A stretch of DNA of 44,029 bases, from the IMG/VR virus record IMGVR_UViG_3300030329_002716, positions 1 through 44,029 of that record. One strand, written 5' to 3'. The notes beneath the pieces were generated by a model. The model was not told the origin of the DNA and did not search any database. It saw nothing but the letters and a program-made list of their open reading frames with translations. Numbering within the stretch: position 1 is the first letter of the stretch; every line of letters begins with the position of its first letter. A program made the position numbers and the translations under genes. The DNA comes from a virus. Positions 1 through 44,029 of this stretch are shown piece by piece.

Positions 1-52
1 TGAAGGTAAAGACCTTATAATGAAAAAAGATACTGACGAGATACCTTTCTAA
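1..52 (+). CDS. 3' end of a protein with SSB-like acidic tail (partial)
   Basis: Only the last 16 codons are in the window; the frame ends with TAA at 50-52. The visible C-terminus reads EGKDLIMKKDTDEIPF. An acidic stretch ending in Pro-Phe is the hallmark of bacterial and phage single-stranded DNA-binding proteins, whose tip binds replication partners. Because the helicase of this phage ends in a similar tail (DEELPF), the tail alone does not prove an SSB; another replisome protein is possible. The next gene starts on the last base of this stop codon, so the two are translationally coupled. Confidence 0.6.
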   Translation, partial: EGKDLIMKKDTDEIPF

Positions 53-177
53 TGAAACGAATAAACACATTTCAAAGGAAAGCTATTAAAGTTGGTAGTA
101 AGTTAGGTATGCAGAAGAAGTGGATAGCCAGACTATTAAGACTATCTTATTCAACTGTACAAAGGTATTCAAGATAA
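52..177 (+). CDS. small helix-turn-helix peptide
   Basis: A 41-residue ORF whose ATG shares one base with the stop of the preceding gene (TAATG), which implies translational coupling; there is no strong ribosome binding site of its own. The product is basic, and its second half (GMQKKWIARLLRLSYSTVQ, then RYSR) has the spacing of a helix-turn-helix: a hydrophobic helix, a Leu-Ser turn and a Ser-Thr-Val-x-Arg-Tyr recognition helix, as in many small DNA-binding regulators. It may be a phage transcription regulator or host-takeover peptide. The small size keeps the call tentative. Confidence 0.5.
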   Translation: MKRINTFQRKAIKVGSKLGMQKKWIARLLRLSYSTVQRYSR

Positions 178-181
178 TAAT

Positions 182-307
182 TGAAGGTAATACAGAACAT
201 AACAGCCTCTTTAGAGCTATTTTCAGACATTTTAAGCAAGAGGTATAATACTCATAATATTAACTGGCTGGAAGTTGCAGTATAAAAACTCTAATGTATT
301 ACCTTCA
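182..307 (+). ncRNA. candidate structured RNA closed by a 13-bp stem
   Basis: TGAAGGTAATACA at 182-194 is the exact reverse complement of TGTATTACCTTCA at 295-307, enclosing 100 bases. Inside are smaller possible hairpins, such as one around 203-217 and AACT/AGTT near 262-276. The element fills nearly the whole gap between the gene ending at 177 and the gene starting at 323. It could be an untranslated regulatory RNA, an RNase III processing site or a DNA-level operator pair. No known riboswitch family was recognised. Confidence 0.4.
230..249 (+). promoter_or_regulatory. candidate early promoter
   Basis: TTTTAAG at 230-236, seven bases, then a perfect TATAAT at 244-249. A weak -35-like TTCAGA lies at 222-227 with a 16-base spacer. 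Transcription would start near 256 and serve the gene at 323 and the following cluster. The TTTTAAG box at this short distance from the -10 box recurs at the two late promoters called on the other strand (38303-38323 and 41392-41410). Confidence 0.4.
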
Positions 308-322
308 TAACTTTGGAGATTT

Positions 323-646
323 ATGGAGTTTAATAAGATGCTAAAAACAATTGACAGAGTGATGGATATTGTTAAGCAGACACATATACAAGGGCAGAAG
401 GAGTATGCTCATGATACAGAGAATGTATTTGCTAACTTTGAAAGAGTAGCTAGTAATTTAAATGTGTCAAGAGAGAAAGCATTGCTTGTTTATTTATTAA
501 AACATATAGATGGTATCTGTTCTTATGTTGATGGTCATAAAATGCAGAGAGATTCTATTAAAGGTAGGCTCACAGATGCTATTGTTTATTTATGTTTGTT
601 ATGGGCAATGGATGATGAGAACATGAAAGACAATGCCAAAACATAG
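323..646 (+). CDS. unknown early protein, 107 aa
   Basis: Starts at ATG behind a TTGGAG ribosome binding site. The product is mostly alpha-helical in appearance and contains the segment NLNVSREKALLVYLLKHIDG, followed by a second helix with DSIKGRLTDAIVYLCLLWAM. This resembles the small phage proteins that carry a fixed helical core of unknown function. No catalytic motif or transmembrane segment is evident. It is the first gene after the structured intergenic element and overlaps the next gene by 14 bases. The function is unknown. Confidence 0.75.
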   Translation: MEFNKMLKTIDRVMDIVKQTHIQGQKEYAHDTENVFANFERVASNLNVSREKALLVYLLKHIDGICSYVDGHKMQRDSIKGRLTDAIVYLCLLWAMDDENMKDNAKT

Positions 647-854
647 TATTATAGTAAAAGAATATAGAGGTCTATCAAGATACGAAATGTATAGCAAGGC
701 TGCAAAATTACATTCAGACAATGGTAGGTGTTGGTGGATAGCAAGAAAAATACAAGAGAAATTAGCATTAGATGAAGCAGAAAAGAGGAGAATATGCCAA
801 ATAAGAAAGCAAAGAGTAGGAAGCAAGAAAAAAGAAAAAAGAACGAAAACCTAA
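633..854 (+). CDS. unknown small basic protein, 73 aa
   Basis: Overlaps the upstream gene by 14 bases; the ribosome binding site is weak (GAAAGA). The N-terminal part (MPKHSIIVKEYRGLSRYEMY) is followed by a helix with a conserved-looking Cys-Trp-Trp and a strongly basic tail rich in lysine and arginine. The tail overlaps the start of the next small ORF at 794, which has a much stronger ribosome binding site. No family was recognised; nucleic-acid binding through the basic tail is possible. Confidence 0.6.
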   Translation: MPKHSIIVKEYRGLSRYEMYSKAAKLHSDNGRCWWIARKIQEKLALDEAEKRRICQIRKQRVGSKKKEKRTKT

Positions 855-922
855 AAAGATTAGGCAGAACAGCTCATCAAGTTAAAAAAATTAGAGATAG
901 GAGTAGGAATGTATCATATTGA
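794..922 (+). CDS. very basic 42-residue peptide
   Basis: ATG at 794 lies just behind AGAGGAG, one of the best ribosome binding sites in the region. The product starts MPNKKAKSRKQEKRKK and is dominated by lysine and arginine, ending in NVSY. It overlaps the upstream gene by 61 bases in another frame and the next gene by 14 bases. Such peptides in phage early regions often bind nucleic acid, but nothing specific supports this here. The strong ribosome binding site is the main reason to accept it. Confidence 0.45.
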   Translation: MPNKKAKSRKQEKRKKNENLKRLGRTAHQVKKIRDRSRNVSY

Positions 923-1202
923 TACTATAATTACAGTAATATTTTTAGCAACTCTTCCTATAGGGTTTGAGTTGTCAAACTGTATGAATCCATATTATGA
1001 TGGGGAGCATGAAAATCTAGGGCTATTGTGACAGTGGGAAAAAGAAGACTTTCAAGTTCGTGAAAGAAGAATATGGAAAGAACCAAAAGTGTACACATTG
1101 AACTTGTATGATTCTGATGATAATTACTTTGAGCGTAAATTTAGAAAGAGATACTGGAAAAATAAAAACAGAGAGGAGATGGAGAAATTAAGTGAAAAAT
1201 AG
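909..1202 (+). pseudogene. small membrane protein gene interrupted by in-frame TGA
   Basis: ATG at 909 follows AGGAGTAGGA. The first 40 codons encode a protein with an N-terminal transmembrane segment (IITVIFLATLPIGFEL) and end at TGA 1029-1031. The same frame then stays open for 56 more codons to TAG at 1200-1202. That part reads like normal protein: QWEKEDFQVRERR near its start, then a charged, Tyr- and Trp-containing segment. No good start codon exists for the second half. Either a nonsense mutation or sequencing error broke one 97-residue gene, or the stop (TGA followed by C) is read through, or only the first 40 residues are made. TGA serves as a normal stop elsewhere in the window, so general recoding is unlikely. 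Confidence 0.5.
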
Positions 1203-1219
1203 TTCCAGATGTTATAAAT

Positions 1220-1305
1220 TATAATAGTAAGATTAGGCAACATGCATTTTTTAGTTGATAACGAATCTCCCTGTTACAACTCATGTTTTTCCTCATGTTG
1301 CCTAA
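1220..1305 (+). ncRNA. candidate 5' structured leader with nested hairpins
   Basis: TTAGGCAACATG (1233-1244) pairs perfectly with CATGTTGCCTAA (1294-1305). Inside, GTTGATAAC (1254-1262) pairs with GTTACAAC (1273-1280) except for one bulged A, leaving GAATCTCCCT as loop. A TATAAT box at 1220-1225 lies just upstream, so a transcript could begin almost exactly at the outer stem. No T-run follows on either strand, so it does not look like a terminator. Roles could be transcript stabilisation, RNase III processing or translational control. Confidence 0.4.
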
Positions 1306-1313
1306 AAATTTAA

Positions 1314-1463
1314 ATGGAAGAAGAGAACAATTTAATAAGATATTTAAGACGTAAATACAAACATTGTCCAGAATGTGGGCAACAACTTAGGAGAACTTAT
1401 GGGAAGAGCTATAAATATGGAAAACGACCTTCAAAAACTAGAAACAAAAGTGAAAGTTCTTGA
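1314..1463 (+). CDS. possible 49-residue zinc-binding peptide
   Basis: The ORF begins with MEEENNLIRYLRRKYKHCPE and has one CPECG knuckle followed by a Tyr-, Lys- and Arg-rich tail. Only two cysteines are present, so a metal site would need a partner or dimer. There is no clear ribosome binding site before the ATG, and the last 65 bases overlap the better supported gene at 1399. It is included because CPECG followed by a basic tail is typical of small phage proteins and because it would fill an otherwise empty stretch. Confidence 0.35.
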   Translation: MEEENNLIRYLRRKYKHCPECGQQLRRTYGKSYKYGKRPSKTRNKSESS

Positions 1464-1608
1464 AGATGCTTTATATAAAGTAATAGGTATTGTTGATAGT
1501 ATGCAGGAAAGAGCACAAAGAACAACTCATGTTGACCTTGCAAACTCGATTGAAGAAGAAAAGCCAAAAACTAAAACAGCTAAAAAGCGCAGCAAAGCAG
1601 CTGCATAG
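1399..1608 (+). CDS. small coiled-coil protein, 69 aa
   Basis: The start is placed at ATG 1399, behind TTAGGAG with ideal spacing, rather than at the in-frame GTG at 1375. The product contains a heptad-like segment (MENDLQKLETKVKVLEDALY) of about 30 residues and an acidic then Lys-rich tail ending in KKRSKAAA. It probably forms an oligomer. The stop codon shares one base with the GTG of the next gene, which suggests coupling. The function is unknown. Confidence 0.6.
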   Translation: MGRAINMENDLQKLETKVKVLEDALYKVIGIVDSMQERAQRTTHVDLANSIEEEKPKTKTAKKRSKAAA

Positions 1609-1829
1609 TGACTAACAATATTGTTCTTAGGTCTCTAAGTGACAATAGAAGTTGTACTTGTTGTGGGACATATAAGGTGCGTGCACCATTTTATGACTGG
1701 ACAAGCATTATTACTAAAGAACATATTGGTATAATATGTCAGAAGTGTGCAATAAGAGAAGCTTTTGGTACAAAGTATAAGAAGGACAAAGATTATATTA
1801 AATGGAGAGAAAAGTATGGCAAAAAATAA
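1608..1829 (+). CDS. zinc-ribbon protein, 73 aa
   Basis: A GTG start overlaps the upstream TAG stop by one base, so translation is probably coupled. The product has two cysteine clusters: C16, C18 and C19 (SCTCCG) and C44 and C47 (CQKC), which is the layout of a zinc ribbon with about 25 residues between the knuckles. The C-terminus is basic. Such proteins in phage early regions often bind DNA or RNA polymerase, but no specific partner can be inferred. Confidence 0.6.
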   Translation: MTNNIVLRSLSDNRSCTCCGTYKVRAPFYDWTSIITKEHIGIICQKCAIREAFGTKYKKDKDYIKWREKYGKK

Positions 1830-2061
1830 GAAAAAGAAAGCAACTATGAGAGATGTTGAGCTAGTCTTAAGTAATCTAATTCACGATGTAAACACTTTGT
1901 ACAGAGAAACAAAAGGTCTTGGAGCTGCACTTCATAACTATATAACTTTTAAGAAAGATGCTAAAGGTTTTACGAGTTTTGTGAAAGAAAAGTTTAAAGA
2001 TAAGGAAAAAGAGAAAAACAATGAAAAGGAAAGAACTAGCAGTGGTGTATCTAGCAAATGA
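1816..2061 (+). CDS. small basic and helical protein, 81 aa
   Basis: The start is placed at ATG 1816, behind GGAGAGAAAAGT; the in-frame ATG at 1765 lies inside the upstream gene and has no ribosome binding site. The product begins MAKNKKKKATMRDVE, continues with a helix (LVLSNLIHDVNTLYRETKGL) and ends in a highly charged Lys/Glu stretch. A coiled-coil or oligomeric role is likely. The last 41 bases overlap the next gene. Confidence 0.6.
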   Translation: MAKNKKKKATMRDVELVLSNLIHDVNTLYRETKGLGAALHNYITFKKDAKGFTSFVKEKFKDKEKEKNNEKERTSSGVSSK

Positions 2062-2416
2062 TGGGAGTAAGTTCATTACAAAAGAGGAAGCTCTGGAGCA
2101 CGATAAAATACTTAATGAACAAACAAATTCTATTAACAACAGAAGGAGAGTTAAAGTGAAAGAGATAGGAAAAGTTTTCACTCAAATCCTTAAAGAAAAT
2201 AATTGGGGAGTCTATTACATATCAAAGCCAATTAACCAACTTAATGTACAAGATGGTGACTCTCCCTTATTCACAGTCAACAAGGTTGACGAAGACACTG
2301 TAAGGAATGCCTTCTTGCAGGAGTTAGACAGAAGAATAAAGCAAATAGAGGAAAGTGAGTGGAAAAGTACTTCGCAAGCAGATTCAAAAACGAATTTGAA
2401 CTCAGACACTGGGTAA
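2021..2416 (+). CDS. unknown early protein, 131 aa
   Basis: Starts at ATG 2021 behind a purine-rich site (GGAAAAAGAG). The N-terminus reads VVYLANDGSKFITKEEALEH, a pattern seen in small phage proteins in which a strand and a Asp-Gly turn precede a helix starting with Lys-Glu-Glu-Ala. No catalytic motif is visible. The C-terminal part is polar and Ser/Thr-rich. It overlaps both neighbours (41 bases upstream, 58 downstream). The function is unknown. Confidence 0.65.
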   Translation: MKRKELAVVYLANDGSKFITKEEALEHDKILNEQTNSINNRRRVKVKEIGKVFTQILKENNWGVYYISKPINQLNVQDGDSPLFTVNKVDEDTVRNAFLQELDRRIKQIEESEWKSTSQADSKTNLNSDTG

Positions 2417-2583
2417 TATCTTTTTATGAAAGACAGATAGAGCACTACATACAGAATATGGGTGAGATGACTATGTATAAAGTTAGAATCACACCTAAAA
2501 TATTAGGAATAACATTAAAGAGATATTTAGAACTAGTGGGAGAAAAAGATGTTACTTATAGGAGATTGCTTAGAGCAAATTGA
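2359..2583 (+). CDS. unknown small protein, 74 aa
   Basis: GTG start at 2359 behind GAGGAAA. The product is rich in aromatic and basic residues, with FELRHWVISFYERQIEHYIQ in its first half. It looks like one long helix followed by a strand-helix unit. It overlaps the upstream gene by 58 bases and the methyltransferase gene by 35, as in the rest of this tightly packed cluster. No family was recognised. Confidence 0.55.
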   Translation: MEKYFASRFKNEFELRHWVISFYERQIEHYIQNMGEMTMYKVRITPKILGITLKRYLELVGEKDVTYRRLLRAN

Positions 2584-3340
2584 GAAACTTGATGCACAAT
2601 CTGTGCAGACAATCGTAACCTCACCACCTTATTGGGGTGTTAGGGATTACAAAGAATCAAATCAATTAGGCCAAGAGAGTACTCCTGAAGAGTTCGTCAG
2701 AAAGTTAATTCATTTATTTGATAAGGCTAAACGTGTCCTTAGAGATGATGGTACTGTCTGGGTGAACCTTGGGAATACTTACTTTGGTGCTAAAGGGGGA
2801 CATTGGGATAAGAATGGGTTAAATACATCTCATGGTGAAGAATACAGGATTAAGAAAAAAGCTCCTCCAAAACATAGATATTTAAAAAGAAAAGATTTAG
2901 TAGGTCTACCTTGGATGTTTGCATTTGGTATGCAGATTGATGGTTGGTATATTCGTAATGAGATTATTTGGAATAAACCTAATCCTGTTCCAGAGGCATT
3001 ACAAGATAGATATGTTAAATCACATGAACATATATTTCTATTTTCTAAAAAAGATAGATATTTTATGAACAAGGAAGCTGTAAAGAATCAGAAAGATGTG
3101 TGGACGTTTAATACATCACAATCAAAAGATGCACACTTTGCAGTATTTCCACAAAAATTACCTGAGCTATGTATCAAAGCATCTACTAAGGAGGGGGACG
3201 TAGTGCTTGACCCATTTATGGGGAGTGGGACAACTGCTTATGTAGCTCAGAGACTTGGAAGAAAATGGGTTGGCATAGAGCTTAATGAGGAATATGCAAC
3301 CATCATTAAAAACAAAACAAAACAGAGGGAGTTATTTTGA
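2549..3340 (+). CDS. beta-class DNA N4-cytosine/N6-adenine methyltransferase
   Basis: This 263-residue protein transfers a methyl group from S-adenosylmethionine to an exocyclic amino group in DNA. The catalytic motif IV, TSPPYWG, is at residues 24-30. The AdoMet-binding motif I, DPFMGSGTT, is at 221-229, near the C-terminus. That order, with the target-recognition region between, defines the beta class. SPPY rather than DPPY favours N4-cytosine but does not settle it. The ribosome binding site is GGGAGAAAAAG. The stop overlaps the TTG start of the next gene by four bases, which suggests a functional pair. It may protect phage DNA from host enzymes, form half of a restriction-modification system, or regulate expression. 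The target sequence cannot be read from the protein. Confidence 0.93.
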   Translation: MLLIGDCLEQIEKLDAQSVQTIVTSPPYWGVRDYKESNQLGQESTPEEFVRKLIHLFDKAKRVLRDDGTVWVNLGNTYFGAKGGHWDKNGLNTSHGEEYRIKKKAPPKHRYLKRKDLVGLPWMFAFGMQIDGWYIRNEIIWNKPNPVPEALQDRYVKSHEHIFLFSKKDRYFMNKEAVKNQKDVWTFNTSQSKDAHFAVFPQKLPELCIKASTKEGDVVLDPFMGSGTTAYVAQRLGRKWVGIELNEEYATIIKNKTKQRELF

Positions 3341-4077
3341 CAATATTAGACTACAAGCAAATAGAGAGTCTTTTAGAAAAAGATAAAAGATATAGTATAA
3401 AGCAAACATATTGGAATAATTTTCCCAAAGATACCAAACAAGACTACAGACAAGTCAACCTTGATATATTTGGATTATTACTAGAACATAATAAAGCATT
3501 ACCATATCACGATTTATTTAGCAGGGGATACAGAAAACATCCAAAACAATCATTGCCTTTAGAATTACATGATGATGTGATAAAGGGTAGGATAGCTAGG
3601 CAGTGGGCATCATTTATTAGAGAATACCATGCATACTGTATGTTTATACAAATAGGAAGAAAGTATGGCCTAAGCGAGTACTTTATCAAAAGAAACTTAG
3701 AGCTTGATAATATGGGTACTGATATTTTAATTGAAAATGAAGTGATACCTGAAAACTCTTTTAAAATAGATATATTCCAATCAACATCAAACTCTAAAAA
3801 GTTTAGAGATAAAAAAGACACTACAAGAAAAAACTGGAAAAAATCAAAAGGATTTGAAACTGATGATAATATTCCAGGAATTAAAATTACTATAGAGCTT
3901 GGGCTTGACACTGAAGATGGTATAAACAATACAAAAGAAGTGAATAAATGGTATTTAGTCAATGAAGAGACTGTTGAGAATCTAATTAAAATCTTTACAG
4001 ACAATTATGATAAAAAAATTAAGTCTCACCCACTTCAAGCTCAAATAACGAAAGAATTTAATTGTGAATTAATATAA
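3337..4077 (+). CDS. unknown protein coupled to the methyltransferase; possible restriction endonuclease
   Basis: A TTG start overlaps the methyltransferase stop (TTGA) and sits behind a very strong AGAGGGAG site, so the two proteins are made together. The 246-residue product is soluble and of typical type II endonuclease size. A segment with GTDILIENEV (D129) is followed about 15 residues later by KIDIFQST and then many lysines, vaguely like a PD-(D/E)xK core (an acidic residue, then a strand with a second acidic or Gln residue), but a full D...(E/D/Q)xK triad is not obvious. The endonuclease idea rests mainly on gene coupling. Alternatives are a specificity partner or an unrelated early protein. 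Confidence 0.4.
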   Translation: MTILDYKQIESLLEKDKRYSIKQTYWNNFPKDTKQDYRQVNLDIFGLLLEHNKALPYHDLFSRGYRKHPKQSLPLELHDDVIKGRIARQWASFIREYHAYCMFIQIGRKYGLSEYFIKRNLELDNMGTDILIENEVIPENSFKIDIFQSTSNSKKFRDKKDTTRKNWKKSKGFETDDNIPGIKITIELGLDTEDGINNTKEVNKWYLVNEETVENLIKIFTDNYDKKIKSHPLQAQITKEFNCELI

Positions 4078-4084
4078 CATATTT

Positions 4085-4106
4085 AGGGTATACCTAAGTA
4101 TACCTT
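4085..4106 (+). repeat. palindromic hairpin before the helicase gene
   Basis: GGTATAC (4087-4093) and GTATACC (4098-4104) are perfect inverted repeats around CTAA, extendable by a G-T and an A-T pair. This may be an operator for a dimeric repressor or an RNA hairpin in the gap between the methyltransferase pair and the helicase. Confidence 0.45.
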
Positions 4107-4116
4107 ATGTTGAGAT

Positions 4117-4152
4117 AACGCCTTTAATGTATCATTTTTGAGGTCGTTTTTT
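4117..4152 (+). terminator. possible intrinsic terminator
   Basis: AACGCCT (4117-4123) can pair with AGGTCGTT (4141-4148) with one bulged T, and a run of T follows. The loop is about 17 bases, longer than usual, so it may be only a partial terminator or attenuator. The helicase ribosome binding site begins a few bases after it. Confidence 0.35.
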
Positions 4153-4168
4153 CAAGAAAGGGAGAAAA

Positions 4169-5521
4169 ATGAGTAAAACACTGCCATCAGACAGTAAAAT
4201 GGAGAATATTGTGCTTGGCACACTAATTCAATATCCAGATAAGATAGATAAGGTTATGGGATACTTTACAGATAGTGAAGTGTTGTTCCAAACTAGGTCA
4301 AAAAGGTTATGGAAGGTTCTTTTAAATATGAGGAAGAAGAATCAGCACATAGACCTCATGACTGTAAGCTCACATCTATCAGAAGAAGATAAGCAATCTG
4401 GAGTTGGTGATGAATATCTAGCTGAATGTACAATAAACACCACATTAAGTGGTACTGCAGAAGTATATGCTAAAAGATTATATGAAAAGTATTTACTTAG
4501 AAAGGTTATCTTTCAAACTAAGAAGATTGAAACAGATGCAATGGATAGCAAGGATGATACTTATGGAACGCTAGTTAATGCACATACATTAATAGGTGAA
4601 TTAATATCTATACAACCTGATACAAAATTTAATATTGAAGAAGAGATAATAGATGCAGTAAATTCTATTACGAGTAAAGAGAAAAAAATAATACAAACAA
4701 ACTATCAAGCCATAGATAGATTTGCTGGTGGACTCACAAGAGGTGAAATTACAATCGTAGGGGGAAGGCCTGGACATGGTAAATCGACATTTTTACTAAA
4801 TGTTCTTTCAAATCTCCTCTCACAAGAAAGACGAGTACTCTTATTTAATAGAGAGCTAACAAACATAGAAGTTCTTAAGAAGTTGATAGCTATTGAATCA
4901 GGTCAACTCTCCTACGCACTCATTAGAAAAGGTATCTATGATGATACCTCACTTAAAGAGCTTTCAAGGACAAAGCAAATAATCACAGAGAAATATAAAG
5001 AAGGAAAGTTTGCAATGTTTGATAACATTAAAGACTTTGCTAAGTCTGCTGTTGAAATTAAAAAGTTTCAACCTGATGTAATTATAGATGACTATATCCA
5101 ACTAATTACTCCAAGTGGAAAGGAAGAGCAACGAAGATTGCAATTAGAAAGATTAGTTAATGATTATAAATGGGTTGCTAAAGAGCACCAGTGTGCAGTA
5201 ATATTAGCATCTCAATTAAATCGTGGTATAGAATCTAGGGATAAAGCTATACCTAGGTTGTCTGATTTGGCTGAGAGTGGAGCTATTGAACAAGTAGCAG
5301 AGAATGTATTCTTTATATATTACGAACATAAGGTTAAGCCTAATCCTGCTAAAAAGAATATGATTACATTGCATGCTGCAAAAGTAAGGTATGGAGAAAC
5401 AGGACAAACTGATATGGGATATGATGGAGATAAATCTAAGATGTTTGATTCACACGATGAATTCTTACAAGCAAATAGAGGAGTAAAAGTTGAAGAAAAA
5501 GACGAAGAGCTACCATTCTAA
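4169..5521 (+). CDS. replicative DNA helicase, DnaB family
   Basis: This 450-residue hexameric helicase unwinds DNA at the phage replication fork. The N-terminal DnaB domain begins near MENIVLGTLIQYPDK and spans about residues 10-150. The RecA-like motor follows: Walker A GGRPGHGKST at 198-207, Walker B IIDDY with D307 and D308, and the ASQLNRG segment with the sensor Gln downstream. The length matches the family. The ribosome binding site AAAGGGAG precedes the ATG. The C-terminus ends DEELPF, an acidic Pro-Phe tip like that of SSB proteins and of the gene at the left edge. Its last 32 bases overlap the RuvC-like gene, coupling helicase and recombination nuclease expression. Confidence 0.95.
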   Translation: MSKTLPSDSKMENIVLGTLIQYPDKIDKVMGYFTDSEVLFQTRSKRLWKVLLNMRKKNQHIDLMTVSSHLSEEDKQSGVGDEYLAECTINTTLSGTAEVYAKRLYEKYLLRKVIFQTKKIETDAMDSKDDTYGTLVNAHTLIGELISIQPDTKFNIEEEIIDAVNSITSKEKKIIQTNYQAIDRFAGGLTRGEITIVGGRPGHGKSTFLLNVLSNLLSQERRVLLFNRELTNIEVLKKLIAIESGQLSYALIRKGIYDDTSLKELSRTKQIITEKYKEGKFAMFDNIKDFAKSAVEIKKFQPDVIIDDYIQLITPSGKEEQRRLQLERLVNDYKWVAKEHQCAVILASQLNRGIESRDKAIPRLSDLAESGAIEQVAENVFFIYYEHKVKPNPAKKNMITLHAAKVRYGETGQTDMGYDGDKSKMFDSHDEFLQANRGVKVEEKDEELPF

Positions 5522-5966
5522 AAGATATATTGGGATAGACCCAGGAAAAAGTGGTGGCATTGCAGTAATTATGGAAGATGGTAGTACTAAGGCATATAAA
5601 TGTCCTCATAGCATAAAAGATATGGCATTAGTTTTTTCTATTGCTATGGGAAATACTGCTCCTGCTGATACTTGTGTTGCTATTGAAAAGGTATGGGCAC
5701 ACCCAGGGGATGCTAGGAGTAGAGCATTTGTTTTTGGAACTAACTATGGACAATGGCAAGGGATTATTGCTAGCCACGAAATAGAATTTAGAGAGATACC
5801 TCCACAGACTTGGATGAAATATTATAATGTTCCTAAGCTTGAGAAAAATAAAAGGAAGAATTGGTTAAAAGATAAAGCTAAAGAATTATTTCCAGAACAT
5901 AAAAAGATTACACTGTATAATGCTGATGCACTGCTTATAGCTCACTATATTAGTAGGGAGAATTAA
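5490..5966 (+). CDS. RuvC-like Holliday-junction nuclease
   Basis: The RNase H-like fold is shown by YIGIDPGKSGG with D17 on the first strand, AIEKV with E66, and the C-terminal NADALLIAHY with D146. These match the acidic metal-binding residues of the RuvC family. Such phage enzymes cut branched DNA before packaging. The start is TTG at 5490, chosen because GAGGAG lies at ideal spacing upstream; it overlaps the helicase by 32 bases. The size (158 residues) fits the family. The gene ends the rightward arm and its last 17 bases overlap the end of the opposing giant gene. Confidence 0.9.
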   Translation: MKKKTKSYHSKRYIGIDPGKSGGIAVIMEDGSTKAYKCPHSIKDMALVFSIAMGNTAPADTCVAIEKVWAHPGDARSRAFVFGTNYGQWQGIIASHEIEFREIPPQTWMKYYNVPKLEKNKRKNWLKDKAKELFPEHKKITLYNADALLIAHYISREN

Positions 5967-8900
5967 AATTAACTAATTCCTTGCCATACTTTTGATTATA
6001 GTACTTTAAATACCTTCTAAGTTTTACAATATAATCACGATTTAAAGACTTCAACTCTTGAACTTGTGCTGGAGTTAAATACTTATTAAATCCATTTATC
6101 TTTTGAATTGGGCCTTTACCTCTCCAGTTACCTTTAGATGTTTTTTTGTTTAAAAAGTAATGTGGATTATTTCTATACAGACCTTCGATAATTTGCTTGC
6201 GTGCTTCACGAACAGATTCATTCCAGCTTTTGCTTCCCTCAATATTAAACTTTTTACCCTCACCATCTCTACCATGTTTGTAAAAATCAACTGCAAGTCT
6301 TTGGAAATTAGTACCTAAAACTTCTGCGAATTGTTCTTTACTTCCTGTAAATAGTGTTTTGTAAATATCGTTATAATACGCACCTCTTGAATTAAACTCA
6401 ACTGGGTAAGAATCACGTTCTGATGGATATGTCCTTTTAATAAAATCTCTATAAAGTTGTCTATATTTTAACTTTCCTTTTTCTAGTGGATTGCTACCCC
6501 TTTCTATTGATTTCATCATATTAGAGTATCCAACAACAACAGTTCTCATGTGCTTCTCAGCTGCCTCCCAACCACTACGTTCACCTGAACCCCATTCATA
6601 AAGATGCACTAATCCTAATCTTGCTTGGTCTACTAATACAGGGTAAAACATATTTGTCACTGGGTTTGACACAACCCCCCATAACCCATAAGGATTATAA
6701 AACTCAGAGAACAATCCTCCAAATTCACCCCTCCACAATCTTGTTGTTGTTCTATCCCACCAACTATCATTTTCATGTGGTATGGCAGTCCCTAGTAAGA
6801 AATTAGACATACCAAGTAAGGCTGCACCCCCCATATAATGTCCTGCTAGTTGAGCAAGTAAGTATGTCTTTTTTGCTTTAGTTTCTGGGTCAAAAGCTAA
6901 TTTAATATTTCTTGCAGTGTTCACAGTTGCAGCGTATGCCATCCTTTTATAGAGAGTTAAAGGTTTCATCCATTTCTTACCAAAAGCTTCTGGCATAAAA
7001 TAATCTAATGTTGCACCTTGAGTGAACACATGAGATGCAGTCATGATTTGTTGATTTATATCAGCTAATTGTTTCTCAACTAAAGCTCTTTCTTGCAAGG
7101 AAAGATTTTTAAAACTTTCAGTTGTACCTTCTCCATATTTTTCAAGCAACTCCATTTGCATGTCAGACAATCTGTTTCTTTTCTGTAAATCGCCATATGC
7201 TTTTTTGTATTTCTTACTGTTCTTAGAAATATTGGGATTAGAAATCACTCTAATATTCCTTGAGTTAAACATTTGGCCTGCTAATGGTGCAACTGTTCTG
7301 TTAAAAAACTCTGTGGCTGGAAACCCTCCAAGATTAAATTGAAAGTCAGCGATACTTCTAAATATTCCTTTATCACCTGGCATATCTATATTTTTATACC
7401 CTAATTGAGTAGCACCTGTCTTATAAATCTCGTTTCTAGTTTGCCTATTTAAGGATTTTAACGCTCCACCTAAAAAGTACAACGAGCCAAATGCTCCTGT
7501 GGTTTGTGATGTACCTGTTATAATATTTTTAACCCCACCAAATCCACCAAATCCTAATTGAAATTTCGATAATACGTCACTTGCCACCCTTAATTGATGA
7601 GCACCATATGAAAAAAATCTATTCCCTCTGTCTCCAATGCCTAACTGTTGTTTAAGTTTTTCTTCTGCCCATTCTATTCTTTCTCTTTGATTAGGTTTAG
7701 CCTTTGCTTTTAATTGTTCAAATTGACCTTTATATCCAGAAAGAGATAATCCTTTAAGGCTAACGTATTCTGGAAATACTTGAAGGTTGGCCAAATACTT
7801 TGATATTCCCACAGAATATTGCCCAAAGACTGATTCAAAGGAAGTTTCATAGGTTTTTACCATTTTACCATCATTTCCCTTCATCTCTGTACCAAGAAAC
7901 GCTCTTCTATCTTTTAAGAATCTTGAGCTATATGAGTCTCCTGCGTACTCAAATGTATTCCATACGTCTAACCACACAGAAGATTCTAATGATTCTATGG
8001 CCTCTGCCATCTCTTTATCATATTTTTTACTGCCCATTTTCTTCACAACATCTTCCCCAAACTTCTTCTCTAAATGTCTGTGTGCTCTAGCTTCAGTCTC
8101 TTTATGAACCTGTCCTAGAAGTTGTTGATTTTCAGGGTTATAACTTTCTTTGAATTTTTCTGTCATAATTCTTGGAACATAAAAATCTTTCTCAATCCAT
8201 TTTATTTCGCTCTCTTTTTTCCATTGCTCAAACTCAGCTGTAGTCATTCTATCTTTAACAGCAAAATCAATCTCATTTCTATAGTACTCAGTTGCTTTAC
8301 GCCATTCCATCATAAAGTCTAAATACTTACCTGTAATCTGGTCTATAGGAACACCATTTTTATCAGTATATTTACCAGTAGATTCGTTAAATTTAAATTC
8401 TCTAGCATTTTTATATCCTCTTCCTTTAGGATTGATAAAAACTCTATTGACAAAATCTTGCTCAAATGGTGTTAATTTGCCATTTTTAATTTTATCCAAC
8501 CTCATATCATAATCTAATAGGTAGAACAGCTCTTTTACATTCTTCCATTTATATTTTCCAAAGTACTTTTTAGGTTTTAAGTATGATGTAATTCCATAGC
8601 TATCAAATATCTCTTGTCCTTTTCTCTCTAAGTGAAGATATGTCTTAGCATGGTGTCCAGTTTCAAGCGATACATGTCTAAACATATCATTAGATAAGTC
8701 TTTCATTCCTATCATATCCATTACTGCATACATTGGCATTCCATTTTTTGCAATATTTTTTATAGTTCTAAATGCTGCTCCATCAGCTTCCCCTAACATA
8801 CTTTCAATCTGAATATCAGTAATATGAGGAACATTGTCTTTCATATTTCTGTCAAAGTTATTCATTAAGAATGATTTATATTTTGCTCTTGCAAAACTAG

Positions 8901-11900
8901 ACATATCTTTTATATTCCCAGAAGGAGTGTCAAAGAATCTTCTAATTATATCAGAATTACTACTATGGCTAATGTTGGATTGAATTCTAAGATTATCTAA
9001 TGCTTGCATTTCTACTCTCCAATCAAGAAAATCTTTAAATTGAATAAAGCCTCTTTTCTTAGCATCATTTAAGTTGGCTTCACTCATAAATTCAACAAAC
9101 TTTTTAAAGTCTTGCTTACCTGCTTCAGTTGATAAATCACCTAATCTAAATCTAAAATTAGAAGGGTCTGAAATTCCTGCAGCTTTTGCAATCATTTCGA
9201 TTAACGTACTTTTACTATATATTGATTTGTCAGCCTTAAATTCTTCAACAAACTTATCAAATACCCTTTCACCTGAGCGTAGCAAATCCTTATTGTTTTG
9301 AAAAGATATTTTCTGACCCTCAAGTTGGAACTTATCTTTTACATTCCCTGTGGTAAATACAGTTTTTAAGAAGTCTAAATTCTTAACTTTCTCACCCAGC
9401 AATCTTTGAACATCTTGTGGACTTGCAACGCCAAAAAATTCTTTAATCCTTGACACCATAACCTTTGCCCATTGGCCTATTCTACTAGCAATCCCTTTAT
9501 TGGAGTATCTATTTAATGCCCAATCTGCAATTCTATCAGTAAAGTATTCATTAGCAGCAATCTCAGCAATCTCTTTCTCAGTTGGCATTTTCTTTATCTC
9601 ACCTTTACCTAGTTTTTCTAATAAGTCATTCTTTATTCTTTCTTTATATCCATTAAAATTATCTTTATCTTTACTTTGTGCTAATTTCTTTGTAGCTTTC
9701 TGACCTCTATCCCACATCTCAATTAATCGTTCATTTCTTGAAGCTCTAATAAATGCTTCTAGCCCATGAACAGTCTCATGGAAAAATGTTTGTGGAGTAG
9801 CTTTGTCGTACACTAACTTTATTCCCTCAGTTGTAATCTTACCAGCATAGTTTAAATTTTCTCTTGATACATCAATATATTGTTCTAAGAATGGATTTTC
9901 TCTTATAACATTTGCAAGAAATTTAGTCAGTATCGTTGCATCTTTTGTTTTTTCACCTGTGAAAATTTGCTTTTTATTTAAATTTTTAGCTAGCTCTTTT
10001 ATAACTTTCTTATCTAATTCTATTTCAAACTCAACCCTAGACTTATCACTTGGCATGACTTCCTGCACTCTTGGCCCTTGTTCTATCATATAAGAAACAA
10101 TAGCATCCATAGTCTCTTTTGTATACCATTTATGTTCCTTGCCAAATCTAACTTGCTTCGAACCTTTAACCTCTCTTACAGTTACATTCATATTATTAAA
10201 CTCATGTTTCCCTTCACTCAGGTTGAATAGGTTCTCTATACCATTAAGTCCCTCTTTTAGTTTATAAAGATATACTTCTGATTTAGTACTTTCTTGTTTA
10301 AAGCTTTCATGCATTTTTATATCTTTATTTCTATATTTATCTTTAACCTCCTCAAGAGATAGTTCAAATAAATCTGTTGTCATTTCTTTTGATAATTTTT
10401 TAAAGTCACTCAAGAATCCCTTTAGTTGTGCCTTTTTTAAATATGCTTGATGAACTTTGGTAAGTTCTACGTGACTATGGGCAATTACATCTGCTGCTTT
10501 CCATTCATTGCTCTGTGACCCAAATCTAATAGCTGCATATTGAGTGATTGCCTTCCTTAGTGTACTTGGTGTGATTGCTTTTCCAAATCCTACATTCCTT
10601 AAAAAACCTTTAAGCATCTCTTTATCAAGGACGATATCTTTTCCACTGTTATCTTTAATGTTAAATGCTAAATCTCTATCATCTCTACGTTCTTTAGGGA
10701 TAGACTCATAAAGTGTTTTAAACTTTTTCTTTAGATAATCACTAATAGGTCTATAGGCAGAAGTTACAGTCTGAGCAGTCACAGTCCCCTTTTTAAACGC
10801 CTTAGCCATAATATATCCCACTTGACCAGTCTTTATAGCGTTGGCAATCGTATTAATCCTAGCACCTTCTTCTTTTTGGATAGATAGCTCTTTAACTTGT
10901 ACTACATCTTTTTTTGCAGAAACTTGAGGAATATAATTTGCAGTCTCCCTTGGAATCGAATATTTATAATTCTTCAAGAAGGTAGATATTGCAAAATTAT
11001 TTGCACCCTTACCTAAAGCTTTATTAATATCTTCAGGTAGAATCTCAAGCAAAGTCCTTCCATTTTTAGAGCCTATCTCAGCCAACATTGTTAATGCTTT
11101 AAACTGAGCATGTATTGTACTTATCCCTTTTGATGTCCCAGTATCTAATGCCTCTTGAAACGATTTATGAGAATTAGCGATAATCATCTTTTTACTCTCA
11201 TTTAATATAAATCTTCTATGGTCTCCTTCAGGTATTTGTCTTTCAAGCCTATTAAACATCAAATCTAGTGAATCTTTATCTTTAAGAATTTTTTTTATAT
11301 CTTTTGACATTCTACCTGTAATTAATCCATTTAATATATCAGCGTTTAGCTTGTCTCCTAATAATAGCCTTAGCTTTGTTTTTAGATTTTTTTCGCTAAG
11401 ACTCTTATCTTGTAATATCTCTGATTTTTGTTTTTGAAAATCTCTATAAAATTCTTTATACCAATTAGCAGGCTCAATATAGCCAGTTTGAGAATCATAC
11501 TTATTACTTATATTTTTTAAATCTGGAGATTGCTGCTTTTCAATAAGTTCTTTAAGCTTTCTTCTTAAAGGCCCTCGACTTTTATCATTTAATGAATATC
11601 CAGTAATTTTATCTAAATCTTGCTCATTTAGTATTCGCTCTCCTTTTAAAGAGCCAGTATTCATAACTTCCTCAATCTGCTCTTTAGTTGGCTCTCCCTT
11701 AATTTTTTTAGCTTTAAATAAAATCTTGAGATAGTCAGCGACCTGAGACTCTAATACTGCTTTATTTAATTCTTGAACTTTCTCAATCTGTGTATCATAG
11801 AATGCTCTTTCTTGAGCAGTAAACTTGTCTTTATTTAAAGTATATTCAGATATAAGTTGTGTATCAGTCATCTTGTCGTAAATTGAACTTGGATTTGCAT

Positions 11901-14475
11901 TAGGATTATTTTCTATAACCTCATTTATTAGTTCAGTAGTATTATATCCATCTTTTAGCTCTGTAATTTGGTCACGAGCTATCTTCTTTTGAAATTCTAA
12001 ATCTTCATATGCTCTACGCTCATTAGGTTTCATTTTATCTAAAACTATACTTTTTTCAGTACTATTTAACTGATTATGCTTTAAACTATTAATCTCTTTT
12101 GGAGATAAGTCTGATGCATTTAATATTTTATCCATAGCTATTTGATGCTTGTTTAACCTATTATGATGAGATAGCAATTCTGCAAAGTTTACATTTTTAA
12201 TAGACATTGTTTTGATTTCATTTGCAGTGTATGCTGTATGACCTAAACGCTTTGAATCCATAAGCTTACTTATAATCTCTCCTTGTGGAACATTTGCAGC
12301 ATCAATCGTTTCTCCATTTAAAGACATTTCATTGTATGCTTTCTTTAAAGCATCTAATGGTTTCAGGCCATCTACCTCAACAAATTTTACAAACTTCTCC
12401 ATAACATCTTGAATTGGGATGTCTTGACTTGGATTACCTTGTCTTCCCCAATTCTCTATTTCATTGGCTATGTTTCCCTTCTGAATGTCTCTCTGTGAAT
12501 CCCTTTTAGCTTCTGCTTCTATTTTACTCTCAAACTGCTCCCTGCTAATAGTTCTTCCTTGTTTATCTTTAACCTCAAAAAGCCATTTATCTCCTGCTTG
12601 TGAAACTTTAAACTGTAAACTATTTTTAAATTCTGCTAAATTAGCAGGCATTAATAAATCATTAAACTTTTCATGCTTATTCCTAATTATCTCTATTTGA
12701 TTTTTCCAATGGTCAATCAAAAGATTTTCTTCTAACTCGCCTTTATATCCTGCTTGTTTTCTAAATTCAGGATTATCAATAAGTTCTTGTAATTTTGCCA
12801 TCTCAAATTTTTCATACAAGACTCTATTTTGTAATTGCTTAACCCATGCTGTATCACGCTTAGAAAGTATATTATTAGCTTTGTCCATAAACTTTTTAAG
12901 GTCATCTCCAGCCAATTTTTCACTAGCCAGTTTTTCTATATCCAGCTGAGTCTTTTCACGAATCTCTTGTTCAAGTTTTACTATCTCTTCTCTACTTAAA
13001 TTATCTAAATCTTTATCTTTTAAAATATCTTTAACTTTTGTTCTTTTTACACCTATAGTCTCTAACAAGTTGTCAAAATCAAGGCCAAGCTTATCATATT
13101 CTTTTTCAAACTTATCAGCACTCTTACGTAAAATTTCTAGCTCGTGTAATGTGTTATAATTATCAAGAAGATTTTTATCTGCTTTATTAATTAAATCAAG
13201 AAATGATTTTCCTTGGTCTCCACTAACGTGTTTATCTATATACTCTTGGAGTGTTACTTTCTTTTTAGTAACAGGGTCAGTTACCTGACTATTCATTGCA
13301 ATTCTCGCATTATTTATTTCATATTGATTGAGGATTCCTTTTGAACCATTCATCACTGCATTTTTAAAATTCCCAGGAACATTCATCGCTCTAAACCCAA
13401 GTATCATCCCTAAGTTATGCGTCCTATCTTTCCACCAACTATCAGCTGTTTTTTGGTCAGGATGCATAAACCAATGAGCTTGTGTAAAAGCTTCTGCTTC
13501 AGCTCCAATTGCAGCAGTACCAGTTCCCCATTTAGCAGCTAATGCTGTCTTTGTTCTACCCTCACCAACAAGCTTAGATATTTTATTAACTGTTGCAAGG
13601 TGAAATGCTGAACCAGTTAATCCTGCTGCAGCACCAGCTAGCATAGAGTCTTGATACCCTTTTGAGCCTGCTTGAAATAACCTCCAATAATCCATATTTT
13701 CTCTAGCCTCTTCTGGAGTTTTACCATTTTGCAATTGTTCGTACATTTGTTGCTTTGCATCTTCTGATGCATATCCAAATGCAGAATACATACTAATATT
13801 GCCTATGCCACCAGCAGCACTTTCAAGCATGTGTGATGGCCAATGAGTTCCATTTTTAGTGCTTAGTCTTTTTGCTAGTTGTCTTCTATATGTTCTACCT
13901 TTAATAGCTTTTGTTGCCCAACCTGCAAGTGGAACTGCAGTTTTACCTGTCGTCCACTTCGTAAATTGCCCACTCCCTTTTGATGCCCATAATATTGCTA
14001 TATCAAGAGGGCTTGCCATACCAATAAACATAGATGCAAGTCCAGCTCCTATATCACCATCTAAGTGTGAATAATCTTCTGGATTAAATCTCTGCCTTCC
14101 ATTGGCTAGAAAATATGCAGCCCCAGCAAATGATTCATTGTATCCTTTTTGGAAATATTCTGGGGCGATTCCAAGAACGCCTTCGTCTCCAAAGTGCTCT
14201 GCTGCACTAAGCTGCCCAGTAACAAATCTCTCTAGCATTCCTGGGGATTCATCCACATCATAAGGTTCTTTGCTAGAGCTAGCATTGTCTAAAGCTTCTA
14301 TAGGGTTATACGCAACTGCTGGGAATGGGTTCTGAGGGAGCTCTCCCTCTTCATATTGGTTACCCATTCTCTCCACAAACAAGTTGTATACTTGATTGTC
14401 TGACATATACCCAGTACTTCTTGGGTCTTTAGAACGATACCATTTAACTATATCTGTAGGATTAACTCTGTACAT
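5950..14475 (-). CDS. giant internal/ejection protein with HExxH metallopeptidase-like domain
   Basis: At 2841 residues this is the largest gene and the last of the late operon. Its ribosome binding site is AAAGGAATAAATA. The N-terminal 400 residues have Gly/Ala-rich hydrophobic segments (for instance GAGLASMFIGMASPLDIAIL), typical of proteins injected with phage DNA. Residues of about 430-1300 are long charged helices. A zinc-peptidase motif, HETVH, is at 1566-1570, with a possible third ligand in IAANEYFTDRIADW further on, as in metallopeptidase domains of large polyvalent phage proteins. The C-terminal 700 residues again contain hydrophobic helices. It is probably an ejection protein processed or active in the host cell; the peptidase activity is inferred from the motif only. 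Confidence 0.75.
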   Translation of the reverse strand: MYRVNPTDIVKWYRSKDPRSTGYMSDNQVYNLFVERMGNQYEEGELPQNPFPAVAYNPIEALDNASSSKEPYDVDESPGMLERFVTGQLSAAEHFGDEGVLGIAPEYFQKGYNESFAGAAYFLANGRQRFNPEDYSHLDGDIGAGLASMFIGMASPLDIAILWASKGSGQFTKWTTGKTAVPLAGWATKAIKGRTYRRQLAKRLSTKNGTHWPSHMLESAAGGIGNISMYSAFGYASEDAKQQMYEQLQNGKTPEEARENMDYWRLFQAGSKGYQDSMLAGAAAGLTGSAFHLATVNKISKLVGEGRTKTALAAKWGTGTAAIGAEAEAFTQAHWFMHPDQKTADSWWKDRTHNLGMILGFRAMNVPGNFKNAVMNGSKGILNQYEINNARIAMNSQVTDPVTKKKVTLQEYIDKHVSGDQGKSFLDLINKADKNLLDNYNTLHELEILRKSADKFEKEYDKLGLDFDNLLETIGVKRTKVKDILKDKDLDNLSREEIVKLEQEIREKTQLDIEKLASEKLAGDDLKKFMDKANNILSKRDTAWVKQLQNRVLYEKFEMAKLQELIDNPEFRKQAGYKGELEENLLIDHWKNQIEIIRNKHEKFNDLLMPANLAEFKNSLQFKVSQAGDKWLFEVKDKQGRTISREQFESKIEAEAKRDSQRDIQKGNIANEIENWGRQGNPSQDIPIQDVMEKFVKFVEVDGLKPLDALKKAYNEMSLNGETIDAANVPQGEIISKLMDSKRLGHTAYTANEIKTMSIKNVNFAELLSHHNRLNKHQIAMDKILNASDLSPKEINSLKHNQLNSTEKSIVLDKMKPNERRAYEDLEFQKKIARDQITELKDGYNTTELINEVIENNPNANPSSIYDKMTDTQLISEYTLNKDKFTAQERAFYDTQIEKVQELNKAVLESQVADYLKILFKAKKIKGEPTKEQIEEVMNTGSLKGERILNEQDLDKITGYSLNDKSRGPLRRKLKELIEKQQSPDLKNISNKYDSQTGYIEPANWYKEFYRDFQKQKSEILQDKSLSEKNLKTKLRLLLGDKLNADILNGLITGRMSKDIKKILKDKDSLDLMFNRLERQIPEGDHRRFILNESKKMIIANSHKSFQEALDTGTSKGISTIHAQFKALTMLAEIGSKNGRTLLEILPEDINKALGKGANNFAISTFLKNYKYSIPRETANYIPQVSAKKDVVQVKELSIQKEEGARINTIANAIKTGQVGYIMAKAFKKGTVTAQTVTSAYRPISDYLKKKFKTLYESIPKERRDDRDLAFNIKDNSGKDIVLDKEMLKGFLRNVGFGKAITPSTLRKAITQYAAIRFGSQSNEWKAADVIAHSHVELTKVHQAYLKKAQLKGFLSDFKKLSKEMTTDLFELSLEEVKDKYRNKDIKMHESFKQESTKSEVYLYKLKEGLNGIENLFNLSEGKHEFNNMNVTVREVKGSKQVRFGKEHKWYTKETMDAIVSYMIEQGPRVQEVMPSDKSRVEFEIELDKKVIKELAKNLNKKQIFTGEKTKDATILTKFLANVIRENPFLEQYIDVSRENLNYAGKITTEGIKLVYDKATPQTFFHETVHGLEAFIRASRNERLIEMWDRGQKATKKLAQSKDKDNFNGYKERIKNDLLEKLGKGEIKKMPTEKEIAEIAANEYFTDRIADWALNRYSNKGIASRIGQWAKVMVSRIKEFFGVASPQDVQRLLGEKVKNLDFLKTVFTTGNVKDKFQLEGQKISFQNNKDLLRSGERVFDKFVEEFKADKSIYSKSTLIEMIAKAAGISDPSNFRFRLGDLSTEAGKQDFKKFVEFMSEANLNDAKKRGFIQFKDFLDWRVEMQALDNLRIQSNISHSSNSDIIRRFFDTPSGNIKDMSSFARAKYKSFLMNNFDRNMKDNVPHITDIQIESMLGEADGAAFRTIKNIAKNGMPMYAVMDMIGMKDLSNDMFRHVSLETGHHAKTYLHLERKGQEIFDSYGITSYLKPKKYFGKYKWKNVKELFYLLDYDMRLDKIKNGKLTPFEQDFVNRVFINPKGRGYKNAREFKFNESTGKYTDKNGVPIDQITGKYLDFMMEWRKATEYYRNEIDFAVKDRMTTAEFEQWKKESEIKWIEKDFYVPRIMTEKFKESYNPENQQLLGQVHKETEARAHRHLEKKFGEDVVKKMGSKKYDKEMAEAIESLESSVWLDVWNTFEYAGDSYSSRFLKDRRAFLGTEMKGNDGKMVKTYETSFESVFGQYSVGISKYLANLQVFPEYVSLKGLSLSGYKGQFEQLKAKAKPNQRERIEWAEEKLKQQLGIGDRGNRFFSYGAHQLRVASDVLSKFQLGFGGFGGVKNIITGTSQTTGAFGSLYFLGGALKSLNRQTRNEIYKTGATQLGYKNIDMPGDKGIFRSIADFQFNLGGFPATEFFNRTVAPLAGQMFNSRNIRVISNPNISKNSKKYKKAYGDLQKRNRLSDMQMELLEKYGEGTTESFKNLSLQERALVEKQLADINQQIMTASHVFTQGATLDYFMPEAFGKKWMKPLTLYKRMAYAATVNTARNIKLAFDPETKAKKTYLLAQLAGHYMGGAALLGMSNFLLGTAIPHENDSWWDRTTTRLWRGEFGGLFSEFYNPYGLWGVVSNPVTNMFYPVLVDQARLGLVHLYEWGSGERSGWEAAEKHMRTVVVGYSNMMKSIERGSNPLEKGKLKYRQLYRDFIKRTYPSERDSYPVEFNSRGAYYNDIYKTLFTGSKEQFAEVLGTNFQRLAVDFYKHGRDGEGKKFNIEGSKSWNESVREARKQIIEGLYRNNPHYFLNKKTSKGNWRGKGPIQKINGFNKYLTPAQVQELKSLNRDYIVKLRRYLKYYNQKYGKELVNFNSPY

Positions 14476-14508
14476 TTATTTATTCCTTTACTAATCTAGT
14501 GTTCCAAT

Positions 14509-17500
14509 TTATTTATAGTCACGAGTAAATGCTCTTTGAACATATCTTTTATACTCTTCATCATCAAAAGTGTTTGGTTTTTTCTTATATCCACGTATCG
14601 CAATACTTACAAAATCTTCAAAATTCATATGTTCGTGCTGCTCAGGTGGAATAATACTATCTCGTTTTGACCATTCTTGATATAAAGCTACCACATCTAA
14701 AATCTGTAGCTCATCATATTGTTTTGCAATATCAAAAAGTGCTTTTTTTGATTCAGAGATTGCTTTTTCTCCTTCCTTATCTTTCATTCTTAATGTTCGT
14801 TTAGCACTTGCAATAAGTGAATTAAAATATTTAGCTTGATTAGGCATATTTTTTCTAGTTTTTTTATTTGATGGAGAGTCGAAATCCCATCCTGCTTGAC
14901 CACCACTCCTAAATTTACTTTGGAAATATGCTTTCAACCAATTTCCCATTTCACTTTCTAGTGGCATTCCAGCAATTTTAGCAGAAGAAATGTTATACTC
15001 TTTGTCTCTCTTAGCTATGTCTACAATACCTTTAAGATTATCTTTGATAACATCGTTAAGCTCGTGCCATCTTGTGAAATCACCCTTATCTTGTAAAAAT
15101 GTAACGTTAGGATTCCTTAGTTTAGCATCTTGAGTAATCTTGTTCTGAGCAAGCATACTATCAAACACAACATTTAAAGACTTTAGCATATTCTGTTGTT
15201 GAGCACCAGACTTATAATTACTAGCAGCCTCCAATACTTCCTGTAATGATAATCCATCTAAATGTCCTTTATCTATCTGTGCAAGCATTTTTAGTTTATT
15301 TTGGGGAAATATATTAGAGTACTTGGAGACTAACTCTTCATACAACTCTTCATTATCCATTAATTTATATTCAGGGAGATGAAACTCGCTTCCTTCAACA
15401 GTAGCTTCAAACTTATCATCTCCTTCATATGTCCATCCAGCTGTTTTTACTATAAATTTCCTTTTATTAGGGTCTAAAGCGTCCTCTTTATCTTTTTTAA
15501 TCTTTAGTTCAATATCATCTTGCGTAAGATTGTAGTTTAAAGCATTCATATCACCTCCAGATTCAGAAAGCATTATTGCTTTTAATTGTCTTTTATGCTC
15601 ATCACTTAAACCTTCTTTGTTGTTTATAGTTTGGATTATCTTTCTAGTGTCAGTTTTATTCAATGAATTAGCAATTAAAGAATCATCAGACATTTCAATA
15701 AATTTCTTATAATTAGGAGTGTCGTATGCCATCCACATGTTAATACCCTGAGGGTTGTCACTATCTTTATTTATAAGTTTACGTGATGCAAAGTCCACCT
15801 GATTACCAATATTAGTATCTTTATGTATTTCTACACCATATAAATCAAAATAATTTTTAGCCCAAGTATTATAATTAAATTGAAAAGGCCCTGTATCTGG
15901 ATTTCTATCTAAATCTATATCAGTGACAATAGGTTCTTCAGGAACATTAAAAATAATATTACCTTCAGAGTCTTTTGCAACACCAGTAATGTTTGCTGGC
16001 CTCTGTACAAGTTGATTGTATGTTGAACTTTCTGGATTATTATCATTCTTATAATTCCACATTAGTGCATTTCTAAGCTCTATACCAAAAGGTGTGTTCC
16101 AAGTAGAATCATTAATGCTCTCTGGGATTTTTGTTGTCCCTAGAGAAAACATATTTTTTAAATCATTGTTTTCTAGCACCTTAACAACATTGCTAGGTAA
16201 CGTTTTTTGATTTAACCCTTGTTTATACCAACTATCTAAGAATTGATATTCTGCTGAGACTGGGGCATTTTCTCTACTAAACAGGCCTGCATCTTGAAGT
16301 TGATTGCCTGTGAACTGATAAAAAGAAAGAGCATTTCTATCCATTTTTTCACGTTCACTAGATAACTGTTGATTAACAATTTTTTTCATATTAAGGTTGT
16401 GACCAATTAATGTGAGAGATTCGTCATTAAGATTGTTAAAGTCTAACGCTACACCATCTTCCTTTAATTTAGCTAGCTCTGTAATAATTATATCTGAATC
16501 ATGTTTAATATTATCTAGTAATGACATGTTTGAACCTTCTAAAAGGCTAGTATCAAAGTTCGCTGCATTTAACAAATCTAATCCAAACTTTTTAACAAGA
16601 GCATCATTAGTGATAGGTGTTCCACTTTCATTTTGTTCAGCAATTAACTCAACCAGCTGATTAGTGTATTTATTGCTAGCATTCGTTAGTGTGTTAAACT
16701 GAGAATACGCCTTATTGTATTGTTTTTCATAAAAAGCTCCTTTTTTCCTAATCAAATCATCATTCAAACCATCTGGATTAAAAAAGAAATGAAACATCTC
16801 TTCTTCATTGATTGCATTGCCAGTAATAAATGCATTTAAACCATCAGCAACATTTCCTTGATAATCCATAAATAATGTTTGTAAATCTTTAACTTTTATA
16901 TCCTTAGGCTTACCATCTCTAGTTTTTACTTGCACCACTCTAGGAGAGCCATCTGCATTATGAGTATTTATATTTAAAAATGAGGGAGTCATCTTTCCAC
17001 TTTTATTCTTACTCATAGTCATCAGCTTAGATGCAATTGCTGCAACATTATCATTCATTTCTCTCCACTCAAATAATGTTGTATTTCCAACAATACTACC
17101 TTCTCTAATTGAGTAGGGCTGGTCATATCTCCCTAATTTTCCTTCAGAGAATTGCAAACTTAATGTAGGGTCTGTATAATCAATCATTTTAGAATACATA
17201 TCTTGTAGCATTCCAATACCATCTTCATGGTCTCTCCATTTAGTGCCTACTTGTGTTTTTATTTGATTTAACCTTGAAAAATAAACATGGTCTTTATCTC
17301 TACCACTGTCATATCTCTTTATCTCTGTATCAATACCTTCATTAAATGAATTAAAATCACTTATCGTAGTTATTCCAGCTCCCAATTTAGTATATTTATC
17401 AACAGTATTGCTAGCTATAGCTTGTTTTGATGCATCAACTTTAGCAAAAGTCTCAATAAGAGAATTAACGTTATCAAAAAACTTGTCTTGATTTTGAGTG

Positions 17501-17559
17501 TTATCTTGTTTTGCATATTGCAAAATGTTATTTAAATCAAATCTATTCCCATTACTCAT
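14509..17559 (-). CDS. large internal virion protein, 1016 aa
   Basis: Located between two other very large proteins at the end of the late operon, with ribosome binding site ACAGGAGATAA. The sequence is polar and mainly helical. Two short segments recall the lytic transglycosylase fold: GPFQFNYNTW at 557-566 resembles the GLxQxxxxTW motif, and MLSESGGDMNALNYN around E666 resembles the catalytic ESxxxPxAxN motif. They occur in the reverse of the usual order, so a functional lysozyme domain cannot be claimed. By position and size it is probably an ejection or internal core protein. Confidence 0.55.
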   Translation of the reverse strand: MSNGNRFDLNNILQYAKQDNTQNQDKFFDNVNSLIETFAKVDASKQAIASNTVDKYTKLGAGITTISDFNSFNEGIDTEIKRYDSGRDKDHVYFSRLNQIKTQVGTKWRDHEDGIGMLQDMYSKMIDYTDPTLSLQFSEGKLGRYDQPYSIREGSIVGNTTLFEWREMNDNVAAIASKLMTMSKNKSGKMTPSFLNINTHNADGSPRVVQVKTRDGKPKDIKVKDLQTLFMDYQGNVADGLNAFITGNAINEEEMFHFFFNPDGLNDDLIRKKGAFYEKQYNKAYSQFNTLTNASNKYTNQLVELIAEQNESGTPITNDALVKKFGLDLLNAANFDTSLLEGSNMSLLDNIKHDSDIIITELAKLKEDGVALDFNNLNDESLTLIGHNLNMKKIVNQQLSSEREKMDRNALSFYQFTGNQLQDAGLFSRENAPVSAEYQFLDSWYKQGLNQKTLPSNVVKVLENNDLKNMFSLGTTKIPESINDSTWNTPFGIELRNALMWNYKNDNNPESSTYNQLVQRPANITGVAKDSEGNIIFNVPEEPIVTDIDLDRNPDTGPFQFNYNTWAKNYFDLYGVEIHKDTNIGNQVDFASRKLINKDSDNPQGINMWMAYDTPNYKKFIEMSDDSLIANSLNKTDTRKIIQTINNKEGLSDEHKRQLKAIMLSESGGDMNALNYNLTQDDIELKIKKDKEDALDPNKRKFIVKTAGWTYEGDDKFEATVEGSEFHLPEYKLMDNEELYEELVSKYSNIFPQNKLKMLAQIDKGHLDGLSLQEVLEAASNYKSGAQQQNMLKSLNVVFDSMLAQNKITQDAKLRNPNVTFLQDKGDFTRWHELNDVIKDNLKGIVDIAKRDKEYNISSAKIAGMPLESEMGNWLKAYFQSKFRSGGQAGWDFDSPSNKKTRKNMPNQAKYFNSLIASAKRTLRMKDKEGEKAISESKKALFDIAKQYDELQILDVVALYQEWSKRDSIIPPEQHEHMNFEDFVSIAIRGYKKKPNTFDDEEYKRYVQRAFTRDYK

Positions 17560-17571
17560 AATTATCTCCTG

Positions 17572-19860
17572 TTATACTAATTCCTGTATTATTGACTTGT
17601 AATCTAAGTGACTTTGATATTGTTTCCAAGCATCACCACCTTGTGTTTCTAACATACCCTCCCAATCACCTAACGCACTATCCTCAGAGATTAAGCTTGT
17701 TCCTAAATCTCTTAATGCCCTAATACTACCTGGCTTAATTGCAAACCTTTTGGTTCTAAATGTTCCATCATTAAGAAAGTCAGATTTATAGGTTGCTCTC
17801 TGGTCTTCATTCTGATATATAAATCTTGAACCATGCGTACCCTGCTTTCTTCTATGCTTAATATACCCTTTATCCCACAAATATTGTCTTTCTTTTTTAC
17901 TTAAAGTCTTGAAAGCATTTTTTATAGAACTTGAGTCCTCATCAGGTTCGTTATAAGTATTAGGTTCAGCATATTTACTTGAGATATGGTGTATTCCTAT
18001 TCCTTTATCTGCGATATTAATAGCCATATATTTCTTTTTATCAGAACTTCCTTGCCCTAGTCCCTCAAATTCTGATGCTGTGGATAATGAAGGTGTAAGC
18101 TCATTACTAAAAAAATCTTTAAGACCTTCTAATGCAGTATTTTTAGATTCGTGAATAGCACTAATTTGTTGAGAAATATTAGCAAGAGAAGAGTCTAATT
18201 CTCCAGCTCCTGGCTCATAGAATTTTTCCCATGTACTCTTTTTAGTACTATCGTATATCAAGTGTGCATTCTCCACTGCAGTATCTCTATCTTCTTCAGC
18301 TTGCACTCTATCTTCATCTGTGGTATCTTCAAGGTCAAGCTGCGCTTCAGTATCTTTAATAGATTGTATTTTCTCAGAAACATCTTCCAACGCCTCAGCT
18401 TCACCTTCTTCTGCTTTTCTTATTCTTTCTCCACTTATTAATTGAGTAGCTTGTCTTTGTTTTATTAGGTCTTCTTCAATAGTAATTGCCTCTTCTGCAA
18501 ATTCTTGACCTGTTGTTGCTTTATCTACCTCTAGCACAGCTCGTCTTTGCTCAATGTCAAGTTCTTTTTTCTCTATATTCTCAAGTTCATCTTGGTATGA
18601 AGTTTCTGCAGAGTCAACAGTATCAGTTAAAGCCTTTAAATCTAGTGCTTTCTCAGCTTCAAAATCTCCTTCAAGACTTAGAATGTCACCCACCTCTTTA
18701 TTAATAACATCCTGAGCAGTTTGATAACCAAGTATTGGTAGGTTGCCTGCAGTAAATCTCATTTGGTTTTTATCCCACATATCTTTAATTGTAAGATTAT
18801 TTAAAACTTCAGCTCCTTTATCAATATCCCCCCCAGGCTTCCAAGACGCTCCTAAGAAAGTATCAAATCCCCAATTTAGCATTGTATCTGAATCCATTTC
18901 CTGAACAACATCATATAAATGCCCTTCTGTTGCCCACTTAGGGTCAGCCTCGTAAAAAGTAGACTGCCCAGGAGATAGCCAATCTCCCTCCTCCCAAGTA
19001 TCAGCAACACTTTCATATGGGTCTACATCTTCCTCTTGAACCATTGCTTGACCACCTGTAGCTAAGTATTGAGGAGATAAACTTTTACCTTGAAAGGGTA
19101 CATATCCACCCTTGTTCATTGACATTCCACCTGATAAAGGGTCCAGCAAATCGCTTATCGTCTTCCTTAATTCAGGAAATAATTCTGGAACTTGTACTAA
19201 TTCTTTTATATTTAGTTTTGGAATTTTTGATTTTAAATTTTTTCCTAAATTTTTATAACGAGCACCACCCTGTGGGAATAGTTTACCTAATATGCTTTTA
19301 TCATCACCACCTGAACCTGCAAATGTGTCTTTTAAGAAATTATTGATTAATGTTTGTTTAAAATATCCTGTCCCTTGACTCATAGCTATTTCTCCAATAT
19401 CCCCAATTCCAACATCAGTACTCTCAGCAACCTTCTCTGCTGACTCAGATATTTTATCTATATTAGCCATTTTAAGAAATTCATTATCTGGATTATTTTC
19501 TATTGCCTCATTAACTGCATCTTCTGTATCTTCAGCTACTCTATCATAAGCTTTGTCCAATGCCTCTCTATCACCATATTCTTTTATTCCTTCAAGAATA
19601 AAGGCTGCTTCAGTGACATAAGGTATTGGTGCATATTTCGCAATATTTAGCAAAGTGTCAATAGCATCAGGAGTATCTTTAGCCTTAGCGTCAGCAAAAC
19701 CTTGCTCAGAATCTGCCATAAGCTTTTCAACAATAGATAGTGCATCTCTTTTTCTATATTTTGTATCTGTAGATACTCTTGATTCAACACCAATATCACC
19801 TACATTACTAGTGAGAAAACCTCCACTTTGAAAATAATTTTTAACTTCTTTATTTGCCAT
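17572..19860 (-). CDS. large virion protein with central coiled coil, 762 aa
   Basis: Strong ribosome binding site AAAGGAGAGAG. The first 250 residues are helical with Gly-rich patches; around 265-290 the motif MNKGGYVPFQGKSLSPQYLA looks like the Gly-rich region that precedes the end of tape-measure-like proteins. Residues of about 400-560 form a long acidic coiled coil (EDLIKQRQ, RKAEEGEAEALEDV). The rest is mixed. The position between a tail fibre and the giant ejection proteins suggests an internal or tail-associated structural role. There is no recognised enzymatic motif. Confidence 0.55.
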   Translation of the reverse strand: MANKEVKNYFQSGGFLTSNVGDIGVESRVSTDTKYRKRDALSIVEKLMADSEQGFADAKAKDTPDAIDTLLNIAKYAPIPYVTEAAFILEGIKEYGDREALDKAYDRVAEDTEDAVNEAIENNPDNEFLKMANIDKISESAEKVAESTDVGIGDIGEIAMSQGTGYFKQTLINNFLKDTFAGSGGDDKSILGKLFPQGGARYKNLGKNLKSKIPKLNIKELVQVPELFPELRKTISDLLDPLSGGMSMNKGGYVPFQGKSLSPQYLATGGQAMVQEEDVDPYESVADTWEEGDWLSPGQSTFYEADPKWATEGHLYDVVQEMDSDTMLNWGFDTFLGASWKPGGDIDKGAEVLNNLTIKDMWDKNQMRFTAGNLPILGYQTAQDVINKEVGDILSLEGDFEAEKALDLKALTDTVDSAETSYQDELENIEKKELDIEQRRAVLEVDKATTGQEFAEEAITIEEDLIKQRQATQLISGERIRKAEEGEAEALEDVSEKIQSIKDTEAQLDLEDTTDEDRVQAEEDRDTAVENAHLIYDSTKKSTWEKFYEPGAGELDSSLANISQQISAIHESKNTALEGLKDFFSNELTPSLSTASEFEGLGQGSSDKKKYMAINIADKGIGIHHISSKYAEPNTYNEPDEDSSSIKNAFKTLSKKERQYLWDKGYIKHRRKQGTHGSRFIYQNEDQRATYKSDFLNDGTFRTKRFAIKPGSIRALRDLGTSLISEDSALGDWEGMLETQGGDAWKQYQSHLDYKSIIQELV

Positions 19861-19881
19861 AACTCTCTCCTTTAAAATCTT

Positions 19882-21183
19882 TTAAGTATTTGACGCTGTA
19901 ATAACTGTAGAAAAACTTGATGGAAGCGTTCTTGCTCTCATAACAATTGGAGCATAGTTTTCTGCACTGTTTGACATATTCTGCTCACATCCAGCTAAAA
20001 CTTGATACTCTTCATTTGTATTTGCTTTAGTCGCAAGAAATACTGTATAGGATGTTCCTTCAGTAAGGCCTGTATAATAAAAGCTAACATAACAACGATT
20101 GTCATCATAGTCATCAGGTTGAAAAACTCTTTGACTAGACATTCTTCCATTATTAGTTGCATCTCCTCCAGTTCCTTCATCAAATACATCAGCTAAATTT
20201 ACATTTTCATTTTTTAGAACATTGCTCCCATCAGTTGATGCTGAGTAGTCGCTCCCACCCCAATTAGCCCAAGTAGTACCACCTGTTCCAGAACCTGTTG
20301 CACTTGAAACCCCTCCAACTAGTCCTAAAAATATAGGAACAGTATCACTACCTGTAGTAGGAGTTCCTGCGAGTATTACCTCTACTTCAATACAAATATT
20401 TTCACTTGAAAGAGGTTGTGTCCATGTTAATTTAGCCTTGTCAGAAACATATTCCCAATTTTCTGTAGCAGAAAAAGTAATTGCTTCTTTGGTACTGGGA
20501 ACCCATATATGTTCTTGGACAATTAAACCCCCTAAAGTAGGCATCTCAACTATACCATTTTGTGTAAGCGTCATCACCTCAGTATCAGCTGTTGCTCCAC
20601 TCTTTGTTATAAAAAATTGCAATTCAGTTCCTTGTTGACTGTCACTCCAAGTCTCTGTTGCTTGTGCTACTATTCTTGCACCATATTCAGGAGTATCTCC
20701 ATCACTCCCATAAAAATTAATTTCACCAAGATGGGTATTATTGGTCACAGCACCATGAGTTCCAAAACTACCACCTTTACTCTTCTTAAAATTCAACTCA
20801 GGCCCTGTAGTACTATTAGCCCAATTAGAAAATGTAATCTCTCCTTGTATGTGTAATTTTTCTGAAGTACTAGCATTAGGAATTACTTGAACGTTTTCAG
20901 TATTAATCCCAATAATTGGCCTATCTATATTGTTTGCAGCAGACTGCCTCCCAACCATAATTATTGAGCCTGATTCTCCAAAATAATTTAAAAATTCTCG
21001 TGGCTTTGCACTTCTACTTATAATAGGAGCAACATGGCTCAAAGTATTCTCTCCAACTTCTAATATTCTCGTATTCCCTAGACCAGAATTAATATTGAAC
21101 TCCATATTATCTTTATCCCTAGACTTTGAACGTCCTAAAAGATTTTTTACACTTCGTGTTGTATCTCCAAATCTAAATGCCAT
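19882..21183 (-). CDS. tail fibre or spike protein, 433 aa
   Basis: The sequence is rich in Gly, Ser, Thr and Asn with short beta-strand repeats. Around residues 150-215 the pattern GEINFYGSDGDTPEYGARI, then ELQFFITKSG and VMTLTQNGIV, is the strand repeat found in many phage fibres before their receptor-binding head. The C-terminal 200 residues (with VPIFLGLVGG and NRCYVSFYYTGLTEG) look like a beta-sandwich. It sits one base after the gp10-like tail gene in transcription order, as expected for a fibre attached to the tail. The receptor is unknown. Confidence 0.7.
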   Translation of the reverse strand: MAFRFGDTTRSVKNLLGRSKSRDKDNMEFNINSGLGNTRILEVGENTLSHVAPIISRSAKPREFLNYFGESGSIIMVGRQSAANNIDRPIIGINTENVQVIPNASTSEKLHIQGEITFSNWANSTTGPELNFKKSKGGSFGTHGAVTNNTHLGEINFYGSDGDTPEYGARIVAQATETWSDSQQGTELQFFITKSGATADTEVMTLTQNGIVEMPTLGGLIVQEHIWVPSTKEAITFSATENWEYVSDKAKLTWTQPLSSENICIEVEVILAGTPTTGSDTVPIFLGLVGGVSSATGSGTGGTTWANWGGSDYSASTDGSNVLKNENVNLADVFDEGTGGDATNNGRMSSQRVFQPDDYDDNRCYVSFYYTGLTEGTSYTVFLATKANTNEEYQVLAGCEQNMSNSAENYAPIVMRARTLPSSFSTVITASNT

Positions 21184-21184
21184 A

Positions 21185-23659
21185 TTATACTTTCTTCAAA
21201 TCCCTATATATTAATTGTATCTCATCTATACTAAATGCTGTGTCTGCTCCATGTTCAGCCTCAAAATAGTATTCTATATATCTAAACTTTTTAAACTCAG
21301 ATTTATTATTATAGTCTGGATAAAATGCTAAATAATTATCTGTTTTAGCAGGACTAGAGTTTGCTCCTAAATTTCCAGCACTTTGAGATGTTTTAGATTG
21401 AGATAAAACCCTCCAATTACCACCACTTTTATCAGTTCGCATTTTAAGGGAATTCCAATCAATACCATCATCAGTAGAGCCACTTACATAAAATCTAACT
21501 TCATATAATGTTTTCAATCCCCCAGGATTCTCTAAATGAAGTCTCCCACTTTGAATTATGGATTGACATTCATTGCCTGTACCAGGGTCAGTAGCTCCAG
21601 CCTTTCCCCCTAAACCATATTTGAAACAAAGACCAGTATCAGCCTGGTCAATACTTCCATTACTATAATCTCTTACATACAAATCTCCAAGCTTGTCATT
21701 TGCAAAATTAGAAAGAACTTTGATTTGAGTAATAAAATAGAATTTAGCAACACCTTCAGTTTTTAAATTATATCTCAATCCTTGCTTTGTAGCTACAGTA
21801 GTTCCATCTCCTGCACTTGATAAATATATCACATCTTGAGTGTTAGAATCATATCCTAATGAAGCTGTATCAGATAAATAATCCCCAACTCCTGATGGAG
21901 TATTTTTTAGTGTACTTGCTTTATCTATTTTATCTTCCAATACATCAATAAATTTATCTTCTTTATATACATAGAACCCTGTTGAGTTTCCAAAAGCAAC
22001 TCCTCCAGGAATTCTACATACTTGTCTTGATTCTGAAACACCTCCAAACTCATGAAATACTTGTTCAAGAAACACCTCTTCTGTAGATACATTGAAAACA
22101 TTAATTGCACTTGTAGTAAATTGAAATACTCTATCTCCTGCTGACTCTAAATGCATAATAGGGCTTGAAACTGCATCTGTTGTCTCTAAATAATTTATTG
22201 TAGGGAACAATCCATATTTAAATGTCTCACTATATAACATTCGTGAAGGATAATTCTTTCCTCCATAACTTATATTCCCAATATATGCTCTTCCATCAGA
22301 TGCAACGCATGCAGTTCTATATCTTAATGCTCCTGTACTATAACTACCTGTTTCATATTCTGTAATGTCACTCTCTCTATAACCATTTATATCTTCATAT
22401 GTTCTAAGCATTGGTGGGGAATCAATTACAAGAGTAGATGCAAGTTTATATTCGCCAGAAGCAAGTGTCCAATCTCTCCAATTTTCCTCACCTTCAATTC
22501 TTACACCTTTTTGAAAGTCTGCTTCAAATAGTAAAAACCTAGGAGCAATCGCTTCATCATCTTCCCAGTATACTCTAAATCCATGTATTCTATAATTCCC
22601 TAAAACAGGGTTAGTAGCAGAATGTCGTATAGATATCTGACCAGCACAATAATCAGCTGAAAAAGTTTTATTTGTTCCTAATGTCGCCATATTTGATTCT
22701 ACACCATCATCATAAAGAACAGTCATATAAAAATTAAAATCACCAGACCAATTACCATCACCACTATCATCTGCTAATATAGTGACTTCACCATCCTGGT
22801 CTGAATCAGTCAAAGGCGTGCTATCATCATGTACAAAATTATTAACACCACTACCTTCGCCTTGGTCACTACTAATCATTAATATAGCTGGCCCAACAAC
22901 ATATTTAGAAATTGTTATAGGAGTGCCAGACTGTGGGAAGTCAATTCTATCTACAGGTCTAAATATTAATCTATTTTTATTTTCAGCGTTAGATTCTATG
23001 TTTCCATCAGCAACATAAAATGAATTTCCTCCATTATACGCTACAAGCTTAACATTTTCATGACTAACAGTTGCAACACTCTGTGATAGATTCCCCCACA
23101 CAGAAGCTCCAAGTGCACCACCTGAGGCATAGTTCGAACCATCAAAAGCACGAAGTCCTACCCACGCACCCTTACCACCAGAAGTACTATTATCACCTCT
23201 AAATTCAAATGTTACTGCTACATCACCAGTATGATTAGTAAGTCCAGCATATTGAGGAGTATCTGCAGCTGCAGTAGTAGCTAATGCAGAACCATTATGG
23301 TATCTCATTTGGCTTTCTGTACCATCAGCACTTCCATTCCATCCTGAAATATGTGATGCAAGCAACCCAGGATATGAGTTCGTATGAAATATATAGAAAC
23401 TTGAACCACCCTCAGGATGAACAGCATTAGCATGAGCTGGAATAACTGTAGTAGTTGCAGCACTTCCTGAATCTCCTGATGTTCCAGGGAAAGCATCAGC
23501 ATCAGTTAGGAAGTGTCCACCTGTTTTAATCCTACCATCTTGAGACATGTCAATACCAAGAGCATCAACTAATTCATCTTCTTTTAATTCTCCAGGCTCT
23601 ACATAGGTGTTTAATCCACCTTTCCAACTACGTATTCTATATACTTTTTTACTTGCCAT
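21185..23659 (-). CDS. gp10/stabilisation-like tail protein, 824 aa
   Basis: The N-terminus WKGGLNTYVEPGELKEDELV, followed by GIDMSQDGRIKTGGH, is the signature of podovirus tail tube/hub (P22 gp10 or T7 gp12-like) proteins, in which a GGLN strand leads to a G-x-L/I-x-x-R/K-x-G strand. The rest is beta-rich and of beta-propeller composition, ending in RYIEYYFEAEHGADTAFSID and IQLIYRDLKKV. It probably forms the tail nozzle or hub through which DNA leaves. There is no clear ribosome binding site; it directly follows the upstream stop (TAAATG) and is probably coupled. The length is longer than P22 gp10 and close to T7 gp12. Confidence 0.7.
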   Translation of the reverse strand: MASKKVYRIRSWKGGLNTYVEPGELKEDELVDALGIDMSQDGRIKTGGHFLTDADAFPGTSGDSGSAATTTVIPAHANAVHPEGGSSFYIFHTNSYPGLLASHISGWNGSADGTESQMRYHNGSALATTAAADTPQYAGLTNHTGDVAVTFEFRGDNSTSGGKGAWVGLRAFDGSNYASGGALGASVWGNLSQSVATVSHENVKLVAYNGGNSFYVADGNIESNAENKNRLIFRPVDRIDFPQSGTPITISKYVVGPAILMISSDQGEGSGVNNFVHDDSTPLTDSDQDGEVTILADDSGDGNWSGDFNFYMTVLYDDGVESNMATLGTNKTFSADYCAGQISIRHSATNPVLGNYRIHGFRVYWEDDEAIAPRFLLFEADFQKGVRIEGEENWRDWTLASGEYKLASTLVIDSPPMLRTYEDINGYRESDITEYETGSYSTGALRYRTACVASDGRAYIGNISYGGKNYPSRMLYSETFKYGLFPTINYLETTDAVSSPIMHLESAGDRVFQFTTSAINVFNVSTEEVFLEQVFHEFGGVSESRQVCRIPGGVAFGNSTGFYVYKEDKFIDVLEDKIDKASTLKNTPSGVGDYLSDTASLGYDSNTQDVIYLSSAGDGTTVATKQGLRYNLKTEGVAKFYFITQIKVLSNFANDKLGDLYVRDYSNGSIDQADTGLCFKYGLGGKAGATDPGTGNECQSIIQSGRLHLENPGGLKTLYEVRFYVSGSTDDGIDWNSLKMRTDKSGGNWRVLSQSKTSQSAGNLGANSSPAKTDNYLAFYPDYNNKSEFKKFRYIEYYFEAEHGADTAFSIDEIQLIYRDLKKV

Positions 23660-23938
23660 TTAGTCTATACGCAATCCTTTAACTAAACCTTTAAATCCTG
23701 CTACTAAGATATTATCTAGCAAGTCAATAAACCAAGGTTCGATTGTTTTATTCCAGAATTTCCCAACAGGTGACTTTTTAGAGCCCATAAAGATAGTAAC
23801 TACTTTACCTAATCGAAAGCATGCACCTTCAACTGCTAAAGATATTTTATCATTAGGGACTTTCTTAAGTATCCAAAGTACAACACCTGCACTTGAAATA
23901 CCTGCCATTAAACCAACATTATTTAATAAGAAATCCAT
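23660..23938 (-). CDS. small membrane-associated protein, 92 aa
   Basis: Ribosome binding site AAAGGAGAAG. One hydrophobic segment near residues 5-24 (LLNNVGLMAGISSAGVVLWI) may cross the membrane; a second amphipathic stretch, FIDLLDNILVAGFKGLVKGL, lies at the C-terminus. The size and layout would fit a holin-like or inner-membrane protein. It is the third of three similar-sized genes after the phosphoesterase. No family was recognised. Confidence 0.6.
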   Translation of the reverse strand: MDFLLNNVGLMAGISSAGVVLWILKKVPNDKISLAVEGACFRLGKVVTIFMGSKKSPVGKFWNKTIEPWFIDLLDNILVAGFKGLVKGLRID

Positions 23939-24211
23939 CTACTTCTCCTTTATTTGTTTTAATTTATTAGCAAAGCTATCAACATCTTTATCTACTCTCT
24001 CTGCGATTGTTCCACACTTAGTGCATACAAAGTCTTGGCAAGGATGTGCCAGCTCTTTTAATTCTTTTACGTCCTCTTCTAGCTTATCAACACGCACATC
24101 ACAGTCGTTTGGACGCTCCATATAGTCTAATAATTTACTCAATTTAAACTTTTTTGCCAAACTGGTTGTAACGAGCTTTAAAATTTTATCTATAACTACT
24201 TTCTGTAACAT
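23939..24211 (-). CDS. small Cys-containing coiled-coil protein, 90 aa
   Basis: The first third is a basic helix; the middle (DVRVDKLEEDVKELKELA) is a short coiled coil; then come C58, C63 and C66 in a HPCQDFVCTKCG segment that could bind zinc with H56 or C37. A charged helix ends the protein. It lies between two putative membrane proteins and its ATG overlaps the upstream stop by one base. Function unknown; a virion or membrane-complex role is possible. Confidence 0.55.
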   Translation of the reverse strand: MLQKVVIDKILKLVTTSLAKKFKLSKLLDYMERPNDCDVRVDKLEEDVKELKELAHPCQDFVCTKCGTIAERVDKDVDSFANKLKQIKEK

Positions 24212-24486
24212 TATTTGAATTTATCCTTTAATCCATTTCCAGATAGCTTCTTTATGATATAAGCCATAGATTCATATGACTTAGCTAACCCTCTTAAATC
24301 CAGAGAGTGCTTTTTTTGGGCGTTAATTAGCCCTATAGTGATTTGTTCTAGTCTCTTGAAGGACTCATCAAGCTCATCCATTAATTCACGCTGTATGAAC
24401 TGATTTTGCTTCCAGATAAAAAAACCAAATGCACAGGCAACAGCTACAGGAATTCCAAACTTCTCTAGTATTGCAAAAAAATCCAT
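24211..24486 (-). CDS. holin-like membrane protein, 91 aa
   Basis: A single N-terminal transmembrane segment (residues of about 10-27, FGIPVAVACAFGFFIWKQ) is followed by a charged helical tail (IQRELMDELDESFKRLEQIT). This is the architecture of BhlA/UviB-type one-pass holins. The ribosome binding site is AGAGG. It lies next to a phosphoesterase and other small membrane genes but 15 kb from the endolysin in this operon. The holin idea is an inference from topology alone. Confidence 0.5.
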   Translation of the reverse strand: MDFFAILEKFGIPVAVACAFGFFIWKQNQFIQRELMDELDESFKRLEQITIGLINAQKKHSLDLRGLAKSYESMAYIIKKLSGNGLKDKFK

Positions 24487-24487
24487 A

Positions 24488-25264
24488 TTAACCTCTAATT
24501 ACTTCACCCCACAGTGAAGTCTTTCCATTAATTATTTGTATTACATGCACTGTAAATAACCCTTTATCAAAAAAGTCTACAATTGCAAATGCATGTGACC
24601 AGTTATGCTCTCTACCTCCAAGCCAATCATTTTTCTTTGGACTCATATCTTTTAAGCATCCAATACTCCATGCTGACTTTTGACCATCAATATGAGTTAC
24701 TGATGATTGTTGAATATCATGATGATGTCCATACATTATGTTGCAACCTAGTCTCATAAGGTGATTTCGTGTATGTTGAACACCAGCAAAATGATGCCCA
24801 TGATACAGATGGAGTTTCCCAAGGCGAACATACTTGCCTATAGGATGATACTTGTACTTTCTTTCGTTTAGTAATACGCATTGTTCAAACCTCAAATCGT
24901 CTAAATAGGGATGTTCTTCTACAAACCTATTCATCCAGTCGTCATGATTACCTTCAATCATGTGTTTATCTTTACAGTTAGCCTTATCTAATGCTTCATC
25001 AATAATATCCAATCCCTTATTAACATCATCAACATCTTTTTCAATGTCTTCCATTATGTACTCAAGTGGAGGTCTTTTCTTTTTCTTCCACTTCCAATGA
25101 GATGCTCCACTCCATTCTCCAACATCTCCTAAGTCAACATAAGTGTCTGGCTTTACTATCTCAATTGCCTTTGTAAGGCATCCTATTGCTTTTTTATCAG
25201 CAAGAGGAAAATGTTTATCAGGCGTTACAATTGCCCTTTTGACAACCCCTTTATCTTTAGGCAT
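24488..25264 (-). CDS. calcineurin-like metallophosphoesterase
   Basis: 258 residues with the family's metal-binding blocks: TPDKHFP (D16, H18), DLGDVGEW (D47), EGNHDDW (N106, H107), and the C-terminal YHGHHF and YGHHHD histidines (H180, H182). This is the dinuclear-metal fold of phosphatases and nucleases such as the Mre11 and Icc groups. The substrate cannot be inferred. The placement in the late operon, among membrane and tail genes rather than replication genes, is unusual and suggests a virion-associated or late function. The ribosome binding site GGAG precedes the ATG. All key residues are present, so it is probably active. Confidence 0.88.
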   Translation of the reverse strand: MPKDKGVVKRAIVTPDKHFPLADKKAIGCLTKAIEIVKPDTYVDLGDVGEWSGASHWKWKKKKRPPLEYIMEDIEKDVDDVNKGLDIIDEALDKANCKDKHMIEGNHDDWMNRFVEEHPYLDDLRFEQCVLLNERKYKYHPIGKYVRLGKLHLYHGHHFAGVQHTRNHLMRLGCNIMYGHHHDIQQSSVTHIDGQKSAWSIGCLKDMSPKKNDWLGGREHNWSHAFAIVDFFDKGLFTVHVIQIINGKTSLWGEVIRG

Positions 25265-25274
25265 AATACTCCTA

Positions 25275-25436
25275 TTATAATTCTTTTAATGCAATATACA
25301 ACTTTACTGCGACATAAAAAAATGTAACGACTCCTACTGCTACATTAACTACTTCTGGCAATACATTCCAAAATCCTAATTGGAATGTTCCATATCCTAT
25401 AAATGATGTTTTAAGTGTGTCTTGCATTTCCATCAT
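25275..25436 (-). CDS. small membrane protein, 53 aa (holin candidate)
   Basis: A short gene filling the gap between the phosphoesterase and the upstream decoration-like gene. Its ATG overlaps the upstream TAA by one base (TAATG), with GGAG ten bases before it. The product begins MMEMQDTLKTSFIGYGTFQL and then has one long hydrophobic helix of about 20 residues (VVNVAVGVVTFFYVAVKLYI) before a LKEL tail. This size and topology fit a pinholin-type or other one-pass membrane protein. A second ATG immediately follows the first; the first is preferred for its coupling. Confidence 0.65.
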   Translation of the reverse strand: MMEMQDTLKTSFIGYGTFQLGFWNVLPEVVNVAVGVVTFFYVAVKLYIALKEL

Positions 25437-26149
25437 TAAAAATTTGCTCCAAAAAATGTTGCATTTTCTGCTACTGTTGTTGTTGCTGCTGTAAACTCAA
25501 TATATGGTTCTTTAGCAGTTGCAGATTCCCCCATATAAAAAAAAGAATATTTAGCATCTGTCCCTGTTAATGGAAACTCTTGGTCTCTATAATCATACGT
25601 ATAATCCATTACCATTATAGAGAAATCATCTAAGCTTGCCATATTTGCAAGAGCAGTTGCATTTAAAGGAATATCAATATATGAATCTACAGAATAACTT
25701 GTTCCTGTATTTGATGAATAAGCTAATCCTGGCACACTTGCTAATGTTCCTCCACCTGAACCATCAGTAGCTGCTAATTGTGTTGCTGCAGTAGGAGAAT
25801 CTCCATCTCCCACCATTGTACTATATCCTGTAAGATTGAAAGAGCCATTTCCACTTCTCCTTACTGCAATTAAGTCAATTGCCTCAAAAATAGTTTTAGG
25901 CATTATTTTTAAAGTTGCAGATGCTGGGGCAACAGAAATACCTGAAGTGTCAAACCAAAGCATCATTCTATATATAGCAGTAACATAGCCACCTCTACCT
26001 GCGAATCTATCTATTATCATACCAGGAGCACTTGAAGTACTATTATACGCACCACCTGACCCTGCACTTCTGGTTGCATCCCAATCAGTTGCAGCATAAA
26101 TCCAAACCATTCCATCTTTGTTAGTATTAGTAGTATATAATGTTGGCAT
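25436..26149 (-). CDS. fibre/decoration-like virion protein, 237 aa
   Basis: Ser-, Gly-, Thr- and Ala-rich beta protein with segments such as AIYRMMLWFDTSGISVAPAS and IDIPLNATALANM, and a C-terminal strand YIEFTAATTTV. The phrase around FDTSGI followed by a SATLKI strand resembles the DNRLRE/beta-sandwich modules seen in surface proteins and phage fibres. It is a late gene with ribosome binding site AAAGGTGG and is followed by a coupled small membrane gene. A surface or tail-fibre role is likely but the partner is unknown. Confidence 0.55.
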   Translation of the reverse strand: MPTLYTTNTNKDGMVWIYAATDWDATRSAGSGGAYNSTSSAPGMIIDRFAGRGGYVTAIYRMMLWFDTSGISVAPASATLKIMPKTIFEAIDLIAVRRSGNGSFNLTGYSTMVGDGDSPTAATQLAATDGSGGGTLASVPGLAYSSNTGTSYSVDSYIDIPLNATALANMASLDDFSIMVMDYTYDYRDQEFPLTGTDAKYSFFYMGESATAKEPYIEFTAATTTVAENATFFGANF

Positions 26150-26703
26150 TATGCTACCACCTTTGGCATATAATAATGATTTTGTATTTCAGTGTAGCTA
26201 TTGCTATCAGGAGTTACTGCAATCTTCTCAAAAGATATTGAGCTAAAAGAGTAAGGGTCATATTCTTTTTCAAAGTTATTCCAATAAGTTGCCTTACCAC
26301 CTGACTTTAATTTAGAAGATAAGAATGTTTTAAAATTTAAAATATTATCATCTCCAAAGGTATCTAAGAATATTCCATCATAAGTTGATAAGCCACTTAC
26401 ACTATTCCAATCACCTTCAATAACAGTAACATTAGATTTACCTGATGCCCAAGTATTTAACTTAGTTAGTATTTGAGGATGTATCTCAATAATTGTATGA
26501 GAATTAACACCTTGTGCTTGTATGTAATCTGAACATATACCCATTCCAAATCCTATCTCTAAAATATCACCCTTGCTTTGACAAATATACTCTGCTGATT
26601 TTTCCATAATAGGTGCTTCCCAATCCATCATAACCTCAATACTTTTAGTACTATCAACTATTTTAGTATCTTCAAAAGTTAATATATTATCTTTAAATGC
26701 CAT
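26149..26703 (-). CDS. GAMT-like class I SAM-dependent methyltransferase
   Basis: 184 residues with the Rossmann-like AdoMet motif ILEIGFGMGICSDYIQ (about 47-62), the ribose-binding acid in HTIIEIHP (E73) and a post-IV segment GIFLDTFGDD (D114). The overall pattern, including VMMDWEAPIM (W28, E29) at the N-terminus and GGKATYWNN later, follows guanidinoacetate N-methyltransferase, in which the equivalents of E29 and D114 hold the guanidino substrate. So the substrate may be a guanidino compound or an arginine side chain. It is coupled (one-base overlaps) to a fibre gene on each side, which hints that it modifies a virion or host surface component; that part is inference. Confidence 0.8.
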   Translation of the reverse strand: MAFKDNILTFEDTKIVDSTKSIEVMMDWEAPIMEKSAEYICQSKGDILEIGFGMGICSDYIQAQGVNSHTIIEIHPQILTKLNTWASGKSNVTVIEGDWNSVSGLSTYDGIFLDTFGDDNILNFKTFLSSKLKSGGKATYWNNFEKEYDPYSFSSISFEKIAVTPDSNSYTEIQNHYYMPKVVA

Positions 26704-27986
26704 TAGAATTGAAAATCCAAACTTGCTACACCATAAGCAATCTCATTATCTGCGTCATAAAAAAAAGATATAATATCTACGTGATTAGCATCATCAGATA
26801 AGTCTGGATTACTTCCACCTGGGAATTTAACTGTTGCACTACCACTAGCTGCTGCAGTATTATTCCTATCCCAAACTTTATAATTAGTTACTGTTCTTGA
26901 CCCTGTACCATCCTGTTTTAATAAAAGAACAAAATTGCCTGATACTTTTGGGAATATTAGATTTAAATCTGTTATATTATTACCATCAAAAGTTACAAAC
27001 TGCTTATTTCCTGTCGTAAAATCAACATCAGTATCTGAGGCATTAAATGTAGGAGTTACTAAATCAAATCCTACTGCACATCCACCAAATTCAACATAGC
27101 CATCAGCATCAATATGCAAATCAGCTAAAGCAGCATCATCATCAACAGTGGATATCGTTGTTTTACCATTTGTATCTACTCTTATTCTAAAATAGTCATT
27201 CAAGTTTGAATCATCAAAAATCTGAAAATATGGATTATTGCAATCAAATTCAAAATGTGACGTACCACCATCTTTAATTTTTACCTGCGCTCCATCTGCA
27301 TCTAAAGTAATATCACCACTTGAATTAATAGTTAAATGCCCTGCTGTTATTTCGTTCCCATTAATTGCTAAATCTCCTGCTACAGTAGTTATTGAATCTG
27401 TACCTGAACCTAAATTAATATCCACTTCCCCAGAAGCATCTCCATCCTCTAGTTTTAAACCAGTAGTGGCTGTGCCATTATGTGATGCCACCTTTAATTC
27501 CATTCTTCCACCACAATCCCCATCAGATACATCTGCTGTTTGCACTACTATTGAACCAAAAGTATGATAAGTAGGAGATAAAGTGTCATCATCATTTTGC
27601 ATAAAACTAATTGTACCTATTGTATCATCATCTGCTGAAGTAACAGTAGATTTGTAAAAATTTAAAGTTGAACCATTAGCATCTGCATTATTATTCTGTA
27701 AGCGAAGATAAGGGTCTGCAGATGTGGTACTAGAAATAGTAACATCGCCACCACCTGGAGTTATGGATATGTCTCCACTAGAAGCAATTGTTAAATCTGT
27801 ACCATCACCCTCTATTTTTTCGCCATCATCTCCAAATGTCAATCCAATATTAGCAGGTATGTTAATATCTCCAGTAGCATCTAAAGTTAAATCGCCTGCT
27901 AAATCTAAAGTAACATCTCCTGATACATTCTTAATTGTATCTCGTGTCCAAAGGTGGTGGTCTCTTGTTATTTTATTAGTTGCCAT
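26703..27986 (-). CDS. tail fibre protein, 427 aa
   Basis: Built of short repeated beta strands of the type GDVTLDLAGDLTLDATGDIN, followed by GTLTIxSSGDI-like units, then a more compact C-terminal domain ending VDIISFFYDADNEIAYGVAS. Similar strand repeats (SGDITLDADGAQVKI) recur in the middle. These are typical of trimeric phage fibres in environmental phages. The ATG overlaps the upstream stop by one base and there is only a weak ribosome binding site, so expression is probably coupled. Confidence 0.75.
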   Translation of the reverse strand: MATNKITRDHHLWTRDTIKNVSGDVTLDLAGDLTLDATGDINIPANIGLTFGDDGEKIEGDGTDLTIASSGDISITPGGGDVTISSTTSADPYLRLQNNNADANGSTLNFYKSTVTSADDDTIGTISFMQNDDDTLSPTYHTFGSIVVQTADVSDGDCGGRMELKVASHNGTATTGLKLEDGDASGEVDINLGSGTDSITTVAGDLAINGNEITAGHLTINSSGDITLDADGAQVKIKDGGTSHFEFDCNNPYFQIFDDSNLNDYFRIRVDTNGKTTISTVDDDAALADLHIDADGYVEFGGCAVGFDLVTPTFNASDTDVDFTTGNKQFVTFDGNNITDLNLIFPKVSGNFVLLLKQDGTGSRTVTNYKVWDRNNTAAASGSATVKFPGGSNPDLSDDANHVDIISFFYDADNEIAYGVASLDFQF

Positions 27987-28684
27987 TATGTAAAATAGGT
28001 GTACCTTACACCTTCTCCACTTACAGTTGAATCAATATAGATTGAATTTAAATTGTCAATTTCTAAAGAATATGTATCACCAGCATAAAGTATAATACCA
28101 GTACCAGTAGCCTCAGTTGCATCTACTCCTGAGAATCCTACTGCTATAAGCCCAGTATTGTCAGTTTGAGCCTGTATGTCTACTTTTTTACACGCTGTGC
28201 TTGATGCTAACGCTTCGTCAGTTCCAGCATTTGTTACAGTTTTAACACCATCTGCACCACCAGTAATATCATGTCCTACTTTACCTATTATATTAGTGCC
28301 TGCTGAGATTGATGTAACATCCACGTCTCCAATATCAACACCACTATTTGCAGCAAGCTTACCTATCGTTGCACTTCCTGCCTGTAAAGTAGATTGAACT
28401 GCAAATGTACCTCCATTGTCAACAGTTAAAGAACTACCATTATCGTCAACACTTAAAACTCCTGTAGTGTCACTTGCAATAGTTACTCTTAAGGTAGTGG
28501 AATCAGAAGTACCATTGTTAACTGAAGCAGCAGAGCCTCCCAACAAAAGAGATACATCTCCTATATCAATTGATGAGCTCCCTGCAGATAAATACGCATT
28601 AACGTCCAATCTATTGCTAGTTACTGATACAACATCACTATCATTATCAATAATTTTAACAGCACTTGTCCCTACCTTAGCCAT
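27986..28684 (-). CDS. beta-rich virion/fibre protein, 232 aa
   Basis: Low-complexity beta protein with repeated Gly-Ser-Asp-Val units: SSSIDIGDVSLLLGG, then VDIGDVDVTSISAGTN. The C-terminal part, ILYAGDTYSLEIDNLNSIYI, is a pattern often found at the end of phage baseplate or fibre proteins. It overlaps the coiled-coil gene upstream by 8 bases and the fibre gene downstream by 1. Probably a structural accessory of the tail or capsid. Confidence 0.6.
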   Translation of the reverse strand: MAKVGTSAVKIIDNDSDVVSVTSNRLDVNAYLSAGSSSIDIGDVSLLLGGSAASVNNGTSDSTTLRVTIASDTTGVLSVDDNGSSLTVDNGGTFAVQSTLQAGSATIGKLAANSGVDIGDVDVTSISAGTNIIGKVGHDITGGADGVKTVTNAGTDEALASSTACKKVDIQAQTDNTGLIAVGFSGVDATEATGTGIILYAGDTYSLEIDNLNSIYIDSTVSGEGVRYTYFT

Positions 28685-29600
28685 TTAAGATTTCCCCTAA
28701 ACCTGCTTTATCAATATTCTCAATCTTACCTTTTAATTTTAGTCGTGCAACTTCCTCTAAAGCACGCACTTTCCATTTAGCATAATTTTCTTTAATCTCT
28801 TTAACTCTTCTCTTTTCTTCATCTACACTATTTTTAAGATTCTCAACTTTTCGTTCCCATTTATAATACTCATCTTCTTTTTTACTTATTAAAGATATTA
28901 CTGCCTTTACATCATCTTCAGATTCTCTTATAGAAACTTTATATTCTGATTTTTTAATATCTAAATCTTTATCTAATTGTGAGATTTGTTTAGATATTTC
29001 TTTAGATTTTTTATTTAATTCAGCTTGCTCTTCTGAGACTCTTTTTGATTCTTGCTCTATTAAAGCCACCTTAGAATCATAATTAGATTGTAAAGAATCA
29101 ATAGCTTGTGATAATTGAAGTTTCTTATGAGATAAATCAGTTGCATCGCTTTCAAGTTTTTCTATTTCTTGTTTTGAAGATTCAATTTCTTTTTTAAGAT
29201 TTGAATATTCACTTTTTTTAGCTTGAAGAAAACCAATATCTTTATTTAACTCTTCAACTTTTTTATTGAAATTATCTATTTCTATTAATACTTTAGATTC
29301 TTCTAACTGAACTTTTGAATAAGAGCTTTTAGCATTAGCAAGTTTTTGATTGTACTCATTTAAAGTTTGAGCGACACCATGTGCATTAGCTTCATCAGTA
29401 CTAACTCTATCTTGGATTTGCTTTAAGCTATTAAATGCAATTTTCTCTTGAGATTGTAAAGCTTTAAGGGTCTCTTCAGACTCTTTTATTTTAGACTTAA
29501 GAAGATTGTTTTTAGAAGTAAGATTTTTATTTGCATCAACTACAGCTTTCTTATAGTCAGATTGATTAATCTGTACTTTTCTTTTACTAACTTGAGCCAT
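28677..29600 (-). CDS. long coiled-coil virion-associated protein, 307 aa
   Basis: Almost the whole sequence is heptad-like and charged (for instance SKEISKQISQLDKDLDIKKS, KEIESSKQEIEKLESDATDL). Only the last 50 residues (WKVRALEEVARLKLKGKIEN and onward) may be different. It could be a fibre stalk, a chaperone or an internal scaffold for the neighbouring fibre proteins. Ribosome binding site AAGGAG. No enzymatic motif. Confidence 0.6.
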   Translation of the reverse strand: MAQVSKRKVQINQSDYKKAVVDANKNLTSKNNLLKSKIKESEETLKALQSQEKIAFNSLKQIQDRVSTDEANAHGVAQTLNEYNQKLANAKSSYSKVQLEESKVLIEIDNFNKKVEELNKDIGFLQAKKSEYSNLKKEIESSKQEIEKLESDATDLSHKKLQLSQAIDSLQSNYDSKVALIEQESKRVSEEQAELNKKSKEISKQISQLDKDLDIKKSEYKVSIRESEDDVKAVISLISKKEDEYYKWERKVENLKNSVDEEKRRVKEIKENYAKWKVRALEEVARLKLKGKIENIDKAGLGEILNG

Positions 29601-29609
29601 TTAATCTCC

Positions 29610-29963
29610 TTAATGAAATGATAATACTTCAAATACTTCTGCTGTAGATGTCCCCCCAGAGCTTTCAAGCCTAATCTGGTCAATCAGCAAGTTATTAATT
29701 GTAATAGGGAAGTCATCAAACTGCAGAGTAATATCATCACCCCAACTCCCATTAATCTTTAATGCTAATTTAACTGTATCTCCAGCAGTACCAGAAATAG
29801 GTATAATTGTTACCTCTTTTGCCCTACCATCACCACTTGTAGTCCAATCTGTACCATTATTATCTGTATCATCGTCATCGACAGTAATTGTAACAGATGA
29901 ATATCCTGTATATGTTTGTAAGTTTTGTGCTTCTTGAACTGAATACTTATGTAATCCTGCCAT
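29610..29963 (-). CDS. small beta-sandwich virion protein, 117 aa
   Basis: Contains alternating strands (SVTITVDDDD, REVTIIP-like AKEVTIIPISG, VKLALKINGSWGDDITLQFD) and ends EVFEVLSFH. This composition fits a capsid decoration or tail-surface protein. Strong ribosome binding site GTAGGAGGATAAC. The gap upstream (29964-30006) contains only a small hairpin, GCAC/GTGC. Function inferred from composition and context. Confidence 0.55.
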   Translation of the reverse strand: MAGLHKYSVQEAQNLQTYTGYSSVTITVDDDDTDNNGTDWTTSGDGRAKEVTIIPISGTAGDTVKLALKINGSWGDDITLQFDDFPITINNLLIDQIRLESSGGTSTAEVFEVLSFH

Positions 29964-30006
29964 GTTATCCTCCTACCCTAAGCACTGGCTGTGCGTGAAT
30001 GGGTCG

Positions 30007-30216
30007 TTATTTTGTTTTGGTTAATTCTGGGTGCATCTGTACTAACATTTCTAATGCACCTTCTACTTTGGTTTTTAATGTAATAAATCTTTCTGCATTA
30101 GCAGAGTATTCGCTATGTTGAGAATTTAATGTCTCATATACTTCTTCTGGAGTTAATTTCTTCTCAATACCTTCTTTCATATCTTTATATTCTTTTGTTT
30201 TAACTTTCTTATCCAT
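30007..30216 (-). CDS. unknown small helical protein, 69 aa
   Basis: Charged, helical protein containing KKLTPEEVYETLNSQHSEYS and a C-terminal helix EGALEMLVQMHPEL. Ribosome binding site AAGGAGAAGT. It lies among small virion proteins; a chaperone or minor structural role is possible. No family recognised. Confidence 0.55.
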   Translation of the reverse strand: MDKKVKTKEYKDMKEGIEKKLTPEEVYETLNSQHSEYSANAERFITLKTKVEGALEMLVQMHPELTKTK

Positions 30217-30229
30217 TACTTCTCCTTAA

Positions 30230-30721
30230 TTATACACTACTAGCTACAAATACTTCCACATCTACAGTATTTCCTTGAGGTGACACTATAATACTTTCTA
30301 AATCTATTAAATCTGTGATAACAGATATAGAAGAATCTGATGTGCTAACACCATCATGTGGTGAGCCCATGATAAAGCTTTCACCTGCACTTAATTTAAT
30401 ACTTGTAGTATAATTTGCATCTGTATCATCTTCTCCAGGGTCCATTTGTAGACTTAAAACTACAGAATTCGCATCATCTAGATTAGTTAATCTTATATAT
30501 AGAACGTCTTGAACATCCAAAGGTGTTAATACTGCGTCACTAACAGAACTATGAAAGTCCACCACCCTAGTATCAGTACCAGGACAACTTACAATTCTTT
30601 TGTATATTTCGTTAATATTAGAAATTCTTTTAACATTCTTAGCACCTTGTCTTGAGCCATTTAATGTTATTTCTTCTTCTATTGTAACTGTTAGTGTTGC
30701 ATTTTTAACTGTTGTTGCCAT
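30230..30721 (-). CDS. beta-rich virion protein, 163 aa
   Basis: N-terminal strand pair (ATLTVTIEEEITLNGSRQGA) followed by beta-strands with YIRLTNLDDANSVVLSLQMD and ending VDVEVFVASSV. Composition and position in the head-tail region of the late operon suggest a structural protein. Ribosome binding site AAGGAGAT. No further assignment possible. Confidence 0.55.
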   Translation of the reverse strand: MATTVKNATLTVTIEEEITLNGSRQGAKNVKRISNINEIYKRIVSCPGTDTRVVDFHSSVSDAVLTPLDVQDVLYIRLTNLDDANSVVLSLQMDPGEDDTDANYTTSIKLSAGESFIMGSPHDGVSTSDSSISVITDLIDLESIIVSPQGNTVDVEVFVASSV

Positions 30722-30730
30722 TTAATCTCC

Positions 30731-31123
30731 TTAAAGTTTGGGTACGCTTAATGTTCGTACTCCTGAAATTCTACTAGGATACTTATGCATTTCCATATTA
30801 TATCTTTTTCTGAAAAACGATGCTCTTTCTAAATCGCCAGCATCTTCTAATATTCTTGATTTTACATAATCTACTAAATAGGGTTGTAATCCAATAGCCA
30901 AACCTAAATCTTTCTTTAAATCATCTTCTATATTTTTAGCCTCACCATATTGAGAATGGTAATGAATTCTAAGTCCTTTTAAAATTGTAGATTCTGAATA
31001 TGTATCATACATCTCTTTTGTTTTTTCAGTTGCATCACTACCAGAATCTACATACAAAATAGCAAGCTTATCATCATCATTATACCACGCAAAATAATTA
31101 TTTGGATAGTCTCTCTTAGCCAT
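30731..31123 (-). CDS. unknown virion-region protein, 130 aa
   Basis: The sequence MAKRDYPNNYFAWYNDDDKL begins a mixed helix-strand protein with HYHSQYGEAKNIEDDLKKDL and SRILEDAGDLERASFFRKRY. It follows the adaptor-like genes in transcription order. Ribosome binding site GGGAGG. A head-tail connector or tail-completion role is plausible; there is no decisive motif. Confidence 0.5.
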   Translation of the reverse strand: MAKRDYPNNYFAWYNDDDKLAILYVDSGSDATEKTKEMYDTYSESTILKGLRIHYHSQYGEAKNIEDDLKKDLGLAIGLQPYLVDYVKSRILEDAGDLERASFFRKRYNMEMHKYPSRISGVRTLSVPKL

Positions 31124-31407
31124 TAGTATTCATCCTCCCTTAGCAATTTATCTGGATTAGATAATTTTGGAATCATTACATATCTATCATCTGTCCCAAG
31201 CACTTCAACCCTAGTGATATCTACCACATCATCTTCTAAATCATACCATCTTTGGTTTTCAACTAAATCAATTTTTACATCTTTTTTATAATGTTGCTTC
31301 TTAATTGCAATATCTAATAATGCATCATTAATTAATCTTAATAAATATTGCTCAGGTTGTCTACCTGTAATATGCTCAACTTGTTGAATTATATCTTTAA
31401 CTTTCAT
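31123..31407 (-). CDS. head-tail adaptor-like protein, 94 aa
   Basis: The helix pair around YLLRLINDALLDIAIKK, then IDLVENQRWYDLEDDVVDIT and VEVLGTDDRYVMIP, follows the adaptor pattern (two helices, then strands ending in a hydrophobic position after Asp-Asp) of P22 gp4-type head-completion proteins. Ribosome binding site AGAGGAAG. It lies just after another adaptor-like gene. The assignment rests on pattern only. Confidence 0.5.
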   Translation of the reverse strand: MKVKDIIQQVEHITGRQPEQYLLRLINDALLDIAIKKQHYKKDVKIDLVENQRWYDLEDDVVDITRVEVLGTDDRYVMIPKLSNPDKLLREDEY

Positions 31408-32688
31408 TTATGCTTCCTCTTTCTTCTTAGCATATTTACCTAATAACATTTGAATCCCTTGCCTATAATCATCTTTTAATGCTTGTTGTTGTGATAAATA
31501 CCATTTAAATGTTTGTTCATCACGTTGCATTCTTATTGTTGCCTCAGAAGTATATCCCTGTGCAATTGCCAACTTAGAGGTTATCTCGCCACCATAATTT
31601 TGAGCTGCTGTGAAATATCCACCCCAAACTGTACCTTTAGCAGTTATCCATCCATATCTTCCTTGAGCTTCATTAATGAATCCAGTCACTTCTGCTGATA
31701 ATGTTTGAACTACTGTACTCCATTCTGCAATATGCGTCTGCGCTCTTGATATTTCTGTTTTTGCAATACCTAATGCTCCATTCATTAATTCAATATCTTC
31801 TTCAGTATATAAATATGTTGCTGCATCTCCTGCTGCATTTCCTGTGGGAGAGTTTGCACCATCATCAATTATATTTTTTGCATTAGTTAAAGCATCTTTT
31901 ACATGAGCAAGACCAACACTTGATTCATACTGATTCTCAGACCCAAACAATACTGGGTCACCACTAGCTGCTCTAAATTTCCCCATTGCTGTTGCAGCAG
32001 CAGCAAGAGCAGTGTTTATATCAGATGAACTTGTATCTGTGATGGCAACTGCTTCTGCTATTTCTGTAATTGCATTACCAATCTGTGTGTGCATATTATC
32101 AGCAATAGTTAAACATTCATCAATCTCAGCTTTTATTGCAGTTAAGGCAGTCCCAATATCGTTATTTGTCATTGTTGTATTTAAGTTTTGTTGCAATGCT
32201 TTAATAGCAGCATATATTACCACTAAATATTCAGCCTCTTCAGGAAATTTAGCAATAGAAGAACCAGCACTCGCATCAATAGATGGATACACTACATGCA
32301 ATACCTCTGCTGTCTCACTTGCTGTTGGAGTAGGATACACACTTATAGTTCCAGCTTTTGAATAGTATACTGGGTCTGATTTACTTGCAAACTCAATATC
32401 ATCAGGATTTTGCACTCTTGAAGATAAATGACCAGGAATTTTTCTACATATTTGATTATACGTACCATCAGAGCGAGATAAAGATAATACTTTACCATTT
32501 GTGGCAGTATCTAAATTATATGTAGGACTAGAATTATTAAGAGTAGTTGTTCCTAGACATTCCTCAAGTAACTCAGGAGGAAAAATATTAATAATTTCTT
32601 TTGCTCCATCTGTCATCCATGAATCCATTGCAGTTTGGTCTGAGAACGAGCCAACTAAATCTTGTATCTGTACATCAAAATTTGCCAT
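31408..32688 (-). CDS. adaptor-like head-tail protein with Ala-rich helical extension, 426 aa
   Basis: The first 170 residues carry an adaptor pattern: a helix with DSWMTDGAKEIINIFPPELL, a strand region, then SDPVYYSKAGTISVYPTPTA and FPEEAEYLVVIYAAIKALQQ, as seen in head-to-tail joining proteins. The remaining 250 residues are Ala-rich and helical (coiled-coil-like) and end in YGKYAKK-like basic residues. The fusion of adaptor and long helical domain is unusual. The start shares one base with the stop of the zinc-ribbon gene upstream. Confidence 0.55.
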   Translation of the reverse strand: MANFDVQIQDLVGSFSDQTAMDSWMTDGAKEIINIFPPELLEECLGTTTLNNSSPTYNLDTATNGKVLSLSRSDGTYNQICRKIPGHLSSRVQNPDDIEFASKSDPVYYSKAGTISVYPTPTASETAEVLHVVYPSIDASAGSSIAKFPEEAEYLVVIYAAIKALQQNLNTTMTNNDIGTALTAIKAEIDECLTIADNMHTQIGNAITEIAEAVAITDTSSSDINTALAAAATAMGKFRAASGDPVLFGSENQYESSVGLAHVKDALTNAKNIIDDGANSPTGNAAGDAATYLYTEEDIELMNGALGIAKTEISRAQTHIAEWSTVVQTLSAEVTGFINEAQGRYGWITAKGTVWGGYFTAAQNYGGEITSKLAIAQGYTSEATIRMQRDEQTFKWYLSQQQALKDDYRQGIQMLLGKYAKKKEEA

Positions 32689-32894
32689 TATTGTCGCCTA
32701 CCTTTTTCTACAAACTCATCCATTGTAGTTGTACCAAATTCAACTTTAGTAGTTCCAGACCACGTAGTTCTCATATTAATATAGTCAGATATTTTATCCT
32801 TCTGTATAAATGAATGACCACATTTACATATAAAGTCTTCAGTATTTTTCATCTCATGAAGAGAGTCACACTTACTACAAATATAAGTACGCAT
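32688..32894 (-). CDS. zinc-ribbon protein, 68 aa
   Basis: Cysteines at 6, 9, 23 and 25, with H27 next to them (CSKC and CKCGH), form a short zinc ribbon of FmdB type. The rest is polar. Ribosome binding site GAGGAATAA. It sits between small virion genes; the role is unknown. Confidence 0.65.
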   Translation of the reverse strand: MRTYICSKCDSLHEMKNTEDFICKCGHSFIQKDKISDYINMRTTWSGTTKVEFGTTTMDEFVEKGRRQ

Positions 32895-33245
32895 TTATTC
32901 CTCTTCTAATGGATATGTTGCTTCTTTATCAAGCAATGTAGCCTGCTCAGGCGATGGATAAGGCTCTCCTGCTAATTGCTCTACTTTTTCAGCATCTCCT
33001 TCTACTACATCTCCCCCAACAACTGGAGCATCAGGAATATCAGTCTTGAAAGCAGAAGATGGCTCTTCAACTAAATCACCCATTGCATAACTTTGCACTC
33101 TATCTTGAGCATTGCTTGAACCAGCAGGTGCGTAATTCACATCCACAGTAGGCATTGCTTCAGATACTGCATCAACTAACTTTGCTCCATCGTCTGTATA
33201 AGGAACATCTACTTCTTGACCATCATCTAATGTTAATTTTGGCAT
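32895..33245 (-). CDS. small acidic protein, 116 aa
   Basis: Starts MPKLTLDDGQEVDVPYTDDG and is acidic and proline-rich, with APVVGGDVVEGDAEKVEQLA; it ends in a run of glutamates. It is probably partly disordered. Strong AAAAGGAG ribosome binding site. A virion or assembly protein is likely from its position, with no recognised fold. Confidence 0.55.
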   Translation of the reverse strand: MPKLTLDDGQEVDVPYTDDGAKLVDAVSEAMPTVDVNYAPAGSSNAQDRVQSYAMGDLVEEPSSAFKTDIPDAPVVGGDVVEGDAEKVEQLAGEPYPSPEQATLLDKEATYPLEEE

Positions 33246-33257
33246 TTTATTCTCCTT

Positions 33258-33473
33258 TTAAATAAGTTTTTTTCTTCTCATTCTAGCGTCAGACACAGGA
33301 AGAGAACCTGTCTCATTCATATATTCTAAATTATCGACTCCAATTGATTCTACTGCCTCTGCATTTAAAACATATTCTCCAGGAGTTAACATAGCTGGCA
33401 CTGTATCTGTCCCACGTGGTTTAAATATAGTACCTCCAAATTCCTTGTATTGTAATTTACTTTTCTTTGCCAT
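33258..33473 (-). CDS. 71-residue protein with TPGEYVLNAEAV motif
   Basis: The core GTDTVPAMLTPGEYVLNAEA is the conserved motif normally found near the C-terminus of phage tape-measure or tail proteins. Here it is a stand-alone small protein between capsid and adaptor genes. The C-terminus is basic (RMRRKKLI). Ribosome binding site AAAAGGAG. It may be a module that acts on its own in head or tail assembly. Confidence 0.6.
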   Translation of the reverse strand: MAKKSKLQYKEFGGTIFKPRGTDTVPAMLTPGEYVLNAEAVESIGVDNLEYMNETGSLPVSDARMRRKKLI

Positions 33474-33504
33474 AATTTTCTCCTTTTAAAAATTTTAGTA
33501 GATT

Positions 33505-33572
33505 TGGGAGTCATCCTTTATACGACAACTCCCATAGTTCTACAAAACTATTAATCCTTATTTATTTGGATT
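33505..33572 (-). promoter_or_regulatory. two hairpins after the capsid-associated gene
   Basis: The 100-base gap 33474-33573 holds two inverted repeats. On the minus strand the first, AATCC/GGATT (33568-33572 with 33553-33557), directly follows the capsid-associated gene and is followed by a short T-rich stretch. The second, TGGGAGT/ACTCCCA (33528-33534 with 33505-33511), is a stronger 7-bp stem. They may act as partial terminators or RNA stabilisers that set capsid protein levels above those of downstream genes. Confidence 0.4.
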
Positions 33573-33573
33573 C

Positions 33574-34056
33574 TTAAGCAGTAGCAGATTCTACAACTAC
33601 AACAGTGCCTATTGCAACTGGAACATAACCACTTAAATGCCAATTAGTACCATCGCATAAAAATGTCATTCTTAAACCTTCAATTGCTTGGCTTACAGAA
33701 CCATCTATTGTAATTTTTGATAATCCATCAACATCATCTACTGTGCTATTAGCTGCACCAGCAACTATATAACCATAGATATCTGTATCATTATCACCAG
33801 TTGTTACAATAAAATCTGCATCATCATCACAATTTACTGTAAAACAGAAATCAAACCATACCCCTGCTGAGCCTGAAGCTGTTGGCAATGTTAATGTAAC
33901 ATTGTTATCAACAGTCGACATATCAACAAGGAATAAAGTTCCAGATTCTGAGTCTAGCATTGTTCTTGTTAATGCTGCAGAATTATCAATATTCTGTATT
34001 CTTCTTTTGTCGTAGTTATGACTTCCACTACTTGCATTAATTACATCACTTCTCAT
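33574..34056 (-). CDS. capsid-associated (decoration-like) protein, 160 aa
   Basis: Directly follows the major capsid gene, the usual place of a decoration protein. The sequence is beta-rich (TLFLVDMSTVDNNVTLTLPT, GLSKITIDGSVSQAIEGLRM) and ends in FLCDGTNWHLSGYVPVAIG, a strand with Asp-Gly-x-x-Trp like other surface proteins. Ribosome binding site GGGAGG. Decoration function is inferred from position and composition. Confidence 0.6.
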   Translation of the reverse strand: MRSDVINASSGSHNYDKRRIQNIDNSAALTRTMLDSESGTLFLVDMSTVDNNVTLTLPTASGSAGVWFDFCFTVNCDDDADFIVTTGDNDTDIYGYIVAGAANSTVDDVDGLSKITIDGSVSQAIEGLRMTFLCDGTNWHLSGYVPVAIGTVVVVESATA

Positions 34057-34070
34057 TGTTTATAACCTCC

Positions 34071-35459
34071 CTATGCTATAGTTTCAAAGTTATATAAGCA
34101 ATGTGTTTCTGGAAGAGTTATCTCAAGACCTGCTTCTGTAAGAATCATATCTTTTCGTAAATCTTCGTCTGCTTGTTGAACATTGGTTATAATATGAGTA
34201 TCACGATTTAACCCATTACCAACTAATGGTCTATATGCTACTTGTCCCATATCAACTATCATCATGTAAGCACTTGAAAAACCTCTAAATAAAGGCTCTC
34301 TAACAAGACTTAAATCACCATGAATAGTATTAATTGAAAGTAGTTTATGACCAAATGAGCCATCTACATATTCTTTATCAATATTATATTGCATGTATGT
34401 ATTAGCATCATTAGTTTCTTTTACTAAACCACCTGCACCAAACTTGTTAAACAAGCTCATTACAGGAAGACCAGCTAAAGCGAGCTTTGCAGATGAACCA
34501 CCTCTTGCTGGGTCATAAATGACTTCAAAGTCAGTTAATAACCTATCATAGTGAAATTCTGCTTCAGCTAAAGTCCTATTGTAAGCTACGCCAGGAGTGT
34601 ATGATAGATTCGCATCTCCAGAGGTAGGTGCAGAATTTTTAACTACATGTCCTACAATACCTTCTGAGTATTGGATGCTATCAACTCTATTACGTTGTCC
34701 AAATAACATAGCTCTTTCAATATCAACTTTATGCTCTCTTAACTTTAGATTCCAGATTCGATTCCATTCATTTGAATATCCACGTAAGTTTGTCGCAATC
34801 GCTGTATTTGTCATCTCAGCAGCAGTTTTGAAGATTTGAGTATAACCATAGTCATCATCAAGAGAACTTGACCATACATCAGGAGAACCTGTACCCTCTT
34901 CAAAAGAAGTGCCTATAACTTGACATTTGTCATTATTTGATAGAATATTGTACCCTGTACTGAAATCAGAATGGGGTAATGCAATTACTCTACCAGTAAA
35001 TGTGTTTGAAGAACCAGCATCAGTTACTGCGCTGTCAACTCTTACTGTAGCGTAAGCTGTTCCAACTGCAGCGTCCAATACTTGAACTGCAAATACCATG
35101 CCTTTTTGTAACCAATTAACATCAGATGCACTACCAGAACTTGAATCATCAACAGTGAATGAATATTGTGTCCCTGCAGTAACTGCAGAGCCACCATTAA
35201 CATCAGCTGCTAATTCAAAACTTCTTGTAGTCCAATCAATCTTAGACCTATTTTCTAAAAATCTGAAAACAGGGTCATTGGTTGGCGATTTTGACATCTT
35301 ATTTAAATATACAAAAAATGGAGATTCTTCTGGGCTTAACTCTGCTACTCTATCACCAAAATCGTATAAACGTCTTTGGTCAGGCGCTGTTCCATAGTCA
35401 GCACTAGTTGCAGCAGCAGTTATATTTGTGGCTTTTAATTGCCCTGCTGTGATTGCCAT
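34071..35459 (-). CDS. major capsid protein, SU10-like
   Basis: 462 residues. The N-terminus GQLKATNITAAATSADYGTA, then FGDRVAELSPEESPFFVYLN, resembles the DUF5309/SU10-like major head protein family. HKVDIERAMLFGQRNRVDS and the C-terminal half with the PRGxSSAK-like loop (DPARGGSSAKLALAG) support it. The long N-terminal arm fits the HK97-type fold. It follows the scaffold gene and precedes the decoration-like gene. The ribosome binding site AGGAG is eight bases before the ATG, and a hairpin lies just upstream of it. Confidence 0.85.
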   Translation of the reverse strand: MAITAGQLKATNITAAATSADYGTAPDQRRLYDFGDRVAELSPEESPFFVYLNKMSKSPTNDPVFRFLENRSKIDWTTRSFELAADVNGGSAVTAGTQYSFTVDDSSSGSASDVNWLQKGMVFAVQVLDAAVGTAYATVRVDSAVTDAGSSNTFTGRVIALPHSDFSTGYNILSNNDKCQVIGTSFEEGTGSPDVWSSSLDDDYGYTQIFKTAAEMTNTAIATNLRGYSNEWNRIWNLKLREHKVDIERAMLFGQRNRVDSIQYSEGIVGHVVKNSAPTSGDANLSYTPGVAYNRTLAEAEFHYDRLLTDFEVIYDPARGGSSAKLALAGLPVMSLFNKFGAGGLVKETNDANTYMQYNIDKEYVDGSFGHKLLSINTIHGDLSLVREPLFRGFSSAYMMIVDMGQVAYRPLVGNGLNRDTHIITNVQQADEDLRKDMILTEAGLEITLPETHCLYNFETIA

Positions 35460-35477
35460 TGTTCCATCTCCTAATTG

Positions 35478-35517
35478 TTCTCTCTATCAGCTACACTAAG
35501 TGTCTTCAAGGAGAGAA
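35478..35517 (-). promoter_or_regulatory. stem-loop upstream of the major capsid gene
   Basis: TTCTCTC (35478-35484) pairs perfectly with GAGAGAA (35511-35517), and inside it ACACTAAGTGT (35493-35503) is another small palindrome. On the coding strand this structure ends a few bases before the AGGAG of the capsid gene. It could mark an RNase processing site or stabilise the capsid messenger. Confidence 0.45.
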
Positions 35518-35531
35518 TGATTATTGTTTAT

Positions 35532-36260
35532 TTAAAATTTACCTCTATCACCAGAACTCATAATACCTTCCCACATTTTATCACTATCATTTTTTCTTGC
35601 TGGTTGCTGTCCTGTTAGGACACCACCTGCTTGAAGATTGTTAGGTGCTTGCTTAACCATCTCACGAGGGTTAGCATTAGGTTGGGCATTATTATTGTTA
35701 TTTGTAGCAGCTTGCCACATTGTCAGCACTGTATCTAAGCCATATTCAGCTGGATTTTTAGAAGTGAATTCAAGGAAACTATCAACCTGTTCTTGATTTA
35801 AGCCTTTAGCTTGTAATTCATTAACTAGTTTATTTCTTCCCATATCCTTCTTAACTCCACCTACAGCATTTTCTACAGCACCATTAATGGCGTCCTGCAT
35901 TTCTTGTTGGCGATATTGGTATGATTTAGATGAAGGGTCATTGTAGGCTTCCCATGGGTCAAATTCATCAGGTTTTAATTGTATTTTGTCTTGGGTTTTT
36001 GGTTGGCCATTAGATTGTTGTTTAATTGTTTCAACAACATCTGGACGTGACTCCAAAAATTTACCAATCTCTTCGTACTTTTTCAACCTTTTGTTATCCT
36101 CAAATAGTTTATCCTTTTCTGATTGGAAGTATTTTGCTTGTGATTCCCAATCAGTTGAAGAATTCTCCTGAGTATTAACTCCATCATCTTGCCCTACATT
36201 TGTATTAGAGTTACCAGCTAACTGATTCTCTTCAACGCCTGCGTTATTATAATTAGACAT
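35532..36260 (-). CDS. scaffold protein, 242 aa
   Basis: Position between portal and major capsid gene, and composition, identify it: an Asn/Gln-rich disordered N-terminus (NYNNAGVEENQL), a coiled coil (WESQAKYFQSEKDKLFEDNK), an acidic mid part and a Gly/Gln-rich C-terminus with GGVLTGQQPA before a positively charged end. The length (242) is usual for scaffolds. Very strong ribosome binding site AAAGGAGG, which fits the high copy number needed. It directs capsid assembly and is later removed or lost. Confidence 0.75.
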   Translation of the reverse strand: MSNYNNAGVEENQLAGNSNTNVGQDDGVNTQENSSTDWESQAKYFQSEKDKLFEDNKRLKKYEEIGKFLESRPDVVETIKQQSNGQPKTQDKIQLKPDEFDPWEAYNDPSSKSYQYRQQEMQDAINGAVENAVGGVKKDMGRNKLVNELQAKGLNQEQVDSFLEFTSKNPAEYGLDTVLTMWQAATNNNNNAQPNANPREMVKQAPNNLQAGGVLTGQQPARKNDSDKMWEGIMSSGDRGKF

Positions 36261-36273
36261 ATTGCCTCCTTTA

Positions 36274-38292
36274 CTATTTCTCGATGCCTAGACCACTAGG
36301 CTCTTGAGGTTGACCACTACGTAATCTCTCCATTTCGAGTTCAACAGTAGATTTAAGTTTATTGACTTCATTGTCACTTTTTGTTTTCGCATCAAGCTCA
36401 ATGCTTTTGAGGTCGCCTTTAAATTTCTCAACCTCTGAACGCTTTCGAGCCTGAATTGATTCCCTGTGTGCTGTTTGCAAGTCACCAGAAAGTTTTTTAA
36501 TTTGTTGTTGAGCACCCTGTAGTTGCTGTTGTAATTGCTGTACCATATCCATTCTTCCAAGCACTCCTTCTTTATCAAATATTTCAGTTTTCTTTAATGC
36601 CTCTTGTCTATCAATTAATCCTAATTTATATGCATCCATATAAACATTCCACTCTCCCCATTTATTAGAAGGCATTGTAGAGCTACCTATTACTCGTATA
36701 TCAAAATGACCAACACTAATATCATTTTCTATACCCATTAATTCTTGTGTCTTATCATCATACATACGCTTATTAACTGTATATTCATTTATATCATTAT
36801 TAGGTTGAACAATTCTAAATGTTTTTCTAAATGTATAATGAGATTTAGAAAGATTATACACAACTTGTCCTAATCGTTTTAAACTGCCCTCAATATCTCT
36901 TAATTTAGATTTGCTACGTCTTGCACCAAAATCTTCTAATTGCATAGTAGCTGAAGCAGTCTTAGGTGCAACTTCTGGGTTTCCTTGCTGCATTTCAAAT
37001 ATACCCATATTTAAATCAATATAGTTAGAAATCATATTAGGCAATTGTAATATTGAATTTGATAATGGTTGTGGAGAGGGGAAATGAGGTTCTCCAAAAG
37101 AAGCGTCATACTCGATAGTTGCGTTAGGGTTAGCCCAGTCCCTCTCCAATTCTTCAATATCCTGAACTGACCCATTAGGTACAAGTAGTTTTAAACCTGA
37201 GGATGCTTGTGCATGTGATGTGATTAGGGATACGACTTTATTTAGATACCTCTGAAAATCTTTGTTTTTTCTTACGTCACTCATTGGATAAGGAGTATTT
37301 GTCCAAATATTAGGAACAGGAACAACAGGATATATATCAGTATCTAATATTTTTTCAAATAATACAACTTGACCTACACAACACGTTAACTTTACTCTTG
37401 GCTGTGTAATTTGAATAACATCTATTTTATTATTCATTACAAGACTAGCAAACTCAGGCTCTTCAGATAACATTTGAAATCTAGCCTCATCTAATACACG
37501 TTCTTTTCCTGTTTCTAAATCAAGAATCCTATAATAAGGAACTCTTACTTTTTCATAATTATCAAGCAATCTATATTTCTCATTGCTCAACTCATCATAA
37601 TCTTTTACAACATCAGGAGTAAATGACTTGCCAGAATAAACATTACTTCCTGAGGGATAATCCTCATCAGTATATGCTAAAGTTTCTATATCATCAATTA
37701 ATCTATTACCCTCTTTATCTTCTACATCTAATTGAGGATAAAAATTAATTATTTGTTCTTTAGTTAAAATTGTAGAAACAATCATCCCTGCTGCATCGTC
37801 AAACCATTTATTCCTTGAATTAGGGTCAACTGCTACACGAAATGGGTCTATATTTTTAAATTTAACCTCACCTCTACCATAATCAGCATCAGAATCAATA
37901 TAAGCATAGAAGTATCCCATACCTGTGACTGAATAATCATGTATAGATTGTTTAAATACTTCATCTCCATCAGATATGTCCCAAACATATTCAAGTAATG
38001 TTCTCCATACTGTAGCTAGTTTATTGTCAGAATCTTCTCTTGCAACAACAGAAAACTTAGGTGGTTTTGAGGTTGTGATAGCTTTAAACTGCTCAATCGC
38101 AGAATAAAGTCTATCCATTGGCATAGACGACTGATTTCTCTCTGCTAACGCATCTGCCTCTTGCGTAGAAAAATGACTTCCAAGATAAAAATCAATATCT
38201 TCTCTAGCTTGAGTATCCCAGTCAGCCCTAGCATCATACCAGCGTCTCCACTTCTCTCTAATATCTTTTACTCGAATATCTTCTTGAATCAT
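36274..38292 (-). CDS. portal protein, P22-like
   Basis: 672 residues. It forms the ring at the capsid vertex through which DNA enters and leaves. N-terminal DIREKWRRWYDARADWDTQA begins the helical wing; then GSHFSTQEADALAERNQSSM, GMGYFYAYIDSDADYGRGEV and DPFRVAVDPNSRNKWFDDAA form the core. A Gln-rich C-terminal helix (QQLQGAQQQIKKLSGDLQ) extends into the capsid like the P22 barrel. It lies between terminase and scaffold, as usual. There is no ribosome binding site; the ATG sits only about ten bases after a TATTAT box, so it may start a nearly leaderless transcript. Confidence 0.85.
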   Translation of the reverse strand: MIQEDIRVKDIREKWRRWYDARADWDTQAREDIDFYLGSHFSTQEADALAERNQSSMPMDRLYSAIEQFKAITTSKPPKFSVVAREDSDNKLATVWRTLLEYVWDISDGDEVFKQSIHDYSVTGMGYFYAYIDSDADYGRGEVKFKNIDPFRVAVDPNSRNKWFDDAAGMIVSTILTKEQIINFYPQLDVEDKEGNRLIDDIETLAYTDEDYPSGSNVYSGKSFTPDVVKDYDELSNEKYRLLDNYEKVRVPYYRILDLETGKERVLDEARFQMLSEEPEFASLVMNNKIDVIQITQPRVKLTCCVGQVVLFEKILDTDIYPVVPVPNIWTNTPYPMSDVRKNKDFQRYLNKVVSLITSHAQASSGLKLLVPNGSVQDIEELERDWANPNATIEYDASFGEPHFPSPQPLSNSILQLPNMISNYIDLNMGIFEMQQGNPEVAPKTASATMQLEDFGARRSKSKLRDIEGSLKRLGQVVYNLSKSHYTFRKTFRIVQPNNDINEYTVNKRMYDDKTQELMGIENDISVGHFDIRVIGSSTMPSNKWGEWNVYMDAYKLGLIDRQEALKKTEIFDKEGVLGRMDMVQQLQQQLQGAQQQIKKLSGDLQTAHRESIQARKRSEVEKFKGDLKSIELDAKTKSDNEVNKLKSTVELEMERLRSGQPQEPSGLGIEK

Positions 38293-38302
38293 GGTATATA
38301 AT

Positions 38303-38323
38303 ATAATAAAAAATTACTTAAAA
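38303..38323 (-). promoter_or_regulatory. candidate internal late promoter for portal
   Basis: On the minus strand: TTTTAAG, eight bases, TATTAT, then about ten bases to the portal ATG at 38292. The same arrangement precedes the small terminase gene. The position implies a very short or absent leader. No normal -35 box is visible, so a phage-encoded activator or factor may be needed. Confidence 0.4.
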
Positions 38324-38330
38324 ATGCAAA

Positions 38331-39899
38331 TCAGCTACGTTGACCTGTTATCCAATTGTAAAAACGCTTTGGCTTAGAATAAGTTCCATCTTTATTTTTC
38401 TTTAATTTCTTCTTTCCTGCTTTAGGATTTCCACGTGCAAACTGTGTTGAAAGCCAGAACGCATCAATCGTATCGTCGTGAGACCCTTTTGGGAAATCTA
38501 ACAGTTCACCTATAAGTTCGTGATGCTGTTTCTTCATATGTACAGCACCAGCTCTAAATAATGGCTGAAGTCCTTCAAACAGCCTATCTTTCTTCTTTTG
38601 GTTTCCATATCCCTTGATTCCCTGTTCAATTCCAGGTAAAAACAATCCTTCATCTTTACTTCTTCTTTGAACATAGTTACGCAACATTTCCTGATATGCA
38701 ATTGTTTCAATATTTATTCTTCTGATTGGGTTGTATTGTTTTGCGATTTTAAATATCTGGTCAGCACACTCCATGGGTAAGACTCTTTTTCTCCAATATT
38801 CAACAATGTAGAAATCGTTGCTTGCAGTAACTGCAGTAACCATAATAACACTAAAATCGTTACGAAGCCCAAGTGTCGAAGCTGGGTCAACACCCAAGTA
38901 AAGATTGACATATTCTTTAGAGCCATCATCAAAGATGAGCGTCCACGAATTAGACTCATCATCGAAACGAAGATTACCCCTATAAAGGTTTTCATTAATA
39001 TCCTCCTCTGAAAAGACTTGGTCTTCAGGAGATTTAGCTTGGTTCATGTATTCTTGGTAGAATTTAGCAGGTGTCCCTGAATCAATATAAAATTGTTTTC
39101 TTTCTTCTAATTTTTTAAGAGGCCATCTTGAGGGCCATAATGGGCGACCATCCTCTAAGATTGCCTTATATGTCAGCACGTCCCATGAAAAATCTTCCCC
39201 ACTATTCTCTGCCTCGTTCTTTGAACGAACCAATCCATTAAGAAAGCTATCATAGTGGACGATTGTTCCATTGCACCATAAGAAACCATTCTTATCAAAG
39301 TCAATCGCAGGATACACAGCAGCAGTCACCCAATCCTTAATCTGCTTTCTTGACTCTGGAGTCTTTGTATTTAACTCTGATTCAAAATCGTCCAAGATAA
39401 TCCCAGTATATCTTGTAGATAACTGCTTCTTACCTCTAAGGCGTTGAGATGTACCCTTAGCAATCATCCTACATCCATTTGATAGAGTAAATTCACTTTT
39501 TGTCCACTTTTCTCCTTGTAGGTCGCCAAAATAGTAGTGAACTGCAGGATTTTCATAGATATGATTCTGTATCCAAGAAAGATTATCTGTTGCTTGGTCT
39601 TGTGCCTCACCTATCCACGCAATAAATTCAGGCCTATCCTTTGTAGCAAACAAGAATCTATGTAGAACTGCAGTTGCAGCTAGTGTAGATTTAGCATGGT
39701 CACGAGGTAAAACAAGTGCTAATTGTTGAATATCTTTATTTATTAGAAGTTTACCTACTTCATTGTGGAAATTAGGAGTGGCTGATGCTAAGAAATCTTG
39801 TGGTGAGAATAATTTACCAAAGACGATTAAGTCTTCGTAAGCCATCTTAAGAACTTTCTCATTCTGAGAAACACTCCCATTAAGATTTAGATTGGCCAT
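38331..39899 (-). CDS. terminase large subunit
   Basis: 522 residues; the ATP-driven motor and nuclease of DNA packaging. The ATPase centre shows Walker A PRDHAKST at 65-72 (K70) and Walker B IILDD at 166-170. The C-terminal nuclease has the acidic residues in GVDPAS and HDDTIDAFW. The Walker A deviates from the usual PRGHGKST at two positions (Gly to Asp and Gly to Ala). The start directly follows the endolysin stop (TAA then ATG), with no strong ribosome binding site, so coupling is likely. It lies in the usual place before the portal. Confidence 0.93.
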   Translation of the reverse strand: MANLNLNGSVSQNEKVLKMAYEDLIVFGKLFSPQDFLASATPNFHNEVGKLLINKDIQQLALVLPRDHAKSTLAATAVLHRFLFATKDRPEFIAWIGEAQDQATDNLSWIQNHIYENPAVHYYFGDLQGEKWTKSEFTLSNGCRMIAKGTSQRLRGKKQLSTRYTGIILDDFESELNTKTPESRKQIKDWVTAAVYPAIDFDKNGFLWCNGTIVHYDSFLNGLVRSKNEAENSGEDFSWDVLTYKAILEDGRPLWPSRWPLKKLEERKQFYIDSGTPAKFYQEYMNQAKSPEDQVFSEEDINENLYRGNLRFDDESNSWTLIFDDGSKEYVNLYLGVDPASTLGLRNDFSVIMVTAVTASNDFYIVEYWRKRVLPMECADQIFKIAKQYNPIRRINIETIAYQEMLRNYVQRRSKDEGLFLPGIEQGIKGYGNQKKKDRLFEGLQPLFRAGAVHMKKQHHELIGELLDFPKGSHDDTIDAFWLSTQFARGNPKAGKKKLKKNKDGTYSKPKRFYNWITGQRS

Positions 39900-40292
39900 T
39901 TAGAGTTTTAGCTCAAAATGTGGTAAATCGTCAAAATTGTTATCTTTTAAGTCTGTGTTATCATTCCAGTCACCACCCCAGCGAATTGGAATACCTTTCA
40001 TATGTGCAATACCTTTAACGATTCCAGCAAAATAGTTCATTCTATCTAAATCTTTCCAGTCAACTGGATAAGGTGTAACATCTACAGCATTACTTGGACT
40101 TGCATTATGACGACCATTAGGGAACTTAACTTTAGAATTCCCTTTCTCATATGCTTCGTTTTGTGCTTCTTCACCTCGATGTCCACATAATACTGAACAA
40201 TCAAAGATTTTTACTACTTCTTCAAATATCTCTTGCAAGTCTTCGTGACATGTAGCGAGTCTTCGTTTTGATGTGCTACCAAATTTTGGCAT
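39900..40292 (-). CDS. endolysin, M15-type peptidase
   Basis: 130 residues. The zinc-ligand pattern of L-alanyl-D-glutamate/D,D-peptidases is present: RHNASPSNAVDV (H62, D71), then RWGGDW and PHFEL (H125) at the C-terminus. The size fits single-domain lysins. It degrades peptidoglycan at the end of infection. There is no signal peptide, so it needs a holin or other export. Ribosome binding site AAGGAGAAGTAA. The first 79 bases lie inside the upstream small gene in another frame. It is coupled to the large terminase gene. Confidence 0.88.
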   Translation of the reverse strand: MPKFGSTSKRRLATCHEDLQEIFEEVVKIFDCSVLCGHRGEEAQNEAYEKGNSKVKFPNGRHNASPSNAVDVTPYPVDWKDLDRMNYFAGIVKGIAHMKGIPIRWGGDWNDNTDLKDNNFDDLPHFELKL

Positions 40293-40441
40293 TTTACTTC
40301 TCCTTTGTGTAAATTTTCATAATTATGTACATGGTTAATTTCGCAATACTTTGGGCACAATTGCAAATTATCCATTTGACGATAATAATATGTAGAAACA
40401 GTAATTAAGATAAGAAATATAACTGTTTCTAAGAGATTCAC
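40214..40441 (-). CDS. small membrane protein upstream of endolysin, 75 aa (lysis candidate)
   Basis: A GTG start overlaps the upstream TGA (GTGA), so translation is probably coupled. One N-terminal transmembrane segment (residues of about 2-20, NLLETVIFLILITVSTYYYR) is followed by a polar domain with four cysteines and a basic end. The last 79 bases overlap the endolysin gene. Placement before an endolysin, the N-terminal anchor and the Cys-rich tail suggest a spanin-like or holin-like lysis protein. There is no lipobox, so it is not an outer-membrane lipoprotein spanin. The function is inferred from context. Confidence 0.55.
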   Translation of the reverse strand: MNLLETVIFLILITVSTYYYRQMDNLQLCPKYCEINHVHNYENLHKGEVKCQNLVAHQNEDSLHVTKTCKRYLKK

Positions 40442-40683
40442 GCTTCTGCATCAATTTCTAAAGACCCAAAATCTGAATCTTCAATGGTTACAATTCTATC
40501 CTTATCATCAAACTCAGACCTACAATAATAGCAAAGCCATCCCAAAAGAGTATCATTCTCATCTACGAGACCAATTCTTTTAGAATATGTGCTACTTATA
40601 TATAAATCCTCTTGACATACAGGACATAAGTCTTCTTTATGACTCTTTTTCTGCGTGTGCAACCAGTTCTTGTTTTTTTCCAT
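40438..40683 (-). CDS. zinc-finger protein, 81 aa
   Basis: Two CxxC knuckles (C20-PV-C23 and C51-YY-C54) separated by 27 residues give a treble-clef or zinc-ribbon layout, and the C-terminus is acidic. A GGAGG site precedes the ATG. It overlaps the small terminase gene by 47 bases and the next gene by four. It may assist terminase or bind DNA; the function is unknown. Confidence 0.65.
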   Translation of the reverse strand: MEKNKNWLHTQKKSHKEDLCPVCQEDLYISSTYSKRIGLVDENDTLLGWLCYYCRSEFDDKDRIVTIEDSDFGSLEIDAEA

Positions 40684-41383
40684 TACTCAAAGCCTCCATT
40701 TGCTCATCAGTAAAACCTTTGAAAATTGTTAATTGTTCAGTCTTTTTACTTTCTGTATTAAATAAACCACTAATCTTACTTAAACTCTCTAAGGCTCTCA
40801 GCCTATTTGAGTCACTCTCAGCAACATCAGCGATGACTTTGTATCTTTGGATAATATAACTTGGTGACACACCTTCTTCGTCAAGTATCTCTTGTATTTT
40901 TTTATCAACCATTTCTAATACACTTTCTTGTTTGAGCAAAGAGTTCGTTCTCTCTGCAATATATTTTTCTTTCTTTGCACTTGGAAATGCAATTTTGTAT
41001 GCAGCTTTAGGTTCAATTCCTGTAGCTACATATTTGGCAAATAATACTTCCTTTTTTGAACAGTCCCCAGGCTTTGGGTTTACGCCAGCAAACCTGTAAA
41101 TGTTTTCAGCTATGCCTTTTGAACCAATCATCTTACGATTTTCATTATTAACTTGGAATGTTCCTAGAACAGTCCTTACGCAAATCTGTCCTTTTCCATT
41201 TGTAGTTTTAATACTACTCTTTTTAAGAATCTGACAAATGTACATATCGTCAGTATATACCCACTCACCTTCCTCACTATCCCTCCAATTCTTAGAAACA
41301 TACATCTGTGGAAACATTGAGTGGAATTCTTCAATACTATTGAACAGGTAATATTTTCTGCCTTTTATTTCTTTGAAATCCAT
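40637..41383 (-). CDS. terminase small subunit-like protein
   Basis: 248 residues. The C-terminal half has the small-terminase pattern: KEVLFAKYVATGIEPKAAYK, a helix-turn-helix with 'F/YV..G....AY..A(F)', then NSLLKQESVLEMVDKKIQEI and a DSNRLRALESLSKISGLF segment. The N-terminal 110 residues are an added domain of unknown role. It recognises phage DNA for packaging by the large subunit. First gene of the late operon. There is no ribosome binding site; the ATG comes eight bases after a TATTAT box. The gene order is the usual one except for the inserted lysis genes. Confidence 0.75.
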   Translation of the reverse strand: MDFKEIKGRKYYLFNSIEEFHSMFPQMYVSKNWRDSEEGEWVYTDDMYICQILKKSSIKTTNGKGQICVRTVLGTFQVNNENRKMIGSKGIAENIYRFAGVNPKPGDCSKKEVLFAKYVATGIEPKAAYKIAFPSAKKEKYIAERTNSLLKQESVLEMVDKKIQEILDEEGVSPSYIIQRYKVIADVAESDSNRLRALESLSKISGLFNTESKKTEQLTIFKGFTDEQMEALSNGKKQELVAHAEKES

Positions 41384-41391
41384 AATAAAAT

Positions 41392-41410
41392 ATAATACAA
41401 AAACTTAAAA
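41392..41410 (-). promoter_or_regulatory. candidate late operon promoter
   Basis: On the minus strand: TTTTAAG, six bases, TATTAT (41397-41392), then eight bases to the ATG at 41383. Transcription would start on or next to the ATG, giving a leaderless or nearly leaderless messenger. A matching arrangement precedes the portal gene. No standard -35 box is visible. Confidence 0.45.
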
Positions 41411-41428
41411 AAACAAAATTAGGCCCTT

Positions 41429-41478
41429 ATATATATATATTATATATATACAGTAAGTATATACAGTAAATATATACA
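41429..41478. repeat. TA tract and period-13 tandem repeat
   Basis: A run of TATATA at 41429-41450 is followed by TATATACAGTAA at 41445-41456 and again at 41458-41469, with a partial third copy (TATATACA) at 41471-41478. The period is 13. This lies directly upstream of the candidate late promoter and may be a regulator-binding array or DNA-unwinding element. Confidence 0.5.
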
Positions 41479-41557
41479 AAAAGAAAAAAAACAAATAACA
41501 GTAAAAAAAAGAAAAAAATTTAACCAATACCCAAATTTCAAAAAATTACCTTAGAAT

Positions 41558-41631
41558 GTGTGCAGCTCTTTCTTTCACGTTGGGCAGGGGGTCGTGAACT
41601 CGCCATACCCCTCGAATTTGGTTGAAATTCG
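41558..41631. other. GC-rich island in AT-rich gap; candidate packaging or regulatory site
   Basis: By hand count about 60% of 41561-41613 is G+C, against a quarter or less in the flanks. It holds GGGGT/ACCCC (41588-41592 with 41607-41611) and a perfect hairpin CGAATTT/AAATTCG (41613-41619 with 41625-41631). The rest of the gap 41384-41741 is A/T-rich and without a supported gene. Placement beside the small terminase gene suggests a cos or pac site. On the minus strand an open frame without a start reads GVWRVHDPLPNVKERAAH, so a gene fragment is the other possibility. Confidence 0.4.
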
Positions 41632-41689
41632 TTAAAATTATAATAACGTTGAGATTTTATAGAACTTTTTAATTATTAGCATAAAAAGA

Positions 41690-41715
41690 AAACGCCTCCA
41701 ATATAAGAGGCGTTT
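41690..41715. terminator. bidirectional intrinsic terminator
   Basis: AAACGCCTC (41690-41698) and GAGGCGTTT (41707-41715) form a perfect 9-bp stem with an 8-base loop. T-rich sequence follows on both strands. On the minus strand it terminates the operon of the genes at 41742-43342. Confidence 0.85.
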
Positions 41716-41741
41716 ATTTTTAGGTAGGATTTTAGGAGAGA

Positions 41742-41909
41742 TTATTTTTTACAAGCATTAACAAACTTATCCTTATTAAATCTTGTATTATCTAACTTAA
41801 ATAAATTAGACAAATGATTTACTAAGTCTTCCTTATAAGTATAAATACCATTACTAGTACTTGTATCTTTTATTATGTTTGCAATTGCGATGTAATGTTT
41901 ACGTGTCAT
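41742..41909 (-). CDS. small conserved-looking protein, 55 aa
   Basis: The start is placed at ATG 41909, behind AGAAAGGAC; an upstream in-frame ATG at 41933 lacks a ribosome binding site. The product MTRKHYIAIANIIKDTSTSN continues with HLSNLFKLDNTRFNKDKF and looks like a small helical protein often seen in environmental phages. The last gene before the terminator at 41690-41715. Function unknown. Confidence 0.65.
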   Translation of the reverse strand: MTRKHYIAIANIIKDTSTSNGIYTYKEDLVNHLSNLFKLDNTRFNKDKFVNACKK

Positions 41910-41946
41910 ATATAGTCCTTTCTTGGTTACCAATGCTTAACCAATG

Positions 41947-42990
41947 TTATTTTGTTTTAATTGATATTCTTACACTTTTTAGCGTATTAAATACATGTTT
42001 AACGCTATTAAACAAACGCCCAATAAAACCACATTCAACACGATTTAATCTTGCATCTATTGATTCAACATAACTTAATTCCACCCTATCATTTGAATAA
42101 GCTTCTAAATCCTCAACTTTACTTTCTAAATCGTGAAAATAACTTGAATCATTTATTTTGTCATCAATATCATTTTCATGTACTTTGTACTCCATGTCAG
42201 ATTGAATTTCACTAATATCATCATTAATTGATTTTATTACATCACTATTTTCTAGCAATGACATTAAATTATTATCATTAATATTTAATGAAGCTATTTT
42301 ATCATTTAATACATCAATTCTATCTTTCAATTTGTTTGCATCAATCATCCCATATTTATTCATTAATGAATGATTTATTGCATCAACTTCACTTCTCAAG
42401 TGCTTAATACTAATAACTTTACCCTTTTTATCATAAGCTAGTGATGTATTTATTTTATCTTTTAATGAATCAATATTATCATACAATAAATTATATTTAT
42501 CATCTAATGAATTATAATCATTTTTTTGGTTTGCGTTGATAACCTTAATATCTTTTTGCAATACTCCCAATAGCATATCATTTTCATTCACATCAAATTT
42601 TAATGATTTAATTTCTTTTTTTAAATCATCAATAGGTAATAAATAATTGTCAATTCTTTTATCTAATGAAACATACTTATTATCTAAATCATCATAATTA
42701 TTTCTATGTTTAAGCTCAATAGATTTAATTATGTCTTGTAATAATGTAAATTCCTTAGTTAAAGAATTAATTTCATCCCCTAATTTCGCACCATTATCAA
42801 ATGTTACATCATTAATATTAATCGTTTTTTTATTATGGTCAGATTTTACACTAGGCTTGAAAATTGCATTATTAATAATTTCATCAAACTCATCATCATT
42901 AATTGATATTAATTTTTCATTAAGTCCATCAATCAATTTATTAATATCTATTAATTCAAGACTATTATTATGTTTGCTATTATTTTTCAT
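41947..42990 (-). CDS. coiled-coil protein of unknown function, 347 aa
   Basis: A very Asn-, Asp-, Ile-, Leu- and Lys-rich protein with long heptad segments (for instance DDLKKEIKSLKFDVNENDML, HDLESKVEDLEAYSNDRV). The C-terminus (RLFNSVKHVFNTLKSVRISI) is a basic amphipathic helix that could bind a membrane. Base composition is more A+T-rich than in the neighbouring late operon. Ribosome binding site AAAGGAATAT. It is not near structural genes; possibly a host-interaction or filament-forming protein, but no function can be assigned. Confidence 0.6.
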   Translation of the reverse strand: MKNNSKHNNSLELIDINKLIDGLNEKLISINDDEFDEIINNAIFKPSVKSDHNKKTININDVTFDNGAKLGDEINSLTKEFTLLQDIIKSIELKHRNNYDDLDNKYVSLDKRIDNYLLPIDDLKKEIKSLKFDVNENDMLLGVLQKDIKVINANQKNDYNSLDDKYNLLYDNIDSLKDKINTSLAYDKKGKVISIKHLRSEVDAINHSLMNKYGMIDANKLKDRIDVLNDKIASLNINDNNLMSLLENSDVIKSINDDISEIQSDMEYKVHENDIDDKINDSSYFHDLESKVEDLEAYSNDRVELSYVESIDARLNRVECGFIGRLFNSVKHVFNTLKSVRISIKTK

Positions 42991-42991
42991 G

Positions 42992-43342
42992 TTATATTCC
43001 TTTATTTATGTTATTGATTATTAAACTTGATTTTGGTATATATTTAACTTGATTATTTTTTAGCGACATATACCTATCACTTATGGTGAATAATTCATTC
43101 ACTAGGCCATCAATATCAATTGTCCATTTATCAAAATAAATATAATTACTTAACATTCTTTTTATAAAATCTTTAGCAATTAAATTTATTTCATAAACAT
43201 CTTGATTATTATTTAAACACCTTAAATTTAAATTATGTATTGTGCCTACAATATATTTATATTCATTTAAATAATTGATGTTTTTTCCCTTCCTAGATAA
43301 TAACCTTCGTAACCTTCTATTGTTATTCCTTAAATGTCTCAT
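42992..43342 (-). CDS. unknown basic protein, 116 aa
   Basis: First gene of the leftward three-gene operon. The N-terminus (MRHLRNNNRRLRRLLSRKGK) is strongly basic, followed by a helical, Asn/Ile-rich domain with DFIKRMLSNYIYFDKWTIDI. Ribosome binding site TAGGAAAT. It precedes the coiled-coil gene by one base. It may bind nucleic acid through its N-terminus; function unknown. Confidence 0.55.
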   Translation of the reverse strand: MRHLRNNNRRLRRLLSRKGKNINYLNEYKYIVGTIHNLNLRCLNNNQDVYEINLIAKDFIKRMLSNYIYFDKWTIDIDGLVNELFTISDRYMSLKNNQVKYIPKSSLIINNINKGI

Positions 43343-43516
43343 TTGTTTTATTTCCTATGTTATTTGCTAACAAATTATTAAATATAATCTGATATTGCAA
43401 GTATTTTTTAATAATTAGTTATTGTTTCATATTATGTATTATTATTATCTTATATGGTAGTTGTTTTTTGAAATAGTGAGTAAACCAATAAAAAAGATAA
43501 AAAGGAGAAAGTTATC
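43343..43516. promoter_or_regulatory. divergent promoter region
   Basis: 174 bases of almost pure A+T between divergent genes. Several TATTAT-like boxes face right (for instance 43430-43435 and 43443-43448), with TTGTTT at 43422-43427 as a possible -35; TATATT-like boxes face left near 43380. No single promoter can be chosen. The TTTTAAG box of the late promoters is absent here. Confidence 0.4.
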
Positions 43517-43882
43517 ATGTCTAATAAATTATCTCAATTCTTAGGTGTAAAAGTAGTTAAAAAAGAAAGTAAAACTTCTACTAAACAATCGTCTTTTAAA
43601 AATGAAGTGAACGAGTTAGTAAAAGACACAATACACGATACTTTGCTTGAAAAATATCCAAAAAGCTATTTAAAAGTTAAAGCTAGTGGCTTGAAGGAAA
43701 CTAAGAAAGATAGTGGTGAGTATCAAATAGTAGAACTAGAAGGTTATTACTTAATTGAGGAAACTACAATTGACAATGGTGAAAAAAGCATTGAAGGTTT
43801 CAAGCTAATGAAACCACAATTCTACTTAGAGGGAGGAAAGGGAGAGAGTCATAAAGTGGTAGACTATAAACCAATTAAGTAA
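43517..43882 (+). CDS. unknown early protein, 121 aa
   Basis: Strong ribosome binding site AAAGGAGAAAG. The product has a basic N-terminus (LSQFLGVKVVKKESKTSTKQ), a helix with NEVNELVKDTIHDTLLEKYP, then a strand-rich domain (YQIVELEGYYLIEETTIDNG) ending KVVDYKPIK. No known motif. As a stand-alone gene with its own terminator next to early genes, it may be an early regulator or a host-interaction protein. Confidence 0.65.
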   Translation: MSNKLSQFLGVKVVKKESKTSTKQSSFKNEVNELVKDTIHDTLLEKYPKSYLKVKASGLKETKKDSGEYQIVELEGYYLIEETTIDNGEKSIEGFKLMKPQFYLEGGKGESHKVVDYKPIK

Positions 43883-43906
43883 AACTACCTAAGTAAAAAT
43901 AACAAG

Positions 43907-43945
43907 AGCCTATTAACTAGTAAAATAGTTAGTAGGCTTTTTTAT
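43907..43945 (+). terminator. intrinsic terminator
   Basis: AGCCTATTAACTA (43907-43919) pairs with TAGTTAGTAGGCT (43926-43938), with one G-T wobble, and is followed by a T run. It ends the transcript of the gene at 43517. Confidence 0.85.
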
Positions 43946-43961
43946 TACATTCAATATTTGG

Positions 43962-43989
43962 TTTACTAACAAAAATTTACTAACAAAAA
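43962..43989. repeat. 14-bp tandem direct repeat
   Basis: TTTACTAACAAAAA occurs twice in a row (43962-43975 and 43976-43989), just before the ribosome binding site of the last gene. It may be a regulator-binding site or a slippage product. Confidence 0.6.
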
Positions 43990-44006
43990 AAAGGAAAGTA
44001 AAAGTT

Positions 44007-44029
44007 ATGGATATAAATGAAAAGGAATA
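44007..44029 (+). CDS. start of a gene (partial)
   Basis: ATG at 44007 behind AAGGAAAG. Only MDINEKE is visible before the window ends. It is the next rightward gene after the terminator at 43907-43945 and probably the start of a further early operon. Confidence 0.6.

Follow-up and report, generated by a model that had tools for sequence, protein, structure and literature searches.

Locus and gene organisation

The window, i.e. the whole stretch of DNA analysed (44,029 nt), is the 44 kb IMG/VR virus record IMGVR_UViG_3300030329_002716, a marine phage that also encodes an SU10-type capsid, a P22-type portal, a terminase, a DnaB helicase and a DNA methylase. Its minus strand carries a three-gene tail cassette composed of the fibre protein F2 (26703..27986, 427 aa, with weak PHROGs tail matches), an AdoMet-dependent methyltransferase resembling guanidinoacetate methyltransferase (GAMT; 26149..26703, 184 aa), and the tip protein F1 (25436..26149, 237 aa), a predicted CBM-like adhesin that we propose as the substrate of the enzyme. 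The methyltransferase open reading frame has one base in common with each neighbour at TAATG junctions (26703 and 26149), its start overlapping the stop of F2 and its stop overlapping the start of F1. A sequence-only reading of the window had pointed out this position within a fibre cassette, with a one-base overlap on each side, and the same arrangement recurs in nearly all relatives of the locus.

The methyltransferase, recognised from its reading frame, PDB profile and fold, was found at 61 viral loci, and the order fibre F2, methyltransferase and tip protein F1 is kept in almost all related loci. In the main group, F1 lies directly downstream of every methyltransferase whose downstream gene is readable. 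The enzyme/tip pair was also recovered from unrelated phages (L047, L216 and L049), including a Flavobacteriales MAG contig that has fibre genes of phage type and whose tip keeps the GRGG motif (L216), and loci L049-L052, where the tip gene sits on the opposite side, upstream of the methyltransferase. Across the main group, methyltransferases share 60-77% identity, F1 proteins only 20-37% identity with the window copy, and F2 varies greatly in length (about 130 to 900 aa). Some GAMT-like phage enzymes adjoin other, unrelated fibres (L053, L057-L061 and L062), and that of L056 lies in a DNA-metabolism region. Elsewhere in the window, a 2841-aa protein without Pfam match (5950-14475, minus strand) ends the structural gene cluster.

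A GAMT-type methyltransferase with an intact guanidino pocket

Searching the PDB with the methyltransferase sequence (phmmer) retrieved four GAMT entries (E about 1e-11), the next protein standing at E 0.2, and a profile of 39 viral homologues strengthened this match (GAMT E 3e-24, next family 7e-4). The AlphaFold (AF2) model, a single domain of 184 aa with a pLDDT of 96, was most similar to the GAMT ternary complex 1xcj (Foldseek E 2.4e-12, query TM 0.81); the E value of the top matches, 1xcj and 3orh, was ~five orders of magnitude below that of the first unrelated fold. Pfam, PHROGs and NCBIfam offered no specific family model, returning weak generic methyltransferase matches or none, so that the kinship with GAMT is drawn from comparisons of sequence and fold with the PDB. 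These comparisons confirmed the GAMT-like nature of the gene suggested by the sequence-only reading, and the assignment to GAMT-type methyltransferases is very probable. An FkbM or generic methyltransferase, the competing placement considered in that reading, is ruled out by PDB profile and fold. A type I-III protein arginine methyltransferase (PRMT) was likewise rejected: neither Pfam nor NCBIfam returned a PRMT family, and the 184-aa model is a single domain as opposed to the PRMT beta-barrel.

In the tree, the phage enzymes cluster in a separate clade (97/96), adjacent to a homologue from a 635-kb huge phage (86/94), but they do not group with GAMT, which falls apart from them with NRPS-linked relatives from Bacteroidota (90/81, long branches). 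The tree and the missing N-terminal lid speak against a true GAMT ortholog: the phage enzyme has only 24 residues ahead of the aligned core, against about 40 in GAMT, where residues 1-42 cover the active site as an N-terminal lid (PMC12842229). The active-site pocket of the phage enzyme is therefore presumably more open. The phage enzyme is thus a member of the GAMT superfamily with an intact guanidino pocket rather than a GAMT ortholog and, since it branches outside GAMT, creatine synthesis is unlikely.

The AdoMet motif I noted earlier (LEIGFGMG, 26539..26562, minus strand) has invariant L48, G51, F52 and G53 and nearly invariant M54 and G55. E29 (codon 26617..26619, minus strand), which comes first in the acidic pair of the guanidino pocket, lies in a VMMDWE segment and aligns with the Glu of GAMT VMERWETP, while D114 (codon 26362..26364, minus strand), the proposed general base, aligns with the Asp of GAMT ILYDTYP. 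In GAMT, this equivalent residue (Asp134) deprotonates the guanidino nitrogen during methyl transfer (PMC12471008, PMC12842229). The acidic pair, whose conservation in phage homologues had been put forward as a sign of catalysis, is unchanged in all 51 of the 51 viral homologues of full length, and H75, P76 and W99 do not vary among them either. N142 also looks invariant in this alignment; in a second alignment it is replaced by Glu in L056.

Scanning bacterial genomes with the single methyltransferase protein yielded no relatives; an alignment-based scan yielded ten. The acidic pair is kept in most of the bacterial relatives aligned. Two GAMT-like proteins encoded beside NRPS genes in Bacteroidota (L254, 1282-2073; L255, 1378-2196, minus strand) have Q and H at these positions. 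L218-L224 are alphaproteobacterial proteins (all but L220) in which TPR repeats are fused to a domain of the methyltransferase family, and which are possibly protein-directed. A distant homologue from a Streptomyces plasmid (L259, 1944-2579) lies beside genes for a 2-ketoarginine methyltransferase and a beta-methylarginine aminotransferase, suggesting an arginine-derived substrate. This neighbourhood of beta-methylarginine biosynthesis genes makes arginine chemistry plausible for the methyltransferase family.

A hypervariable tip protein in an exchangeable slot

F1-type tips are hypervariable proteins of ~220 aa. The F1 model (pLDDT 78) is a CBM-like beta-sandwich, for which the best Foldseek hits were a chondroitin-sulfate CBM (8wab) and an alginate CBM (7vbo), with E values of 7.6e-6 and 3.3e-5 to CBM structures. 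This likeness to the CBM96 and chondroitin-sulfate modules is one of predicted fold, with less than 12% identity to the structures and weak Pfam scores: CBM96 was matched by 8/32 F1 members (best E 0.001) and the window F1 had no Pfam CBM96 match. F1 had no match in cultured phages either. As it has no conserved stretches, its profile search in viral contigs returned no usable result, and relatives were found by single-protein and C-terminal-motif scans.

Within this variability, enzyme-associated F1 proteins share an invariant R52, R61 and D186, together with an almost invariant N236. In addition, many F1 proteins end in FFGxNF (FFGANF in the window, 25439..25456, minus strand), a motif that also ends quite different proteins occupying the same slot in related phages devoid of the enzyme, and that is found on other tip types with and without methyltransferase. 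The occurrence of different FFGxNF-ending proteins in one slot indicates that tips can be exchanged at this position, with FFGxNF probably serving as their common signal for assembly (or anchoring). The methyltransferase, for its part, accompanies the F1 type of tip.

Arg52 tracks the presence of the enzyme

In the F1 model, R52 and G53 form a two-residue turn between strands 40-51 and 54-67. R52 (codon 25994..25996, minus strand; G-R-G-G, within the peptide FAGRGGYVTAIYR) would therefore be exposed on the tip, at the turn of a predicted beta-hairpin, and is the proposed methylated arginine. R61 (codon 25967..25969, minus strand), located in a strand, served as the control residue.

To compare tips with and without enzyme, we considered proteins of 180-262 aa, i.e. 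48 tips with and 8 without methyltransferase, leaving out tips of 680-726 aa in which the column is not reliably alignable. The enzyme-free tips came from FFGxNF pattern scans, which are independent of R52, and from a metallophosphoesterase-anchored scan; the methyltransferase was absent from the full records of all eight. Position 52 is an arginine in 48/48 tips with enzyme versus 3/8 without (Fisher p 1.5e-5, a value that treats these related proteins as independent), the other enzyme-free tips carrying K, K, I, F and a gap. Twelve columns, each at least 90% conserved in enzyme-positive tips, were compared in this way, and the other eleven showed no significant difference with the presence of the enzyme; D186 is kept in 8/8 enzyme-free tips, and R61 is an arginine in 48/48 and 8/8.

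The link weakens when ancestry is taken into account: on the tree, enzyme-free branches represent 14% of the length and bear all three R52 losses (p about 0.003, a value that depends on the tree used). The clearest case linking Arg52 loss to enzyme absence is the pair L162/L166 (R to K), whose position within the enzyme-positive tips is firmly supported; in L162, the fibre gene directly overlaps the tip gene, with no enzyme between them. L181 (R to I) is placed next to an enzyme-positive tip with weak support, and the third loss concerns a deep long-branch pair (L191/L202), which may never have had the enzyme or Arg52. Three tips (L079, L184 and L189) keep R52 without the enzyme, although the record of L079 is a 6.9-kb fragment, outside of which its enzyme could lie.

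This correlation bears on what the enzyme modifies. The sequence-only reading had offered two substrates, an arginine of the virion or a guanidino-bearing molecule of the host surface; the former is favoured by the link between Arg52 and the enzyme, and the latter found no support. More generally, it appears quite improbable that the methyl group goes to a small compound with a guanidino group or to a host surface molecule and not to a virion protein: GAMT, the best-characterised relative, does act on a small molecule and other relatives adjoin natural-product genes, but such a substrate would hardly account for the constant association with one tip gene or for the Arg52 link, the enzyme falls outside the GAMT group, and its shortened N-terminal part points to a more open pocket. 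Action on a non-guanidino group (asparagine, lysine or a glycan) by a repurposed GAMT fold is very improbable. The Q and H of the Bacteroidota NRPS-locus relatives indicate that the chemistry of the family can drift, and a second phage type, described below, lacks W99 and N142, yet the acidic pair is invariant in the phage clade and the correlated residue is itself an arginine.

Arg52 could also have a role other than that of methyl acceptor. The enzyme might methylate another arginine of the virion (in F2, R61 of F1 or a phage-specific one), with Arg52 as a docking or structural residue; the invariant arginine could, for instance, bind the enzyme itself. R61 is equally invariant, and the enzymes of L053, L057-L061 and L062 adjoin unrelated fibres, as this explanation would allow. 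However, R61 is invariant even without the enzyme and Arg52 is the sole conserved column that tracks it, which makes this reading fairly unlikely. Alternatively, Arg52 might bind an anionic glycan, its link with the enzyme reflecting a shared receptor type or ancestry and the enzyme having an unrelated role. The chondroitin-sulfate- and alginate-binding modules found as nearest folds and the small enzyme-free sample agree with such a function, which we nevertheless consider unlikely: receptor-binding residues are rarely invariant in proteins that are 20-37% identical, and the derived Arg52 losses coincide with the absence of the enzyme.

Putative methylation of the tail tip

Methylation of Arg52 of the partner tip F1 by the methyltransferase is the reading we retain, with a probability of roughly 0.55. 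The enzyme would bind AdoMet, hold the guanidino group between E29 and D114 and methylate Arg52, in the turn of the predicted exposed hairpin, presumably before or during virion assembly. As the internal guanidino nitrogen is the one that GAMT methylates, the expected product would be delta-N-monomethylarginine, by analogy with that of yeast Rmt2, and the likely effect of this mark would be to tune receptor binding by the tip or to stabilise the tip. A wider proposal, in which this locus represents a dedicated arginine-methylation system for a tail-tip adhesin, with a GAMT-derived enzyme placing delta-N-monomethylarginine on a hairpin-turn arginine, being swapped as a unit with its partner and providing a mark that takes part in host recognition, is tentative and in our opinion somewhat less than evenly probable.

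Compared with GAMT (1xcj, 3orh), the phage enzyme shares the fold, the AdoMet motif, the VMxxWE segment and the Glu/Asp pair holding the guanidino group, but is shorter (184 versus about 235 aa) and sits in a tail cassette. GAMT and Rmt2 are grouped in one UniProt family; we found no literature joining the two. Rmt2, the type IV protein arginine methyltransferase of fungi and plants, produces delta-N-methylarginine on Arg67 of Rpl12 (PMC3365026). The chemistry proposed as common to Rmt2 and the phage enzyme would be methyl transfer to a protein arginine at its internal guanidino nitrogen, on a ribosomal protein for Rmt2 and on a tail tip protein for the phage enzyme.

Phage protein methylation was first reported in 2026, in Cellulophaga phages, whose proteins, a putative tail fibre among them, carry methylated arginines and lysines in both virocells and free virions (PMC13288928). 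No methyltransferase gene is known from these phages, and host enzymes were proposed, none being assigned (PMC13288928), whereas the present phage encodes an enzyme paired with one tip protein. In the literature searched, the coverage of which is incomplete and constitutes weak evidence of absence, we found no description of a phage that encodes a methyltransferase for a virion or receptor-binding protein. If true, our reading would take GAMT-type chemistry beyond a small metabolite (and the ribosomal protein of Rmt2) to a viral adhesin. Furthermore, with a phage-encoded enzyme, a single candidate residue and natural enzyme-free cassettes, in some of which the residue is replaced, the contribution of methylation to tail function can be tested directly.

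Divergent enzymes and tips

A second, very diverged methyltransferase type was detected in four loci (L131, 5892-6446; L164, 6322-6861, minus strand; L179, 5411-5959; L207, 12351-12902), where it separates the fibre gene from a different type of tip. This enzyme type retains the E and D, has lost H75, W99 and N142, and has GAMT as its best PDB match (E 4e-4). RG motifs are also present in tips of the type associated with this second methyltransferase that have no enzyme at all. A general rule equating an RG motif with methylation is ruled out, other tip types carrying NGRG without methyltransferase.

Enzyme-free tips related to F1 were found in other configurations. In L227-L245, tips of 680-726 aa combine a long N-terminal region with an F1-like C-terminal domain, without methyltransferase. 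In L191 (4325-4522) and L202 (2725-2922), whose F1-type tips lack both Arg52 and the methyltransferase, the fibre and the tip are separated by a 65-aa open reading frame ending in ETNWSF or ETDWSF, perhaps an alternative partner of the tip. Finally, upstream of another homologue, a LamG-type protein (L053, 4063-4962) contains AGRGAVFRGYRV, which resembles the GRG motif of F1, a likeness that may be coincidental.
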